From positions 1-49,710 of the forward strand of contig JAOUPX010000009.1 in the NCBI GenBank assembly GCA_029879645.1: a DNA stretch of 49,710 nt, in the 5' to 3' direction. The translations under genes and the position numbers were made by a program. This stretch comes from Nitrospinota bacterium (GTDB taxonomy: Bacteria; Nitrospinota; Nitrospinia; Nitrospinales; Nitrospinaceae). The notes beneath the pieces were generated by a model. That model saw only the letters and a program-made list of their open reading frames with translations. It was not told where the DNA came from and ran no database searches. This document shows, piece after piece, positions 1 to 49,710 of the stretch (within the stretch, counting starts at the first letter, position 1; each line of letters begins with the position of its first letter).

Positions 1-277
1 CCCAGGAAACCACGACAGAGTTTTCGTAAAAAGCTTTGGAAATAATTGATTCCTTGGGAGAAATGTATTTTGTAATCCGGTGTTGATCTGGACTGTTTTG
101 CCCGGTGACGTAATGGCATATCAGCATTCCTTCGTATAAATCCTCCAGGTAAATACGGACGGAATCGCACCGGTAAATACTTTTCAGATCAGTGGCAAGC
201 AGATGCAGGATTTCAGAAAGATTTTCCTTTCCGAAAGAAGTAAGGAGAGAGCTAAGATTTATAAGAGAGGTTTTCAT
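1..277 (-). CDS. Partial CDS (N-terminal 92 aa; continues past the left edge), GAF-like sensory/regulatory protein
   Basis: Manual reverse-strand translation from the ATG at 277: MKTSLINLSSLLTSFGKENLSEILHLLATDLKSIYRCDSVRIYLEDLYEGMLICHYVTGQ...SVVVSW, open to the edge. AAGGA RBS-like motif just upstream. Pattern resembles a GAF domain N-terminus. Not in the supplied ORF track. Confidence 0.6.
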   Translation of the reverse strand, partial: MKTSLINLSSLLTSFGKENLSEILHLLATDLKSIYRCDSVRIYLEDLYEGMLICHYVTGQNSPDQHRITKYISPKESIISKAFYENSVVVSW

Positions 278-507
278 CTGGTCCTTGTTGAGTAGAAAAT
301 CTACACAATTCTACCTTTTATATATATTTGTGGCAAGTGGTTATAATAATAAAAGGTGTGTCAAAAACGCCGGGACATCAAGGAATAATTTTCCTGATTG
401 TCAAAATATCGGCACCTGTAAAATTCTCTGGATTTATTGGAATTCTATAAATCCAATTATTACAATAACTTATGATTATCCAATTTTACTTTAGAATTCG
501 CTCCTGG

Positions 508-523
508 CGGCATAAGTCTTGCT
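508..523 (+). promoter_or_regulatory. Putative sigma-54 (-24/-12) promoter upstream of flgB
   Basis: CGGCATAAGTCTTGCT: GG (509-510) and GC (521-522) separated by exactly 10 nt, with GGCA and TTGCT core elements, directly upstream of a flagellar gene. Confidence 0.45.
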
Positions 524-546
524 GATAAAAGATATAGGAGCTAATT

Positions 547-972
547 ATGTTGATTGACCGGTTATTATTTGCAGATAAAACACCGTTAGTACTGAAAAAG
601 GCGTTGGATTTTCAATCCGAGCGTCATTTGCTGATTTCAAGTAATATCAGTAATATGGATACGCCGGGGTATCAGGCCAAGGATATTGATTTTAAAGGGG
701 CGTTGAGAACCGCTCTGGGAACTGGTGAAGGCCTTGCCATAAGAACCACCAACCGTCATCATATTGGGCCCAATAGCGAGGATATCAAAGGATTGCAGGC
801 TGAGCCATTTGGTGAGCCGGATGCCGCCAAATCCAATGGCAATAATGTTAATATTGATAAGGAAATGATGAAACTGGCTGAAAATCAGATCGCTTACAAT
901 GCTACAATTCAGATGATAAGTAAGCGCACTTCCACCATCAGGGCGGCCATTACCGAAAATGCACAGGGTTAA
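547..972 (+). CDS. flgB: Flagellar basal-body rod protein FlgB
   Basis: 141 aa, N-terminal rod motif ISSNISNMDTPGYQAKDIDF, C-terminal NQIAYNATIQMISKR; RBS AGGAG. Confidence 0.93.
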   Translation: MLIDRLLFADKTPLVLKKALDFQSERHLLISSNISNMDTPGYQAKDIDFKGALRTALGTGEGLAIRTTNRHHIGPNSEDIKGLQAEPFGEPDAAKSNGNNVNIDKEMMKLAENQIAYNATIQMISKRTSTIRAAITENAQG

Positions 973-1044
973 TTCAGTGGGGATCAAGGAATTGACAATG
1001 TATCCTAATCGCAGTAACTTAGGTACATTGAATGAGCAGGTGTC

Positions 1045-1365
1045 ATGGAAGATATAACTATAAAAACACAATTGAAAACCGCCCTCAATCCGGGATTGTC
1101 CCCTGCCCAGAATCAGGCGGGTCTTGTTCCTGCTGGAAAAGCGGGTCCGTCTTTTGCTGAAACTTTGACCAAATCGATTGAAGAGGTCAATCATCTGCAA
1201 AAAGAAGCGGATCAAGCTATTGAAAAGCTGGCTTCCGGGGAATCTCAGAATATCCATGGAGCCATGCTGGCTGTAAACAAGGCAGACACTGCCTTCCGAA
1301 TGACCATGCAGGTACGTAATAAAATTGTGGAAGCTTACCAGGAAGTTATGCGTATGCAGGTGTAA
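1045..1365 (+). CDS. fliE: Flagellar hook-basal body complex protein FliE
   Basis: 106 aa; SFAETLTKSIEEVN...HGAMLAVNKADTAFRMTMQVRNKIVEAYQEVMRMQV is typical of FliE. Confidence 0.93.
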   Translation: MEDITIKTQLKTALNPGLSPAQNQAGLVPAGKAGPSFAETLTKSIEEVNHLQKEADQAIEKLASGESQNIHGAMLAVNKADTAFRMTMQVRNKIVEAYQEVMRMQV

Positions 1366-1397
1366 TTCCCCCTGTTTCCAAACTAATCATAAAATTT

Positions 1398-1422
1398 CCC
1401 GGATTTTTCCGGGTTTTTTTTT
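1398..1422 (+). terminator. Rho-independent terminator after fliE
   Basis: CCCGGA-TTTT-TCCGGG stem-loop followed by 9 T. Confidence 0.85.
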
Positions 1423-1542
1423 GCCTTCCGCCTGGGCCAATCCAGTTGACATGATTAATCAATTGGAGGATATTAATTCTCAGTAAGCAGGTCAATTACA
1501 ATACTTTTTGATCCGCAAAGTTGGGTCACGGAGGTTAAGAAT

Positions 1543-1947
1543 ATGAAACGCGTTACCATTGGAATTTTATTGTCAGGATTGCTGATATTGCTCGCCTCGA
1601 ATCCATTATGGGCTCAGGCGGGTGGGCATGCCAGTGTCGGCTTGGGGCATGGTGAAGAGGGCTATTTGCATCTTCAGGAAATGATCAAGCATTTTGAATT
1701 CAGTTTGAAAATGGACGATGCCTCACCCGAACTGAAAATGCATGGTGGAGAAGCACTGAAACATGCCCAGGAGGCGCTCAAGCACTATGATGCGGCGCTG
1801 ACCCACGCCTCAGAATCATTGGGCCGTCCGGCGGGAAATCCCATGATGGGCGGATCGGGTGGCGATCACAGCCATGAGGGTTCTGAACATGAACCTGAAG
1901 GTTCTCATGGTGGGCCGGAAATGGAAATGCCAGAGGGTTCCCACTGA
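1543..1947 (+). CDS. Secreted His/Met-rich small metal-binding-like protein (SmbP-like)
   Basis: Signal peptide MKRVTIGILLSGLLILLASNPLWAQA; helical His-rich segments (HAQEALKHYDAALTHASESL) and a HSHEGSEHEPEGSHGG tail. Confidence 0.6.
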   Translation: MKRVTIGILLSGLLILLASNPLWAQAGGHASVGLGHGEEGYLHLQEMIKHFEFSLKMDDASPELKMHGGEALKHAQEALKHYDAALTHASESLGRPAGNPMMGGSGGDHSHEGSEHEPEGSHGGPEMEMPEGSH

Positions 1948-1959
1948 CCGTTTACTGTG

Positions 1960-2985
1960 TCAGGACTCTATTGGCAGTTTGGGGTTATGGCTCCAATCCC
2001 ACCATGAACCATCATAATTCCGGACTTTGAACCCGAGATAACGGAATACAAAAAAGGCCATTGCCGACCGCACCCCTCCGGTGCAGTACACCACGATTTC
2101 CTGGTTAGGGCGTATACCTTTAGAACTTAATATAGAATCCATCGATTTGATCGGCTTCAGGTTTCCGTTCGCTTCGAAAAACTCCCGCCAATCGATATGA
2201 ATGGCCCCCGGGATATGGCCGCCTCTGGAAGAACCATAGGGTGTCGCTCCGTCATATTCGTGTTGTTCTCGATTATCTATGACAACAATGTCATCCGATT
2301 TTAAACGGCGTAATATCCAGTTCTGATCTGCTAGAATATCTTCATTAAATTTGATGTCAGACGCTTTCAGAAGGGCAGGCTTGGGATCGTTTCCAAAACC
2401 TCGCTCAACTGACATTCCTGTTTTTTCCCATTCCTGAAGCCCGCCTTTTAATAAAGCGACCCGTTTGAAACCGTAAAACTCAAACATCCAGAAAAATCGC
2501 CCATCGGTCCGCCATTTATCCTCTGGATCACCATATATAACAATAGCTTTTTGGTAATCGGCACCTAGCACGCGAAGTTTGTGCGCAATGAAATCCTTGT
2601 CCCGATTGATCTGGCCGGGAATACCTCCGGCTCGTATGGTAAATTCTTCCCAGTCGTTCAAATTGATTGCTCCGGGAATATGTCCGGCAAGAAATTTCCA
2701 TGAAGACCGGGCATCAATCAAAACAACCTGACTCCCGGGGAGATTTTGCAGATTTTTGACGGTGATAAGGGGGGCGAAATCGGGGCTTGGAAAAGCCGGT
2801 TGAAGAGGTCCTATTAACCCAAAAAACAGGATAGAAACCCTTAGTAAATGGGCCTTTATTTTCCTTGACAAAATGCGGTTTAGACTTGTACTATCATGCT
2901 TCATTTTTTGACCCCGGGCCTTGAAGTATGTTGTTTTTTTTCGGCAAATAATCCGAAATTTCCCGGTTCCCCACCCACCCAGCAA
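1960..2985 (-). CDS. Exported two-domain rhodanese (sulfurtransferase); true start probably the internal Met MKHDSTSLN
   Basis: Two rhodanese repeats (VLIDARSSWKFLAGHIPGAINL; VVIDNREQHEYDG...GHIPGAIHIDW); active-site loop CTGGVRS in the second domain only. Confidence 0.85.
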   Translation of the reverse strand: MLGGWGTGKFRIICRKKTTYFKARGQKMKHDSTSLNRILSRKIKAHLLRVSILFFGLIGPLQPAFPSPDFAPLITVKNLQNLPGSQVVLIDARSSWKFLAGHIPGAINLNDWEEFTIRAGGIPGQINRDKDFIAHKLRVLGADYQKAIVIYGDPEDKWRTDGRFFWMFEFYGFKRVALLKGGLQEWEKTGMSVERGFGNDPKPALLKASDIKFNEDILADQNWILRRLKSDDIVVIDNREQHEYDGATPYGSSRGGHIPGAIHIDWREFFEANGNLKPIKSMDSILSSKGIRPNQEIVVYCTGGVRSAMAFFVFRYLGFKVRNYDGSWWDWSHNPKLPIES

Positions 2986-3177
2986 GAATTAGAGATTGAT
3001 TGGCAGGGAAAAGCCGGACGCAGTTTTTAAAGCCTTTGTTTATAAGAATATTTTTAAAGGGTCTGGATTCAAAAATCTTTACTTTCCCTGATAATACACG
3101 GGTCCTCCCCGGTATCAGGAAATGATTTGATTAATTTTTGGGCACTATAATTCGCCAAAAGCCCGCTTGGGGAAACT

Positions 3178-4026
3178 ATGACAAACGAACAGGATAAGGA
3201 TAATTCATCTCCGGCAGATCGGTTGGATCAGATTAAACAGGAATCTCAGGAAGATGCAAGCTCCTATTATGCTCAGGGTAAATCGGAAGATGACGCTATG
3301 ACTGAAGAAGATTTCAACAAACCGGTTCCGCCAGTGGACGAAGAAAAAGAAGAAATGAATCTCATGAAAGCTATGGCTTATCTGGGATTTGGTATGGGCG
3401 CCCTTGCAATTATCGTTATTCTGTTTTTCCTCCGCGACCTCAATCATAAGGTTGGAGATGTAGACGCCGCAGTGGGTACTTTGGAAGAAAAATTTGGTCC
3501 GCTTAAAAAAGAGGTGGATGAAAGTCTGGCCAAAGTTAATGCCGATGTTTCTCAGTTAAAAGACCGGTTTGGTAATTACGAACGCCAAGCAGCAGTGACC
3601 GAACTCAAACGCGCACTGGTGGCGATTCAGACAGTTACTGAAAATACAGGCCCAGATGTCAAAGCAAAATCCGGCCAGGTCGTTGCAAGCATTGAAAACC
3701 TATTGAGAGAATTGGGCGCTGAAATACCCGGAACCACATCGGCCTCAGGAGCCGTGGCTCCGATACCCGCGCCCGCCGCAGGTACTCCGGCAACGGAAGA
3801 AAAGCCCTTTGAAATCATCCTGGATCAACCCGCAACCGAGCCTGCCCCAACGGCAGATGCCCATCCTGCGGAAGAGCCGGTTGCTGAACAAGCTCCACCC
3901 GCCGAGGAGGCGCCAGCTGAAGAGGCACCTGCGGAAGAAGCGCCTTCTGCCGAAGAACCCGCGGACGAAGCCGCTGGTGCTGAAGGCGATGGGTCCGATG
4001 ATGAAGAGGATGAAGAGGACGAATAA
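3178..4026 (+). CDS. Hypothetical single-TM protein with coiled-coil segment and acidic Ala/Glu/Pro-rich C-terminus
   Basis: 282 aa; one hydrophobic segment (AYLGFGMGALAIIVILFFL), then coiled coil, then AEEAP repeats and a DDEEDEEDE tail. Confidence 0.7.
   Translation: MTNEQDKDNSSPADRLDQIKQESQEDASSYYAQGKSEDDAMTEEDFNKPVPPVDEEKEEMNLMKAMAYLGFGMGALAIIVILFFLRDLNHKVGDVDAAVGTLEEKFGPLKKEVDESLAKVNADVSQLKDRFGNYERQAAVTELKRALVAIQTVTENTGPDVKAKSGQVVASIENLLRELGAEIPGTTSASGAVAPIPAPAAGTPATEEKPFEIILDQPATEPAPTADAHPAEEPVAEQAPPAEEAPAEEAPAEEAPSAEEPADEAAGAEGDGSDDEEDEEDE
3901..3960 (+). repeat. Imperfect 15-nt tandem repeat encoding about four AEEAP-type units
   Basis: GCCGAGGAGGCGCCA/GCTGAAGAGGCACCT/GCGGAAGAAGCGCCT/TCTGCCGAAGAACCC. 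Confidence 0.7.
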
Positions 4027-4042
4027 TTTCTTTTGAATTCCG

Positions 4043-4080
4043 GGCCTGAGACCTTATAAGGGTCTCAGGCCTTATTTATT
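4043..4080 (+). terminator. Rho-independent terminator
   Basis: Perfect 11-bp stem GGCCTGAGACC...GGTCTCAGGCC followed by TTATTTATT. Confidence 0.85.
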
Positions 4081-4102
4081 TGAACCGCTTTGGAATTCCG
4101 CC

Positions 4103-4417
4103 ATGCCTGTAAAATTTATAGTCATTCTTATTCTAGCTACGTTCATTGCCATATTTGCTGTAAAAAATCTGGAGCCTGTTGAAGTCAGTTTTTACGATGT
4201 TTATTTCAACTCTCATAATGTCCAAATCCCTTTATTTATAGTAATTATGGTTTCTATGGGGTTTGGCTTTTTCCTTGGTTGGTTTGATGGCTGGATTGCA
4301 AAAGTTAAACTGAAAAATCATATCCGCAAGCAGGATAAAACCATCCATTCTCTCAATCAGCAAATAGACCAGTTAAGCAAACCGTCTCTTCCTGAATACA
4401 ATCCTTCTAAGAAGTAA
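4103..4417 (+). CDS. LapA-domain (DUF1049-like) inner-membrane protein
   Basis: Two TM helices with FAVKNLEPVEVSF...GFFLGWFDGW and a C-terminal coiled coil. Confidence 0.7.
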   Translation: MPVKFIVILILATFIAIFAVKNLEPVEVSFYDVYFNSHNVQIPLFIVIMVSMGFGFFLGWFDGWIAKVKLKNHIRKQDKTIHSLNQQIDQLSKPSLPEYNPSKK

Positions 4418-4439
4418 ATTCTTTTTTTCGTCTTTTATT

Positions 4440-5204
4440 ATGTATCCCAAATTGCTTTCACAGCAACAATGCAAGGATTTTGACAGGGACGGGTTTCTTT
4501 TAATCCGAAAGCCTTTTGAGTCCGGTGAAATCAGCCAAATTGTGTCCTGGGTGGATGAGGTTCAGGATTATCCGGAAGTTCCCGGCAAGCACATGATGTA
4601 TTTCGAGAACAGTATTAAGAATCCGGATCGGAGAATTTTACAACGGATGGAAAATGTCTACGAATATCATGATGGGTTTCATAAGCTGTTTGACAGTGAA
4701 AATGTTAAGGGATTGGTATCAGATTTATTCGGTGAACCTTCGGTTTTGTTTAAAGACAAGATTAACTTCAAGCTCCCCGGAGGAAGTGGTTTCGACTGGC
4801 ACCAAGACCAGCAGGCGGGATGGTGGGTTTATGCAAAGATTTTTATTACGGCCCTTATTTGCATTGATCGGGTTACACCTGATAATGGGCCTCTTGAATT
4901 GGCCGCCGGGCATCATAAACAGGGACTCATTGGGAAAGAATGGGAACCGCTAAATGATGAAAACATGAAAGAAATGAGTTTTGAATCCATGATGCTTGAG
5001 CCAGGGGATATGGTGTTTTTCGACTCTTTCGTTCCCCACGGTTCGGGACCTAACCTGACCGACCAGTCCCGGCGCGTTCTCTATATCACCTATAACAAGC
5101 TTTCAGAAGGGGAGCACCGAAAGCAGTATTACGCCGACAAGCGAAAAAACTTCCCCCCCGATTGCGAACGTGATCCGGAAAAAGAATATAAGTTTCGGGT
5201 TTAG
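4440..5204 (+). CDS. Phytanoyl-CoA dioxygenase (PhyH) family protein
   Basis: 254 aa; Fe(II)/2OG-type motif FDWHQDQQAGWW ... FFDSFVPHGSGPN. Confidence 0.8.
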   Translation: MYPKLLSQQQCKDFDRDGFLLIRKPFESGEISQIVSWVDEVQDYPEVPGKHMMYFENSIKNPDRRILQRMENVYEYHDGFHKLFDSENVKGLVSDLFGEPSVLFKDKINFKLPGGSGFDWHQDQQAGWWVYAKIFITALICIDRVTPDNGPLELAAGHHKQGLIGKEWEPLNDENMKEMSFESMMLEPGDMVFFDSFVPHGSGPNLTDQSRRVLYITYNKLSEGEHRKQYYADKRKNFPPDCERDPEKEYKFRV

Positions 5205-6301
5205 TTTCCGGCCCGGGGTTGTTGCTGGGTGACGCAGTGAATAGCTCCCAATCCCCAAATAAAAGTTTCGCAGGGAATTCCTACAATTTCCCGATCCGCA
5301 AAAAATCTTTTTAAGATGTATCTGGCAACATCATCATTGGAGTGATTGTAAGTGGGTAACAGAATTGCCCTATTGCCGATATAGAAATTGGCATAACTTG
5401 CCGGCAATCTTTCTTTATCTCCCTCGATGCGGCCTGGCATGGGAAGCCTGACAATGTTCAGGGGTTTACCGTTGGTATCTCTGTATGACTCAAGGATTTT
5501 CAGATTTTCTTTGAGGCAGGCATGGTTGGGGTCTGATGAATCATCCACCCATGAGCAAAGAACGGTATTGGGGTTAACAAAACGGACCAGATTATCGATA
5601 TGTCCGTCGGTATCGTCACCTTCAATATTTCCCTGGCACCAGATGACATCCTCGACACCCAGATAGTGTCTTAAATAGGATTCCATATCAGTTTTTCCCA
5701 AGGCATTGTTGCGATTGGGATTTAACAGGCATTGTTCGGTTGTAATGCATATGCCCTGGCCATTAACCTCTATAGCCCCGCCTTCCAGAATAATACCGGG
5801 TTCGAAAGCTTCTATTTCTAACAGGTTCGTTATGGTTCGGCTCACCCGGATATCCATATCCCAAGAGTATTTTTCTCCCCATGAATTGAATTTCCAAAGG
5901 TTGGCCGCCACCTCCCGATTTCCGGAAGTGGTTTCACGGACCAGAAAGTTGGGACCATAATCGCGCATCCATGCATCGTTTGTGGGTATGAAATGTATAG
6001 TTATATTTTGAAAGTTTACGGGATTATTCTTAATAAATTTATTTAATTTTAGCGCGGCTGATTCATGATTTACCAGCAGATGGACTTTTTCCCCTTTGGA
6101 AAGAGCATTAATCATCTGTATGTAGACAGCCTCGATTTTAGACATATCCTGCCCCGGCCAGGTTGCAGGATTATGCGGCCAGGACAACCAGGTGGCGGAG
6201 TGAGGTTCCCATTCGGCTGGCATGCGGAAACCGAGATCTGCGGGAGAAGGTTTAGATATCATTCTGGTCAATAAATAAACGGGTAAGATTTTGATAGGCA
6301 T
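5201..6301 (-). CDS. aguA: Agmatine deiminase (start may be the internal MISKPSPADLGF)
   Basis: 366 aa; MPAEWEPHSATWLSWPHN, DAWMRDYGP, GNIEGDDTDGHID, and C-terminal WGLGAIHCVTQQQP catalytic Cys motif. Confidence 0.93.
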   Translation of the reverse strand: MPIKILPVYLLTRMISKPSPADLGFRMPAEWEPHSATWLSWPHNPATWPGQDMSKIEAVYIQMINALSKGEKVHLLVNHESAALKLNKFIKNNPVNFQNITIHFIPTNDAWMRDYGPNFLVRETTSGNREVAANLWKFNSWGEKYSWDMDIRVSRTITNLLEIEAFEPGIILEGGAIEVNGQGICITTEQCLLNPNRNNALGKTDMESYLRHYLGVEDVIWCQGNIEGDDTDGHIDNLVRFVNPNTVLCSWVDDSSDPNHACLKENLKILESYRDTNGKPLNIVRLPMPGRIEGDKERLPASYANFYIGNRAILLPTYNHSNDDVARYILKRFFADREIVGIPCETFIWGLGAIHCVTQQQPRAGN

Positions 6302-7142
6302 CGACCCGGCGGTCGCGGAGAAAAGGCCAGGCCTGACGGGTTTTTTCGATCATACTCAGATCGCAGTCTACCACCAGTATTTCGGGTTCTTTAGATGAAG
6401 CTTCAGCAAGAATCTCTCCGAAGGGATCGCTCACAAAAGAGCCTCCCCAAAAATTGATTTGATCCTCTTGCCCCACACGGTTGACCGCTACGGTAAACAC
6501 CCCGTTTGCAATACTATGAGCTCTCTGTATGGTTTTCCAGGCCTGGGCCTGTTTTGGAGCGACCGATTCATCGAATGATTGGTAACCGATGGCAGTGGGA
6601 TAAAACAGAAACTGGGCGCCTGAAAGCGCCGTCAACCGGGCGGCCTCTGGAAACCACTGATCCCAGCAAATCAGAACCCCCACTTTTCCAAACCGTGTGG
6701 GGATCGTCTTGAATCCTGTGTCGCCTGGCGTAAAATAAAATTTCTCATAAAAACCCGGGTCATCTGGAATATGCATTTTACGGTAGCGACCGGCAATAGA
6801 GCCGTCGGCATCCACGACCACAGCTGTATTGTGATAAATACCCGATGAACGCTTCTCAAATAAGGGGAGGATGAGCACCACTCCCAATTCTGAAGCTAAT
6901 CGAGACATTGAATTCGTTGCCGGGCCGGGAATTTCTTCAGCCAGTTGGAAGTTTGCATGGTCTTCTGTCTTACAGAAATAAGGCGTCTGGAAAAGCTCCT
7001 GAAGGCATATGATTTGCGCTCCTTGGCCGGCCGCCTGACGGATTCCCTGTTCTGTCGATTTTCGGTTGATCTCCGCGTCAGGCCCACAGCCCATTTGGAT
7101 TAAACCTATTCGAACGATTTCCTTGTTGGTATTAGAGTCCAT
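6252..7142 (-). CDS. aguB: N-carbamoylputrescine amidase (nitrilase superfamily)
   Basis: 296 aa; CLQELFQTPYFC, RKMHIPDDPGFYEKFYFTPGD, VLICWDQWFPEAAR; adjacent to aguA. Confidence 0.93.
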   Translation of the reverse strand: MDSNTNKEIVRIGLIQMGCGPDAEINRKSTEQGIRQAAGQGAQIICLQELFQTPYFCKTEDHANFQLAEEIPGPATNSMSRLASELGVVLILPLFEKRSSGIYHNTAVVVDADGSIAGRYRKMHIPDDPGFYEKFYFTPGDTGFKTIPTRFGKVGVLICWDQWFPEAARLTALSGAQFLFYPTAIGYQSFDESVAPKQAQAWKTIQRAHSIANGVFTVAVNRVGQEDQINFWGGSFVSDPFGEILAEASSKEPEILVVDCDLSMIEKTRQAWPFLRDRRVDAYQNLTRLFIDQNDI

Positions 7143-7375
7143 AATTTATTAGAATAAGCGATTCAGAAGCGGTTGAATTGGTTTGGGAGTATATGTGAAC
7201 TTTAGGTCTTCGGCAATCAATATTCCTCTGCTGGAAAGATAGACAGATAGAATTTATCTGATCTTACATTTTATGTTAATATTCAATGAGTTATGACTTC
7301 CCGACCATGGGCGGTTGCCCTGGTTTGGTTCAATATTTTAAAAAAAACTGAATTTTAAAAAGTTGGTACATTTTT

Positions 7376-7750
7376 ATGTGGGTTAAACAAGCTTTTCGGG
7401 ATTATTACAAGCCCAAACTTCGCCGGGAATTAAAGCGTGATCCAACCCAGGAGGAGTGCGATCAGCGGTTTGAGGAAATTTATAAAGAAATTCGCCTTAC
7501 TCTCTTGGCCGGAGTTTATGAAGGGGTTTCTCTGTATTTTTATGAGATTGCTCAGTTTACCCTGGATGAGTTCAATACTTTCAGAGACCGTCCAGAGGAT
7601 TACTTATTCGACCGCTTTGGCGGTGGAAATTTTAAATTGAATTTCTATGAAGGCGACTCCTTCGTGGTGACTGTAAATTTCAAACCGGAGGGAGAGCCTA
7701 AGTGGCATCATCTGCTCCCGGATAAAGCCAAACCTTTTGTGAAGTCTTGA
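7376..7750 (+). CDS. Hypothetical protein (124 aa), overlaps the mfd start by 4 nt
   Basis: Intact ORF with stop/start overlap with mfd; no family recognised. Confidence 0.6.
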   Translation: MWVKQAFRDYYKPKLRRELKRDPTQEECDQRFEEIYKEIRLTLLAGVYEGVSLYFYEIAQFTLDEFNTFRDRPEDYLFDRFGGGNFKLNFYEGDSFVVTVNFKPEGEPKWHHLLPDKAKPFVKS

Positions 7751-10700
7751 TGAATTCTCCCACCTCTTCGATTTTGGCCGAAAACGCCCTGGAAAGCAAA
7801 CTTTGGAATGAGTTGCTGGATTCCCTTAAATCCCTGAAGCACCCTCTGCGGGTGGCGGGATTGTCCGGAGCTTCCCGGTCGTTTCTACTCGCACAGGCCT
7901 GGAAGCAAACCAAGAGGCCGATGGTCATTATTACTTCGGAGACCATTGGCGGCGAATCATGGCTTTCCGACTTACGGTATTTTCTCCATCATGAAAAAGT
8001 CCGTATCTCTCCCGATTTCTTCCCGACATGGGAACTTCTGCCCTATGAACCCCTGTCTCCTTTCAGAGAAGTTTCAGGAGAACGATTGGCGGTTTTATGT
8101 AAAATGCAGGAAGGGCAATGTCCTATTCTGGTTGTTCCCCTGGAAGCGGCTCTTCAGTACCTGACACCCCGTGCCGCTCTTCGTAACCTGACTTACGATA
8201 TTCAAAAGGGCCAGACCCTCGACCGGGAAGTATTCGAAATGTGTCTGGTCGATAATGGATACACGCGTTCACATCTGGTGGAGGAGAGGGGACAATTCAG
8301 TTCCAGGGGAGATATTCTTGATGTCTTTCAGTCCCACCAGGCAAACCCTATCCGGATTCAATTTTTTGGTGATGAAGTGGAATCCATTCGGAAATTCGAA
8401 GTCAGTTCCCAGATTTCGATTGAAGAATGCGATCAAATTAAAATTCTACCGCTCCGAGAATTGTGTCTGACTGATAAAGCCCTTCAAAGCGGAATTGAAA
8501 ATATTATTGGATACGGCAAAGAGCATGACGTTGATCGTTCCCGTTTTAACGAGTTGGTGGAGAAAATCCGCAATTTGAAAAGTTTTTCCGGAATAGAAAT
8601 GCTGGCGCCTTTCTTTTTCGACAAAAGGGAAACCCTTTTTGATTACTTTTCAAATGATGCTCTGATCGTTCTGGATGACTTGAGTTTGATTGAAGAAAAG
8701 TGTGCTCAGTATGAAGAGTTGGTCCAGGAAGAATATCATCGTTGCGTGGAACGGGGGGATGTGGCCGCTGCCCCCGATACCCTGTATCTTTCCAAGTCCA
8801 CTTTTCTGCAGAAACTTGAAGGCCGGCCTCATGTTATTTTGGATTCTCTCAAACTCTCAGAAGGGGAAGGGGAGGGCGCTCGCAAATTCCAGATCAAGCC
8901 GATTCCCTCTTTTCAAGGTAAATTCGATCTATTTGCCCATCATGCAGTGGAATGGGTGGACAAAGGGTACCAGGTAACCGTCGCCGCACCCACCAAGGGA
9001 CATGTCAAACGCATGAATGAATTACTGGTAGATAAGGAATTAAATCTTCCGGTAGAGCAGGGATTTATCAGTCTTGGTTTTCAGTTTCCCGGATTGAATA
9101 AAGTTTTTGTCGCGGAACATGAAATCTTCGGCCGAACCCACAAGCATCGTCACCGCCGAAAATCCCGCTCTCAGCCATTTCAACGTGGTTTTAAAGATTT
9201 AAAAGAAGGCGATCTTTTAGTGCATGTGGATTACGGTATAGGTCAATACATCCGAACTAAAGAGTTAACCACAGGTTTGGGAGGCGGCGAGTTTCTTGAG
9301 ATTATGTATGCCGATGACCAGAAACTTTATATTCCCATGGACGGACTGGGTGTCATCCAAAAGTATGTGGGAGGTGGAGAAGAAAATCCACCTTTAAGCC
9401 GATTGGGAGGTACTCAATGGAAACGTCAGAAGAAAAAAATCAAAGAGGCCCTTAAAGAACTGGCAGGCGAGCTTTTAAAAGTGTATGCGGCGAGGGAATT
9501 GGCCAAGGGGCACGTGTATTCGCATAATTCCGTTTTAATGCAGGACTTTGCCGATTCCTTTGAGTATGTGGAGACTGAAGACCAGTTAAAAGCTATTGAA
9601 GACGTGATTGAAGATCTGGAGCGTGAAAAACCCATGGATCGGTTGATTTGCGGCGACGTGGGATACGGCAAAACTGAAGTGGCCATGCGGGCCGCCTTCA
9701 GTGCGGTTTTGGATAAAAAACAGGTTGCCGTTCTGGTTCCTACCACCATCCTTGCCCAGCAGCATTGGGTGACTTTCCAGGAGCGGTTTCACACATATCC
9801 TGTTCAGATAGAAATGGTCAGTCGTTTTCGCACTCCCCGCGAGCAAAAAGAAACCCTCAGACGTTTGAAAGAGGGCAAAGTCGATATTCTAGTAGGGACG
9901 CATCGAATATTGTCAAAGGATGTGCAATTCGCAGACCTGGGTCTGGTCATCATTGATGAGGAACAGCGGTTTGGGGTCAAACATAAAGAGCGCATGAAGG
10001 AGCTGAGAGCTTCGATAGACGTACTCACTTTAAGCGCCACTCCCATTCCTCGAACCCTCCATTTCTCCCTGATGGGGGTGCGAGATTTGAGTGTCATCGA
10101 AACTCCTCCCAGCGACCGTCTGTCCATTAAAACCTATGTCCGGAAGTTCGATGAAAGCGTCATTCGTGAGGCTATCCTGCGGGAAAAGGACCGGGGAGGA
10201 CAGGTCTACTTTGTTCATAATAAGGTTCAAAGCATCCATTCCACCGCCGCTCTAATTAAGGAGATTGTTCCGGAAATTTCCATCGGTATTGCGCACGGCC
10301 AGCTCCAGGAACGGATGTTGGAAAAAGTCATGCGGCAATTTATCGAAAAGGAAATCGATCTTTTATTGTGCACGTCCATTATCGAGTCTGGTTTGGATAT
10401 TCCATCGGCCAACACCATAATCATTAATCGCGCAGACCAGTTCGGATTGGCCCAGTTATATCAATTGCGGGGAAGAGTAGGGCGGTACAAGCATCAAGCC
10501 TATGCATATCTACTGATACCCGGGGCGATGGCAATCAGCGATGATGCCCGTAAACGATTGACTGCCATCGAAGAGATGAGCGATCTGGGTGCCGGTTTTG
10601 AACTGGCAGCTCGTGACATGGAGATTCGAGGTACGGGCAATATGCTGGGTCATAATCAATCCGGCCATATTTCCACCATCGGTTTCGATTTATATTGTAA

Positions 10701-11196
10701 AATGATGGAAGAGACCATTCGGGAAATGAAAGGACAAAAAGTAGAGTCCAAAGTCGAACCTGAAATTAATTTGGAAATTAAAGGTTTTATTCCCAAGGAT
10801 TATGTTTCCGATTTAAATCAAAGGCTGGAAATATATCGGCGGCTGCAATTATTGGATGATTTTGAAGGTCTGGATACACTTAAAACAGAATTGAATGATC
10901 GATACGGACCTTATCCGGAGGAAGTCGAAAAATTACTGGTCTTGTTGGAAATCAGGCTGTATTGCCAACAACTCCATATTACCAAAGCCCAGCTAAAACG
11001 TAACGAAGTAACCCTGACCCTGGGATCTTCCACCCGGCTCTCCACCCACAAACTGATGACGATGTTAAACCCTGGAATGCAATTGATTTCAGAATTTCAT
11101 ATTTTAATCAGATTAAAAAACAAAGGCTGGAAAGAAGACTCTGCTTTGATTTGTTCTCACCTGAAACGATTAATCAGTTGTATGGATGACAATTAG
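7747..11196 (+). CDS. mfd: Transcription-repair coupling factor Mfd
   Basis: 1149 aa; UvrB-like N-terminus, RID segment, helicase motifs ICGDVGYGKTEVAMRAAF, DEEQRFGVKHKE, LSATPIPRTLHFS, QLRGRVGR. Confidence 0.97.
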   Translation: MMNSPTSSILAENALESKLWNELLDSLKSLKHPLRVAGLSGASRSFLLAQAWKQTKRPMVIITSETIGGESWLSDLRYFLHHEKVRISPDFFPTWELLPYEPLSPFREVSGERLAVLCKMQEGQCPILVVPLEAALQYLTPRAALRNLTYDIQKGQTLDREVFEMCLVDNGYTRSHLVEERGQFSSRGDILDVFQSHQANPIRIQFFGDEVESIRKFEVSSQISIEECDQIKILPLRELCLTDKALQSGIENIIGYGKEHDVDRSRFNELVEKIRNLKSFSGIEMLAPFFFDKRETLFDYFSNDALIVLDDLSLIEEKCAQYEELVQEEYHRCVERGDVAAAPDTLYLSKSTFLQKLEGRPHVILDSLKLSEGEGEGARKFQIKPIPSFQGKFDLFAHHAVEWVDKGYQVTVAAPTKGHVKRMNELLVDKELNLPVEQGFISLGFQFPGLNKVFVAEHEIFGRTHKHRHRRKSRSQPFQRGFKDLKEGDLLVHVDYGIGQYIRTKELTTGLGGGEFLEIMYADDQKLYIPMDGLGVIQKYVGGGEENPPLSRLGGTQWKRQKKKIKEALKELAGELLKVYAARELAKGHVYSHNSVLMQDFADSFEYVETEDQLKAIEDVIEDLEREKPMDRLICGDVGYGKTEVAMRAAFSAVLDKKQVAVLVPTTILAQQHWVTFQERFHTYPVQIEMVSRFRTPREQKETLRRLKEGKVDILVGTHRILSKDVQFADLGLVIIDEEQRFGVKHKERMKELRASIDVLTLSATPIPRTLHFSLMGVRDLSVIETPPSDRLSIKTYVRKFDESVIREAILREKDRGGQVYFVHNKVQSIHSTAALIKEIVPEISIGIAHGQLQERMLEKVMRQFIEKEIDLLLCTSIIESGLDIPSANTIIINRADQFGLAQLYQLRGRVGRYKHQAYAYLLIPGAMAISDDARKRLTAIEEMSDLGAGFELAARDMEIRGTGNMLGHNQSGHISTIGFDLYCKMMEETIREMKGQKVESKVEPEINLEIKGFIPKDYVSDLNQRLEIYRRLQLLDDFEGLDTLKTELNDRYGPYPEEVEKLLVLLEIRLYCQQLHITKAQLKRNEVTLTLGSSTRLSTHKLMTMLNPGMQLISEFHILIRLKNKGWKEDSALICSHLKRLISCMDDN

Positions 11197-12172
11197 AGCT
11201 ATGAATATTAGGATAACAAGATTACAGCTTGCGATTTTTACTATTACCTTCCTGTCTGGCCTGTGCATGGGATGTGAATCAGGAGGTTCCGACGAAAAAG
11301 GTGAGGCCACGGATGTAGTAGTTGTTGTCAATAAAGAAGAAATCACACGAGAAGACTTTCAAAATGAACTGAAATGGTCCAAAAGGAAATACCGGGTCAG
11401 GAAAAACGACGTTGTTGAACCCAACCAGGAAACCTGGTTGAAAATGAATACCCTCAACGAACTTATTCAGGAAAGCCTGCTTCGTCAAGAGGCCATCAGG
11501 CAGGGCATCAAGGTGACTTCCGCCGAATTTGAAAAATATCTGGATCAAAATAAAGAGGGTTATAAAGAAGACACCTTTGAGAGAGCTTTGGAGATTGAAG
11601 AAATTTCCAGGTATCAGTGGGACGAAAAATTAAAAGCCAACCTGCTGATTCGAAAACTAACCGAAGAGGTCATAAATCGTAAGATTGAAATTCCGGAAAA
11701 AGATATGCTGGACTACTTTAACAATAACAAAGAGGAATTTCAAAAAGGCGAACAAGTCCGAACACTCCACATAATGGTGGAAACGGAGGATGAGGCCCGA
11801 CGGATTTTAAAGATGGTGCAGAAGGGAAAATCGTTTTCAGATTTAGCCAAAGAGCACTCTCTTGGGCTTGAAGGAAAGTCCGGCGGCGATATGGGATACT
11901 TTGAGGCAGGGCAAATGCAAAAAGAGTTTGATGGGGTTTTTGAGTTGGATGTCGGTAGTGTCAGCGATATTATTCAAACCCCTTATGGATTTCATATTTT
12001 TAAAGTTGTCGACAAGAAACCTGAACGTAATATGAATTTTGAGGAATCCCAAAAACAAATTCACGCCAAATTATTGCATGAGGCCCAGGAGAAAGCTTTT
12101 CAGAAATGGGTTGATGAAATCAGGCAGAAGGCAGAAATCATTATTAAATATGAGATATTGGATTCCATTTAG
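11186..12172 (+). CDS. Parvulin-type peptidylprolyl isomerase with SurA-like N-domain, probable lipoprotein
   Basis: N-terminal signal with FLSGLCMGC; PpiC motif HIMVETEDEARRIL...FSDLAKEHSLGLEGKSGGDMGYFEAGQM. Confidence 0.85.
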   Translation: MTIRAMNIRITRLQLAIFTITFLSGLCMGCESGGSDEKGEATDVVVVVNKEEITREDFQNELKWSKRKYRVRKNDVVEPNQETWLKMNTLNELIQESLLRQEAIRQGIKVTSAEFEKYLDQNKEGYKEDTFERALEIEEISRYQWDEKLKANLLIRKLTEEVINRKIEIPEKDMLDYFNNNKEEFQKGEQVRTLHIMVETEDEARRILKMVQKGKSFSDLAKEHSLGLEGKSGGDMGYFEAGQMQKEFDGVFELDVGSVSDIIQTPYGFHIFKVVDKKPERNMNFEESQKQIHAKLLHEAQEKAFQKWVDEIRQKAEIIIKYEILDSI

Positions 12173-13379
12173 ACATTTGTTCTTCACTGCATTCTTCCTG
12201 TGGAATTTGCTGTGGCTCCCCGTTTCAGGTTTGACGGCAACTGTTGACCGTATCGTAGCCAAAGTAAATAAAGAAATCATTACCCTAAGCGAGCTGGAAG
12301 AAAGGGTTTTTTTGAAGATCATGAACTTTCGGAAAATGAATGTTCAACCCATGCCTACCAAAGAGCAGGTGATGAGTGAAGAGCTTGATGCCATGATCAT
12401 GGAAAAATTGTTGGTGGATGCCGGTCAGAAGCGCGGTTACAAAGTAGATGATAAGCGGGTGAATAGCGCGATCCAGGATATTGAGCAGCTGAATCAATTG
12501 AAAGAAGGGGAATTGGAGCTGATGCTCAGGGCCGAAGGTAAATCCATGGAAGAATATCGCCAGAAAATCCGCGAACAGATTATGATGAGTGATATCAGAG
12601 GGTATGAAGTACGTAAGCGGATTTCCGTGAGCGAGGAGGAAATACAGGAATATTACGATAAAAATATACAGAGGTACTGGGTTCCTGCAAAGTTGAAATT
12701 AAGACATATCCTGTTTTTAATGGAAGATGAATTGCCGGAGGAACATAAACAGATCAAAAGGATCAAGGCTCAACAGGCGCTGATAAAAATCAGGTCGGGA
12801 GAGAATTTCGCATCGGTAGCCAGGGAGTTCTCGGAAGATGTTTCTGCATCTTCAGGAGGAGACCTGGGTGAATTGGAACGTGGAAAGATGGTGCCGGAAT
12901 TTGAAAAGGCTGCTTTTGATTTAAAAGAAGGTGAGGTGAGCGGTTTGGTTGAAACTCCCTATGGGTTGCATATCATCAAGGTAGATAAAATCACCCCCGG
13001 AGGTACCCTTGCCTTGGACGAAGTACGGGACGAAATTAACAATATTTTTATAAAAGACAAGAGTGAGCAAGAGTTCCGTGACTATATGAATGAACTCAAG
13101 GAAAATGCTTTTGTTCAGAACAAGTTATTTTCAACCCCAACGGTGAGGCCGGGGGCAGGAAATGACGTTTTAGCTGAAGCTCCAGAGAGTCCGCTGAGCA
13201 GTCAGGAAGTAGGGTTGAATTCGTCCGTAGAGCCCAACTCGTTGGCTCAGGCCAATGAATATTCCAAATTTAAGAGTTTTGAGGAAAAATTAAGGTACTA
13301 TAAAAACTTAAGGGATAACCAGAGAATTTCCGAGGAAGATTACCACAAAAAGAAACAAGAACTCTTGAATCATCTTTAA
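12150..13379 (+). CDS. SurA-like periplasmic peptidylprolyl isomerase (ORF track extends upstream to 12039)
   Basis: Signal peptide begins at MRYWIPFRHLFFTAFFLWNLLWLPVSG (12150); KLRHILFLME...FSEDVSASSGGDLGELERGKMVPEFE parvulin domain. Confidence 0.87.
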   Translation: MRYWIPFRHLFFTAFFLWNLLWLPVSGLTATVDRIVAKVNKEIITLSELEERVFLKIMNFRKMNVQPMPTKEQVMSEELDAMIMEKLLVDAGQKRGYKVDDKRVNSAIQDIEQLNQLKEGELELMLRAEGKSMEEYRQKIREQIMMSDIRGYEVRKRISVSEEEIQEYYDKNIQRYWVPAKLKLRHILFLMEDELPEEHKQIKRIKAQQALIKIRSGENFASVAREFSEDVSASSGGDLGELERGKMVPEFEKAAFDLKEGEVSGLVETPYGLHIIKVDKITPGGTLALDEVRDEINNIFIKDKSEQEFRDYMNELKENAFVQNKLFSTPTVRPGAGNDVLAEAPESPLSSQEVGLNSSVEPNSLAQANEYSKFKSFEEKLRYYKNLRDNQRISEEDYHKKKQELLNHL

Positions 13380-13443
13380 TTCCACAATCCATACGTCAGA
13401 TCCCATCTCTCCTTCTCAAAATAATTCAATGTTTTGAGTAACC

Positions 13444-14865
13444 ATGAATTCATTTATTGATAAGGTTAAAAAGACCCTCTTTGATCATTCTATGATTGAA
13501 TCGGGAGAACGTGTTCTTGTGGCCGTATCCGGAGGGCCGGATTCGGTGGCCTTGCTGCACAGCCTGGTAGAATTGAGGGAAATAATCGATTTTGATATTA
13601 AAGTGGTTCATCTGAATCATAGCGCACGTGGAGCGGAGTCTGATAGTGATGCCCGGTTTGTGCATGAATTGGGTAAAAGTCTGGATATCGAAACCTTGAT
13701 CGAAACAATAGATGTTCCTTCCGAATATTTTATTTCCAAGTACTCCTTTCAGGAAACAGCGCGGGAAATTCGCTTGCAGTTTTTTGAATCTGCTTTAAAC
13801 GTACTGGGTGGACATAAATTAGCTTTGGGACATACTCAGGGTGATCAGGTGGAAACCGTTTTAATGAATCTATTGCGGGGGAGTGGCCTTAAGGGACTGG
13901 GAGGGATGAGTCCCGTCCGATTTCCATATATTCGTCCGTTGTTCAACTGTTCCAGGGCGGATGTTATCGATTTTTTAACTAAAGGAAATATTTCCTATTG
14001 TCAGGATTCAACTAATGAGAAGTCGGATTATTTGCGCAATAGAATCCGGTTGGAGCTGATTCCCTATCTTCAAAAGAATTATAATCCCGGAATTGCCAGT
14101 AATCTGATTGAGACTGCTGAAATTGTTCGGGATGACAATGACTGGTTAGACAGGCTGGTGAAGCAGGAATTCAATCAGCTCTCCTCAGTGTCTGAGCATA
14201 AGGGAAGTTTGGATTTGGAGGTAAAGGCTTTTTTGATATTTCCCAAATCGCTCCAGAGACGGTTGATCCGGGAAGCATTGCATTTTCTTAAAGGTGACTT
14301 AAGGAAGATTACTTTTCAACATATACAGCAGGTGCTGCAATTAATTAAAATCGGACAAAATGGAAAAAGCATCGATCTGCCGGGCCAGATCAAGGTTGGA
14401 CGCATTGGTGACCGGTTAACCTTTAAAAGAATCCTGAAAAGCCCATCCGTCATCATAAAAGGTGAAAAAAATGATAACGAGGTTGTGCCTCTCAATATTC
14501 CCGGCGAAACGTCAGTTGAAGATAGTGGGGTAACTTTGAATACTTGTTTAATAGAGCGGGCCGACGCGGATATTGAGAACGGTTCATCAAAGAAAGTATT
14601 TCTCGACTTCGACAAAACAGGAGAGAAAATCCTGATCCGTTTTTTTCAACCCGGCGACCGGATTCAACCGTTGGGTATGAATGGGACAAAAAAATTGAAG
14701 TCTCTATTTATTGATGAGAAAGTTCCCCGGAATGCCCGATCTCGGATACCCATCTTGACAACCATCGAAAACGATATTATTTGGGTATATGGCATGAGGA
14801 TCGCTCACCGCTACCGAGTGACTGAGAATTCCAGAAACGTCTTATTAATTAGTGGTTTACCCTGA
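13444..14865 (+). CDS. tilS: tRNA(Ile)-lysidine synthase
   Basis: SGGPDSVALLHSL PP-loop, HLNHSARGAESDSDA, LGHTQGDQVETVLMNLLRGSGLKGLGGM. Confidence 0.96.
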   Translation: MNSFIDKVKKTLFDHSMIESGERVLVAVSGGPDSVALLHSLVELREIIDFDIKVVHLNHSARGAESDSDARFVHELGKSLDIETLIETIDVPSEYFISKYSFQETAREIRLQFFESALNVLGGHKLALGHTQGDQVETVLMNLLRGSGLKGLGGMSPVRFPYIRPLFNCSRADVIDFLTKGNISYCQDSTNEKSDYLRNRIRLELIPYLQKNYNPGIASNLIETAEIVRDDNDWLDRLVKQEFNQLSSVSEHKGSLDLEVKAFLIFPKSLQRRLIREALHFLKGDLRKITFQHIQQVLQLIKIGQNGKSIDLPGQIKVGRIGDRLTFKRILKSPSVIIKGEKNDNEVVPLNIPGETSVEDSGVTLNTCLIERADADIENGSSKKVFLDFDKTGEKILIRFFQPGDRIQPLGMNGTKKLKSLFIDEKVPRNARSRIPILTTIENDIIWVYGMRIAHRYRVTENSRNVLLISGLP

Positions 14866-14985
14866 TTTGCCGGCGGGATGGAGACTGTAAAGAAAGGCCC
14901 ATTTCCCCAATGAAATATGCTAATATTAATTCAAGACTAGAAGAACGGGGTTTTTCCATCCGTCGACATAATAAAGGAGAAGGTT

Positions 14986-16920
14986 TTGAACCAATTTTAT
15001 AAAAATTTAGCTTTGTGGATCATTATCGCATTCATCCTGTTGGCATTGGTCAATATGATCAACCAACCGGTGGAATCCCCGAAGGTTGTATACAGTGAAT
15101 TTCTTGATCTTGTAGAGAATGGAGAGGTTAAGGAAGTTAAAATTGATGGCCAGAAGGTTACGGGTGAATATACGAAAGGTGGACCTTTTCAAACCGATAT
15201 CCTGATCGAAGACCCTGAGCTCATGAAGCTTTTACGTAAAAAAGGTGTTCGTACAGTGGTGGTGCCTCCTGATACTAATAATTGGTATACCAATGTCCTT
15301 ATTTCATGGTTCCCCCTCATTCTGTTATTGGGAATCTGGATATTCTTCATGAGGCAAATGCAATCTGGGGGCGGGAAAGCCCTTTCCTTCGGAAAAAGCA
15401 AGGCCCGCCTGATGGGTGAGAAGAAGAATCAAACCACCTTCAAGGATGTGGCCGGCGCGGATGAAGCCAAAGAAGAATTGCATGAGATTATTGAATTCCT
15501 GAAAGAACCACAGAAATTCAGCAAACTGGGCGGTAAAATTCCCAAGGGTGTTCTGCTTGTAGGACCTCCCGGCACTGGCAAAACCCTGTTGGCCCGTGCT
15601 ATTGCCGGTGAAGCCAATGTGCCCTTTTTCAGTATCAGCGGATCGGATTTCGTGGAAATGTTCGTTGGCGTGGGTGCTTCCCGTGTTCGCGATTTATTTG
15701 ACCAGGGTAAAAAGAACAGCCCCTGTATCATTTTCATTGATGAAATTGATGCCGTAGGAAGACATCGTGGCGCCGGTTTGGGGGGTGGGCACGACGAGCG
15801 TGAACAAACTTTAAATCAATTGCTGGTCGAAATGGACGGCTTTGAAAACAATGAAGGTGTCATCCTCATAGCCGCTACCAACAGACCGGATGTATTGGAC
15901 CCTGCATTGCTCCGCCCAGGCCGGTTTGACCGCCAGGTGGTGGTCGCGCGGCCCGATATCAAAGGCCGCGAAGGTATTTTGAAAGTTCACACCTCACAAG
16001 TACCCTTGGACGACGATGTGACCTTAAAAACTATCGCTCGAGGAACACCGGGTTTTACCGGAGCCGATTTGGCCAACCTGGTTAATGAAGCGGCTTTATT
16101 GGCCGCACGTGCCGAGAAGAAAGTCGTCACTATGGTTGACTTTGAAAACGCCAAGGATAAGGTGTTAATGGGCGTTGAACGGCGAAGTATGGTGATAACG
16201 GAAAAAGAAAAGAAAAATACCGCCTATCACGAGGCCGGGCATGCCCTGGTAGCCTACTTGCTTCCGGGAGCTGATCCTTTGCATAAGGTAACCATTATTC
16301 CGCGTGGTCGGGCTTTGGGAGTTACCATGCAGTTACCGGAAGACGACAAACATACCTATCCCCGCAAATACTTGATTAATAATCTGGCCATAATGATGGG
16401 TGGCAGGGTTGCTGAGGAAATTTGCCTCGGGGAAATGACCACCGGCGCAGGCAATGATATTGAACGTGCCACAGAAACGGCGCGTAAAATGGTTTGCGAA
16501 TGGGGAATGAGCGAAAAAATGGGGCCCCTGACCTATGGAACCAAGGAGGAGCAGGTATTTCTCGGAAAAGATTTTTCTTCGCAGAAAAACTTCAGTGACG
16601 AAACAGCCAAGTTGATCGATCTGGAGGTTAAAGCTCTTGTTATGGGCGGTTATAATACCGCGATGGATTTGCTCACCAAGAATCGCAATTCTCTGGAAAA
16701 GCTCTCCCTTGCTTTATTGGAGCATGAAACTCTGGACCTTAAGGAAATTGCCGAAATCATCGATGGCAAACCACCAAAATCGGATAATGATGAGACCCCG
16801 AAAGAAGAGCTTCCCGATGATTCAGTTCTTGCTAAAGACAAAAAAGGTAAGAAAAAGAAGGGGCCATTGGATGATCCCGAGGGTCTTTTAGGCGGTATGC
16901 CCAACCCATCTCCCGCTTAA
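14986..16920 (+). CDS. ftsH: ATP-dependent zinc metalloprotease FtsH (TTG start)
   Basis: [22 protein letters not shown]-like [23 protein letters not shown], zinc motif HEAGH; AAGGAG RBS. Confidence 0.98.
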
Positions 16921-16954
16921 AGAATACTTACGATTTTTAAATGAAGAAATTCCC

Positions 16955-16993
16955 AACTCCACTCCCGATCCTTCTGGAGTGGAGTTTTTTTTA
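16955..16993 (+). terminator. Terminator-like hairpin after ftsH
   Basis: AACTCCACTCC...GGAGTGGAGTT (11-bp perfect stem) followed by a T run. Confidence 0.8.
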
Positions 16994-17038
16994 CCTGTAA
17001 TCCAAAGCCGGCTTTCAGTGAACTCCCATATAAAATCA

Positions 17039-17854
17039 ATGAGTAGTTTTGAGCCTCCAAAAATCATGGGAATCATCAACCTTTCTCCAGATTCCTTTTT
17101 TCCGGATAGCCGGATTCCTACCGTAACGGCCGCTCTTTTGTCCGCCGAGAGAATGATCGAGGAAGGGGCGGATTATCTCGATATAGGGGCAGAGTCTTCA
17201 CGGCCGGGTTCTAAACCCATCTCGGAAGAAGAAGAATTATCAATAATCCTTCCGGTTATAATCAAAATGTGCAAAAGCTTTTCGGTTCCGGTATCGGTCG
17301 ATACTTATAAGCCGGGTGTCGCTCAGAGGGTTCTGGACGCTGGCGCCTCTATCATCAATGATATTACAGGCCTCCGGTACCCTCAAATGGCCCCCATTAT
17401 CGCCGAATATGATGCCGGTGTAATCATTATGCATATGTTGGGATTGCCAGATTCTATGCAGGAAAATATTCATTACCAAGATTGCGTAGGGGAGATAATA
17501 TCTTTTCTGGAGGAGGGCGTCCGGACTGCGGAGTCTGCAGGCATTGCGTCCGATCGCATCTGGGTAGACCCTGGAATCGGGTTTGGGAAAACGACCGAGC
17601 ATAATCTTGATATTCTGGCGCATCTCGATAAATTCGCATCGTTAAATAAGTCGCTTTTACTGGGTGCGTCCCGTAAATCATTTATAGGTAAAATTTTGGA
17701 TTTGCCGGTAGCTGAACGCCTGGAGGGCTCCCTTGCGATCGCCGTGGTAGGAGTGATGAAGGGAGCGCGTATTCTTCGCGTGCACGATGTCCTGGAAACG
17801 AATCGTGTGCTCAAGGTGGTCAGTGAAATTTTGAAGGTTCAAGATGGAAAATAG
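17039..17854 (+). CDS. folP: Dihydropteroate synthase (ORF track start at 16979 is unlikely)
   Basis: MGIINLSPDSFF, DIGAESSRPGSKPIS, IINDITG, DPGIGFGKTTEHNL, GASRKSFI. Confidence 0.95.
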   Translation: MSSFEPPKIMGIINLSPDSFFPDSRIPTVTAALLSAERMIEEGADYLDIGAESSRPGSKPISEEEELSIILPVIIKMCKSFSVPVSVDTYKPGVAQRVLDAGASIINDITGLRYPQMAPIIAEYDAGVIIMHMLGLPDSMQENIHYQDCVGEIISFLEEGVRTAESAGIASDRIWVDPGIGFGKTTEHNLDILAHLDKFASLNKSLLLGASRKSFIGKILDLPVAERLEGSLAIAVVGVMKGARILRVHDVLETNRVLKVVSEILKVQDGK

Positions 17855-18593
17855 GATTCGTCTGTTTGTCAACGTCGACCACGTTGCCACTATAAGAGAA
17901 GCCCGTAAAACAATAGAACCGGATCCACTGACCGCCGCTCTGTTGGCCGAAAAATCCGGGGCTGACGGCATTACCGTTCATTTGCGTGAGGATCGCCGAC
18001 ATATTCAGGATGATGATGTATTCCGCATCCGCAATAAAATCAGTACCGTTCTCAATCTGGAAATGGCCGCAGTGGAGGAGATGGTGGAGATCGCTCTTAA
18101 AACTAACCCCTATCAAGTATCGCTGGTTCCGGAAAAGCGGCAGGAAATAACCACCGAGGGAGGTCTGAATGTCATTTCCCAACAGGAACATCTAATAAAA
18201 ATTCGTGAAAAGATTCAATCAAAGGGAATTTTGTACAGCCTGTTTGTTGATCCAGACCTTAAACAAATAGATGCATCACATAAAGTGGGAGCCCAGAGTA
18301 TCGAGATCAATACCGGGAGGTATTCGGAATGTGAAGACAGTATGGCGGTCCAACACGAATTGGATAAGATTAGAATAGCTGCCCGACATGCTTCAGAACT
18401 GGGTTTACGGGTTTTTGCCGGTCACGGTCTCACCGAGGAAAATGTCGGTGCCATCGCAGAAATAAGGGAGATTGAGGAACTGAACATTGGGCATAGTCTG
18501 GTTTCCCGCTCTGTGTATCACGGTTTGGAAAAGGCCACCCGGGACATGATTCAGGCTATTCAAGAGGGTTGTTCCCGACGTACCGGTTATTAA
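17844..18593 (+). CDS. pdxJ: Pyridoxine 5'-phosphate synthase
   Basis: LFVNVDHVATIREARK, GADGITVHLREDRRHIQD, GHGLTEENVGAIA, IGHSLVSRSVYHGLE. Confidence 0.96.
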   Translation: MENRIRLFVNVDHVATIREARKTIEPDPLTAALLAEKSGADGITVHLREDRRHIQDDDVFRIRNKISTVLNLEMAAVEEMVEIALKTNPYQVSLVPEKRQEITTEGGLNVISQQEHLIKIREKIQSKGILYSLFVDPDLKQIDASHKVGAQSIEINTGRYSECEDSMAVQHELDKIRIAARHASELGLRVFAGHGLTEENVGAIAEIREIEELNIGHSLVSRSVYHGLEKATRDMIQAIQEGCSRRTGY

Positions 18594-18613
18594 TTTTTTA
18601 AATCCGGGAACAG

Positions 18614-18642
18614 TTGACTTGACGGGACAATTTCTTCATAAT
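18614..18642 (+). promoter_or_regulatory. Putative sigma-70-type promoter upstream of gap
   Basis: TTGACT-N17-CATAAT in the pdxJ-gap intergenic region. Confidence 0.45.
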
Positions 18643-18781
18643 TCGGCTCCTTCCAGTTTTTCAGGAATATCCCGGTGAGCTTGTATCAAATATTCCGTTG
18701 AAACAGTTATTAAATATAGAGAAAATGGAGCTTTTTGGGTTCCAATCTGTTGTCGTGTAATTGATAGGGTAAGGAGGCTAA

Positions 18782-19798
18782 ATGACCACTAAAGTGGCAA
18801 TTAATGGGTTCGGGCGGATTGGCAGAAACGTCCTTAAGTGTATTTTAAAGGATAAAGAATGTGCAGATATCGAAGTCGTTGCCATTAACGACTTAACGGA
18901 TGCCGCCACTTTGGCTCATTTGTTTAAATATGATTCCGTACAGGGCATCACTCCCAATAACATTGAGTCCAGAGACAGCCAACTGTTGGTGGATGGGAAA
19001 CCTATTCGAATCCTGTCTATAAGAAACCCAGAGGAGTTGCCTTGGAAGGAACTGGGAATCGATGTGGTGATTGAATCCACCGGTTTCTTTACCAAGCGGG
19101 ACGATTCCTCCAAGCACCTGAGAGCCGGTGCCAAAAAAGTGATTATCTCAGCTCCTGCCACCGATCCGGACGTGACTGTTGTCCTTGGTGTCAATGAGGG
19201 TGAGTACGATCCTCAAAAGCATCAGCTTATATCCAATGCCTCCTGCACGACCAATTGCCTGGCACCCGTGGCTAAAGTGTTGAACGATAAATTCGGGATT
19301 CGTAAGGGGTTGATGACCACGATCCATTCCTATACCAACGATCAAAAGATCTTGGATTTACCTCACAAGGATTTACGCCGGGCCCGTGCAGCATCGGTAT
19401 CGATGATTCCCACAACCACCGGAGCGGCCAAGGCCGTTGCCCTGGTATTGCCTGAGCTCAAGGGCAAACTGGATGGAATGGCCATTCGAGTGCCAACTCC
19501 GAATGTTTCACTGATTGATTTAGTGGCCGAAGTGGAACGTGAAACTTCTTCTGAAGAAGTAAACGCTGTTTTTAAGGAAGTTTCCCAAAACGCGCTAAAG
19601 GGAATTCTTCGTTATGAAGAAAAGCCACTGGTTTCGGTAGATTATAATGGTGCCGATGACTCCAGCATCGTAGATGCCCTGTCGACCACGGTCATCGGTA
19701 AAAATATGGTAAAGATTCTGGCCTGGTACGATAATGAATGGGGCTATTCCTCCCGGACCAAGGATATCTTGAAGTATTTGATTAAAAAGGGTATTTAG
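18782..19798 (+). CDS. gap: Glyceraldehyde-3-phosphate dehydrogenase
   Basis: VAINGFGRIGRNV, SNASCTTNCLAPVAKV, NEWGYSSR; 338 aa. Confidence 0.98.
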   Translation: MTTKVAINGFGRIGRNVLKCILKDKECADIEVVAINDLTDAATLAHLFKYDSVQGITPNNIESRDSQLLVDGKPIRILSIRNPEELPWKELGIDVVIESTGFFTKRDDSSKHLRAGAKKVIISAPATDPDVTVVLGVNEGEYDPQKHQLISNASCTTNCLAPVAKVLNDKFGIRKGLMTTIHSYTNDQKILDLPHKDLRRARAASVSMIPTTTGAAKAVALVLPELKGKLDGMAIRVPTPNVSLIDLVAEVERETSSEEVNAVFKEVSQNALKGILRYEEKPLVSVDYNGADDSSIVDALSTTVIGKNMVKILAWYDNEWGYSSRTKDILKYLIKKGI

Positions 19799-19820
19799 AT
19801 TTAATAACTTAAAGTAAAAT

Positions 19821-20576
19821 ATGCGAAAACAGCTGATTGCCGGGAATTGGAAGATGAATACAACCATCCCGGAATCCCTGGAATTGATTCATCAATTGAA
19901 AGAACGGGTGTCGTCTTCCTGTCCTGCGGAAGTGGCGTTGATTCCCCCTTTCACATCACTCTCAGTGGCGGCTGCTGCCCTTAGGGGAACTGGTATCCAA
20001 CTTGGGGCTCAGAATCTTTCTCATTTGGCTGGAGGGGCTGTTACGGGTGAAATCTCCGGGGCAATGTTAGTTTCGGTCGGTTGCCGTTATGTCCTGATAG
20101 GACACTCTGAGCGGCGAAAACTGTTTCAGGAAAATGATGCGTTGATTCATTTGAAATTAAAGATGGCTTTATCCGAAGGTCTGTGGCCTATTTTATGTGT
20201 TGGAGAGTCCTGGGAAGAACGCGAGGCGGGACAGGCCAGGGATGTTATCAAGAATCAACTGGAAAAGAGCTGGAATCATTTTACCCCCATGGAAATGAGA
20301 AAAACGACTATTGCCTATGAACCAGTCTGGGCTATTGGGACAGGAAAAAACGCGCAACCGGAACAGGCTCAGGATATCCATGAACATATCCGTGCGCTTG
20401 TAGATTCCCAGTTTGGAGCGGAGTTGGCACAAGAGGTCAGAATAATTTATGGTGGGAGCGTAACCCCGGAAAATAGCTCTTCTCTTTTGATTCAACCGGA
20501 CATTGACGGAGCCCTGGTGGGCGGCGCCAGTTTGGAAGCTAATTCGTTTTATGCTATTATCGAAGCTGTTCATTAA
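19821..20576 (+). CDS. tpiA: Triosephosphate isomerase
   Basis: LIAGNWKMN, IGHSERR, AYEPVWAIGTG, YGGSVTPEN. Confidence 0.98.
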   Translation: MRKQLIAGNWKMNTTIPESLELIHQLKERVSSSCPAEVALIPPFTSLSVAAAALRGTGIQLGAQNLSHLAGGAVTGEISGAMLVSVGCRYVLIGHSERRKLFQENDALIHLKLKMALSEGLWPILCVGESWEEREAGQARDVIKNQLEKSWNHFTPMEMRKTTIAYEPVWAIGTGKNAQPEQAQDIHEHIRALVDSQFGAELAQEVRIIYGGSVTPENSSSLLIQPDIDGALVGGASLEANSFYAIIEAVH

Positions 20577-20596
20577 TCGTATTTTGGAGGAAACCC

Positions 20597-20920
20597 GTGC
20601 ATACCTTTATTAGTATCCTGCATGTTGTTGTTGGATTGTTCCTTATTTTGGTCGTGTTATTGCAGGCAGGAAAAGGCGCCGCTATGGGAGCTTCTCTGGG
20701 TTCCGCCGGAAGTCAGGCCATGTTCGGGAGTAGCGGATCGGGAAATATCCTCACCAAGCTCACCACGGGAGCGGCAATCATTTTCATGGTCACCTCATTA
20801 AGCCTTGCGGTGATTTCCACCCAAAAGGACAAGAGTTCGATTATCCAGGGAGTGGAAGAAACTACTGTTCCATCACCCGCAACGACCGCTGACAAAAAAG
20901 AAGAACAACCCAAAGAATAA
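20597..20920 (+). CDS. secG: Preprotein translocase subunit SecG (GTG start)
   Basis: VVGLFLILVVLLQAGKGAAMGASLGSAGSQAMFGSSGSGNILTKLT. Confidence 0.95.
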   Translation: MHTFISILHVVVGLFLILVVLLQAGKGAAMGASLGSAGSQAMFGSSGSGNILTKLTTGAAIIFMVTSLSLAVISTQKDKSSIIQGVEETTVPSPATTADKKEEQPKE

Positions 20921-20932
20921 TTATTATCTAAT

Positions 20933-21017
20933 GCCGATGTGGTGGAATTGGTAGACACGTGCGCTTGAGGGGCGTATGGGGCAACCCGTGGGAGTTCGAC
21001 TCTCCCCATCGGCACCA
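20933..21017 (+). tRNA. tRNA-Leu (anticodon GAG), CCA encoded
   Basis: Acceptor GCCGATG/CATCGGC, D-arm GGTGGAATTGGTAGACACG, anticodon loop TTGAGGG, long variable arm, T-arm GGGAGTTCGACTCTCCC, ACCA end. Confidence 0.96.
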
Positions 21018-21038
21018 ATTTTCAGGGTTCCTTCGCAA

Positions 21039-21395
21039 ATGCAGGCGACCAGTTTAGGCGATATATTTTCCCATCCCAGCTTCCTTTCCATTTTACTTGC
21101 TATCCTGATCGTCATCGCTAATATCATGATTGGGGTCAGCATGCTTCCCCAAGATATCCGAATGAAGCGGTATAAACTTCATCGTTACGTATATTGGGCG
21201 GTTCTTGTCTCTTTGGGAGTTTTTTTGGTCGTCACTCACCGATTATTAGGAAACTCCCTATTCAATTATCTTGTCCTGATTTATTTTGTAACGATTATTC
21301 CTCTCAGCAGGAAATGGAATGTAACTGCACATGCGATTATTTCCTCTATCGGCTTGGTCCTTTTGGTGGGTATAGCCGCTTTCAGTATTTTATAG
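21039..21395 (+). CDS. Small 4-TM membrane protein (DUF420/cytochrome b561-like appearance)
   Basis: Four hydrophobic helices with His residues ([22 protein letters not shown]). ORF track start at 20976 lies inside the tRNA, so an ATG at 21039 is more likely. Confidence 0.6.
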
Positions 21396-21477
21396 AAAAA
21401 ATCCTCCCGTTGCCCAACCCCCAGCTAATATGCTGTAATGGTCTATTATCATTCACAACGTATTGGAAATAGGTTTT

Positions 21478-22812
21478 ATGAATGACTTTGACGTCATTAT
21501 TTTAGGCGGTGGAACAGCTGGTTGTTCTGCGGCGGAATCAGCTGCAAAACAGGGAGCCACTGTGGGGCTGGTGGAATGCGGTCGCATTGGTGGACATTCG
21601 CTGCTCCGCGGACAGCTTCCTCTCCAAATTGCATATGATTGGCAAAAACGTTCTGGAGAAAAGATTTCTTTTGCTCATCTTTTGGAAGAAGTGGAACTCC
21701 AATCCGTAATTATTGCCAAGAAAACAGAGGATCGCCTCAAAGATTCCGGTGTGGAGTTGATTCGCGGGACCGGCTTTTTAAAGGATCCCGGGAAAGTGTC
21801 TATCCGCCTGCCTGAAAAAGATATTGACCTTGAGTGCGGGAAAATTATTATTGCCACGGGATCCCAGCCCCATTCTAATTCGGCACTTCCGTTTGATGAG
21901 CATCGACTGCTCCCAATTGACCTTTTCATGAAAATGAAGAAACTGCCAGTTTCCATTTTAATTATCGGCGGAGACAAGGCTGCGCTGGAAGGAGCCCAAT
22001 TGTTTAATATGTTGGGTTGCAAAGTCTTTTTGGTAGATGAAAATACACGCTTGGTTCATGACCTGGATTCCTCTTTGATCGAAGCCCTTGAAAAAGAATT
22101 CAAAAAACTAAAAATCAAGGTTCTGCTGGGCAAAAAAATTATTTCCATTTTTAAATCTCCAGGCATGATAGACGTTACCCTTGATGGCGACGTTAAGTTT
22201 TCTACCGAAAAGATTCTGGTGTCGGCCGAACGTCATGGAAATACTTCCGGGTTGGGTTTGGATTCTCTGAAAATTGATTGCGGGAACCGTCGGGAAATAT
22301 GGATTAATGAGCAAATGGAAACATCCCGTAAGGGTATTTTTGCAGCGGGAAGTGTGACCGGGCGATCACGTTCTATTCAGATTTCAGAGGAAGAGGGCCG
22401 TGTGGCCGGGATCAATGCCGCGGGAGAACGACAATCCATTCAAAGAAGTCAGATTCCTTTTTACCTGCAAACAACGACTCCAATAGCAAGTATTGGCTGT
22501 CTTTTCGGGAAGGCGCATTTTGAGGGTTATCGTGCTGTGGAAGGCCGATATGATGTCGATCCGGGGGATACCACCGACTCATCTTTTCCTGAATTCTGTA
22601 AAATTGTAGTGGACCGTGATACGTCTAGAATCATTGGTGCGCAGGTATCGGGTCGTAATGCCTACGAAGTTATCAGTATAATTCAAACGAAAATGCGAGA
22701 AGGTGGTTTGCTCAAAGATCTTGCTCATTTTAATGGAAGTCGTGCGGCTCATTTAAAGCCTATTATTCAAGCGGCAAAAGCCTGTGCGCAGGCATTGTCT
22801 GTCCGGCGTTAA
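21478..22812 (+). CDS. FAD-dependent pyridine nucleotide-disulfide oxidoreductase-like protein lacking the redox CxxxxC
   Basis: VIILGGGTAGCSAAESAAKQGATVGLVE (FAD), IIATGSQP, ILIIGGDKAALEGAQLFNMLG (second Rossmann), GIFAAGSVTGR; the GGTCLNxGCxPSK position reads GGHSLLRGQLPLQ. Confidence 0.85.
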   Translation: MNDFDVIILGGGTAGCSAAESAAKQGATVGLVECGRIGGHSLLRGQLPLQIAYDWQKRSGEKISFAHLLEEVELQSVIIAKKTEDRLKDSGVELIRGTGFLKDPGKVSIRLPEKDIDLECGKIIIATGSQPHSNSALPFDEHRLLPIDLFMKMKKLPVSILIIGGDKAALEGAQLFNMLGCKVFLVDENTRLVHDLDSSLIEALEKEFKKLKIKVLLGKKIISIFKSPGMIDVTLDGDVKFSTEKILVSAERHGNTSGLGLDSLKIDCGNRREIWINEQMETSRKGIFAAGSVTGRSRSIQISEEEGRVAGINAAGERQSIQRSQIPFYLQTTTPIASIGCLFGKAHFEGYRAVEGRYDVDPGDTTDSSFPEFCKIVVDRDTSRIIGAQVSGRNAYEVISIIQTKMREGGLLKDLAHFNGSRAAHLKPIIQAAKACAQALSVRR

Positions 22813-22958
22813 TTCAAGGTTTTAGGGGGAATATCAAGCCTTGACTCAATATTCTAATTATGTTAAAAACTCTCCTCTGCTAACGGGAAACCCCGGAGTG
22901 ACCCGCAACGCATTCTTCCATAACAGAGTTTCCATAAGTAATTGAAACGCAATCTTTT

Positions 22959-23519
22959 ATGAGTGAACAGAAAGAGATAAAAAAACCGGCCCCGGCCGCC
23001 AACCCTGCAAAGGATAAAAAGGACGAGGCACAGGATACTCTTTGGTCGCGGCGAGACTTTTTTTCTTTAGCCGGATGGGCCAGCTTCACCGCCTCATTGG
23101 GGCTGTCTTCCCTGTATTTTTTGAGGCTTCTGTTTCCCAGGGTGTTATTTGAGCCATCACCTAAGTTTAAGGCTGGTAACCCGGGCGATTATACTGTGGG
23201 AGAAGTGAGCACCAAATGGGTGTCTGACCAGCGGGTTTGGGTAGTTCGAGATGAGGAAAAGCTCTATGCAATTCTGGCCCGCTGTACCCACTTGGGGTGT
23301 ACACCTCTTTGGTTGAAAAGTGAGAGCAAGTACAAATGTCCATGTCATGGGAGTGGTTTTACTATGGATGGAATGAACTTCGAAGGTCCTGCACCGCGTC
23401 CCTTGGAGCGTTTGAAAGTAGAAGTGGGACCCGACGGGCAAATTGTCATTGATAAGAGCAAGAAGTTTCTGTTTGAAAAGGGAGAGTGGGGCAAACCCGG
23501 GGCGTTTCTCCGGGTATAG
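22959..23519 (+). CDS. Rieske iron-sulfur protein of a cytochrome bc-type complex
   Basis: N-terminal TM anchor with WSRRDFFSLAGWA; cluster-binding CTHLGC...CPCHGSGF. Confidence 0.95.
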   Translation: MSEQKEIKKPAPAANPAKDKKDEAQDTLWSRRDFFSLAGWASFTASLGLSSLYFLRLLFPRVLFEPSPKFKAGNPGDYTVGEVSTKWVSDQRVWVVRDEEKLYAILARCTHLGCTPLWLKSESKYKCPCHGSGFTMDGMNFEGPAPRPLERLKVEVGPDGQIVIDKSKKFLFEKGEWGKPGAFLRV

Positions 23520-23566
23520 GTTTTCACTCCAAAATTATCTAAGCTGATTTTACGGAGGTTTTAGTT

Positions 23567-24397
23567 TTGGCCAACAAGCCCAAAATTCCGAATATAGCCG
23601 AAATCATGGCGGACTTGAAGAGCGGTAAACTGTGGAATGATCTTGCCAAGAAGTTTACCGAGTCGCAGGTGTGGACTTCTTCCTTCCGGCATGGTTATGC
23701 GGACACGCCCCGAAACAGGGTGTTGCAGATAGCGAGCAATGTCTGGCTGCATTTGCATCCGGTTAAAATCCATCGACATGCATTACGGATCAAGTTTACC
23801 TGGTGTATGGGTGGTATTACGTTTCTTTTGTTTCTTTCCACCGTTGTTACGGGTGTCATTTTAATGTTTTATTACCGGCCGGTAGGGGAATACGCTTACT
23901 TTGATATGAAGTATCTGCAGTATGATGTTCCTTTCGGCATGTTGATGAGAAACATGCATCGATGGGCGGCGCATGCAATGGTGATCACCGTCTGGTTACA
24001 CATGTTCCGTGTTTTCCTGACAGGCTCTTACAAGCCGCCGCGAGAGTTCAACTGGGTTATCGGTGTGTTTTTGGTAACCTTTACCCTGCTTTTAAGTTTT
24101 ACGGGTTACCTTCTTCCCTGGGATCAGCTGGCCATGTGGGCGGTTACCGTAGGAACCAATATGGCCCGCGGAACCCCATTTTTAGGCCATGAGGGTCCGT
24201 TTCAGGAGTTCGTCCCTCTTATCAGTCCCAGGTATGATGCCCGATCCGTTTTGTTGGGAGGAAGCCTTGTAGGCCCCCCGGCTTTGTTGCGCTTTTACGT
24301 TTTGCATTGCATTTTTATTCCACTGGTGGCCGGTGCTCTTATGATTGTCCACTTCTGGAGAATCAGAAAAGATGGTGGTATTTCCGGCCCTCTTTAA
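23567..24397 (+). CDS. Cytochrome b (b6-type N-terminal subunit), TTG start
   Basis: [15 protein letters not shown] and [17 protein letters not shown] heme ligands, [15 protein letters not shown]-terminal [12 protein letters not shown]. Confidence 0.95.
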
Positions 24398-24448
24398 GAG
24401 TTGTTTTGTTCCGTGGTATCCAGTTAATTTTAAGGAATCGATCTGATT

Positions 24449-25204
24449 ATGGCCACTGCCGTTAAAAAGAAGACTGCTGAGGATTTACCGGAAAAAGTCC
24501 ATGTTTGGCCTTATCTGGTTCGCCTTGAGTTTTTATGCTCGCTTATCGTTATTATCGGTTTGGCGGTGTGGTCGATTGTAATCGATGCCCCCCTGGAAGA
24601 AGCGGCAAATCCAACTAAGACACCTAATCCGTCCAAGGCGCCATGGTATTTTTTAGGCCTGCAAGATATTCTCGTATATTTTGATCCCTGGTTTGCGGGT
24701 GTTATCGCGCCAGTGTTGATCATTGTTGGTTTGATGTTGATACCTTACCTGGATGTCAATCCCAAGGGTAACGGTTACTATACTTATACAGAACGAAAAT
24801 TCGCTATTTGGGTATATTCATTCGGTTTCCTGGTTTTATGGATTGCCCTTATCATCATGGGTGTTTTCCTGCGCGGTCCTGGTTGGAATTTATTCATGCC
24901 TTGGCAGTATTGGGATCCTCATAAAGTGGTGGCTCTGGTAAACGTTGATCTTCCATATGCGTTTGGATTTCGGGATTACTGGTATTCGGCTGCATTTGGA
25001 TTCTCAGTGGTGCTTGGTTATTTTATTCTGGGAACTGCCGGTTATATGTTTTTGGAGCGCAAAGCCATCAAGAACGTCGGTATTCTTCGAATGTTGCTGA
25101 AGATCAATCTGTTGCTGATCATGATTGGAATTGTAATTAAAATTGTTTTAAGACTGGCGTTCAACATTAAATATATTATGGTCACTCCCTGGATTAACAT
25201 CTGA
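24449..25204 (+). CDS. Cytochrome b C-terminal / subunit IV-like protein
   Basis: 251 aa; SKAPWYFLGLQDILVYFDPWFAGVIAPVLIIVGLMLIPYLDVNPKGNGYYTYTERKFA, multiple TM helices. Confidence 0.88.
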   Translation: MATAVKKKTAEDLPEKVHVWPYLVRLEFLCSLIVIIGLAVWSIVIDAPLEEAANPTKTPNPSKAPWYFLGLQDILVYFDPWFAGVIAPVLIIVGLMLIPYLDVNPKGNGYYTYTERKFAIWVYSFGFLVLWIALIIMGVFLRGPGWNLFMPWQYWDPHKVVALVNVDLPYAFGFRDYWYSAAFGFSVVLGYFILGTAGYMFLERKAIKNVGILRMLLKINLLLIMIGIVIKIVLRLAFNIKYIMVTPWINI

Positions 25205-25217
25205 GATTCAAAATCAC

Positions 25218-27911
25218 ATGACAGAAGATTCGAATAGAAAAGAAGGAGAATTTGACGAGACCACCTCGTACAGTTTTCTGTATTTCCTGGTGGCTGGCGC
25301 CGCCTTATTTGTCACCCTGTGGGCTTTTTGGGATGATGAGTACACCCGGCGTGGTTATAAGGAATTTCAGGATGTTTTCTACAAGGAGCAATTTGCCCTT
25401 GCTGAAGCTGAATTTAAAGAGGTCAATGGGAAAATTCAGGCTAAAGAGCAAGAAATTGTAGCTGCCATAAACTCTGAAGAGCAGAAAATGGCGGATAGCC
25501 ATGAATATGAAGAACTTGCCGAAGCCGCTCTTGAAGCTCAAATTCATTTAGATGAGGTTACCGAAGAGCAGAAGTTTGCTAAAAGCCGGTTGGATGAGTA
25601 TTACTACTATTATAAAAAAGCCATGCACGAAGGTAAAAACTTCGAAGTCCAACTGGCCAAAGTTGAAGATACTAAAAAGGAAATTAAGCATTACGATCCC
25701 ATCATTGAAGATGCTGTTCGCGAAAGAGATGATGCCGAGGAGAAACTTCTAAAATTTAAGGCAAAAAAGGAAACTCTGCAAAAGGATCTTGCCAAGCTGG
25801 TCAATGATAAGGTTATTCTTGAGGGCCGGATGGATTATTACAAACCCTATCCTTTTTTCTGGAAACCGGCTGAAATTCTTCAAACCGTCATACCTTCTTA
25901 CGGTAAAAATAATTTCCAGGAAGTTACCTATAAAGTTGATCGCTGTCATACCTGTCACATTTCCTATGATGATGAACGTTATGAGAATTTTGAGAACCCC
26001 CTGAAATCCCATCCTAATCGGGAAATATACATAAAGAAGCACGATCCGCTGGTAACTGGTTGTACTTGGTGCCACAAAGGCCAGGGAACAGCAACTGCGC
26101 CAACGGAAGACGCTCATGGTTCTCATCACGAGATGGATCAATCTGTAGGCATTAACGAACCCATTCTTGCGGGTAGCTTGATGCAGGCAAACTGCCGGAA
26201 TTGTCATGCTGCCCAATTGGAATTGGAAGGCGCTCCGGTACTTACAAAAGGCAAAAAATTATTCATCAAACTTGGTTGCCATGGTTGCCATTTGGTTGAT
26301 GGTTATCAAAAAGAACGTAAAGTAGGTCCAAGCCTCCTGCGCATTGCGTCTAAAGTGGATTCCAGTTGGCTGGTTCGATGGGTCAAGAAGCCGAGAAATT
26401 ATCTGCCTAAAACCCGTATGCCCAATTTTAGCCTGAGTGACGAGGATACTTTAGCTATTTCAGCCTATATATGGAATGTCTCTGAAAAAGGTTATCAGCC
26501 GGCTGAAAAATATCAAGGGGGAGACCCGGCAAAGGGTAAAAAGCTTTTTGAAACAGTCGGATGCCAGGCCTGCCACAAAGTTAATGGAAACGGAGAATTG
26601 TTTGGTCCTGATTTAACGAATATCGGGCAAAAAGTGAATCCCGATTGGCTGGTCAGCTGGATTAAAAATCCGGACGAATATAATCCCAAGAGTATTATGC
26701 CTAATCTCCGGTTAACTCTGGAGCAGGCAACAGATATAGCCGCATATCTACTTCAGTTCGACCAAAAGCGTCCGCAAGAGGGCGTGGAGGACCAACTCAA
26801 TGATCCTGAGTTGATTAAACTGGGTGAAACCCTGGTGAGACGTAGAGGCTGTTTCGCTTGTCATGATATCAAAGGTATGGAAAAAGAGGGACGAATTGCT
26901 CCTGAATTGTCGGCTTTTGGTAACAAGCAAGTCCGGGAACTGGAGTTTGGCGATTCGCACATTCCTCATACGTGGGAATCATGGGCCCGTACTAAATTGA
27001 AAAATCCACGGGCTTATCGAACCGAGCGTATTCTGGATAAAATGCCCAACTTTGAATTAAAACCGGATGAAGTAGAAGCTTTGTTAGTTTTACTCAAAGG
27101 GTTTAATGGAGTAAAAATTCCAGAGCAGTACCAAAAAAATTATACCGAAAAAGAGAAGACGATAGAAAGAGGGCGACGTTTAATCGCTGAGTATAATTGC
27201 CGGGGTTGCCATGTGGTGGGCCGCACAGGTGGCCATATTCAGGAATACCTTTCATCTAAAACACAATATCCCCCTCCTTTGGAAATGGGTGATTATCATG
27301 TAGGAGAGCGATTAAAGGGGTCCTGGCTGTTCTCATTCCTTAAAAAGCCGACTCCTGTAAGAACATGGATGAATGTTCGTATGCCGACTTTTTCCTTTAC
27401 CGATAAGGAAGTCCGTGACATGACCGCTTATTTTGAAGCCATGTCTCCGAGCGAAATTAAGTATGAGACAGGAGTTCATGTCAAAAAGAGTAAAGCCAGT
27501 ATTCAAGAGGGCGTAAAAATTGCAAATTATATGGATTGCGGTAAATGTCACGATGAAGGAGCTAAAGGAATTGACTTCTCAGTTGCCGCCCAACGGTTAA
27601 AGGAGGGTTGGATCCCCAAGTGGTTGAAGGATACCCGGGGAATGATTCCTTGGACTTTAATGCCCAATCATTGGAACAAGGTTGATGATAAGTATACTGT
27701 TCCCACAAAATTCAGTGAACTCCGGACCTTTGAAGGTGGGAATACCGATTCTCATATCAAGCATATCAGTGATTTGATCCTTTCTTATAACACCGCTGAA
27801 GATATTGATTTTGAGGCCTCTTTGGGTGGCGGGGGTGAAGATGAGGAAGATACCGGAGATGGCGGTGCTGAAGAAGCGGCCGATGGTGAAGATGAAGAAG
27901 AGGATGAATAA
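25218..27911 (+). CDS. Membrane-anchored octaheme c-type cytochrome with N-terminal coiled coil and acidic C-terminal tail
   Basis: 897 aa; one N-terminal TM; in-frame CxxCH at 25944, 26061, 26193, 26277, 26562, 26850, 27198 and 27537 (8 sites); repeated MPN/MPT cytochrome c modules; DEEEDE tail. Confidence 0.93.
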   Translation: MTEDSNRKEGEFDETTSYSFLYFLVAGAALFVTLWAFWDDEYTRRGYKEFQDVFYKEQFALAEAEFKEVNGKIQAKEQEIVAAINSEEQKMADSHEYEELAEAALEAQIHLDEVTEEQKFAKSRLDEYYYYYKKAMHEGKNFEVQLAKVEDTKKEIKHYDPIIEDAVRERDDAEEKLLKFKAKKETLQKDLAKLVNDKVILEGRMDYYKPYPFFWKPAEILQTVIPSYGKNNFQEVTYKVDRCHTCHISYDDERYENFENPLKSHPNREIYIKKHDPLVTGCTWCHKGQGTATAPTEDAHGSHHEMDQSVGINEPILAGSLMQANCRNCHAAQLELEGAPVLTKGKKLFIKLGCHGCHLVDGYQKERKVGPSLLRIASKVDSSWLVRWVKKPRNYLPKTRMPNFSLSDEDTLAISAYIWNVSEKGYQPAEKYQGGDPAKGKKLFETVGCQACHKVNGNGELFGPDLTNIGQKVNPDWLVSWIKNPDEYNPKSIMPNLRLTLEQATDIAAYLLQFDQKRPQEGVEDQLNDPELIKLGETLVRRRGCFACHDIKGMEKEGRIAPELSAFGNKQVRELEFGDSHIPHTWESWARTKLKNPRAYRTERILDKMPNFELKPDEVEALLVLLKGFNGVKIPEQYQKNYTEKEKTIERGRRLIAEYNCRGCHVVGRTGGHIQEYLSSKTQYPPPLEMGDYHVGERLKGSWLFSFLKKPTPVRTWMNVRMPTFSFTDKEVRDMTAYFEAMSPSEIKYETGVHVKKSKASIQEGVKIANYMDCGKCHDEGAKGIDFSVAAQRLKEGWIPKWLKDTRGMIPWTLMPNHWNKVDDKYTVPTKFSELRTFEGGNTDSHIKHISDLILSYNTAEDIDFEASLGGGGEDEEDTGDGGAEEAADGEDEEEDE

Positions 27912-27977
27912 AATTTTATTTCGGAACAAAGTCTGAATTGATGTAAAATATCTTATGTTTTTTAAAGGATTGCTCTA

Positions 27978-28160
27978 ATGGAAAATTCAGGTCTCGAAAA
28001 CTTTCTGATTATTGCCTTAAAACCTGACAATATGCCCATTGGCGCCATGTTGGGGATTGTAGCTTTCTGGTTTTGGGTGGCAATTGTTCAAATGGTCAAA
28101 CACGACCGCCTTATCAAAGAAAACAAAAAAGACAAAATTTACGATGAAATGATCAAGTAA
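27978..28160 (+). CDS. Small single-TM protein (60 aa) in respiratory cluster
   Basis: MPIGAMLGIVAFWFWVAIVQMVKHDRL; immediately abuts the next CDS (TAA|GTG). Confidence 0.7.
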   Translation: MENSGLENFLIIALKPDNMPIGAMLGIVAFWFWVAIVQMVKHDRLIKENKKDKIYDEMIK

Positions 28161-28655
28161 GTGTCCCTCTTTATAATCACATTTGTGGCATTCGCAATTG
28201 GGATCGTTTTGATCCTCCTTCTCAAAAACGTTTCACCTCCACCCCCGCAAGAACAAATTCATTTTGAAAATCCAGAGGATAAGCCTTACTATTTAATTGA
28301 CCGCGAGGCTTTTAAAGAAAAGTGTTTGGAGTTTCTTGGTAAATTTAACCTTGAATACAAACATTCTATTTGGGCGAATGAACAGGAACTTGAAGTTGAT
28401 ATGTTCGATGAAACTCCCATTGTTGGCGGTAAATATCTCGCTCTCTGTATTTTCAATCCTCCCCACAGTTTGGTCGATTTATTCAAAGTGAAAGGGTTTT
28501 TAGAAAGTGTCAAAGGGGAGGGGGCGGCACGCGGAATTGTTATCACAACCGGCTATTTTTCAGATGACGCCAAAAAAGCGCTGGATGAAGATCCCGTAGA
28601 ACTCGTTAATGTAGTTACCTTCCTTAAATATTTAAAGAAATTTGATATATATTAA
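28161..28655 (+). CDS. Membrane-anchored protein with restriction-endonuclease-like (Mrr-like) domain, GTG start
   Basis: N-terminal TM then REAFKEKCLEFLGKFNLEYKH...GAARGIVITTGYFSDDAKKALDEDPVELVN (resembles the Mrr core 'ITTxxFSxxA'). Confidence 0.6.
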   Translation: MSLFIITFVAFAIGIVLILLLKNVSPPPPQEQIHFENPEDKPYYLIDREAFKEKCLEFLGKFNLEYKHSIWANEQELEVDMFDETPIVGGKYLALCIFNPPHSLVDLFKVKGFLESVKGEGAARGIVITTGYFSDDAKKALDEDPVELVNVVTFLKYLKKFDIY

Positions 28656-28733
28656 TTTTCCTGCCCCTGCTTTAAGTCTTTGACTGAACACCCTTCTTTT
28701 TTCCTCAGACCTTTATGATATAATGATAAACAT

Positions 28734-29606
28734 ATGAAAATTAAGGATATATTAGACAAGGTAAATCCTTCTTTCTCCTTCGAGTTTTTCCCGCCAAAGG
28801 ATTCTGAAGGTTTTGAACAATTGTACACGACCATCACTCAACTCAAAACCTGTAATCCCACCTATGTTTCTGTTACCTACGGGGCTGGAGGCAGTACCCG
28901 GTCCAAGACCATTGATCTTGTTGGCCGCATAAAAAATGAAATCGGTTTGGAATCTATGGCTCACTTAACCTGCGTGGGAAGCAGTCAGGAGGAGATTCGA
29001 TCCGTCCTGGACACCCTTCAGGAAATAGGTATCCAAAATATTTTGGCATTAAGAGGGGATCCTCCTCAGGGGCAGGAAAAATTTATCAGACCGGAAAACG
29101 GATTTGCTTACGCCAATGAGCTGGTCGGGTTCATCCGTGAAAATTACGATTTCTGTATAGGTGTGGCAGGTTATCCGGAAGGGCATGTTGAGTGTTCTGA
29201 TAAGAATGTAGATTTGGACAATCTGAAACGAAAAGTAGATGCCGGTGCCGATTTTATTGTTACGCAGTTGTTTTTTGACAATCGGTTTTATTTCGATTTT
29301 ATTGAAAGGGCTCAGGCGATTGGTATTAAAATACCCATTATCCCGGGGATCATGCCCATTTTAAATGTCAGACAGACCCAGCGGTTTACCAAAATGTGCG
29401 GATCCACTATCCCTGAAACCCTCATGAAAGAACTGGAATTGGCTCAGGATACGCCGGAAAAGGTTCGGCAAATTGGCATTGAATATGCCACACGCCAATG
29501 TGAAATATTACTACAGGAGGGGGCGCCGGGTATCCATTTCTATACATTGAATCGTTCCAACGCGACATTAAATATTCTGGAAACTTTGAGAAATCCATCT
29601 GGTTAA
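28734..29606 (+). CDS. metF: 5,10-methylenetetrahydrofolate reductase
   Basis: SFEFFPPKDSEGFEQL, SVTYGAGGSTRSKT, LALRGDPP, VAGYPEGH, FIVTQLFFDN, PIIPGIMPI. Confidence 0.96.
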   Translation: MKIKDILDKVNPSFSFEFFPPKDSEGFEQLYTTITQLKTCNPTYVSVTYGAGGSTRSKTIDLVGRIKNEIGLESMAHLTCVGSSQEEIRSVLDTLQEIGIQNILALRGDPPQGQEKFIRPENGFAYANELVGFIRENYDFCIGVAGYPEGHVECSDKNVDLDNLKRKVDAGADFIVTQLFFDNRFYFDFIERAQAIGIKIPIIPGIMPILNVRQTQRFTKMCGSTIPETLMKELELAQDTPEKVRQIGIEYATRQCEILLQEGAPGIHFYTLNRSNATLNILETLRNPSG

Positions 29607-29638
29607 ATTGGTTCTGAGAATAAGAACTTTATCCGATT

Positions 29639-30397
29639 ATGCAAATACTCCTAACGGCTTTGCTGATCTCATTAACCGGAGCAGTGGCCGACCCCCCGTC
29701 ACATATCAACCGTTCTCCTGCAGGCGAATCCATAGGTGGGAATATGGTCTTGATTCCGGCTGGAAAGTTTCAACAGGGTTGCGATTCCCTGGGGCCAGAG
29801 CATGGCGCTCCCGCTCACCCGGTGTATCTGGATGCGTTCATGATCGATATCTATGAGGTGACCAATATACGCCTGGAACAGGTAATGCCTGACCACAAAC
29901 TGCGTCGAAGTTTATCTTCCCATTGCGATAACTGCCCGGTGACAAAAATCACCTGGTACGAAGCGGCTGATTACTGTCACCTGATTGGAAAAGCCCTTCC
30001 CAGTGAAGCCCAATGGGAAAAAGCTGCAGGCGCTGCTAATGGATGCGAGTTTCCCTGGGGGCCTGATTTTGATCCTCAAAAAAAACAGGCGCACGGAGGC
30101 CTGGAATTGAAGGTCAAAGCCAGTCCAGTCGGACGATATCCGCCCAATAAGTTTGGAATCTTTGATATGGGAGGCAATGTTTGGGAATGGGTTGCGGACT
30201 GGTACTCACCCAGGTATTATTTCCTGGAACCACTGTATAATCCCAGAGGGCCATCCAAAGGGGTGATGAAGGTCCGGCGTGGTGGTGCTTGGTCAGACAG
30301 TGTCAAAGCCATGAAGGCTGGATACCGTGACTGGAGTTATCCTTTTTCAAGAAGCTACAGCGATATTGGTTTTCGCTGTGTCATCAATTTAAAATAA
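29639..30397 (+). CDS. Exported FGE/SUMF1-domain protein (non-canonical; catalytic Cys pair not seen)
   Basis: MVLIPAGKFQQGCD, PVTKITWYEAADYCHLIGKALPSEAQWEKAAG, GGNVWEWVADWY, GFRCV. Confidence 0.85.
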   Translation: MQILLTALLISLTGAVADPPSHINRSPAGESIGGNMVLIPAGKFQQGCDSLGPEHGAPAHPVYLDAFMIDIYEVTNIRLEQVMPDHKLRRSLSSHCDNCPVTKITWYEAADYCHLIGKALPSEAQWEKAAGAANGCEFPWGPDFDPQKKQAHGGLELKVKASPVGRYPPNKFGIFDMGGNVWEWVADWYSPRYYFLEPLYNPRGPSKGVMKVRRGGAWSDSVKAMKAGYRDWSYPFSRSYSDIGFRCVINLK

Positions 30398-30399
30398 AT

Positions 30400-31131
30400 A
30401 TGATTACTCCCACTAAAATGGAATACATCAACCGCCTGGTTGCCGAATGCCTTTCTGAGGAGGGTGACTCTCTGGAAATGCAGGGACGATTCATCGGTGA
30501 TGAGGGGTTGGAGGCGCTCATGCAGGCGGACAATCTGGAAGAAATAGAAAATCTGGACCTGTCCAAAAACAATATCACGCATCGAGGGATTCCCCACCTG
30601 GCTAATTCGAATCGCTTGTCCAAGCTTAAGCGGCTTTACATGGGAGAAAATAGTTTAGGGGATAAAGGAGCAGTCCCGCTATCCGTGGCGCCATTTATTC
30701 CCAACCTCGTGCATCTGGATATTCGGTTTAACAGTATTGGGCCGGATGGCGGAATGGCCCTGGCTCAGGGACCATTCAAAAAAATTCAGGTGTTTATCCT
30801 CCAGGATAATCCGCTCGGAGATGAAGTCCTGAAGGCCATGGCGATAAATCCGGGATTCATGCATGTCCGCAAACTCAATATTTATCGCTCTAAAATCACC
30901 GATCAGGGTATCAAGACGCTGGCCAAATCCAAGGTCTTTAAAAAGTTAAAACACCTTAATCTGGCACGCAACGTATTGCGTGTTGAGGCGGCGGTAGCTT
31001 TGGCGAATACCAAAACTCTGCTCAATATCGAAACTCTTTTGATGTTCGATACCTTCATTGGCGACCAGGGGGTGGATGCGCTCCTCAAGTCTGAAAGCCT
31101 TTCCAAACTCAAAACGCTTCGATTGACCTGA
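30400..31131 (+). CDS. Leucine-rich repeat (ribonuclease-inhibitor-like) protein
   Basis: Repeats of LxxLxxLxLxxNxIxxxGxxxLA (IENLDLSKNNITHRGIPHLA; LKHLNLARNVLRVEAAVALA). Confidence 0.8.
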   Translation: MITPTKMEYINRLVAECLSEEGDSLEMQGRFIGDEGLEALMQADNLEEIENLDLSKNNITHRGIPHLANSNRLSKLKRLYMGENSLGDKGAVPLSVAPFIPNLVHLDIRFNSIGPDGGMALAQGPFKKIQVFILQDNPLGDEVLKAMAINPGFMHVRKLNIYRSKITDQGIKTLAKSKVFKKLKHLNLARNVLRVEAAVALANTKTLLNIETLLMFDTFIGDQGVDALLKSESLSKLKTLRLT

Positions 31132-31151
31132 GGGGGGATTAGGGGTAAGGA

Positions 31152-31850
31152 TTATCTTGAATACCGTTCTTCGAGCCAGGGATCGGCGGTGTTGGAGTAG
31201 CCTCGTTGTTCCCAGAAGCCCAGTTCATCTTCCTCGCGAAAAACGATTTCGCCGATCCATTTGGCTCCCTTCCACGCATATAACTGAGGAGTGATCATGC
31301 GTACCGGGCCGCCGTGCTCTTTTTCCAGAGGTTTACCTTCCCACTGGTGGACCAACAGAACGTCATACTTCATAGCCTCTTCCAGGGGCAGGTTGGTGGA
31401 GTAGCCGTCATAGGCCTTGATATAAACATATTTTGCTTCGGGTTTAATTTGGCAGTAATTGGCAATGTCAGAGAAGCGAACGCCTACCCAATGATTGTCC
31501 AGCCGGCTCCATGTGGTGACGCAGTGAAAATCGGAGATATCCTCAACCTGGGGGAAATCCATGAAGGCCTTCCAGTTGAACATTTCCGGATTTTCAACCA
31601 GCCCCGAGACTGTAAGGCTCCATGCCTCGAGAGGAATTTCAGGCTGAACCCCCAGGTCCAGTACCGGCCATTTCTCCGTAACATTCTGACCGGGAGGAAT
31701 TTTAGGCATTCCATCGCGGTTCGGGGGCCCCTGGCCGAGAGGCATTCCGCCTTCCCACGGTTTCTGTTCCGCTATGGATTTTTTGTACTGGATCATCGCC
31801 TCGCGGGATTTGATTCTTTTAGAGTCTGCGTTGGGCTCAGGTATATTCAT
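31152..31850 (-). CDS. Sulfite oxidase-like molybdopterin-dependent oxidoreductase (no signal peptide)
   Basis: DFHCVTTWSRLDNHWVGVRFSDI, GGPVRMITPQLYAWKGAKWI. Confidence 0.88.
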   Translation of the reverse strand: MNIPEPNADSKRIKSREAMIQYKKSIAEQKPWEGGMPLGQGPPNRDGMPKIPPGQNVTEKWPVLDLGVQPEIPLEAWSLTVSGLVENPEMFNWKAFMDFPQVEDISDFHCVTTWSRLDNHWVGVRFSDIANYCQIKPEAKYVYIKAYDGYSTNLPLEEAMKYDVLLVHQWEGKPLEKEHGGPVRMITPQLYAWKGAKWIGEIVFREEDELGFWEQRGYSNTADPWLEERYSR

Positions 31851-33415
31851 TTCGAGGAAACCAGTTCCAGTAAGATTGCAGTGCCCGGAAGATAGGACTC
31901 GATGGGGGATTGGGAACGATCGTTTAAAAATGCCTCCAGAAATTCGAGAGACGCTCCTCCGCCAGTGGAAACGAAAAAATTAGATGAGAAATAATTAAAT
32001 AGGGTGTAAGTGTCTTTTTCTTTAAAATTAATTGAAAGCAGGGAGGAGTTGACTGTTTTATTTAATTGGTGGATGATGTTTTTCCGAATCAGATTTTCAA
32101 GATCATTGATATTGATTTTGTCTAGAATAGCGGCGGAATCGCCTCCACCGATGACCACTGAAAGACTTTCATCAACAATCGCCGCGGCAAACAAGACCTG
32201 AGCCAGTTTGACTGAACCTTCCGCATAATAATCACAATTGGGGTGATCATAGGCTCCCAGAGGTCCATTCCAGAAAATTTGTTTAATTTGACCTTTTTGA
32301 AGGATATTTTTGGAATAGTTAACAATGGTTTTGGGCCCAAGGTCCAACTGAAAATCCTGGGAAAAGTCGGGTTCGGATTGAATGGTATAATCCGTTTCAA
32401 AGTAATCCTTTGTGATTTTATAATCATCAGGGAAAATAATATTGACACCGTTGATGACCGCCAAACTTAAAATATTATGCGCCAGCCTGATTTCATTCAA
32501 CAGGTCCTGGCATTCCTCCTCGCTTTTATTCTCATACATTTTAGGCGGGATAAGTTTAAGATCCAGCGAGTCAATATCCTTTTCCAGCCTGCGGGCCAGT
32601 AGAAAAGCATTTACCATTCGGCCGCCGATAAAGATTAACTTGATTTTTGACTCCACAAACTGTTTTAATATACCGATTTTGTCCGCAATTTTGGCTCCTC
32701 CGGCGATCACGGCAGTTTGTTCCGGGTGTTCAAGTACACGCTTCCCGAATTGACCTAAATGTACAATTTCCTCATGAAGGAGGGTTCCTGCAACCGCTAA
32801 TTTGCCTGCCTTACGCATTATTTGAGGAAGTATCTTGATACTCTTGGTGACGCGGTGACTGCATCCAAACGCGCAATTAATGAAAACATCAGAAACTTTG
32901 CCCAATTCTTCGATAAACTCCTGCCGGTAGGTATCCGGGCTGCGAGGGTCGAGAAGGTATCTGAGATTAGGAAGAAACTTAATTCCGCCCTGGGGAAGCT
33001 GGTGAGAAAAACAAATTTCAAGGGAATTCTTTAAATGAGAATCGGTAATTTCAGGTGGAAATATAGTATAGGTATCCCCGTATAACTTTCGGATCAATGT
33101 GTCAAAATGAGAGCAGACAAACTGAATGTTGAAAATGCCGTCCCAACCATGGCGGTCCAGCTTCTTGTGAGGGCGGCCTAAATGAGAACCGATAATAATT
33201 CTACAATTTCCATCCGTAAGCTCGTGAATTCTTTTAAACGTCATGTCCAAAAAACGGCGAATGCGGGTATCGTCCCCAACCCGATAACCTTTCGGCGTGG
33301 AAACCAGAGGAACGTTGAAATCCACGCGAATAAAAATTGTTTTGTTGATCAAGTCCTCTGGGCGCAAATCATCCAGAAGAGGCATTTTCAATTCGTTTTC
33401 AGAGATGGCGTCCAT
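31847..33415 (-). CDS. pgk: Divergent, enlarged phosphoglycerate kinase (522 aa)
   Basis: RVDFNVP, DDTRIR, SHLGRP, GGAKIADKI, FWNGPLGAYD, GGGDSAA, STGGGASLEFLE. Confidence 0.88.
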   Translation of the reverse strand: MDAISENELKMPLLDDLRPEDLINKTIFIRVDFNVPLVSTPKGYRVGDDTRIRRFLDMTFKRIHELTDGNCRIIIGSHLGRPHKKLDRHGWDGIFNIQFVCSHFDTLIRKLYGDTYTIFPPEITDSHLKNSLEICFSHQLPQGGIKFLPNLRYLLDPRSPDTYRQEFIEELGKVSDVFINCAFGCSHRVTKSIKILPQIMRKAGKLAVAGTLLHEEIVHLGQFGKRVLEHPEQTAVIAGGAKIADKIGILKQFVESKIKLIFIGGRMVNAFLLARRLEKDIDSLDLKLIPPKMYENKSEEECQDLLNEIRLAHNILSLAVINGVNIIFPDDYKITKDYFETDYTIQSEPDFSQDFQLDLGPKTIVNYSKNILQKGQIKQIFWNGPLGAYDHPNCDYYAEGSVKLAQVLFAAAIVDESLSVVIGGGDSAAILDKININDLENLIRKNIIHQLNKTVNSSLLSINFKEKDTYTLFNYFSSNFFVSTGGGASLEFLEAFLNDRSQSPIESYLPGTAILLELVSSK

Positions 33416-33480
33416 TGGCAGGGGGAAAAATAATAAAATCAGGATATTGGGTAATTATTGCTAATGCAAAATATTAATCT

Positions 33481-33530
33481 AAATAACACAAGCTCATTTC
33501 CCAAATAACACACGTTATTAAAATAACATG
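33481..33530. repeat. Three AAATAACA-type direct repeats, one paired with an inverted GTTATT
   Basis: AAATAACACA at 33481 and 33503, AAATAACATG at 33521; AATAAC-ACAC-GTTATT inverted pair. Confidence 0.6.
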
Positions 33531-33595
33531 ACTCTCCGGTTTTTGAAATATTTAAAGTTTTGAGCCATCAGGGCGACCGGATTGAAGTGAGCTAA

Positions 33596-33616
33596 AATTG
33601 CCGAGGATCGGCAATT
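33596..33616 (+). promoter_or_regulatory. Hairpin in the leader of the RNase G/E gene
   Basis: AATTGCCGA-GGA-TCGGCAATT, perfect 9-bp stem with 3-nt loop, ending 19 nt before the ATG at 33636. Confidence 0.6.
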
Positions 33617-33635
33617 ATGAAAGGCTAAATAAAAA

Positions 33636-35603
33636 ATGTCTAAAATAACAAAAAAAATGTTGATCAACGTGGATCAGCCGGAAGAATGCCGTGCCGTTGT
33701 GATCGAAAACGGCAAATTGGCCGAAATCATTGTGGAGCACTCCTCCCAGGAGCTGGTCAAAGGTAATATTTATCTAGGAGTCGTAAGCCGGGTAGAGCCT
33801 GCCTTTGAAGCCGCGTTCGTGGATTTTGGTGGAAAAAAGTACGGCTTTCTACCTTTCAAGGATGTCTTACCCGAATCTTACCTGCAGACCGGGGAGAAAA
33901 AAGCCCGGACCCGCATCCAGGATGTCCTTGTCCGAGGACAGAAACTGCTGGTTCAGGTAGTTAAGGAGAGCCGTGATGCCAAAGGGCCCTCCTTGACCAA
34001 TGCAGTTACCATTCCCGGGCGTTTCCTGGTTTTAATGGTTTCTAGCGACTCCAGTGGGATTTCGCGAAAGATCGAAGATGAAGCTGAACGTAAAAAAATG
34101 AAACAAATCATGTCCGATTTGGGGGTTCCCGCCAGTATGGGGGTTATTATCCGGACGGCTGGCCTGGGACGAACAAAAACCGAATTGCAAAGGGATATAC
34201 AGGCACTTCTTAAGATTTGGGAAAACATAGAACAAAAGGCGAATGATCCTGAAACCAAAGCTCCGTGCCTTTTGTATGAGGGGCCGGATATGGTTGTGCG
34301 TACGGTCCGCGACCATTTCTCTAACGATACCACGGAAGTCCTGGTAGATAACCAGGAGTCCTACCGCGCGCTTAAACAGTTTATGAAAATGGTCATGCCT
34401 CGCCTGGGCAATCGGGTTAAATTATACAAAGACACTAAACCTCTGTTTTCCCTTTATAACGTCGAACAGCAGATTGAAAGTATTTATAACCGTCGGGTGG
34501 AACTACCCTCCGGCGGCTCTATTGTCATTGATGTCGGTGAGGCAATGGTATCCATTGATGTCAACTCCGGAAGAACCACCGGCGCCAGCGCTTTGGAAGA
34601 AACCGCTTTCAAGACCAACATGGAGGCCGCAGAAGAAATTGCCCGGCAACTCCGGTTGCGGGACCTGGGTGGATTGATCGTTATTGACTTTATCGATATG
34701 TTTCAGAAGAAAAATAAAGCCCAGCTTGAAAAACATATGAAACAGAGTTGCAAACTCGATAAAGCACGGGTCAATTTTTCGCGATTATCCCGCTTTGGTC
34801 TCCTGGAAATGTCTCGCCAACGGCTTTCTCCACCCGTTAAAGCCGGCTTTTTTATGGATTGCACACATTGTCGTGGAACCGGCCATGTCAAGACAGACAG
34901 TTCTGCCGCCTTAAGCGTGATACGGAAAATTCAAGAAAATCTATCAACCGGTAACGTAAAAATTCTGGAAGTACGCATTTCCACGCAAATTACCAATTAT
35001 CTTTTAAATCATAAAACTAAAAGCCTGATGGAGTTGGAAATAAAAAATGGTGTGGATATCAAATTTGAAACCGTAGAAAACCTGCCCTACGAGAACTTTT
35101 CCTACACGGTTCTCGAACGCAAAAAGGAAGAAGATAAAGTTATTGAGCAGAAATCCAGAATTCAAAAAGAACCACGGCCGGAAGTTGAAGAGGTATCCGA
35201 CGAAAAGGAAGCTAGCAAGGAAGTTAGTAAGGAAGTTAGTACGGACGAAAATAAGGAAAGAAGACCGGTTACCGGTCGTGGGCGTGGCCGAAGGCCTTCC
35301 GGACCACGCAGGCCGGGAAGCAAACGGCCCGCTCGCTCGTCCAGGAAGAGGCCTTGGAAATCTACCAAACCAAGAGACAATACCTCTTCCGAAGAGGGAA
35401 AGTCTCCCAATCAGGGGGTATCCTCGACTGACTCAGCTTTTCCAAGACCGGAGTCTACTTCTTCTGAACCATCTTCGAGATCTCAAGCAAGCTCCCAAAA
35501 TGATTCTAATGAAGAAAGGCAACCGATAGAAAACGTTTCCCGCTTGCATGAAGTGGTTATTCCGAATCCAAGACCTTACAGACCGGAACCTTCAGAAGAT
35601 TGA
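33636..35603 (+). CDS. rng: Ribonuclease G/E family protein with basic/disordered C-terminal tail
   Basis: S1-like N-terminus GNIYLGVVSRVEPAFEAAFVDFG, IDVNSGR, RQLRLRDLGGLIVIDFIDM, CTHCRGTGH; RGRGRRPSGPRRPGSKRP tail. Confidence 0.94.
   Translation: MSKITKKMLINVDQPEECRAVVIENGKLAEIIVEHSSQELVKGNIYLGVVSRVEPAFEAAFVDFGGKKYGFLPFKDVLPESYLQTGEKKARTRIQDVLVRGQKLLVQVVKESRDAKGPSLTNAVTIPGRFLVLMVSSDSSGISRKIEDEAERKKMKQIMSDLGVPASMGVIIRTAGLGRTKTELQRDIQALLKIWENIEQKANDPETKAPCLLYEGPDMVVRTVRDHFSNDTTEVLVDNQESYRALKQFMKMVMPRLGNRVKLYKDTKPLFSLYNVEQQIESIYNRRVELPSGGSIVIDVGEAMVSIDVNSGRTTGASALEETAFKTNMEAAEEIARQLRLRDLGGLIVIDFIDMFQKKNKAQLEKHMKQSCKLDKARVNFSRLSRFGLLEMSRQRLSPPVKAGFFMDCTHCRGTGHVKTDSSAALSVIRKIQENLSTGNVKILEVRISTQITNYLLNHKTKSLMELEIKNGVDIKFETVENLPYENFSYTVLERKKEEDKVIEQKSRIQKEPRPEVEEVSDEKEASKEVSKEVSTDENKERRPVTGRGRGRRPSGPRRPGSKRPARSSRKRPWKSTKPRDNTSSEEGKSPNQGVSSTDSAFPRPESTSSEPSSRSQASSQNDSNEERQPIENVSRLHEVVIPNPRPYRPEPSED
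35208..35243 (+). repeat. 12-nt tandem repeat (3 units) in the RNase G/E linker
   Basis: GAAGCTAGCAAG/GAAGTTAGTAAG/GAAGTTAGTACG. Confidence 0.8.
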
Positions 35604-35655
35604 GCTAAGGATGGTCGGGTTGATGAAAACTGGGGCAGGAATTGCCAGTGCAGGG

Positions 35656-36390
35656 CTATGAAACAGACCGGGCACAGCGGAAACCGGTATCCCATGATCT
35701 CATTTCAGGTGGGGCAAAATTCCGGTAGGCCAAGAGAGCGAATTCCTTAATAAATCCGTGCTCCCGCTTATTAATGGCTCCCCCCCGGATAACCTTGTAT
35801 TTTTCGCCATAATTAGGATCCTTGAAATTGGAGCCCTGATAGGGTTGATACCAGCTTGCAGTCCACTCTGAGACATTTCCATTCAGGTCATAGATGCCGT
35901 TTTCATTGATATCCTGAGGAAATTTTCCACCTGGCTGAACGGTTTTCTCAAAATTTGCATTTTTTCGAGCAAATTCATTGCCCCAGACATACAGGTGTCC
36001 ATCCAGCCCCCGTCCAGCTCGTTCCCATTCTAATTCGGTCGGTAAACGTTTTCCTCGCCACAGGCAATAGGCATCCGCTTCAAACCACGATATGCCTTGC
36101 ACCGGATGATTCAGTCGTCCCTCCGCATATTGTGCCTGAGGTTTGAACTGCAGAAAATCTCCGTAGGTCACCTCATGGATATCCAGGTAAAAAGCTTCCA
36201 ATTGTATGTCCTGCTGAGGCTGAGCATTTTTACTGGAAGTTCGATCCGAAATGAATGAAGGGGTATCTTCAGAAATTCCCAGGCCAAGGGTAAACGCTCC
36301 TGCCGGAATGAGAGCCATATCCTGCTTTGGAGGTCGATCACAGCTCGTAACGGATAAAGCCAGGAGAGTCAGTGTAATCAGCCGGATCAA
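35656..36390 (-). CDS. FGE/SUMF1-domain lipoprotein (second copy; catalytic Cys pair not seen)
   Basis: Lipobox region LALSVTSC; MALIPAGAFTLG, GISWFEADAYCLWRGKRLPTELEWERAGRG, LNGNVSEWTASWY, GFRCARS. Confidence 0.88.
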   Translation of the reverse strand: MIRLITLTLLALSVTSCDRPPKQDMALIPAGAFTLGLGISEDTPSFISDRTSSKNAQPQQDIQLEAFYLDIHEVTYGDFLQFKPQAQYAEGRLNHPVQGISWFEADAYCLWRGKRLPTELEWERAGRGLDGHLYVWGNEFARKNANFEKTVQPGGKFPQDINENGIYDLNGNVSEWTASWYQPYQGSNFKDPNYGEKYKVIRGGAINKREHGFIKEFALLAYRNFAPPEMRSWDTGFRCARSVS

Positions 36391-37094
36391 GGTTCAGCCT
36401 TTGCAGTTTTTTGAGGGGAGGGCAGTGGCACAGGAAACTCTTTGGCTTCCAGGGGAATATGGAAATATTCCAATGTGAGACAGGCGGCTTCATCACGCGA
36501 ACACATTGAAGTCTGGCAATCACTTTCCGGGCGTTGACAATAATAATTTAAAATTTTCAGCTTGAGATGACCGTCTCCGGTTTTTATCAGGTACACATTT
36601 CGCTTTGATTCAATATTATGGGTCCGGGTTCGATACAGATACCAATCTACAATCGAGGGATTATTGATATTTCCCCAGGATCGAGTGTCTGAAACATATT
36701 CCGCTTGGGGAATATGAAGGACTGAATTGAAATCCACCGGCCCCAGATTGGCGATGGCAACTTTCCCTTGGGGATTGGTGATTCCGCCGTTAGATATAAC
36801 TTTGGTCCTCTGAAAACCCAGATCCCAATCCTTTTGAGCCATCTGATCCCGGTCTTTTTCGGGATCAGTGATCTGGAAGGTCTTTTGGGTAGAAAAATCC
36901 ACGAGAGTCCACTTCTCTTTGGACTGGGCATTAACCTTCAGAACGGGATTTACGGTTGTAATTGTTTTGGGGCGTATGGGGGGAAGAGGGCGGTTTTCGA
37001 AGTCCTCTATATTGTCCCCCATGAAGTTCATAGCGAAATTCAGGGCCAGGGTAGATCCTAAAAGCATGGTAAATATTTTGAGAGTACTGTTCAT
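36387..37094 (-). CDS. HmuY-like domain protein (N-terminal membrane anchor/signal)
   Basis: EKWTLVDFSTQKTFQI...DWDLGFQRTKVISNGG...VYLIKTGDGHLKLKILNYYC resembles the HmuY-family pattern; 4-nt overlap with the downstream FGE-like gene. Confidence 0.65.
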   Translation of the reverse strand: MNSTLKIFTMLLGSTLALNFAMNFMGDNIEDFENRPLPPIRPKTITTVNPVLKVNAQSKEKWTLVDFSTQKTFQITDPEKDRDQMAQKDWDLGFQRTKVISNGGITNPQGKVAIANLGPVDFNSVLHIPQAEYVSDTRSWGNINNPSIVDWYLYRTRTHNIESKRNVYLIKTGDGHLKLKILNYYCQRPESDCQTSMCSRDEAACLTLEYFHIPLEAKEFPVPLPSPQKTAKAEP

Positions 37095-37269
37095 GGGTCC
37101 ATTTTATCAGAGGCCAAGCCCGATATCGAAACTTATATCCTTATAACATTCCATAAATCAGGGGTCTGGGTTGCTTTTAAAAGATGCAAGTTTAACCTTT
37201 TTTCCTTCGTTTGGGTTGGATATAATGATGAAGGAAAGTATTGTTTATTAAAGGTATTTTGGAATTTAA

Positions 37270-37896
37270 ATGAATCAGGACCGACATTTTGCATTCAAAA
37301 AGGCCCAAGTCGAGGGGTTTGTAAAAAAAGAATTTCAGCGATACTTTGGACGCGGCGGGCGAATCTCCATTAGAAAAAGGCATCGGTTTATGGAGCGGAT
37401 CACCCGAAAAGTGAGCAAGAAATTCGGAAAAGACGTGATGTGTTTGGTAGATTTTACCAAACAAGGCTTTGTGTCTCTGGTATCGCCCTCTCACTCGGAG
37501 TCTACCAACAAGGGTAAGTTATTCAATTCATTTACCCATCCGCAGGTGGCCTACACTTCCCACTGTGTGGACCGGTTTAGTGAGCGGACGCAAACGATGG
37601 AAAACTGTATCATCACTCTGGACTCCTATCTTGATGAGGCTCTGTTGACTTATGGCCTGCACGAAGGATATCTGGTATGTTCCCAAGGTTTATTCGCCTA
37701 TACCATTGAGAACGATCAACTAATCATTAAAACATATATCAATTTCGAATTATTGTCGGACGATCAAATCCAGGAATATTATACACGTGACATGGCTTCT
37801 TTTCTGACGCCGGATCTGGTTTCAGATGAAACTATGGACAGCGATATTGTGTTAATGGAGGAATTGTCATTAGAATCTCCCGATGACCGGAAATGA
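37270..37896 (+). CDS. Hypothetical protein (208 aa)
   Basis: Intact ORF between divergent and co-directional neighbours; no family recognised. Confidence 0.6.
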   Translation: MNQDRHFAFKKAQVEGFVKKEFQRYFGRGGRISIRKRHRFMERITRKVSKKFGKDVMCLVDFTKQGFVSLVSPSHSESTNKGKLFNSFTHPQVAYTSHCVDRFSERTQTMENCIITLDSYLDEALLTYGLHEGYLVCSQGLFAYTIENDQLIIKTYINFELLSDDQIQEYYTRDMASFLTPDLVSDETMDSDIVLMEELSLESPDDRK

Positions 37897-37961
37897 ATCG
37901 GGCCGTTTTTGCGAATATTTGAAGTAATCCATTCACTGATATTTTTTCTTCCTGGATTGCA

Positions 37962-38627
37962 ATGATCCAGCTATACAACGTTTATAAATCCTACAACAAC
38001 ACCCCTGCATTGGTGGACGTTTCTTTCATTATTAAGAAAGGAGCCTTCGTCTTCGTCACGGGTCCCAGTGGCGCCGGAAAATCGACCCTGCTGAAACTAC
38101 TTTATCGCTGGGAAAGTTTTGATAAAGGCCAGGTTTTGGTTAACGGCATCAATGTGGGCAAACTCAAGTTCAATAAACTCTGGCAATTACGACGCCATAT
38201 TGGAGTGGTGTTTCAGGATTACAAGCTTCTTCAAGCTAAAACTATTCTGGAGAACGTCGCCTTCGCTCTGGAAATTGTCGGTGCGGACAAAAAGACCATC
38301 CGTTATAAGGCTTGGGAAGCTCTCAAGAACGTGGGGCTGTCCCATCGCAAGGATGCTTACCCCATGGAACTCTCCGGCGGTGAACAACAGAGAGTGGCTA
38401 TTGCCAGAGCAATGGTCAACAATCCCAAAATTTTACTGGCCGACGAACCTACCGGTAATCTGGACCCAGAAATGGCCAGTGAAGTTCTTCAGTTGTTTGA
38501 AAAAGCCAATATTGAAGGGACCACCATAGTGTTTGCCACCCACAGCGAAAATATTCTGCATGAAGGCAACCACGCGGTTATCACCTTGAAGCGTGGGAAA
38601 ATAGCCGATACCAGACTGGTTGTCTGA
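37962..38627 (+). CDS. ftsE: Cell division ATP-binding protein FtsE
   Basis: GPSGAGKSTLLKLLYR, LSGGEQQRVAIARAMVNNPKILLADEPTGNLD; followed by ftsX. Confidence 0.95.
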   Translation: MIQLYNVYKSYNNTPALVDVSFIIKKGAFVFVTGPSGAGKSTLLKLLYRWESFDKGQVLVNGINVGKLKFNKLWQLRRHIGVVFQDYKLLQAKTILENVAFALEIVGADKKTIRYKAWEALKNVGLSHRKDAYPMELSGGEQQRVAIARAMVNNPKILLADEPTGNLDPEMASEVLQLFEKANIEGTTIVFATHSENILHEGNHAVITLKRGKIADTRLVV

Positions 38628-38635
38628 TTAATAAT

Positions 38636-39529
38636 ATGAGAATTCTGAAAACGACTTTTACAAACATCAAAACCAACAAGCAGTTATTTTTCGCTTCCGT
38701 TGGCACGATAACCATTGCTCTCTCCATTTTAGGACTATTCCTATTCGTCTATATCAACCTGAACTCAGTGCTTTCCTTCTGGAATAACCAGGTCCAACTT
38801 ATCGTTTACCTGGAGGATGGGATTTCTGAAGGACCGAAAAAACAATTAGAAAATATTTTTTCAACACATACCGAAATTGCTTCATTTGACTTCGTGTCCA
38901 GAGAAAGGGCATGGGATAATTTTCAATCCATGTTTTCTGAAAAATCCACCTTCATTAAGGGAATGGGATTCAACCCGTTACCTGCTTCCTATAATCTGGC
39001 AATCAAGGAATCTTCGGATAGACTCGCGTTTATTCAAAATTTAGCGAAGAAGTTATCTGATCATGAGGGTGTGGAATCGGTTGAATACGGAGAGGACTGG
39101 ATCAATCGTTTCGAGACTTTCATGATTTTAATGAGGGTTTTCCTGTTTGCTCTGGGTGCTCTGCTATGCCTTGGCGCAGTGTTTATAATCGCTAATACCG
39201 TTAAGCTTTCAGTTCTATCCCGGAAGGACGAAATCGACTTGATGCTCCTGATTGGTGGCACTCCCGGTTTTATTAAAATCCCCTTTTTCCTCGAGGGTAT
39301 TTTCCATGGATTACTTGGAGCTTTTGTATCACTAGGATTGATGAAAGGTATTCATCTGTACCTTGTGAATCAATTTCAAGGTTCTCTGGAGTCTTTTGGC
39401 CGCGGCATGGAGTTTCAATTCATTTCTCCACCCTTCATCGGACTTATCGTTTTGGTCAGTATTTTTGTTGGATGGCTGGGCAGTTTTTTGTCCCTCCAGC
39501 AATTTTTGGGGGTTTATAAAAAAACATGA
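38636..39529 (+). CDS. ftsX: Cell division protein FtsX
   Basis: Four TM helices, QVQLIVYLEDGISE...FDFVSRERAW ectodomain; adjacent to ftsE. Confidence 0.93.
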   Translation: MRILKTTFTNIKTNKQLFFASVGTITIALSILGLFLFVYINLNSVLSFWNNQVQLIVYLEDGISEGPKKQLENIFSTHTEIASFDFVSRERAWDNFQSMFSEKSTFIKGMGFNPLPASYNLAIKESSDRLAFIQNLAKKLSDHEGVESVEYGEDWINRFETFMILMRVFLFALGALLCLGAVFIIANTVKLSVLSRKDEIDLMLLIGGTPGFIKIPFFLEGIFHGLLGAFVSLGLMKGIHLYLVNQFQGSLESFGRGMEFQFISPPFIGLIVLVSIFVGWLGSFLSLQQFLGVYKKT

Positions 39530-40713
39530 GGCTGGTGATTGCTTTATTTCTTGGCTGGGTTGTTGTATTCGGATCCACAGGGGTCGTTTACTCAGAAGAC
39601 CCCACTGAAAAGGAAATCGAAAAGCTGATTGAAGAAGAAAAACGCCAATTGGAGGATTTGAAGAAAAAAATTGACCGGCAGGCCCGTGAAATCTCCACTA
39701 TGGGCAAAAAGGAATCCAAAATATTAAAAAATCTGGATACCCTGGAAAGTAAAAAGAAAGTCCGTGAAAGAGAATTGCAGATTTATCGTTGGAATATAAA
39801 AATTAACAACAAACAGATGGACTTACTTTCCCGTAAAATCAAAATCACCGAAAAGCAACTGGCACGTCAAAAACTAATTGTCGGCAGGCGCCTCAGGTCT
39901 CTTTACAAGGAGGGGAAAGAGGCTCCCATTAAAATTTTATTTTCGTCTAATAACTACAGTCAACTCATCCAGAAGTTAAAATATATGGATCTTTTTCTGG
40001 CTTACGATTCGCGAGTTTTCAAAAACTATGAAAATCGATGGGAACAATACAAGGATGAGGAGAATAAATTAAAGCTTGCCAGAAAAAGAATGGAACAATT
40101 CCAAAATGCAGCCCTCCATAAGACGGATGAAATCAAAAAGGAGACGGAGAACAAAACCCGTTTTTTGAAAGAAATTAAAAATAAGAGAGTTTACTTTATT
40201 CAAACTCGTAAGGAACTCCTCAAAGCCTCTGAAAATCTCAACGATCTTATTTCCAAGCTTGAAGATAAAAAGATGTCTGGTGAACAGTTGAGTTTCGCTG
40301 ACAAAAAGGGGCGTTTGTTTTATCCGGTAAATGGAAAAATATTAAACCGGTTTGGACGAATCCGTGATCCCCGATTCGATTCCTACATTATTAATAACGG
40401 ATTAAATCTTGAGGTGGATAAAGGCACAAAAGTTTATCCTATTTTTCAGGGTCCGGTTTTATTTGCAGGTTCGCTGGAAGGTTATGGGAATCTGGTCATT
40501 CTGGGGCATGGCGATCATTATCACTCGCTATACGGACACTTGGAAAAAGTCTTTGTCACTACAGGAGATATGGCTTACGAGAACCAACCCATAGGGTTAT
40601 CTGGAGATACCGGTTCTCTGGTAGGGGAGACCCTATATTTGGAACTACGCAAAGACGGTAAGCCCATCGATCCCGTTCCATGGCTGCAGACCGCTCAAAG
40701 TGGACGCAACTAA
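39526..40713 (+). CDS. envC: EnvC-like murein hydrolase activator (degenerate M23/LytM domain, coiled coil)
   Basis: Signal peptide, long coiled coil, LytM domain KLFYPVNGKIL-like...GHGDHYHSLYGHL...LYLELRKDGKPIDPVPWL; overlaps ftsX by 4 nt. Confidence 0.9.
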   Translation: MRLVIALFLGWVVVFGSTGVVYSEDPTEKEIEKLIEEEKRQLEDLKKKIDRQAREISTMGKKESKILKNLDTLESKKKVRERELQIYRWNIKINNKQMDLLSRKIKITEKQLARQKLIVGRRLRSLYKEGKEAPIKILFSSNNYSQLIQKLKYMDLFLAYDSRVFKNYENRWEQYKDEENKLKLARKRMEQFQNAALHKTDEIKKETENKTRFLKEIKNKRVYFIQTRKELLKASENLNDLISKLEDKKMSGEQLSFADKKGRLFYPVNGKILNRFGRIRDPRFDSYIINNGLNLEVDKGTKVYPIFQGPVLFAGSLEGYGNLVILGHGDHYHSLYGHLEKVFVTTGDMAYENQPIGLSGDTGSLVGETLYLELRKDGKPIDPVPWLQTAQSGRN

Positions 40714-40825
40714 TTCCTGAAACTCCGGTTTTTTGGGTTATACTTATACTCATAATTGTAAATGTTTAATTTCTGATTGGAGACATATCTTGAGTTTCTT
40801 TAGCTTTTATACCTGCAGAAATCAG

Positions 40826-42244
40826 ATGATTTTTTCAAAATCCCTCACCTCCGTGCTATTGGCATGTTGTTTGGTACTGGGTGTCGGATTAAATTCCGTT
40901 TCGGCACAGCCCTCGGATGATCCTGCGAAAGAGGAAACTGTCGATTCTTATGAAAAACTCAAGGTATTTTCGGAAATCCTTTCACTTCTTGAAGCCAATT
41001 ACGTTGAAAATCTGGATACCAATGATCTTATCGATGGTGCCATTCGCGGCATGCTGAAAACCCTGGATCCCCACACTTCTTACCTTCCTCCTGAGTCCTT
41101 CAAGCAGATGAAGGTAGAAACTTCCGGGCGATTTGGAGGTTTGGGAATTGAAATTACCCTGCGTAAAGGCATTTTAACCGTCGTGACCCCGATTGAGGAT
41201 ACACCTGCATTCAAGGCAGGTGTCAAATCCGGTGATCGAATAATTAAAATTGAGGACGAATCCACGCTGGACATGACATTGTCCGATGCCGTCGAAAAAT
41301 TGAGAGGTGAAATCGGCACGGAAGTCACAATTACTGTATTTCGGGAAGGGATGGAGGAGCCCATTATATTCACTCTCGCCCGAGGAAATATTCAGGTCAA
41401 AAGTGTGAAAAGCAAAATCTACGAAGGGGGTATTGGTTATGTAAAGATCAGGAGCTTTACCAAAACCACCAGTAGCGACCTGGACAAAGCCCTTGCCGAG
41501 TTCAAAGCCAAACAGGTTAAGAAACTGGTTTTAGATTTGCGCAACAATCCCGGAGGATTACTCAACCAGGCTGTTGAAGTTTCTGATCGATTCCTGAATC
41601 CAGAAAATCTGATTGTTTACACTCAAGGGAGAACCGACGAGCAGAATATGCGTTTCACTACTCACGACAATGTTCAGAGAGTCTCCTATCCGATGATTAT
41701 CCTGGTCAATGGTGGAAGCGCCAGCGCCTCCGAAATCGTTGCAGGCGCGCTTCAGGATTCCAGCCGTGCCATTATCCTGGGAACCCAAACCTTTGGTAAG
41801 GGGTCTGTTCAAACCATCATTCCCCTCAGTGACGGCTCGGCGCTTAGATTGACGACCGCCCGGTATTACACTCCCAGTGGCCGAGTAATTCAGGAGAATG
41901 GAATCATTCCCGATATTATTGTTGAGGTCCCCCTGGTTCAGGCAAGTGCCAGTGACGATGAAGAAAAGGATAAAGAGGAAGACGATAAAGAAAAAGTTAA
42001 AATGCGAAAGTTCCTTCGCGAAAAGGACCTGAAGAAACACCTCAAGGGTAAAAAAAGTTTTGGTGAAGAAAACTTGAAGCTCAATGAGGAAACAAAGTCT
42101 GAGGAAGAAATAAAGAATCAAGAGATTTTGGCCTCTCTGAGAGAAGATTTGGAGAAAGATGTCCAGTTAAAGGAAGCCATTGATCTTCTCAAGGGATGGT
42201 CTGTGATGAGCAAAGTGTTCAATCCCAATAAGGCGAATAATTAA
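40826..42244 (+). CDS. ctpA: C-terminal processing peptidase (S41, PDZ domain)
   Basis: GLGIEITLRKGILTVVTPIEDTPAFKAGVKSGDRI, LDLRNNPGGLL, NGGSASASEIVAGALQD, FGKGSVQT. ATG at 40826 precedes the signal peptide; ORF track starts at 40733. Confidence 0.95.
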   Translation: MIFSKSLTSVLLACCLVLGVGLNSVSAQPSDDPAKEETVDSYEKLKVFSEILSLLEANYVENLDTNDLIDGAIRGMLKTLDPHTSYLPPESFKQMKVETSGRFGGLGIEITLRKGILTVVTPIEDTPAFKAGVKSGDRIIKIEDESTLDMTLSDAVEKLRGEIGTEVTITVFREGMEEPIIFTLARGNIQVKSVKSKIYEGGIGYVKIRSFTKTTSSDLDKALAEFKAKQVKKLVLDLRNNPGGLLNQAVEVSDRFLNPENLIVYTQGRTDEQNMRFTTHDNVQRVSYPMIILVNGGSASASEIVAGALQDSSRAIILGTQTFGKGSVQTIIPLSDGSALRLTTARYYTPSGRVIQENGIIPDIIVEVPLVQASASDDEEKDKEEDDKEKVKMRKFLREKDLKKHLKGKKSFGEENLKLNEETKSEEEIKNQEILASLREDLEKDVQLKEAIDLLKGWSVMSKVFNPNKANN

Positions 42245-42271
42245 GATTTCTGGTTCATTGAGTTTATTAGT

Positions 42272-42301
42272 GCGGTACGGTCCCATAATCGACCGTACCG
42301 C
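42272..42301. terminator. Perfect 11-bp inverted repeat after ctpA; possible terminator or operator
   Basis: GCGGTACGGTC-N8-GACCGTACCGC; no good T tract follows on the + strand. Confidence 0.5.
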
Positions 42302-42342
42302 TTGTCCCATTCCTTCCTAATTTTAATATTTAACTTAATATC

Positions 42343-43353
42343 ATGCTGGTTTTAGGAATTGAAACGTCCTGCGATGAAACTGCGGCGGCGGTCCTGGAAG
42401 ACGGGACTGTCCTCCATTCCAATGTGATTGCGTCCCAGGATGAAATTCATTCTAAATTCGGCGGTATCGTTCCGGAATTGGCGGGCCGCTGCCATGTCGA
42501 ACGCATTCATTTCATCATTGAACGCGCCCTGCAGGAAGCCAAAGTCTCACTAAAGGATATTCAACTCATTGCTGCGACTGAAGGTCCGGGGCTGGTGGTA
42601 TCATTACTGGTGGGTTTAAACACGGCCAAGGCCATTGCCTATTCCCTGAGGATTCCAGTCATCGGCGTGAACCATCTGGAAGGGCATGTACTCGCCATTT
42701 TCCTTCAACAAAAAGTGGAGTTTCCTTACCTGGCGTTGATTGTTTCCGGTGGGCACACCGACCTGTGCCGGGTCGATGGATTCGGACAGTACCGTATTCT
42801 TGGCCGTACCCGGGATGACGCCGCCGGTGAATCGTTTGACAAAGTGGCCAAGATGCTCGGCCTGGGTTATCCCGGCGGTCCGATTATCGAAAAAAAAGCC
42901 CGCGAGGGAAACCCTCAGGCCCATACTTTTCCGCGCGCATTTCTGGAAAAGTCTTCTTTAGATTTCAGTTTTAGTGGATTAAAGACCTCAGTCCGCAATG
43001 TTCTGCTCAAGCGCGAGAGTGGGAATGGTTCTACCACTACGGATGAAGATATCGCGGCCGGATTTCAGGAGGCTGTGGTAGACGTCCTGATCCAAAAAAC
43101 CCTGGTGGCCTGCAAACAGGAATCCTTGCAGAGGGTGGTAGTTACCGGGGGTGTTGCCGCAAATGGGTACCTTCGAGAACGAATGACCTCTTCCTGCAAA
43201 AAAGAGGGAATCGATGTATTTGCTCCCAAACCGGTATTATGTACCGACAACGCAGCGATGATCGCCTGCGCCGGGTATTACCGATCTCAGTACTGTTCAC
43301 CCACTGAGAATGATCCATTTTCACTGGATGCCCACCCCAACCTGCCTTTTTAG
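42343..43353 (+). CDS. tsaD: tRNA threonylcarbamoyladenosine biosynthesis protein TsaD
   Basis: LGIETSCDETAAAV, HLEGHVLAIF, VSGGHTDL, GGVAANGYLR. Confidence 0.97.
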   Translation: MLVLGIETSCDETAAAVLEDGTVLHSNVIASQDEIHSKFGGIVPELAGRCHVERIHFIIERALQEAKVSLKDIQLIAATEGPGLVVSLLVGLNTAKAIAYSLRIPVIGVNHLEGHVLAIFLQQKVEFPYLALIVSGGHTDLCRVDGFGQYRILGRTRDDAAGESFDKVAKMLGLGYPGGPIIEKKAREGNPQAHTFPRAFLEKSSLDFSFSGLKTSVRNVLLKRESGNGSTTTDEDIAAGFQEAVVDVLIQKTLVACKQESLQRVVVTGGVAANGYLRERMTSSCKKEGIDVFAPKPVLCTDNAAMIACAGYYRSQYCSPTENDPFSLDAHPNLPF

Positions 43354-43367
43354 CGAAAAGCCGGCTT

Positions 43368-44366
43368 ATGAATGTTCTGATCACGGGTGGAGGCGGTTTT
43401 TTAGGAAGCCATCTCGCCCACCGACTGCATGAAATGGGCCTCTATGTTTCCGTATTAGGACGCCGCAGGTATTCCAGCCTTTCTAGTGCAATCCAGCAGA
43501 TTCAAGCCGATCTCCGCGATTCTGATGCCATTTTAGAAGCCTGCCGGGATCAGGACTCGGTGTTTCATGCGGGAGCGCTTCCGGGAATATGGGGGCACAA
43601 AAAGGATTTTTACCAGATTAATGTAGAGGGCACCCGAAATGTAATTGCGGGATGCCTCAAGCAGGGAGTTCGGAGACTGGTATTCACCAGTTCCCCCAGC
43701 GTGGTTCATGGCCACACGGATATGGACAACGTGGATGAAACCATACCCTATGCCTCCCAATACATGGCGGATTACCCTAAAACCAAAGCCCTGGCGGAAC
43801 AAGAAGTGATGGCCGCCAACGGGCGTCAGGGACTCCTTACCGTCTCACTGCGGCCCCATTTGATATGGGGACCGGGAGACCCCCATCTGGTCCCAAGAAT
43901 CATTGCCAGGGCCAAAAAAAAACAATTGATACAGGTTGGTAAGGGTACTAACCGTGTGGATCTGATTTATATCGATAATGCCGTAGAGGGGCATATCCTG
44001 GCCTGGCAGGCCTTAAAACCGGGTTCACCCGTGGCCGGGCAGTGCTATTTCTTGAGCGATGGCCAACCGGTGCTTCTTTGGGATTGGATCAAACGGCTTT
44101 TAACCTCGCTTAATATACCCCCAGTTACGAAGAGTATCTCCTATGGCATGGCAGACGGTCTGGGATGGATTTTGGAAATCGCTTATCGGCTGTTGGGCCT
44201 GTCCGGAGAACCCCGGATGACGCGATTTCTGGCAAGCCAGTTGGCCACATCCCACTATTTTGACATTAGCCGGGCCAGGAGGGACTTTAATTACCAGCCC
44301 GTGGTTTCTCCCGAGGAAGGAATGAAACGCCTGCTTAAATCCCTTCAGGCTCTCCCAGAAGGTTAA
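43368..44366 (+). CDS. NAD-dependent epimerase/3-beta-HSD (OleD-like) dehydrogenase
   Basis: MNVLITGGGGFLGSHLA, HAGALPGIWGHKKDFYQINVEGTRNVI, YPKTKALAEQ. Confidence 0.85.
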   Translation: MNVLITGGGGFLGSHLAHRLHEMGLYVSVLGRRRYSSLSSAIQQIQADLRDSDAILEACRDQDSVFHAGALPGIWGHKKDFYQINVEGTRNVIAGCLKQGVRRLVFTSSPSVVHGHTDMDNVDETIPYASQYMADYPKTKALAEQEVMAANGRQGLLTVSLRPHLIWGPGDPHLVPRIIARAKKKQLIQVGKGTNRVDLIYIDNAVEGHILAWQALKPGSPVAGQCYFLSDGQPVLLWDWIKRLLTSLNIPPVTKSISYGMADGLGWILEIAYRLLGLSGEPRMTRFLASQLATSHYFDISRARRDFNYQPVVSPEEGMKRLLKSLQALPEG

Positions 44367-45096
44367 TCCGGTGGGCCAGGCAACCGGCTCCGAACCCATT
44401 ATCGATATTGACCACCGACACCCCCGGCGAGCAGGAGTTCAGCATGGTCAGCAGGGCGGCCAGTCCCTCAAACGCCGCTCCATATCCGACGCGAGTGGGG
44501 ACCGCAATGACCGGACATTCCACCAGACCACCCACTACGCTGGGTAGAGCGCCGTCCATCCCTGCCACTACAATAATCACCCGGGCGGCCTGCAGCCGAT
44601 CCATTTTATCCAGAAGGCGGTGTATCCCTGCCACCCCGACATCGTAAGCTGTCTCCACCCGGCTTCCCAGCAGGGTGGCTGTGGCAACGGCCTCTTCGGC
44701 AACTGGAATATCGGAGGTTCCGGCAGTGAGAACCAAAATGTGACCGAATTTTTCCCGTTCGGGTTTTCTGGCAAGGGCCAGAGTACGACTTTCGGGATTA
44801 TATTTTACTTCGGAAGGAAGTTTGGCCTGAATTTGATCATACGCTTCCTGAGATAAGCGGGTTGCCAGAATATCGCTATGATCCATTTTTTCTATGATAG
44901 CCAAAATTTGGTCCGGTGTTTTGCCCTCGCAGTAAATGACTTCCGGCAAACCGTTGCGAAGGGATCGATGGTGGTCAACCCGGGCAAAACCTAAATCCTC
45001 ATAGGGAAGGTTTTTTAAGCGTTGATAGGCTTCCTCTGGCTTGATTTTTTTCTGATATAGATCCTGAATCAGTTGATGCAAGGATTCTCGATTCAT
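44335..45096 (-). CDS. larB: Nickel pincer cofactor biosynthesis protein LarB (PurE-like)
   Basis: EVIYCEGKTPDQILAI, VLTAGTSDIPVAEEA, VVAGMDGALPSVVGGLV, PTRVGYGAAFEGLAALLTMLNSCSPGVSVVNIDNGFGAG. Confidence 0.92.
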   Translation of the reverse strand: MNRESLHQLIQDLYQKKIKPEEAYQRLKNLPYEDLGFARVDHHRSLRNGLPEVIYCEGKTPDQILAIIEKMDHSDILATRLSQEAYDQIQAKLPSEVKYNPESRTLALARKPEREKFGHILVLTAGTSDIPVAEEAVATATLLGSRVETAYDVGVAGIHRLLDKMDRLQAARVIIVVAGMDGALPSVVGGLVECPVIAVPTRVGYGAAFEGLAALLTMLNSCSPGVSVVNIDNGFGAGCLAHRINLLGEPEGI

Positions 45097-46121
45097 TCTA
45101 ATCCTTTAATCCCTGTAAACTCGGATTTGGTTTCAACGTTCATTAAATCCTCCAGGGCCTGTTGAGGAGATTTACCTTCATGGAGAACACGATAGGTTTC
45201 TTCAATAATGGAAGCCTGAATATCAAATTTATTTTTTAACTGATAAGCGGAGGTAACCGTTCGAATTCCTTCAGCTACCATATTCATGCTTGCCGTAATT
45301 TCCGTAAGTTTCATGCCCTGACCCAGCTTCAGCCCAACCATCCGGTTACGGCTGAGGTCTCCGGTACAGGTTAAAACCAGGTCGCCCATACCCGAAAGGC
45401 CTGAGAAGGTTTCCGGTCGGGCTCCCATCGCGGTGCCTATCCGGGTAATCTCTACCAGGCCGCGATTAATGAGGGCCGCCCTGGGATTAAATCCCAATTT
45501 CAGGCCATCGGCTATTCCGGTGGCAATTGCGATAACATTTTTGAGGGCTCCGCCAATTTCCACCCCCATTAAATCATTGCTCGTAAAAACTTTTAGCGTA
45601 TCGGTATCAAAAATATTCTGTACCTGCTCGGCAATTTCCTGTTCGTTCGCCGCCGCAACAATCGCCGAGGGGATTCCCTGAGCCACTTCCCGGGCAAACG
45701 TGGGACCGGAAAGAGTAGCCAGCGAATTTGCCTGTGGAATGATCTCTTGAATAATTTTATGAATCGGCAAAAGCGTGTCATTCTCAATTCCCTTGCTGGC
45801 ATTTATGATCAGGCAATCGGCAGCGATGAAGGGTTTTAGAGTTTTCAGTGTGGAACGGAGAACATGGGTGGGAACCACCAAAAGAACCACTTTCTTATTC
45901 GCTACGACCTCCTGTAATGAGTTTGAAGGCCGAATATTTTCAGGCAGTGAAAACCCAGGTAAATATTCGCGGTTTTCCCGTTTTTGGACCATGAAGTTGC
46001 AAAGATCCTTCTCATAAGTCCAGAGATCAATTTGACAGCCCTTACCAGACAGCAAGAGGGACAGGGCGGTTCCCCAACTACCTGCTCCAACCACACCAAT
46101 ATTTAAAAAATGATTTATCAT
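45093..46121 (-). CDS. gpsA: Glycerol-3-phosphate dehydrogenase [NAD(P)+] (ORF track extends to 46181)
   Basis: IGVVGAGSWGTALSLLLSGKG, SGPTFAREVAQGIPSA, GGALKNVIAIATGIADGL, GLSGMGDLVLTC. Confidence 0.96.
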   Translation of the reverse strand: MINHFLNIGVVGAGSWGTALSLLLSGKGCQIDLWTYEKDLCNFMVQKRENREYLPGFSLPENIRPSNSLQEVVANKKVVLLVVPTHVLRSTLKTLKPFIAADCLIINASKGIENDTLLPIHKIIQEIIPQANSLATLSGPTFAREVAQGIPSAIVAAANEQEIAEQVQNIFDTDTLKVFTSNDLMGVEIGGALKNVIAIATGIADGLKLGFNPRAALINRGLVEITRIGTAMGARPETFSGLSGMGDLVLTCTGDLSRNRMVGLKLGQGMKLTEITASMNMVAEGIRTVTSAYQLKNKFDIQASIIEETYRVLHEGKSPQQALEDLMNVETKSEFTGIKGLE

Positions 46122-46294
46122 AGGATTTGCGCGAAAATCAGGGGTTTGGAATAATGCATGATTCCCATGCTTCCGTATCATTTTACATGAAATCAGACAG
46201 GGAAGGGGCTTGTGTACTGCAAATCTTTGTGTTTAAATCAGTTCAAGAGGAAAAGCCTTTTCCTCATTTAACTTTCAAATTATAATCCACAATT

Positions 46295-46981
46295 ATGGCT
46301 CAGGAAAACAAATTAAAAAGAAAAGACCTTAAGGAACCGGATCAATTTCTGGTTGCAAGTAATGAGTTTCTTGATTTTTTAGCCCGGAACAAAACCTCCC
46401 TTCTGGTTGTTCTTGTGGTCATTCTGGCTGTTGCCGGGGGATTCCTGTTCGTATCGGACCAGCGCCAGTCGCAGAACATGAAAATGGAAACCCTTTATCA
46501 CCAAATGTCTCGATTGGTGGGAGAAGCCAAGGACTCTCCTGATGAAGATCTATTGTCTAAGTTAAAATCACTTTACGATAAGTTTGATAAAGGGGATCAA
46601 AAATTAAGAGCCGGGTTAATTCTAGCCGACTTCCAATATCAAAATAAAAATTACGAGGGTGCGCTTTCCGCCTTTCAGGAGGTGGCAGAGGGCGCCCCTG
46701 CGGGAACATTGAATTTCAATTTGGCCCAGGCCGGAATCGCTCATTCTTATGAAAGTAAAAAAGATTTCAATAAAGCTGTCAGTCACTATAAAAAAATAAT
46801 AGATATGCCGGGTGAATATCCCCTGTTTCATACTTACCTGGGATTGGCTCGTTGTTACGAATTATCTGGTGACACTAAAAATGCCCTGTTAATTTTGCGT
46901 GAAATGCAAAATAAATTCCCCAAGCATCCCGGCTTGGAAAAAGTCGATCTCACCCTCAAAAGGTTGGAAGGGTCGGCTTAA
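46295..46981 (+). CDS. TM-anchored TPR protein (YfgM/ancillary Sec subunit-like)
   Basis: N-terminal TM (LLVVLVVILAVAGGFLFV), TPR-like repeats in the C-terminal half. Confidence 0.7.
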   Translation: MAQENKLKRKDLKEPDQFLVASNEFLDFLARNKTSLLVVLVVILAVAGGFLFVSDQRQSQNMKMETLYHQMSRLVGEAKDSPDEDLLSKLKSLYDKFDKGDQKLRAGLILADFQYQNKNYEGALSAFQEVAEGAPAGTLNFNLAQAGIAHSYESKKDFNKAVSHYKKIIDMPGEYPLFHTYLGLARCYELSGDTKNALLILREMQNKFPKHPGLEKVDLTLKRLEGSA

Positions 46982-46998
46982 TTCCTAGAGCTCTTTTT

Positions 46999-48081
46999 AT
47001 GAGCCCCTTTAAATTTCAAATCCTGCTTACCCGTTTTATCCTGCTTTTTGCAGGTTGTCTTTACTTTTGCAATCCTTCTCCCTCCCTGGCGGTTCCTTTT
47101 ATTGGAAAAGACACCGAATTGGCTATGGGACAGGAAGCCGACAAAGAGGTAATCGCCCAATTCGGACTTTACACGGATAAAAACCTGCAGTTGTACGTCA
47201 ATGCTATAGGCCAAAAACTTGTAGACCAATTGTCCGATAAAGAATTCAACAAGTATTTTTTCAAAGTCGTAGACAGTTCGGAAATCAATGCCTTCGCTCT
47301 TCCGGGAGGCTATATCTATGTCACCCGGGGAATATTGGCCACCGTCAATAGCGAGGCGGAACTTGCTGGAATTCTGGGCCACGAAATAGGCCATGTCACT
47401 CAGCATCATGGGGCCAAGCAAATTGTACGGTCCATTGGAGCCCAGATACTCGCGATAGGGGGTGCCATAGCCAACCCCAAAAACGCCGGTGAATGGCTGA
47501 TGGTCAGCACCCAGATGTTCAACCAGATCAACTTGGGATACGGGCGAGAAGCGGAGTTGGAATCCGACGCCCATGGGCTCCTCACAGCAAGCAAGGCAGG
47601 ATATGATCCCCGAAGTATGGTCGATTTTTTAACCAATCTGCGGCAACATGAAATGATGTCTGGGCAAGCCTACCATAGTTTTCAGGCAACCCACCCGGAC
47701 ACCAAGGAGCGCATCATCAAGGCCGGAAGTTTATCCGAGTCCATGATCAACCGCCAAAAAATTCCAGCAAAAAAAAATCGCAGAGAATACTTGAGCCATA
47801 TTCAAGGCCTGGACTTTGGGGGTAAGAAACATAGCCGGGACCGAAAAAACTACAAGAAAAAGCATGTCGATATTTATGTGGTTCAGCCAGGGGATACCTT
47901 TAAAAGTATCGCCATGCAGGAATTGGGAGATGAAAGGGAGGATTTGACCATCGCCGTCCTGAATGGTAAACGCCTGGAAGATTCGGTAGAGCCTGGCGAG
48001 CTTCTTAAAATAGTTCGCCCGGGTCCTTTCGAAAAGGATAAAATTCTCACCATTCAACCCGGCCAGGATGCAACTCCATGA
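46999..48081 (+). CDS. M48-family metalloprotease (BepA-like) with C-terminal LysM-like domain
   Basis: GHEIGHVTQHHG zinc motif, ESDAHGLLTASKAGYDPRSM; C-terminal YVVQPGDTFKSIAMQELGD. Confidence 0.9.
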   Translation: MSPFKFQILLTRFILLFAGCLYFCNPSPSLAVPFIGKDTELAMGQEADKEVIAQFGLYTDKNLQLYVNAIGQKLVDQLSDKEFNKYFFKVVDSSEINAFALPGGYIYVTRGILATVNSEAELAGILGHEIGHVTQHHGAKQIVRSIGAQILAIGGAIANPKNAGEWLMVSTQMFNQINLGYGREAELESDAHGLLTASKAGYDPRSMVDFLTNLRQHEMMSGQAYHSFQATHPDTKERIIKAGSLSESMINRQKIPAKKNRREYLSHIQGLDFGGKKHSRDRKNYKKKHVDIYVVQPGDTFKSIAMQELGDEREDLTIAVLNGKRLEDSVEPGELLKIVRPGPFEKDKILTIQPGQDATP

Positions 48082-48093
48082 TTTTTAACGATA

Positions 48094-48288
48094 ATGGATG
48101 AATACTTGGAACTGGATCAAGTCACCAAAGTTCACTTAAAAGCACAAGGCGAAGTATGCAACCGGTTGCCCCGGGGAACCCGTGTGGTCCCGGTTCAGAG
48201 GAAAGGGGATTGGATTAAAATCACATGGAGAAATGGCAAAAAAAAAGGCTGGATTTTTTACCCGAATCCCTGTATTAAAATCTCCTGA
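48094..48288 (+). CDS. Small SH3-like domain protein (64 aa)
   Basis: VHLKAQGEVCNRLPRGTRVVPVQRKGDWIKITWRNGKKKGWIF resembles bacterial SH3 folds. Confidence 0.5.
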   Translation: MDEYLELDQVTKVHLKAQGEVCNRLPRGTRVVPVQRKGDWIKITWRNGKKKGWIFYPNPCIKIS

Positions 48289-48329
48289 ATTTCATGTATT
48301 ACTATTGTTTTATTTTTTTCAGGTGTTTT

Positions 48330-48518
48330 ATGGCCGGTTCAAGTGTTGAAAATCTGGATGATGAAGAATTGCTGGTTTACTACGAATCTACTAAAAAACT
48401 TTTGGAAAGCAAATTGAAGGAGGGTACTTCCCCCAACGGAAAAATCGGGATTCTTCAGGAAAAACTATTGTGTGTTGAAGAAGAGTTAAAAGCCCGGGAC
48501 CTTTGGGAAGCCGAATAG
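48330..48518 (+). CDS. Small coiled-coil hypothetical protein
   Basis: MAGSSVENLDDEELLVYYESTKKLLESKL...; the upstream extension to 48294 is hydrophobic and doubtful. Confidence 0.5.
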   Translation: MAGSSVENLDDEELLVYYESTKKLLESKLKEGTSPNGKIGILQEKLLCVEEELKARDLWEAE

Positions 48519-48545
48519 TTTTCCGATCACCTCCCACCAAAATAA

Positions 48546-48573
48546 AACGGGCAGACCATCCGGTCTGCCCGTT
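48546..48573. terminator. Bidirectional hairpin terminator between convergent genes
   Basis: AACGGGCAGACC-ATCC-GGTCTGCCCGTT, perfect 12-bp stem with A/T-rich flanks. Confidence 0.8.
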
Positions 48574-48597
48574 AATTATTTAACCGCTATTTAAGCC

Positions 48598-49710
48598 TTA
48601 TTTTTGCCCCCCCACATAATTCAAGGCTGACCCCGCATAGAACCATTTAATTTCATCTGCATTCAAAGTATGGTTCACCTGGAGTTTTTCGTTTGAACCG
48701 TCCTCATGCTTTACGTTCATGGTTACGGGCTGTCCGGGCTTGATTGCATCCAATCCCTCGAAAGTGATGGCGTCTTTCTGCTGAATCTTCCCGTAATCGT
48801 TTTTATCCGAGAAAGTGAACGGCAAAACACCCTGTTTTTTGAGATTGGCTTCAAAAATACGGGCATAAGATTTCGCTACTATTGCCCGGCAACCCATATG
48901 GCGCGGTTCCATGGCGGCATGTTCACGGCTGGAACCCTCACCAATGTTCTCATCGGCGAAAGCCACCCATCCTTCCCCGTTGTCTTTATAATGACGTGCA
49001 ATCTTGTTCAACTCGTCTGTTTGACCGGTCATCAGATTATTGCCTTTACCCGTTTCATTGTAGAAAGCGTTGTTAGCTCCCAGGAACAGGTTGTTACTGA
49101 TATTGTCCAGATGTCCGCGGAATTTTAACCAGGGACCCGCCTGAGATATATGGTCGGTTGTGCACTTCCCGTCGGCCTTGAACAGTACCTTTAAATTCTG
49201 GTAATCCTTCACCGGATCCTGTTTGGGGAAGGGATCCAGAATAGATAACCGATCGCTTTTGGGGTCAATGACCACTTCGCCCGACATGGTGGGCGCCATG
49301 TATCCGCTATCCTTGGTCGCATAACCCTGTTCCGGATAAATCTCACCGGTAGGCGGTTCAAATTTAAAATCTCCGATCTTGTCCGTCATGGGGTTGAATT
49401 TCATGCTTCCACCGAATGCCATGGCGACAACCACCTCAGGACTGCTGATGAAACTCAGCGTTTCCGCGCTTCCATCATTTCTCTTGGCAAAGTTTCGATT
49501 ATAAGAACTGATGATACTGTTGGGCTCACCTTTTTTAACATCCTCCCGCTTCCATTGCCCGATACAGGGTCCGCAGGCATTAGCCAGGACAGTTCCACCA
49601 ACATCTTCAAAATCTTTGAGAATTCCGTCTCGGCTGATCGTCTCAAAAATTCGTTCCGAACCAGGAGTTACCAGGAAACTTGCCTTCGATTTGAGGCCGG
49701 CTTTTTTGGC
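48598..49710 (-). CDS. Aconitate hydratase, C-terminal 370 aa (runs off the right edge)
   Basis: Manual translation joins the ORF at 49434 to upstream sequence open to 49710: ASFLVTPGSERIFETISRDG...ANACGPCIGQWKR...SSYNRNFAKRNDGS...SPEVVVAMAFGG; then CTTDHISQAGPW and ENIGEGSSREHAAMEPRH. Confidence 0.95.
   Translation of the reverse strand, partial: AKKAGLKSKASFLVTPGSERIFETISRDGILKDFEDVGGTVLANACGPCIGQWKREDVKKGEPNSIISSYNRNFAKRNDGSAETLSFISSPEVVVAMAFGGSMKFNPMTDKIGDFKFEPPTGEIYPEQGYATKDSGYMAPTMSGEVVIDPKSDRLSILDPFPKQDPVKDYQNLKVLFKADGKCTTDHISQAGPWLKFRGHLDNISNNLFLGANNAFYNETGKGNNLMTGQTDELNKIARHYKDNGEGWVAFADENIGEGSSREHAAMEPRHMGCRAIVAKSYARIFEANLKKQGVLPFTFSDKNDYGKIQQKDAITFEGLDAIKPGQPVTMNVKHEDGSNEKLQVNHTLNADEIKWFYAGSALNYVGGQK

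Follow-up and report, generated by a model that had tools for sequence, protein, structure and literature searches.

The octaheme cytochrome c encoded in the window, the 49,710-nucleotide stretch of Nitrospinota contig JAOUPX010000009.1 (assembly GCA_029879645.1) that we analysed, is very probably the cytochrome c subunit of a b6f-like quinol:cytochrome c oxidoreductase (complex III), replacing cytochrome c1 or f. The assignment follows from the position of its gene directly after those for a Rieske protein, a split cytochrome b6 and subunit IV, as the fourth and last of the series (Table 1). This context is the decisive point that the original prediction, made from the sequence alone, lacked. 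The boundaries of the octaheme open reading frame (ORF) are exact, and the reverse strand beneath it is riddled with stop codons, with no comparable coding found there. The host genome (3.2 Mb, 94% complete) contains genes resembling nitrite oxidoreductase alpha and beta subunits, matched at the subfamily level only and below curated cut-offs, as well as a second, separate Rieske/cytochrome b cluster.

Table 1. Genes of the complex III operon and parts of the octaheme protein in the window.
Feature	Coordinates	Strand	Details
Rieske [2Fe-2S] protein	22959..23519	+	186 aa; PF00355
Cytochrome b6-like subunit	23567..24397	+	276 aa; PF00033, PF13631
Subunit IV-like cytochrome b C-terminal part	24449..25204	+	251 aa; PF00032; about five transmembrane (TM) peaks
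Octaheme cytochrome c subunit	25218..27911	+	897 aa
N-terminal transmembrane anchor	25272..25349	+	residues 19-44 (AF2 helix); TM segment at about residues 14-44
Long-helix (coiled-coil) region	25356..25841	+	residues 47-208; AF2, conservation
Three-heme head, hemes 1-3	25881..26231	+	CxxCH 243, 282, 326; predicted distal ligands H265, H275, H300
Module 4, class-I cytochrome c	26235..26489	+	CxxCH 354, Met401
Module 5, class-I cytochrome c	26520..26777	+	CxxCH 449, Met494; PF00034 best stretch 438-513
Module 6, class-I cytochrome c with insert	26808..27113	+	CxxCH 545, Met609
Module 7, class-I cytochrome c with insert	27156..27455	+	CxxCH 661, Met722
Module 8, divergent class-I cytochrome c	27495..27797	+	CxxCH 774, Met815
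Acidic tail	27798..27908	+	residues 861-897; 20 D/E, no K/R; low-confidence in AF2

The three upstream proteins have the conserved residues of a b6f-type complex, that is, a split cytochrome b with its heme ligands and a Rieske protein with its cluster motifs. The cluster motifs C109-T-H111 and C127-P-C-H130-G-S132 are conserved in at least 95% of 75 Rieske sequences, and the best PDB match of this protein is the Kuenenia Kustd1480 Rieske protein (9rk3, E 1.1e-47). Histidines H131, H145, H247 and H262 of the cytochrome b6-like subunit are invariant in 81 sequences, 94% of which also have C80, a candidate heme cN cysteine. Histidines immediately preceding the first TM helix are also retained in these 81 relatives, H42 and H62 without exception and H64 and H71 in nearly all. 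The QP (quinol) site of subunit IV carries the motif APWY (residues 64-67), shared by at least 97% of 77 relatives, in contrast to the usual PEWY found in this genome's second complex (L121, ORF 3556-3966). No match of the octaheme protein to cytochrome f, as the c-type subunit, was found in Pfam or NCBIfam. Elsewhere in the window, a divergent, insertion-rich phosphoglycerate kinase of 522 aa (31847-33415, minus strand) is encoded apart from the GAPDH and TPI genes (18782-20576).

An 'atypical octaheme cytochrome c' was reported in this operon of Nitrospina gracilis by Lucker et al. 2013, who note it in Kuenenia and Methylomirabilis too (PMC3578206), so the subunit has been known since 2013 and is not new. 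The N. gracilis protein agrees with ours in phylum, in the Rieske-b6-IV-octaheme gene order and in heme number, and three features of the Nitrospina/Kuenenia type are present here: adjacency of the Rieske, b6 and IV genes, eight heme motifs, and an anchor followed by long helices. In the accessible portion of that article we found no description of modules, ligands, helices or tail (PMC3578206); what appears to be new here, relative to the portions of the earlier literature available to us, is the repeat plan, the heme ligands, the paralogues and the spread among phyla. A 2025 paper models the Kuenenia protein Kustd1485 of the complex Kustd1480-1485, in which the Kustd1480 Rieske protein has a potential of +335 mV (PMC12954380). 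As described there, Kustd1485 resembles our protein in being an anchored multiheme subunit of a b6f-like complex, with long helices (AF3) and hemes in groups of two and three (PMC12954380); this likeness is one of description, the sequence comparison being that of the Rieske partner Kustd1480.

Two further systems bear a partial resemblance. In Geobacter, ExtS is likewise a cytochrome c encoded beside Rieske and split cytochrome b genes (ExtO/P/Q), but it is a small lipoprotein (262-position model) with four predicted hemes, and its gene belongs to a large cluster encoding many cytochromes that has been linked to selenite/tellurite reduction (PMC5877670). The NCBIfam ExtS model scores 91.7 bits against the octaheme modules, under its cut-off of 100. 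QcrC of the actinobacterial bcc complex is a complex III subunit with a pair of class-I domains, and it aligns to modules 4-5 (about residues 340-515). It differs in having two hemes and neither a three-heme head nor a coiled coil; the QcrC anchor is C-terminal.

The Rieske-b6-IV-octaheme operon recurs in at least seven phyla. Among 80 named cytochrome b loci, some of them cut by contig ends and with taxonomy taken from the submitters' titles of the metagenome-assembled genomes (MAGs), some of which are doubtful, the gene set was found in Nitrospinota, NC10/Methylomirabilota, Binatota, Zixibacteria, Ignavibacteria/Chlorobi, a Chlamydiota MAG and Myxococcota. The gene order is conserved in the first five of these; in KSB1, cytochrome b, subunit IV and the octaheme protein are encoded side by side, with no Rieske neighbour detected by similarity, and in one locus (L102) the octaheme gene is upstream of the Rieske gene. 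The octaheme protein was detected in 36 of the 41 genomes of the sample of relatives, including all 25 of good quality. Of 31 good-quality Nitrospinota genomes, 29 encode it, and nearly all complete relatives have eight heme motifs. Three Myxococcales loci lack an octaheme gene beside the Rieske-b-IV genes, a point against the complex III reading; a related long ORF is encoded elsewhere in the same genomes. A locus in which the hemes are divided 3+5 between two ORFs (L108) was considered as an ancestral split and rejected, being explained by a single stop codon that the fused homologue in L096 lacks.

Within the octaheme protein, the N-terminal TM helix, the separate three-heme cluster and the acidic tail of the original prediction are all real, as judged from the ORF, motifs, hydropathy and composition. 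The CxxCH motifs of modules 4-8 are 95-116 residues apart, linkers included, compared with 28-44 for hemes 1-4. Each of hemes 4-8 is followed by an MP motif that contains the methionine listed in Table 1, and the Pfam Cytochrom_C model matches several stretches of the protein (E 1.4e-39). That hemes 4-8 belong to duplicated one-heme modules, as had been proposed, is borne out by self-alignment against shuffles with CxxCH held fixed: modules 4 and 5 share 36 of 81 residues (z 27), and most other pairs score z 6.7-11.8. Module 8 is clearly similar to modules 4 and 5 alone (z 7.3-7.5), with no clear similarity to module 6 or 7, and hemes 1-3 show none to modules 4-8 or among themselves.

Modules 4-8 have the class-I arrangement, with CxxCH followed by an invariant Met ligand and a match to PF00034. 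Their kinship with SoxX, the QcrC diheme protein and mitochondrial-type cytochrome c is apparent by sequence as well as by fold. The fold evidence covers modules 4-5, within a modelled fragment that also includes the head (residues 213-525, pLDDT 82.5), for which Foldseek returned Kuenenia Kustd1711, SoxX, mycobacterial QcrC and mitochondrial cytochrome c. The search with the full-length AF2 model gave coiled-coil and helical look-alikes only, none below E 0.001.

H265, H275 and H300, as well as the five methionines, are invariant in all 39 aligned relatives, and the octaheme protein is therefore predicted to contain five His/Met and three bis-His hemes. Module 8 of one Binatota member, however, is degenerate (RMKQW), and its Met may have fallen into the column by coincidence of the alignment. 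Hemes 1-3 are closely spaced and without Met, as originally described, but they are not short of ligands: the three invariant histidines can serve on the distal side, which likely accounts for the missing Met. Across the 39 relatives, every one of the eight hemes thus has a conserved candidate sixth ligand. Low potentials are common among bis-His hemes, and the fit of three such predicted hemes to a chain fed by a high-potential Rieske cluster is puzzling; this point speaks against the complex III reading.

Between anchor and head, the AF2 model (mean pLDDT 82, with good confidence through the heme part) places helices at residues 47-92, 95-137 and 143-208 (pLDDT about 90), with near-invariant F120, S123, D126, E127, Y130 and A135. 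The hydrophobic periodicity of residues 46-210 peaks at 102.9 degrees, at 0.092, above the 95% shuffle level of 0.081. The coiled coil that had been proposed thus stands as about 160 residues of long helix, whereas its signal in the sequence alone is modest. The acidic tail, probably disordered, is confined to Nitrospinota as far as the alignment extends: it is present in all 21 aligned members of the Nitrospinota order and in L084, a relative from the same class, and absent from the NC10, Binatota, KSB1, Zixibacteria and Ignavibacteria/Chlorobi members. A docking role for the tail is a conjecture.

In a tree of the modules of 16 relatives (88 columns; many inner forks are open), each positional module forms one clade, with bootstrap values of 91-100, and all five groups are obtained with the least possible number of changes. 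Because each of these clades extends across phyla, the duplications preceded the spread among phyla. The fusion, or modular assembly, originally suggested for the protein is supported by paralogues in six loci (L084, L137, L139, L142, L143 and L145), which combine a TM anchor, the three-heme head motif and 2-6 modules. There are six hemes in L139, five in L142 and L143, at least nine in L145, nine in L084 and, across a stop codon, eight in L137, where a single TAG just after heme 4 breaks the gene (1237-3288). L142 lacks the third histidine of the head. The anchor is separated from heme 1 by 48-53 residues, which leaves no coiled coil in these proteins.

In L137, L139, L143 and L145 the paralogue adjoins an ORF with cytochrome b sequence; of these four, the one in L137 is confirmed by Pfam, with N- and C-terminal cytochrome b domains. 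The L084 paralogue is upstream of the Rieske operon of that genome; there, this nine-heme protein and a two-heme cytochrome (1948-5289) directly precede the Rieske-b-IV-octaheme genes. The octaheme proteins form one clade in a tree of the head plus module 4 (support 96/95). Since the paralogues share anchor and head without the coiled coil, the latter looks like an insertion between the two in the octaheme line; this is the simplest reading, the tree being unrooted and also compatible with loss in the paralogues. Tentatively, these proteins may represent a widespread, as yet undescribed class of complex III cytochromes c, composed of an anchor, a three-heme bis-His head and 2-6 class-I modules. 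Within it, the octaheme clade would have gained the coiled-coil insertion and Nitrospinota the acidic tail, and complex III output would be tuned by gain and loss of modules.

In the mechanism that we propose, the long helices would hold the octaheme protein firmly to the Rieske protein and the rest of the complex. Electrons would be exchanged between the Rieske cluster and the hemes near the membrane, and would travel among all eight hemes, three of them bis-His and five His/Met, on their way to periplasmic carriers; in nitrite oxidisers they would probably also move in reverse, reducing quinone. In the lineage that has it, the acidic tail would help a basic carrier to dock. The protein as an 'electron wire', proposed originally, is plausible but unproven.

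The wire, although not membership in complex III, is contested by a possible but somewhat doubtful alternative in which the five modules are loosely tethered, independent sites for docking or electron storage and the core path consists of the Rieske-adjacent hemes only. The wide CxxCH spacing of modules 4-8 with their linkers would fit such an arrangement, as would the range of module numbers in the paralogues, which suggests that the exact number is inessential to such subunits. Against it, the octaheme clade keeps exactly five modules in fixed order across phyla, all candidate ligands are invariant, and the AF2 confidence remains good in the heme part.

It is improbable that NAD(P)H is produced through the low-potential branch of the complex, the role proposed in Kuenenia, while the octaheme protein receives the high-potential electron. 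The Kuenenia operon Kustd1480-1485 encodes an NAD(P) oxidoreductase in addition, and an extra heme b has been proposed to be bound by His62 of Kustd1481 (PMC12954380). The closest match of our Rieske protein is Kustd1480, the invariant H62 of cytochrome b is a candidate counterpart of Kustd1481 His62, and a pyridine-nucleotide oxidoreductase gene is upstream in most Nitrospinota loci. However, the upstream protein is a lipoamide-dehydrogenase-like flavoprotein whose likeness to Kustd1483 is only putative, and it diverges further than the Rieske protein, down to about 30% identity compared with no less than 69%. In the window this flavoprotein and a small four-TM protein are encoded at 20976-22812; the pair precedes complex III in the majority of Nitrospinota loci, with neither protein detected in loci from other phyla.

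An independent octaheme enzyme of the HAO or nitrite reductase type, merely neighbouring complex III, could be imagined from the eight hemes and the nitrite-oxidoreductase-like genes of the genome, but is highly improbable and was rejected, given the class-I modules, the lack of any HAO or nitrite reductase family match in Pfam and NCBIfam, and the candidate sixth ligand on every heme, which leaves no obvious open catalytic heme. An outer-membrane conduit was likewise rejected, there being no family match and an N-terminal anchor of the inner-membrane type.

The octaheme protein is, then, a known kind of subunit with an informative anatomy. In the textbook complex III, electrons are handed to one heme; here, in one of the major groups of marine nitrite oxidisers, nitrite-dependent methane oxidisers and several uncultured phyla, that job would be done by an eight-heme protein. 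The three invariant histidines and five invariant methionines, together with the series of paralogues that share the head and differ in module number, provide testable predictions on how electrons may move forward and in reverse.
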